A stretch of 5,268 bases of DNA, from positions 1-5,268 of the forward strand of contig RFIY01000193.1 in the NCBI GenBank assembly GCA_003695505.1, given 5' to 3'. Below are positions 1 through 5,268 of the stretch, piece after piece. The position numbers and the translations under genes are program-made. Each line of letters opens with the position of its first letter. Position 1 is the first letter of the stretch. A model generated the notes under the pieces. It was not told the DNA's origin and made no database searches. It saw only the letters and a program-made list of their open reading frames with translations. The stretch comes from J088 sp003695505 [NCBI: Candidatus Dadabacteria bacterium] (GTDB taxonomy: Bacteria > J088).

Positions 1-240
1 CCGCCTCAGCGGCGCGTTCAGGTATTGCTTCGTGACCCGCATCCGGTTGATCAGACCCCCGACACTGCAATCCGGCGTGCGGGCCAGGAAATAGACAATA
101 CGGTGATGGACTCGCGCCAGCCCCAGCTCGCGCAATCGCGCATCCGGCTCGGCGGTCATCCGCTGATACCCGTAATACATCGCCTCCAGGGCAAGATCGA
201 GCGACGCGATTTCGTCATTGGGGCCATATATGTCAACCAT
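1..240 (-). CDS. MarR-family transcriptional regulator, partial (C-terminus off the left edge)
   Basis: A winged-helix regulator that probably binds the dyads beside its own start and controls itself and the divergent operon. The minus-strand frame is open from an ATG at 240 to base 1, giving 80 residues. Residues 13-40 form the N-terminal helix region (LDLALEAMYYGYQRMTAEPD), followed by LARVHHRIVYFLARTP (41-56), typical of MarR alpha-helices 1-2. The helix-turn-helix begins near CSVGGLINRM (58-67), and VTKQYLNAPLRR (69-80) is the recognition helix. The wing and C-terminal dimerisation helix lie outside the window. An in-frame TAA 12 bases upstream of the ATG rules out a longer N-terminus. 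No Shine-Dalgarno sequence precedes the ATG, which fits a leaderless message. An internal ATG at 180 has GGAGG only 2 bases away, too close to be convincing. Family assignment is firm; the effector is unknown. Confidence 0.85.
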   Translation of the reverse strand, partial: MVDIYGPNDEIASLDLALEAMYYGYQRMTAEPDARLRELGLARVHHRIVYFLARTPDCSVGGLINRMRVTKQYLNAPLRR

Positions 241-250
241 ATTGACATAT
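228..250. promoter_or_regulatory. Probable MarR operator O1, perfect 9-bp inverted repeat
   Basis: ATATGTCAA (228-236) and its exact reverse complement TTGACATAT (242-250) are separated by 5 bases. The dyad covers the marR start codon and includes the -35 hexamer of the plus-strand promoter. Its size and symmetry suit a MarR dimer. A near copy lies at 277-299. The sequence is seen directly; MarR binding is inferred from position. Confidence 0.75.
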
Positions 251-270
251 TAGCACGAGCGTGCTAGCAT
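242..270 (+). promoter_or_regulatory. Sigma70-type promoter for the aminotransferase-cupin operon
   Basis: A perfect -35 TTGACA (242-247) is followed by a 17-base spacer and a -10 of TAGCAT (265-270, 4 of 6 to consensus). Transcription would begin near 277, at the left edge of the second operator, leaving about 32 untranslated bases. O1 overlaps the -35 and O2 overlaps the start point, so a bound regulator should repress. Confidence 0.65.
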
Positions 271-275
271 GGCGA
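247..275 (-). promoter_or_regulatory. Extended -10 promoter for marR, apparently leaderless
   Basis: Read on the minus strand, TCGCCA (275-270, 4 of 6 to TTGACA), a 17-base spacer and TAATAT (252-247, 4 of 6) preceded by TGC form an extended -10 promoter. Standard spacing puts +1 at 240, the A of the marR ATG. The hexamers are modest matches, so this is a prediction. It nearly superimposes on the opposite-strand promoter. Confidence 0.45.
251..266. repeat. Perfect 7-bp dyad between O1 and O2
   Basis: TAGCACG (251-257) and CGTGCTA (260-266) are exact inverted copies separated by AG. The dyad abuts O1, sits in the spacer of the plus-strand promoter and covers part of the minus-strand promoter. 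Its sequence is unrelated to the ATATGTCAA half-sites, so it may serve a different regulator or be incidental. It is too early in either transcript to act as a terminator. Confidence 0.5.
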
Positions 276-276
276 C

Positions 277-299
277 ATATGTCAACAATATTGACCTAA
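277..299. promoter_or_regulatory. Probable MarR operator O2, second copy with one degenerate arm
   Basis: ATATGTCAA (277-285), 5 bases, then TTGACCTAA (291-299) repeat the O1 layout; the right arm matches at 7 of 9 positions. Bases 277-295 match 228-246 at 18 of 19 positions, differing only at 287. The site overlaps the predicted start of the plus-strand transcript and lies just before the aminotransferase ribosome binding site. Confidence 0.7.
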
Positions 300-301
300 G
301 G
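297..301 (+). promoter_or_regulatory. Ribosome binding site for the aminotransferase
   Basis: TAAGG lies 7 bases before the ATG at 309. It supports this start and partly overlaps the right arm of O2. Confidence 0.6.
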
Positions 302-308
302 CGCCGCC

Positions 309-1175
309 ATGCCACTGTACTCCATCGATGGCGAAATTCTGCCAAAGCACGCGGCGTGTTTGCCAGTCGACGATCACGGCCTGCTCTATGGCGACGGCGT
401 GTTCGAAGGAATCCGTTTTTACACCGGCAGGCCGTTTCGCCTCGAAGCGCATCTCGCCCGTCTCGAACGGTCGGCAACAGCCATCGGACTGTGCGCGAGA
501 CCCTCTCTTGCCGAGATACGCGCCTCGATTCTCGATGCGATTGCGGCCAGCGCGCTGACGGACGGTTATGTGCGGGTCCTGTTGACACGCGGTTCCGGCC
601 CGCTTGGCATCGATCCGTCGGTCTGTACGACGACCCGCCTGATCGTTATTGTCGATACGATTGCAATCGTATCCGATTCCGCACGATCCAGGGGGCTGAC
701 CGCCACGATCACACCGGTTCAACGCGTTTCCGCCCGCGCGCTCGATCCGAGAATCAAGAGCCTGAATTACCTGAACCAGATCCAGGCCCGGCGCTATGCG
801 ACGGCGCACGGCTGCGACGAAGCCATTCTGCTGAATGAGCACGGGCTGGTCGCGGAGGGCAGCGCGGACAATGTTTTTGTCGTCCGCGACGGGCGCCTGC
901 TGACACCGCCGGTACAGGACGGTGCGCTCGACGGCATCACCCGGGCGGCGATCCTTGAACTCGCCCGGCACCTGGACATCACGACAGGAGTCGAATCGCT
1001 GATGCCATACGATCTCTACACCGCAACGGAGTGTTTCCTGACAGGTACGGCCATCGAACTTGTGCCTGTTGCATGCATCGATGGACAGGATCTGCCAGCG
1101 TGTCCCGGACCGGTGTTTTGCTCGCTTCAGAATGCATTTCAATCGTTGATCCGGCAGGAGTGTGCCCATGCCTGA
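309..1175 (+). CDS. ilvE: Branched-chain amino acid aminotransferase (IlvE-type, PLP class IV)
   Basis: A 288-residue cytosolic enzyme predicted to swap amino groups between leucine, isoleucine or valine and 2-oxoglutarate using pyridoxal phosphate. The length is normal for the short IlvE subfamily. Visible motifs: DDHGLLYGDGVFEGIRFY (21-38), Arg51 in HLARLERSA, RVLLTRGSGPLGIDP (89-103), catalytic Lys150 in RIKSLNYLNQ, Glu183 in VAEGSADNVF (expected to hold the PLP ring nitrogen), the phosphate loop DGITRAAI (208-215), and FLTGTAIELVPV (243-254), which favours BCAT over 4-amino-4-deoxychorismate lyase or D-amino acid aminotransferase. TAAGG 7 bases before the ATG supports the start. It is the first gene of a MarR-controlled pair, so it may be a catabolic or specialised paralogue rather than the housekeeping IlvE. 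Family is secure, exact substrate is not. Confidence 0.85.
   Translation: MPLYSIDGEILPKHAACLPVDDHGLLYGDGVFEGIRFYTGRPFRLEAHLARLERSATAIGLCARPSLAEIRASILDAIAASALTDGYVRVLLTRGSGPLGIDPSVCTTTRLIVIVDTIAIVSDSARSRGLTATITPVQRVSARALDPRIKSLNYLNQIQARRYATAHGCDEAILLNEHGLVAEGSADNVFVVRDGRLLTPPVQDGALDGITRAAILELARHLDITTGVESLMPYDLYTATECFLTGTAIELVPVACIDGQDLPACPGPVFCSLQNAFQSLIRQECAHA
1156..1160 (+). promoter_or_regulatory. Ribosome binding site deciding the cupin start
   Basis: AGGAG lies 7 bases before the ATG at 1168 but only 1 base before an in-frame GTG at 1162, so the ATG is preferred. The site lies inside the end of the aminotransferase gene, consistent with translational coupling. Confidence 0.7.
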
Positions 1176-1656
1176 CGACAAACCCCGCCAGAAACCGCCC
1201 ATCGCCGCCGCAGACGTTCCAGGTCAACGCGGATCGACCGGCTACCCGCCACCATGGCGCCTGCTCGTTCAGGGCCGGACGAAACGCAAGATCGGGGACT
1301 GGTTCAACCTGACACGCTTTGGTGTGAACCTGACCACGTTGGAACCCGGAGCGGCGTCGTCGGTCATGCACTGTCACGCAACCCAGGATGAGCTCGTGTA
1401 TGTACTTTCAGGTCAGCCGACACTGGTCATGGATGATACATCCCAGGTGCTTGGACCGGGAGACTGCATCGGCTTTCCGGCCGGGACCGGCGTCGCGCAC
1501 CAGTTCGTCAACGACAGCGACGAACCCGCCGTCATTCTCGAAATCGGCGATCGCGACCCGTCCGACCGCGTTGACTATCCGCACGACGACCTGCGCGCGG
1601 AATTCCGCGACGGATCCTGGGTCTTCCTTAATCGCGACGGCCAGCCGTTCGAATGA
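1168..1656 (+). CDS. Single-domain cupin, COG3837-like, function unknown
   Basis: A 162-residue cytosolic protein with one cupin beta-barrel. Motif 1 is G61-x6-H68-C-H70-x4-E75-x6-G82. Motif 2 is G98-x5-P104-x-G106-x4-H111-x3-N115. H68, H70, E75 and H111 form the usual complete metal-binding set, so it could be a metal enzyme or a small-molecule binder. The N-terminal pattern (KPPIAAADV, YPPPW, GRTKRKIGDW) and the tail after the barrel (EIGDRDPSDRVDYPHDDL) are typical, as I recall them, of the uncharacterised COG3837 cupins. The ATG at 1168 overlaps the aminotransferase stop by 8 bases, so the two are probably translated together. Its task is likely linked to the aminotransferase's substrate or product, but no reaction can be named. 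The gene ends 17 bases from the purH stop. Confidence 0.8.
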   Translation: MPDDKPRQKPPIAAADVPGQRGSTGYPPPWRLLVQGRTKRKIGDWFNLTRFGVNLTTLEPGAASSVMHCHATQDELVYVLSGQPTLVMDDTSQVLGPGDCIGFPAGTGVAHQFVNDSDEPAVILEIGDRDPSDRVDYPHDDLRAEFRDGSWVFLNRDGQPFE

Positions 1657-1673
1657 AGGCGCCGGCCTCCGGG

Positions 1674-3239
1674 TCAGTGCTTGAAGTGACGTCGCCCGGT
1701 GAAGATCATCGCCATGCCGTGCTCGTCGGCGGCTGCGATCACCTCTTCGTCGCGTATGCTGCCACCCGGCTGAATGATCGCGGTCGCGCCGGCTTCGGCG
1801 GCGGCATCGACGCCATCGCGGAACGGGAAAAACGCGTCCGACGCCAGCACGGATCCGTTGAGGTCGTGGCCAGCCTGCCCGGCCTTGATGACGGCGATCC
1901 GGCTCGCATCGACGCGTGACATCTGGCCGGCGCCGATGCCGAGCGCCTGTGTGTCACTGGTAAAGACGATCGCGTTCGACTTGACGTGGCGTACGACCTT
2001 CCAGGCAAAGCGCAGCGCGTCGCGTTCGCGATCGGTCGGTTCGCGTCGGCTGACCACCTTCCATTCGGCTTCGTCTGCCGTTTCCCGGTCGGCTTCCTGG
2101 ATCAGCAGGCCACCTGCGACCGAACGCACCTCGAGCTGTTCGCGCATCCCCTCTGGCCACGGATCGACCGTCGCAACCCGAACGTTCTTCTTTTTCGCGA
2201 GGCGCTCGGCCGCGGCCGGTTCAACGGCGGGACAGATGATACATTCGACGAAGGTCGAGGCGATCTCTTCCGCCGTCGCCAGGTCGAGCGGCCGGTTGAG
2301 GGCGATGATGCCGCCAAATGCGCTGACCGGATCGACGTCGCGGGCACGCCGATATGCGTCGACGAGCGAGTCACCAAGCGCCACACCGCATGGATTCGTG
2401 TGTTTGACGACGACCGCCGCCGGGCGTTCGACGCCGAATTCGAGAATCGCGCGCATCGCGCCGTCGAGGTCGAGCAGGTTGTTGTAGCTCAGCTCCTTGC
2501 CCTGGTGTACCGTCAGCGCCGTCAGCCCCCATTTGCGGCCATAGCCGTAAAACGCGGCCTGCTGATGTGGGTTTTCGCCATAACGCAATGGCTGGATGCG
2601 TGGTCCGCCAACGCTGTAGCGCGGGGGCAGCTTCTCGGTACCATAGGCCTGCTGAAAGTGAAGCTGGATCGCCGCATCGTAGCTCGATGTGGCCTGGAAT
2701 GCCTTGACCGCCATCGCGGCCGCGAACGATTCCGAGACGGTGCCGTTGCCTGCTTCGAGCTCCTTGATCAGCGCTTCATAATCCGATGGATCCGCGATGA
2801 CGACGACATCGCGATGGTTCTTCGCGGCCGAGCGAATCATCGTCGGTCCACCGATGTCGATCTTTTCGATCGCGGCGGCCAGGTCGTCGGGATGCGCCTC
2901 TATGGTCTGCTCGAACGGATAGAGGTTGACGACGACCAGATCGATCGGCTCGATGCCGTCCTGTTTCAACAACTCCAGATCCTCGGGCACGTCACGACGG
3001 GCGAGCAGTGCCGCGTGAATCTTCGGATGCAGCGTCTTGACGCGACCCGCGAAAATCTCAGCCTGGCCGGTTACGGACTCAACCGTGTCGATCGTCACGC
3101 CAGCTTCGCTCAGCGCGCGGGCCGTGCCGCCGGTGCTGAGAATGCGCACACCATGGCCTGTCAGCGCCTGTCCCAGCTCCACGACCCCTGTTTTGTCGAA
3201 TACGCTTACCAGCGCCGTACGAATCGGCAGTCGTCGCAT
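1674..3239 (-). CDS. purH: Bifunctional AICAR formyltransferase / IMP cyclohydrolase
   Basis: PurH carries out the last two steps of de novo IMP synthesis: it formylates AICAR with 10-formyl-tetrahydrofolate, then closes the ring. At 521 residues it is full length. The N-terminal MGS-like cyclohydrolase domain (about 4-190) shows STGGTA (35-40), RVKTLHPKIH (66-75), VNLYPF (104-109) and IDIGGPTMIRSAAKNH (127-142). The C-terminal formyltransferase domain shows LRYGENPHQ (218-226), the catalytic Lys-His pair (279-280) in VVVKHTNPCG, DPVSAFGG (303-310), HVKSNAIV (418-425), GAGQMSR (436-442), SDAFFPF (467-473) and QPGGSIRDEE (490-499), ending RRHFKH. All expected residues seem present. The ATG at 3239 is chosen over the one at 3266 because of AAAGGA 9 bases upstream and because the family usually starts just before this segment. 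It follows mlaD by 47 bases and is probably the last gene of that unit. Confidence 0.97.
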   Translation of the reverse strand: MRRLPIRTALVSVFDKTGVVELGQALTGHGVRILSTGGTARALSEAGVTIDTVESVTGQAEIFAGRVKTLHPKIHAALLARRDVPEDLELLKQDGIEPIDLVVVNLYPFEQTIEAHPDDLAAAIEKIDIGGPTMIRSAAKNHRDVVVIADPSDYEALIKELEAGNGTVSESFAAAMAVKAFQATSSYDAAIQLHFQQAYGTEKLPPRYSVGGPRIQPLRYGENPHQQAAFYGYGRKWGLTALTVHQGKELSYNNLLDLDGAMRAILEFGVERPAAVVVKHTNPCGVALGDSLVDAYRRARDVDPVSAFGGIIALNRPLDLATAEEIASTFVECIICPAVEPAAAERLAKKKNVRVATVDPWPEGMREQLEVRSVAGGLLIQEADRETADEAEWKVVSRREPTDRERDALRFAWKVVRHVKSNAIVFTSDTQALGIGAGQMSRVDASRIAVIKAGQAGHDLNGSVLASDAFFPFRDGVDAAAEAGATAIIQPGGSIRDEEVIAAADEHGMAMIFTGRRHFKH

Positions 3240-3248
3240 TGCAGCCTG

Positions 3249-3254
3249 TCCTTT
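3249..3254 (-). promoter_or_regulatory. Ribosome binding site deciding the purH start
   Basis: AAAGGA on the minus strand lies 9 bases before the ATG at 3239. The alternative ATG at 3266 has AAGGG only 2 bases away, which is poor spacing. Confidence 0.6.
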
Positions 3255-3286
3255 CGAGCAAAGCATGACCCTTGACGGGCCGTTGG

Positions 3287-4753
3287 TCAGAATTTGATCG
3301 GCAATGAGCCAAACAGATACTTGAGATCCTGGTCATTGAAGACGATGCCCAGACCAAAACGCGCCTGCGGGCCGCTGCGACCCGCGAGGTCTTCCGCGCC
3401 AGCCGCGATCGTCAGGTGGTTGAACAGTCTCAACTCTGCCCAACTGCGCACCCGCGGCCGGTCGTCGCGGCGATTGAAATCGAACGCCTCGGCGCGCAGC
3501 CAGAGGCGATCGTCGAACAACGCATAGTCGAGACCGATGCCACCGTCGTTCTCGATCACACCGCCGCGCAGGGTCAGATCCCAGAATCGTTTTGCAATGT
3601 AGGCGTTGAACAGCAGATCGCTCTTGCGCTCACGAATCGTTCGCGTCACCGTCGTCACGTTGCCGACGTCGTCGGTCGTGACGATCTCTTCGGTTCGCGT
3701 CGACTCGACTTTCTCGCTGCGGTCTACGATCCCAACGCCGTAATAATGATCATACGATGGCCGGAACGCAACCTCAAACCGGTTTCTGAATCCGTCATCA
3801 CCACCGAAATCCGACGCATAGGTGCCCAGATAGCTGAATTCGGTCTGCAGCTTCGTCACCGCCGCGAGCGTCTGATTCAGGCTGTCGACCGCCTCGCGCA
3901 CATCGTTGGCCGTATCCTCGTCCTTGACGAGCGTACCGACCGTGCCCTCGCCGCGTTCTACCGTTGCAACAACCTGATTGAGCTGAACGGCCGTGTCTTC
4001 GACCAGGCGCGCGATGCGATCGAGGCGCTGCATCGTTTCACTGACCATACTGGCGTAACCACCGACGCTGTCGCCGGTCTTTTTGAAGCGCCCTTTCCAT
4101 TCGTCGATCAGCTCTGGCAGATCGTCACTGAGCGCTTCACTGCCGCGCGAAATGTTGCGGATGAACCGCGAGATGTATTTTTCGTAATCGCTGAGGACCA
4201 GCTCCAGGCTCAGCGCGGTGTGGCGCATCGAATCGATGGTCTCCGGGATGCCGCGCTGGATCTCTTCGCTCGTGACGACCTCGCGCAAATTGGACACCAG
4301 TGAGACCGCCTCGTTGATCAACGGCGTCATCTTCGCCATCATCTCTTCGAGCGGAATCGGCACATATGTGTCTGCAATCGGCTCGCCCTCGGGCAGCTTG
4401 CCGGTCTCGGGCGTTCCCGGGTTCAGCGAAATATAGCGATCGCCGAGGAAGCCGCTGCTGTAGACACTGATCGACGCATCGCGATAAATCTCAACGTCTT
4501 CATCGCGGATGCGGAAACGAACGAGCGCCTTTTGTCCGCCGCGCACGATCTGCATATCGATAATCCGTCCGACTTCGATGCCGGCAATCTCAACCGGGGA
4601 ATCGACACCCAGCGCGTGCGCCGTGTCGAGCATCGCCTCGTAGGTTCGCCCCTGTGAAAACCAGATCTCGAATTTGCCGACGTAGAACGACGCCCAGAAC
4701 AAAATTGCCGTTGTCAGCAGTACGAACAGTCCCGTTTTTGCTTCGCGGCTCAT
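3287..4753 (-). CDS. mlaD: MlaD-type MCE lipid-transport protein with a beta-rich C-terminal domain
   Basis: Predicted lipid-binding, tunnel-forming subunit of an ABC/MCE transporter, anchored in the inner membrane and exposed to the periplasm. The 488 residues divide into a single transmembrane helix (about 8-25, after MSREAKTG), an MCE domain (about 36-113) with ALGVDSPVEIAGIEVGRI and SSGFLGDRYISLNPG, a long helical region (about 134-305) beginning IPLEEMMAKMTPL, and a beta-rich tail (about 306-488) ending in Phe. Enteric MlaD is under 200 residues, so both the helical region and the tail are extra. The ATG at 4753 overlaps the mlaF stop as ATGA and sits directly before the membrane helix; a 44-residue upstream extension in the same frame lies inside mlaF and is unlikely. 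Subfamily is sure; calling the tail outer-membrane-like is inference. Confidence 0.9.
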   Translation of the reverse strand: MSREAKTGLFVLLTTAILFWASFYVGKFEIWFSQGRTYEAMLDTAHALGVDSPVEIAGIEVGRIIDMQIVRGGQKALVRFRIRDEDVEIYRDASISVYSSGFLGDRYISLNPGTPETGKLPEGEPIADTYVPIPLEEMMAKMTPLINEAVSLVSNLREVVTSEEIQRGIPETIDSMRHTALSLELVLSDYEKYISRFIRNISRGSEALSDDLPELIDEWKGRFKKTGDSVGGYASMVSETMQRLDRIARLVEDTAVQLNQVVATVERGEGTVGTLVKDEDTANDVREAVDSLNQTLAAVTKLQTEFSYLGTYASDFGGDDGFRNRFEVAFRPSYDHYYGVGIVDRSEKVESTRTEEIVTTDDVGNVTTVTRTIRERKSDLLFNAYIAKRFWDLTLRGGVIENDGGIGLDYALFDDRLWLRAEAFDFNRRDDRPRVRSWAELRLFNHLTIAAGAEDLAGRSGPQARFGLGIVFNDQDLKYLFGSLPIKF

Positions 4754-5268
4754 GCGCGCTGTCCGTCCGGTCCGGTGGGAAGATTCAGGACGCGTGGGTC
4801 GCGATCCAGGAATCCGCGGATAATGGGATCGTGGGAGGCCTCGAATTCGCCCGGCGTGCCGATCGCGTGAATCCGGCCACGCCACAACAGCGCTACCCGC
4901 GAGGCCAGTCGCTGTGCCAGTTCCCAGTGGTGAGTGATGACGAGGCCAGTATAGCCAAAGTCCCGATGCGTTTCCATGATGAGGTCCTCGATCACGGCCG
5001 CAGTGACCGGGTCGAGGCCGGATGTCGGCTCATCGAAATAGAGGATATCGGGTTCCAGCGCGAGACTGCGCGCAATGCCGACGCGCTTGCGCATGCCGCC
5101 AGAGAGTTCGGACGGCATACGATCGCCCCGACCTTCGAGCTGGACGCGCCGAAGAAGATCCTCAACGGTCGCGGCGATATCCGCCTCACTGCGATCGGTG
5201 TGTTCGCGCAATGGGAAGGCAATGTTATCCGCGGCCGTCATGGAATCGAACAGCGCCGCGTACTGAAA
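4750..5268 (-). CDS. mlaF: MlaF-type ABC transporter ATPase, partial (N-terminus off the right edge)
   Basis: Cytoplasmic ATPase that powers the MCE lipid transporter together with the permease MlaE. The frame stays open to base 5268, so the ATG at 5241 is internal. The 172 visible residues start at the Q-loop (FQYAALFDSMTAADNIAFPL), and the Walker A motif lies outside the window. The signature LSGGMRKRVGIARSLAL (55-71), Walker B ILYFDEP (75-81), D-loop SGLDP (83-87) and switch His113 are present. FQ-ALFDSMT-DN-AFPLREHT is typical of MlaF rather than of other importers. After the switch histidine the usual Asp is replaced by a second His (ITHHWELAQ). The stop overlaps the mlaD start by 4 bases, so the two are probably coupled. 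mlaE is expected next upstream. Confidence 0.92.
   Translation of the reverse strand, partial: FQYAALFDSMTAADNIAFPLREHTDRSEADIAATVEDLLRRVQLEGRGDRMPSELSGGMRKRVGIARSLALEPDILYFDEPTSGLDPVTAAVIEDLIMETHRDFGYTGLVITHHWELAQRLASRVALLWRGRIHAIGTPGEFEASHDPIIRGFLDRDPRVLNLPTGPDGQRA

What the first reader, a model, noticed from the sequence alone, without database searches (positions are those of the whole stretch)
3290..3841. MlaD carries a C-terminal outer-membrane-like beta domain
After the MCE domain and helical stretch, about residues 306-488 change to alternating polar/hydrophobic strands with turns rich in Gly, Asp and Asn: for example RFEVAFRPS, HYYGVGIVD, LLFNAYIAKRF, LTLRGGVI, IGLDYALF, LWLRAEAFDF, SWAELRLF, LTIAAGAED and RFGLGIVFND. 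Roughly nine or ten candidate strands suggest a barrel or half-barrel. This could let an inner-membrane MCE protein dock in or form an outer-membrane pore, giving a one-protein bridge instead of the separate MlaA-MlaC outer parts. I recall similar tails in MCE proteins from delta-proteobacterial lineages, so it may be a lineage trait rather than unique.
Basis: partly seen in the sequence, partly recalled or inferred. Interest (0 to 1): 0.65.

Follow-up and report, generated by a model that had tools for sequence, protein, structure and literature searches.

The report
Lipid-transport protein with outer-membrane barrel
The gene encodes a bacterial lipid-transport protein that carries its own predicted ten-stranded outer-membrane barrel at one end, a real feature that may let one protein link both cell membranes, but of a kind already described in another bacterium in 2023 and common in the genomes sampled here.

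Summary
The 488-aa MlaD (minus strand, 4753-3287) has a TM helix, an MCE domain, a helical region and a C-terminal domain, residues 303-473. AlphaFold2 with 69 tails predicts ten strands (mean pLDDT 91). The best second-look PDB matches are outer-membrane barrels: OpcA Z 16.9, designed TMB10_163 Z 15.6 at 2.4 Å. Each of eight strands has one almost charge-free face and one charged face, and the last strand fits a relaxed BAM signal.

The bridge reading rests on analogy: Grasekamp et al. 2023 (PMC10665443) described this architecture in Veillonella, fractionated its parts to the two membranes and mapped it across diderms. The tail matches 90 of 290 sampled genomes (65 at 60 bits or more) and 78 named loci, 63 of them behind mlaE-mlaF. 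Replacement of MlaA and MlaC is not borne out as a rule: MlaA is missing from 85 of 90 tail genomes but is rare anyway, and MlaC is not depleted. A simple pore is unlikely, given the small barrel with a conserved charged, Gly-rich inner face. New member of a known kind. Extras: stand-alone homologues of the barrel with a signal-peptide-like start; mlaD-purH synteny.

The parts
3287..4753 (-). mlaD gene, 488 aa (long, barrel-bearing MlaD), stop codon included
   Evidence: ORF and translation; Pfam PF02470 MlaD 58.8 bits, cut-off 25.1
4679..4747 (-). N-terminal transmembrane helix, residues 3-25 (inner-membrane anchor)
   Evidence: AlphaFold2 full-length model: helix 3-25, mean pLDDT 91-93 for residues 1-20, 65 for 21-30; aligned with MlaD chains of MlaFEDB structures from residue 1
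4415..4651 (-). MCE (MlaD) domain, residues 35-113
   Evidence: PF02470 match 35-113; E. coli MlaD core 5uw8_D Z 17.1, rmsd 1.9 over 100 residues
3854..4351 (-). helical region, residues 135-300, presumed periplasm-spanning segment
   Evidence: helices 135-159, 163-225, 231-267, 279-300, but pLDDT blocks only 38-69; MCE-to-barrel linker 187 residues here, mean 182, sd 20 in 74 of 78 loci
3335..3847 (-). C-terminal ten-stranded barrel domain, residues 303-473
   Evidence: tail model pLDDT 91.1, ten strands; fold matches; strand-face, loop and beta-signal analysis
3308..3334 (-). short helix after the last strand (residues 474-482)
   Evidence: DSSP on the tail model, 474-483 in the full-length model; conserved D.DLK in the alignment
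4750..5268 (-). mlaF (ABC ATPase), cut at its 5' end by the contig edge
   Evidence: PF00005 46.9 bits; mlaE-mlaF-mlaD order in 63 of 78 homologous loci
1674..3266 (-). purH, directly downstream of mlaD (neighbour, not part of the system)
   Evidence: PF01808 and PF02142; purH within 250 bases downstream of mlaD in 12 of 78 loci

Best explanation
This is a long MlaD of the transenvelope type. MlaD is anchored in the inner membrane by its N-terminal helix and, with MlaE and MlaF, forms the usual MCE hexamer. Its helical region crosses the periplasm as a tunnel or stalk, and each C-terminal ten-stranded barrel is inserted by BAM into the outer membrane, where it anchors the tube. Phospholipid would then move between the membranes along the tube, powered by MlaF, without needing an MlaA dock. 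Shown here: domain order, prediction of a ten-stranded barrel with sequence support for outer-membrane type, linkage to mlaF (and to mlaE in relatives), wide conservation. Inferred: insertion into the outer membrane, hexamer, lipid cargo, direction, and that the barrel is anchor or dock rather than pore.
For: Tail model: ten strands, pLDDT 91.1, the strand count given for V. parvula MlaD. Best second-look PDB matches: OpcA (Z 16.9), designed transmembrane TMB10_163 (Z 15.6, rmsd 2.4 over 136), a Legionella porin (15.4), Pla (15.1). In 8 of 10 strands one face is 67-82% large hydrophobic with 0-1% charge, the other 20-46% charged; 0 of 10,000 shuffles reach this. If the N-terminus of the domain is periplasmic, the four inner turns are short and nearly fixed (sd 0.0-0.6), while outer hairpin 3-4 (sd 10.5 for its inner part) and loops 7-8 and 9-10 (sd 2.0) vary. 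In-strand positions conserved at 85% or more all lie on the charged face (10 of 46 against 0 of 46, p = 0.001), as for a packed polar interior with lipid outside. Last strand fits a relaxed beta-signal in 68 of 69 tails. mlaE-mlaF upstream in 63 of 78 loci. All 90 genomes with a tail match also have an MCE match. Published precedent with fractionation.
Against: Foldseek's own scores are modest: best E 2.9e-4, TM-scores by query 0.47-0.53 for TMB10_163 and mostly 0.23-0.42 in the other rows shown. Soluble nitrobindins match at Z 12-13, as high as OmpT at 11.5-12.4. MlaC is not depleted in tail genomes and is enriched among the 65 strong ones (p = 0.039); MlaA depletion is p = 0.052 over all 90 and p = 0.48 for the 65; none corrected for phylogeny. 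Two tail genomes of one family (G079, G221) carry MlaA and MlaC but no other MCE protein. Helical region modelled at pLDDT 38-69. Strands 3-4 taken whole show no clean face alternation, loop 5-6 is two residues and invariant, mean entropy does not differ between faces (p = 0.52; 0.16 for strands 5-10). Strict beta-signal with a polar first residue: 3 of 69. No hexamer was modelled, and homology to the Veillonella barrel was not tested.
Confidence: 0.82

Rival explanations
1. The tail is a soluble periplasmic ten-stranded barrel of the nitrobindin/calycin type that binds lipid at the far end of the MCE tube, like an attached MlaC.
For: Nitrobindin and Rv2717c align with the tail at Z 12-13, rmsd 3.5-3.7 over about 140 residues, as well as OmpT does.
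Against: OpcA, TMB10_163 and Pla score higher (Z 15-17). Conserved in-strand positions lie on the charged face, not the hydrophobic one, the reverse of what a ligand cavity would give (10 of 46 against 0 of 46). By inspection aromatic residues gather at strand ends; the last strand fits a relaxed beta-signal. The Veillonella barrel went to outer-membrane fractions. MlaC is not rarer where the tail is present.
Confidence: 0.09
2. The barrel is a true outer-membrane pore through which lipid passes to or from the outer leaflet; several barrels together make the opening.
For: It is predicted as a complete barrel, and Grasekamp et al. suggest that several barrels might fuse as in TolC.
Against: Each chain has a full ten-stranded barrel whose inner face carries conserved Arg, Asp and Gly, and the 2023 authors state that the Veillonella barrel is too narrow for phospholipid and a ring of six seems unlikely. 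No oligomer was modelled here.
Confidence: 0.12
3. The tail is a remnant or low-value lineage extension without a role in transport.
For: The 2023 survey found a complete barrel in only about 10% of MlaD sequences, and the Aminicenantes tails here lack most of hairpin 3-4.
Against: Conserved Gly, Arg and Asp positions across phyla; of the 94 matches listed one contains a stop, and one further gene (G221) is split over two frames.
Confidence: 0.04

Closest known systems
Long, transenvelope MlaD of Veillonella parvula (Grasekamp et al. 2023, PMC10665443)
   Same: TM helix, MCE domain, long helical region, C-terminal ten-stranded barrel; mlaF directly upstream.
   Different: 488 aa against 419 aa; long hairpin 3-4 and a short helix after the last strand (the paper mentions helical extensions in some sequences); followed by purH, whereas Veillonella has tolC and tamB homologues there. 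Sequence homology between the two barrels was not tested here.
Canonical short MlaD of E. coli (MlaFEDB)
   Same: TM helix and MCE domain (5uw8_D Z 17.1); ABC partner MlaF.
   Different: E. coli MlaD (183 aa) ends with a short helical part after the MCE domain and works with MlaC and MlaA; here a long helical region and a barrel follow.
PqiB, LetB and Mce1 periplasm-spanning MCE tubes
   Same: MCE proteins long enough to cross the periplasm; the 16-row profile matches Mce1 chain 8fed_B over positions 12-268.
   Different: PqiB has three MCE rings and LetB more (recalled); Mce1 chains give one strand each to a shared barrel. Here each chain carries its own ten-stranded barrel.
Outer-membrane barrels OpcA, OmpT/Pla and designed TMB10_163 (ten strands, recalled)
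   Same: Overall fold of the tail (Z 11-17).
   Different: Sequence identity 6-10%; fused to an MCE protein; adhesin or protease function was not looked for.

Membership tests
MCE / MlaD family (PF02470) | MCE domain above the curated score | tested here: met
   58.8 bits against cut-off 25.1; fold match to E. coli MlaD
Long transenvelope MlaD (Grasekamp et al. 2023) | TM helix + MCE + long helical region + C-terminal ten-stranded barrel in one chain | tested here: met
   models (helical region at low confidence); barrel matches; predictions only
Long transenvelope MlaD (Grasekamp et al. 2023) | linked to mlaF | tested here: met
   mlaF directly upstream in the window
Long transenvelope MlaD (Grasekamp et al. 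2023) | linked to mlaE | tested here: inconclusive
   the contig ends inside mlaF; mlaE-mlaF-mlaD order in 63 of 78 homologous loci; three MlaE genes elsewhere in the genome
Long transenvelope MlaD (Grasekamp et al. 2023) | genome without MlaA and MlaC | tested here: inconclusive
   own genome: no MlaA match, MlaC only a 20.9-bit match under the cut-off with two stops, but the genome is 84.5% complete
Long transenvelope MlaD (Grasekamp et al. 2023) | barrel located in the outer membrane | not testable with these tools
   needs fractionation; sequence features point that way
Long transenvelope MlaD (Grasekamp et al. 2023) | barrel homologous in sequence to that of V. parvula | not tested
   the V. 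parvula sequence was not among the loci obtained
Canonical MlaD (NCBIfam TIGR04430) | score over the equivalog cut-off | tested here: not met
   78.9 bits against 135
Outer-membrane beta-barrels | BAM beta-signal in the last strand (motif recalled) | tested here: met
   window RFGLGIVF fits; relaxed pattern in 68 of 69 tails, strict polar first residue in 3 of 69
Outer-membrane beta-barrels | short periplasmic turns, longer variable outer loops | tested here: met
   sides assigned by assuming a periplasmic N-terminus; exception: loop 5-6 is two residues and invariant

The most novel reading that the evidence does not exclude
The tail is a still unnamed outer-membrane module (no Pfam model matched any of 69 tails, no NCBIfam model the window tail) that also exists on its own: in two genomes of one family (G074, G217) a roughly 200-residue copy with a signal-peptide-like start and no MCE domain is encoded besides an MCE-fused 424-aa copy on another contig. 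With its conserved inner Arg396, Asp409 and glycines it would be a docking barrel for MCE tubes. Because it often shares genomes with MlaC, and in one family with MlaA and MlaC and no other MCE protein, barrel and soluble shuttle may work together rather than replace each other.
Probability: 0.27. Interest if true: 0.5.

Novelty: new member of a known kind. Interest (0 to 1): 0.27.

Why it matters
How phospholipid crosses the periplasm outside the E. coli model is an open question. The survey finds one recognisable barrel domain in 90 of 290 sampled genomes (65 at 60 bits or more), which fits the 2023 view that the E. coli arrangement is not the general one. It gives a profile and conserved residues (Arg396, Asp409, several glycines) for mutation tests, and it weakens the simple idea that the barrel replaces MlaA and MlaC. 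As a finding about this window it is ordinary for its kind.

Tried and rejected
Half-barrel or disordered tail: not what the model shows. Known barrel family by sequence: no match in Pfam for 69 tails at E 0.01, in NCBIfam for the window tail at E 0.1, or among PDB sequences with a 12-row tail profile at E 10. A first genome-contig scan with the single protein found no relative; alignment A4 succeeded. The full-length fold search listed MCE or barrel matches but no chain with both in its 50 rows. Omp85 presence carries no information because 272 of 290 genomes have it. Mean column entropy did not separate the two strand faces.

Tail counts: the profile search used E 0.001; 25 of the 90 genomes have a best match under 60 bits, many covering only part of the profile. 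At least three of the 290 genomes (the own one, and two whose contigs recur among the profile rows: G020 as L060, G044 as L053) match by construction. That tail and MCE domain share one frame was seen in the loci aligned, not checked for all 90.

Literature: judging from titles and abstract starts, searches listed no other paper on barrel-bearing MlaD than Grasekamp et al. Of that paper I saw the abstract, found passages, sections 8 and 9 and part 1 of section 10 (discussion), not its supplements. The other papers were seen as listings only.

Rows dropped: A7 holds 68 of the 78 tails (left out: L066 as extended, L104 as partial, and by eye as alike L108, L111, L113, L115-L118, L120); A8 holds 55 of 78. 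In one search two of three queries labelled MlaE were in fact the MCE frame of contig C376; one search repeats the count with true MlaE queries and gives the same 63 of 78. The fused copies in G074 and G217 were confirmed.

Full report
What is in the window. The window is a whole contig (C255, 5268 bases) of a draft genome, 84.5% complete; every other genome listed for it is related only at the level of the domain. On the minus strand lie mlaF (cut by the contig edge), mlaD (4753-3287, 488 aa) and purH (3266-1674); on the plus strand a class IV aminotransferase and a cupin.

Observation. AlphaFold2 on the tail with 69 sequences gives mean pLDDT 91.1, pTM 0.80 and ten strands. The full-length model (56 sequences, mean pLDDT 76.4, pTM 0.46) agrees on strand limits to within a residue, with strands 3 and 4 each broken once, after a TM helix, an MCE domain and helices at residues 135-300 modelled at low confidence.

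Is it an outer-membrane barrel? Foldseek alone gives modest scores (best E 2.9e-4, NspA; TM by query 0.47-0.53 for TMB10_163, mostly 0.23-0.42 in the other rows shown). In the second look at 999 chains the top rows are OpcA (Z 16.9, rmsd 4.8 over 157), designed TMB10_163 (Z 15.6, rmsd 2.4 over 136), a Legionella porin (Z 15.4) and Pla (Z 15.1); OmpT is at 11.5-12.4, and soluble nitrobindins at 12-13. So fold alone does not settle outer membrane against soluble. Four sequence features help. (a) In eight strands one face has 67-82% large hydrophobic residues and 0-1% charge, the other 20-46% charge; strands 3-4 as a whole do not show this cleanly, as their far parts form a polar hairpin. No shuffle of 10,000 reached the observed contrast. 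(b) All ten in-strand positions conserved at 85% or more are on the charged face (10 of 46 against 0 of 46): Arg396, Gly398, Ile400, Gly405, Gly407, Asp409, Phe424, Gly452, Gly467, Gly469. This fits a packed interior with lipid outside and argues against a soluble barrel with a hydrophobic cavity. Mean entropy does not differ significantly. (c) With a periplasmic N-terminus assumed, inner turns 2-3, 4-5, 6-7 and 8-9 are short with sd 0.0-0.6; outer hairpin 3-4 (sd 10.5 for its inner part) and loops 7-8 and 9-10 (sd 2.0) vary, loop 1-2 varies little (sd 0.9) and loop 5-6 is fixed. (d) The last strand fits a relaxed beta-signal in 68 of 69 tails, the strict form in 3 of 69 (motif recalled).

How common is it? 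A profile of the tail matched 90 of 290 sampled genomes at E 0.001, 65 of them at 60 bits or more; all 90 also have an MCE match. A scan of named genomes gave 78 loci from Deltaproteobacteria in the old sense, Bdellovibrio relatives, Campylobacterales, Acidobacteria including Aminicenantes, Nitrospirae and Schekmanbacteria, by record title. In 63 of 78 the order mlaE-mlaF-mlaD holds; 3 have only mlaF, 2 only mlaE, 10 neither, four of these at contig ends. The MCE-to-barrel linker is 187 residues here and 182 (sd 20) in 74 of 78, about 27-28 nm if fully helical, which is my arithmetic.

Does it replace MlaA and MlaC? Among 235 genomes with an MCE match, MlaA occurs in 5 of 90 with the tail and 20 of 145 without (Fisher p = 0.052); MlaC in 22 of 90 and 34 of 145 (p = 0.88). 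Counting only the 65 strong tail matches, MlaA is 5 of 65 against 20 of 170 (p = 0.48) and MlaC 22 of 65 against 34 of 170 (p = 0.039, enriched). None is corrected for phylogeny. Three of the five tail genomes with MlaA (G091, G244, G286) have another MCE gene close to MlaA; two, of one family (G079, G221), have MlaA and MlaC but only the barrel MlaD. So most tail genomes lack MlaA, but so do most others, and MlaC often coexists. The own genome has no MlaA match and only a sub-threshold MlaC match with stops, but it is incomplete.

Prior knowledge. Grasekamp et al. 2023 (PMC10665443) describe this architecture in V. parvula: ten-stranded C-terminal barrel, AF2 models, fractionation of the barrel to the outer membrane and of the TM-MCE part to the inner membrane, a model length of about 23.5 nm, and 103 barrel-bearing MlaD sequences across diderms, which they say tend to go with absence of MlaA and MlaC. 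They judge the barrel too narrow for phospholipid. My searches listed no other paper on barrel-bearing MlaD in the held library, judged from titles and abstract starts.

Verdict. The finding is real, and its bridge reading is plausible by close analogy. The pore reading is unlikely in its simple form, and the replacement of MlaA and MlaC is not a rule in this sample. It is a new member of a known kind. What may be new is small: the barrel as a profile with conserved inner residues; stand-alone copies with a signal-peptide-like start in two genomes (profile E 2.8e-17 and 4.1e-15; hhalign probability 98.9 for one) beside MCE-fused copies of 424 aa; and the family with MlaA, MlaC and barrel MlaD only.

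Noticed in passing
L126:4810-5463 (-) and L125:595-1287 (+): Stand-alone homologues of the MlaD barrel (frames of 218 and 231 codons) with a signal-peptide-like start and no Pfam match, in two genomes of one family, among genes that look by eye like glycosyltransferases and radical-SAM proteins. Both genomes also have an MCE-fused copy (L135, L136).
   Followed up: partly
window:1674-4753 and L058, L064, L067-L070, L077, L079, L082, L090, L094, L103: purH lies directly downstream of barrel-bearing mlaD in the window and in 12 of 78 homologous loci; L044 has a purD-like gene there (named by eye).
   Followed up: partly
G079 and G221 (same family), whole genomes: MlaA and MlaC side by side, but the only MCE protein found is the barrel-bearing MlaD; in G221 it is split over two frames.
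   Followed up: partly
290 sampled genomes: MlaC is more frequent in genomes with a strong tail match (22 of 65) than in other MCE genomes (34 of 170), p = 0.039 without correction for phylogeny.
   Followed up: no
L034:3514-5968 and L035:2-2588 (own genome, contigs C33 and C376): Two more MCE genes that the tail profile does not match; on C376 two tandem mlaE genes precede the MCE gene, reminiscent of the mycobacterial yrbEA-yrbEB pair (recalled).
   Followed up: no
window:222-298: Two copies (28 nt, 86% alike, 49 apart) holding TATGTCAA-N2-ATATTGAC, the first a perfect palindrome with 9-nt arms, between a divergent MarR-like gene (1-240, 26.6 bits against cut-off 27) and the class IV aminotransferase gene; likely an operator.
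   Followed up: partly
L071, L074, L078, L086, L087: Campylobacterota homologues have barrel-bearing mlaD without an mlaE or mlaF detected by tblastn in the 3.5 kb searched upstream.
   Followed up: no
L100-L102, L104-L109, L111-L121: Tails of Aminicenantes/Acidobacteria and one unassigned bacterium are about 145 residues; the rows shown lack most of hairpin 3-4 and the end helix.
   Followed up: no
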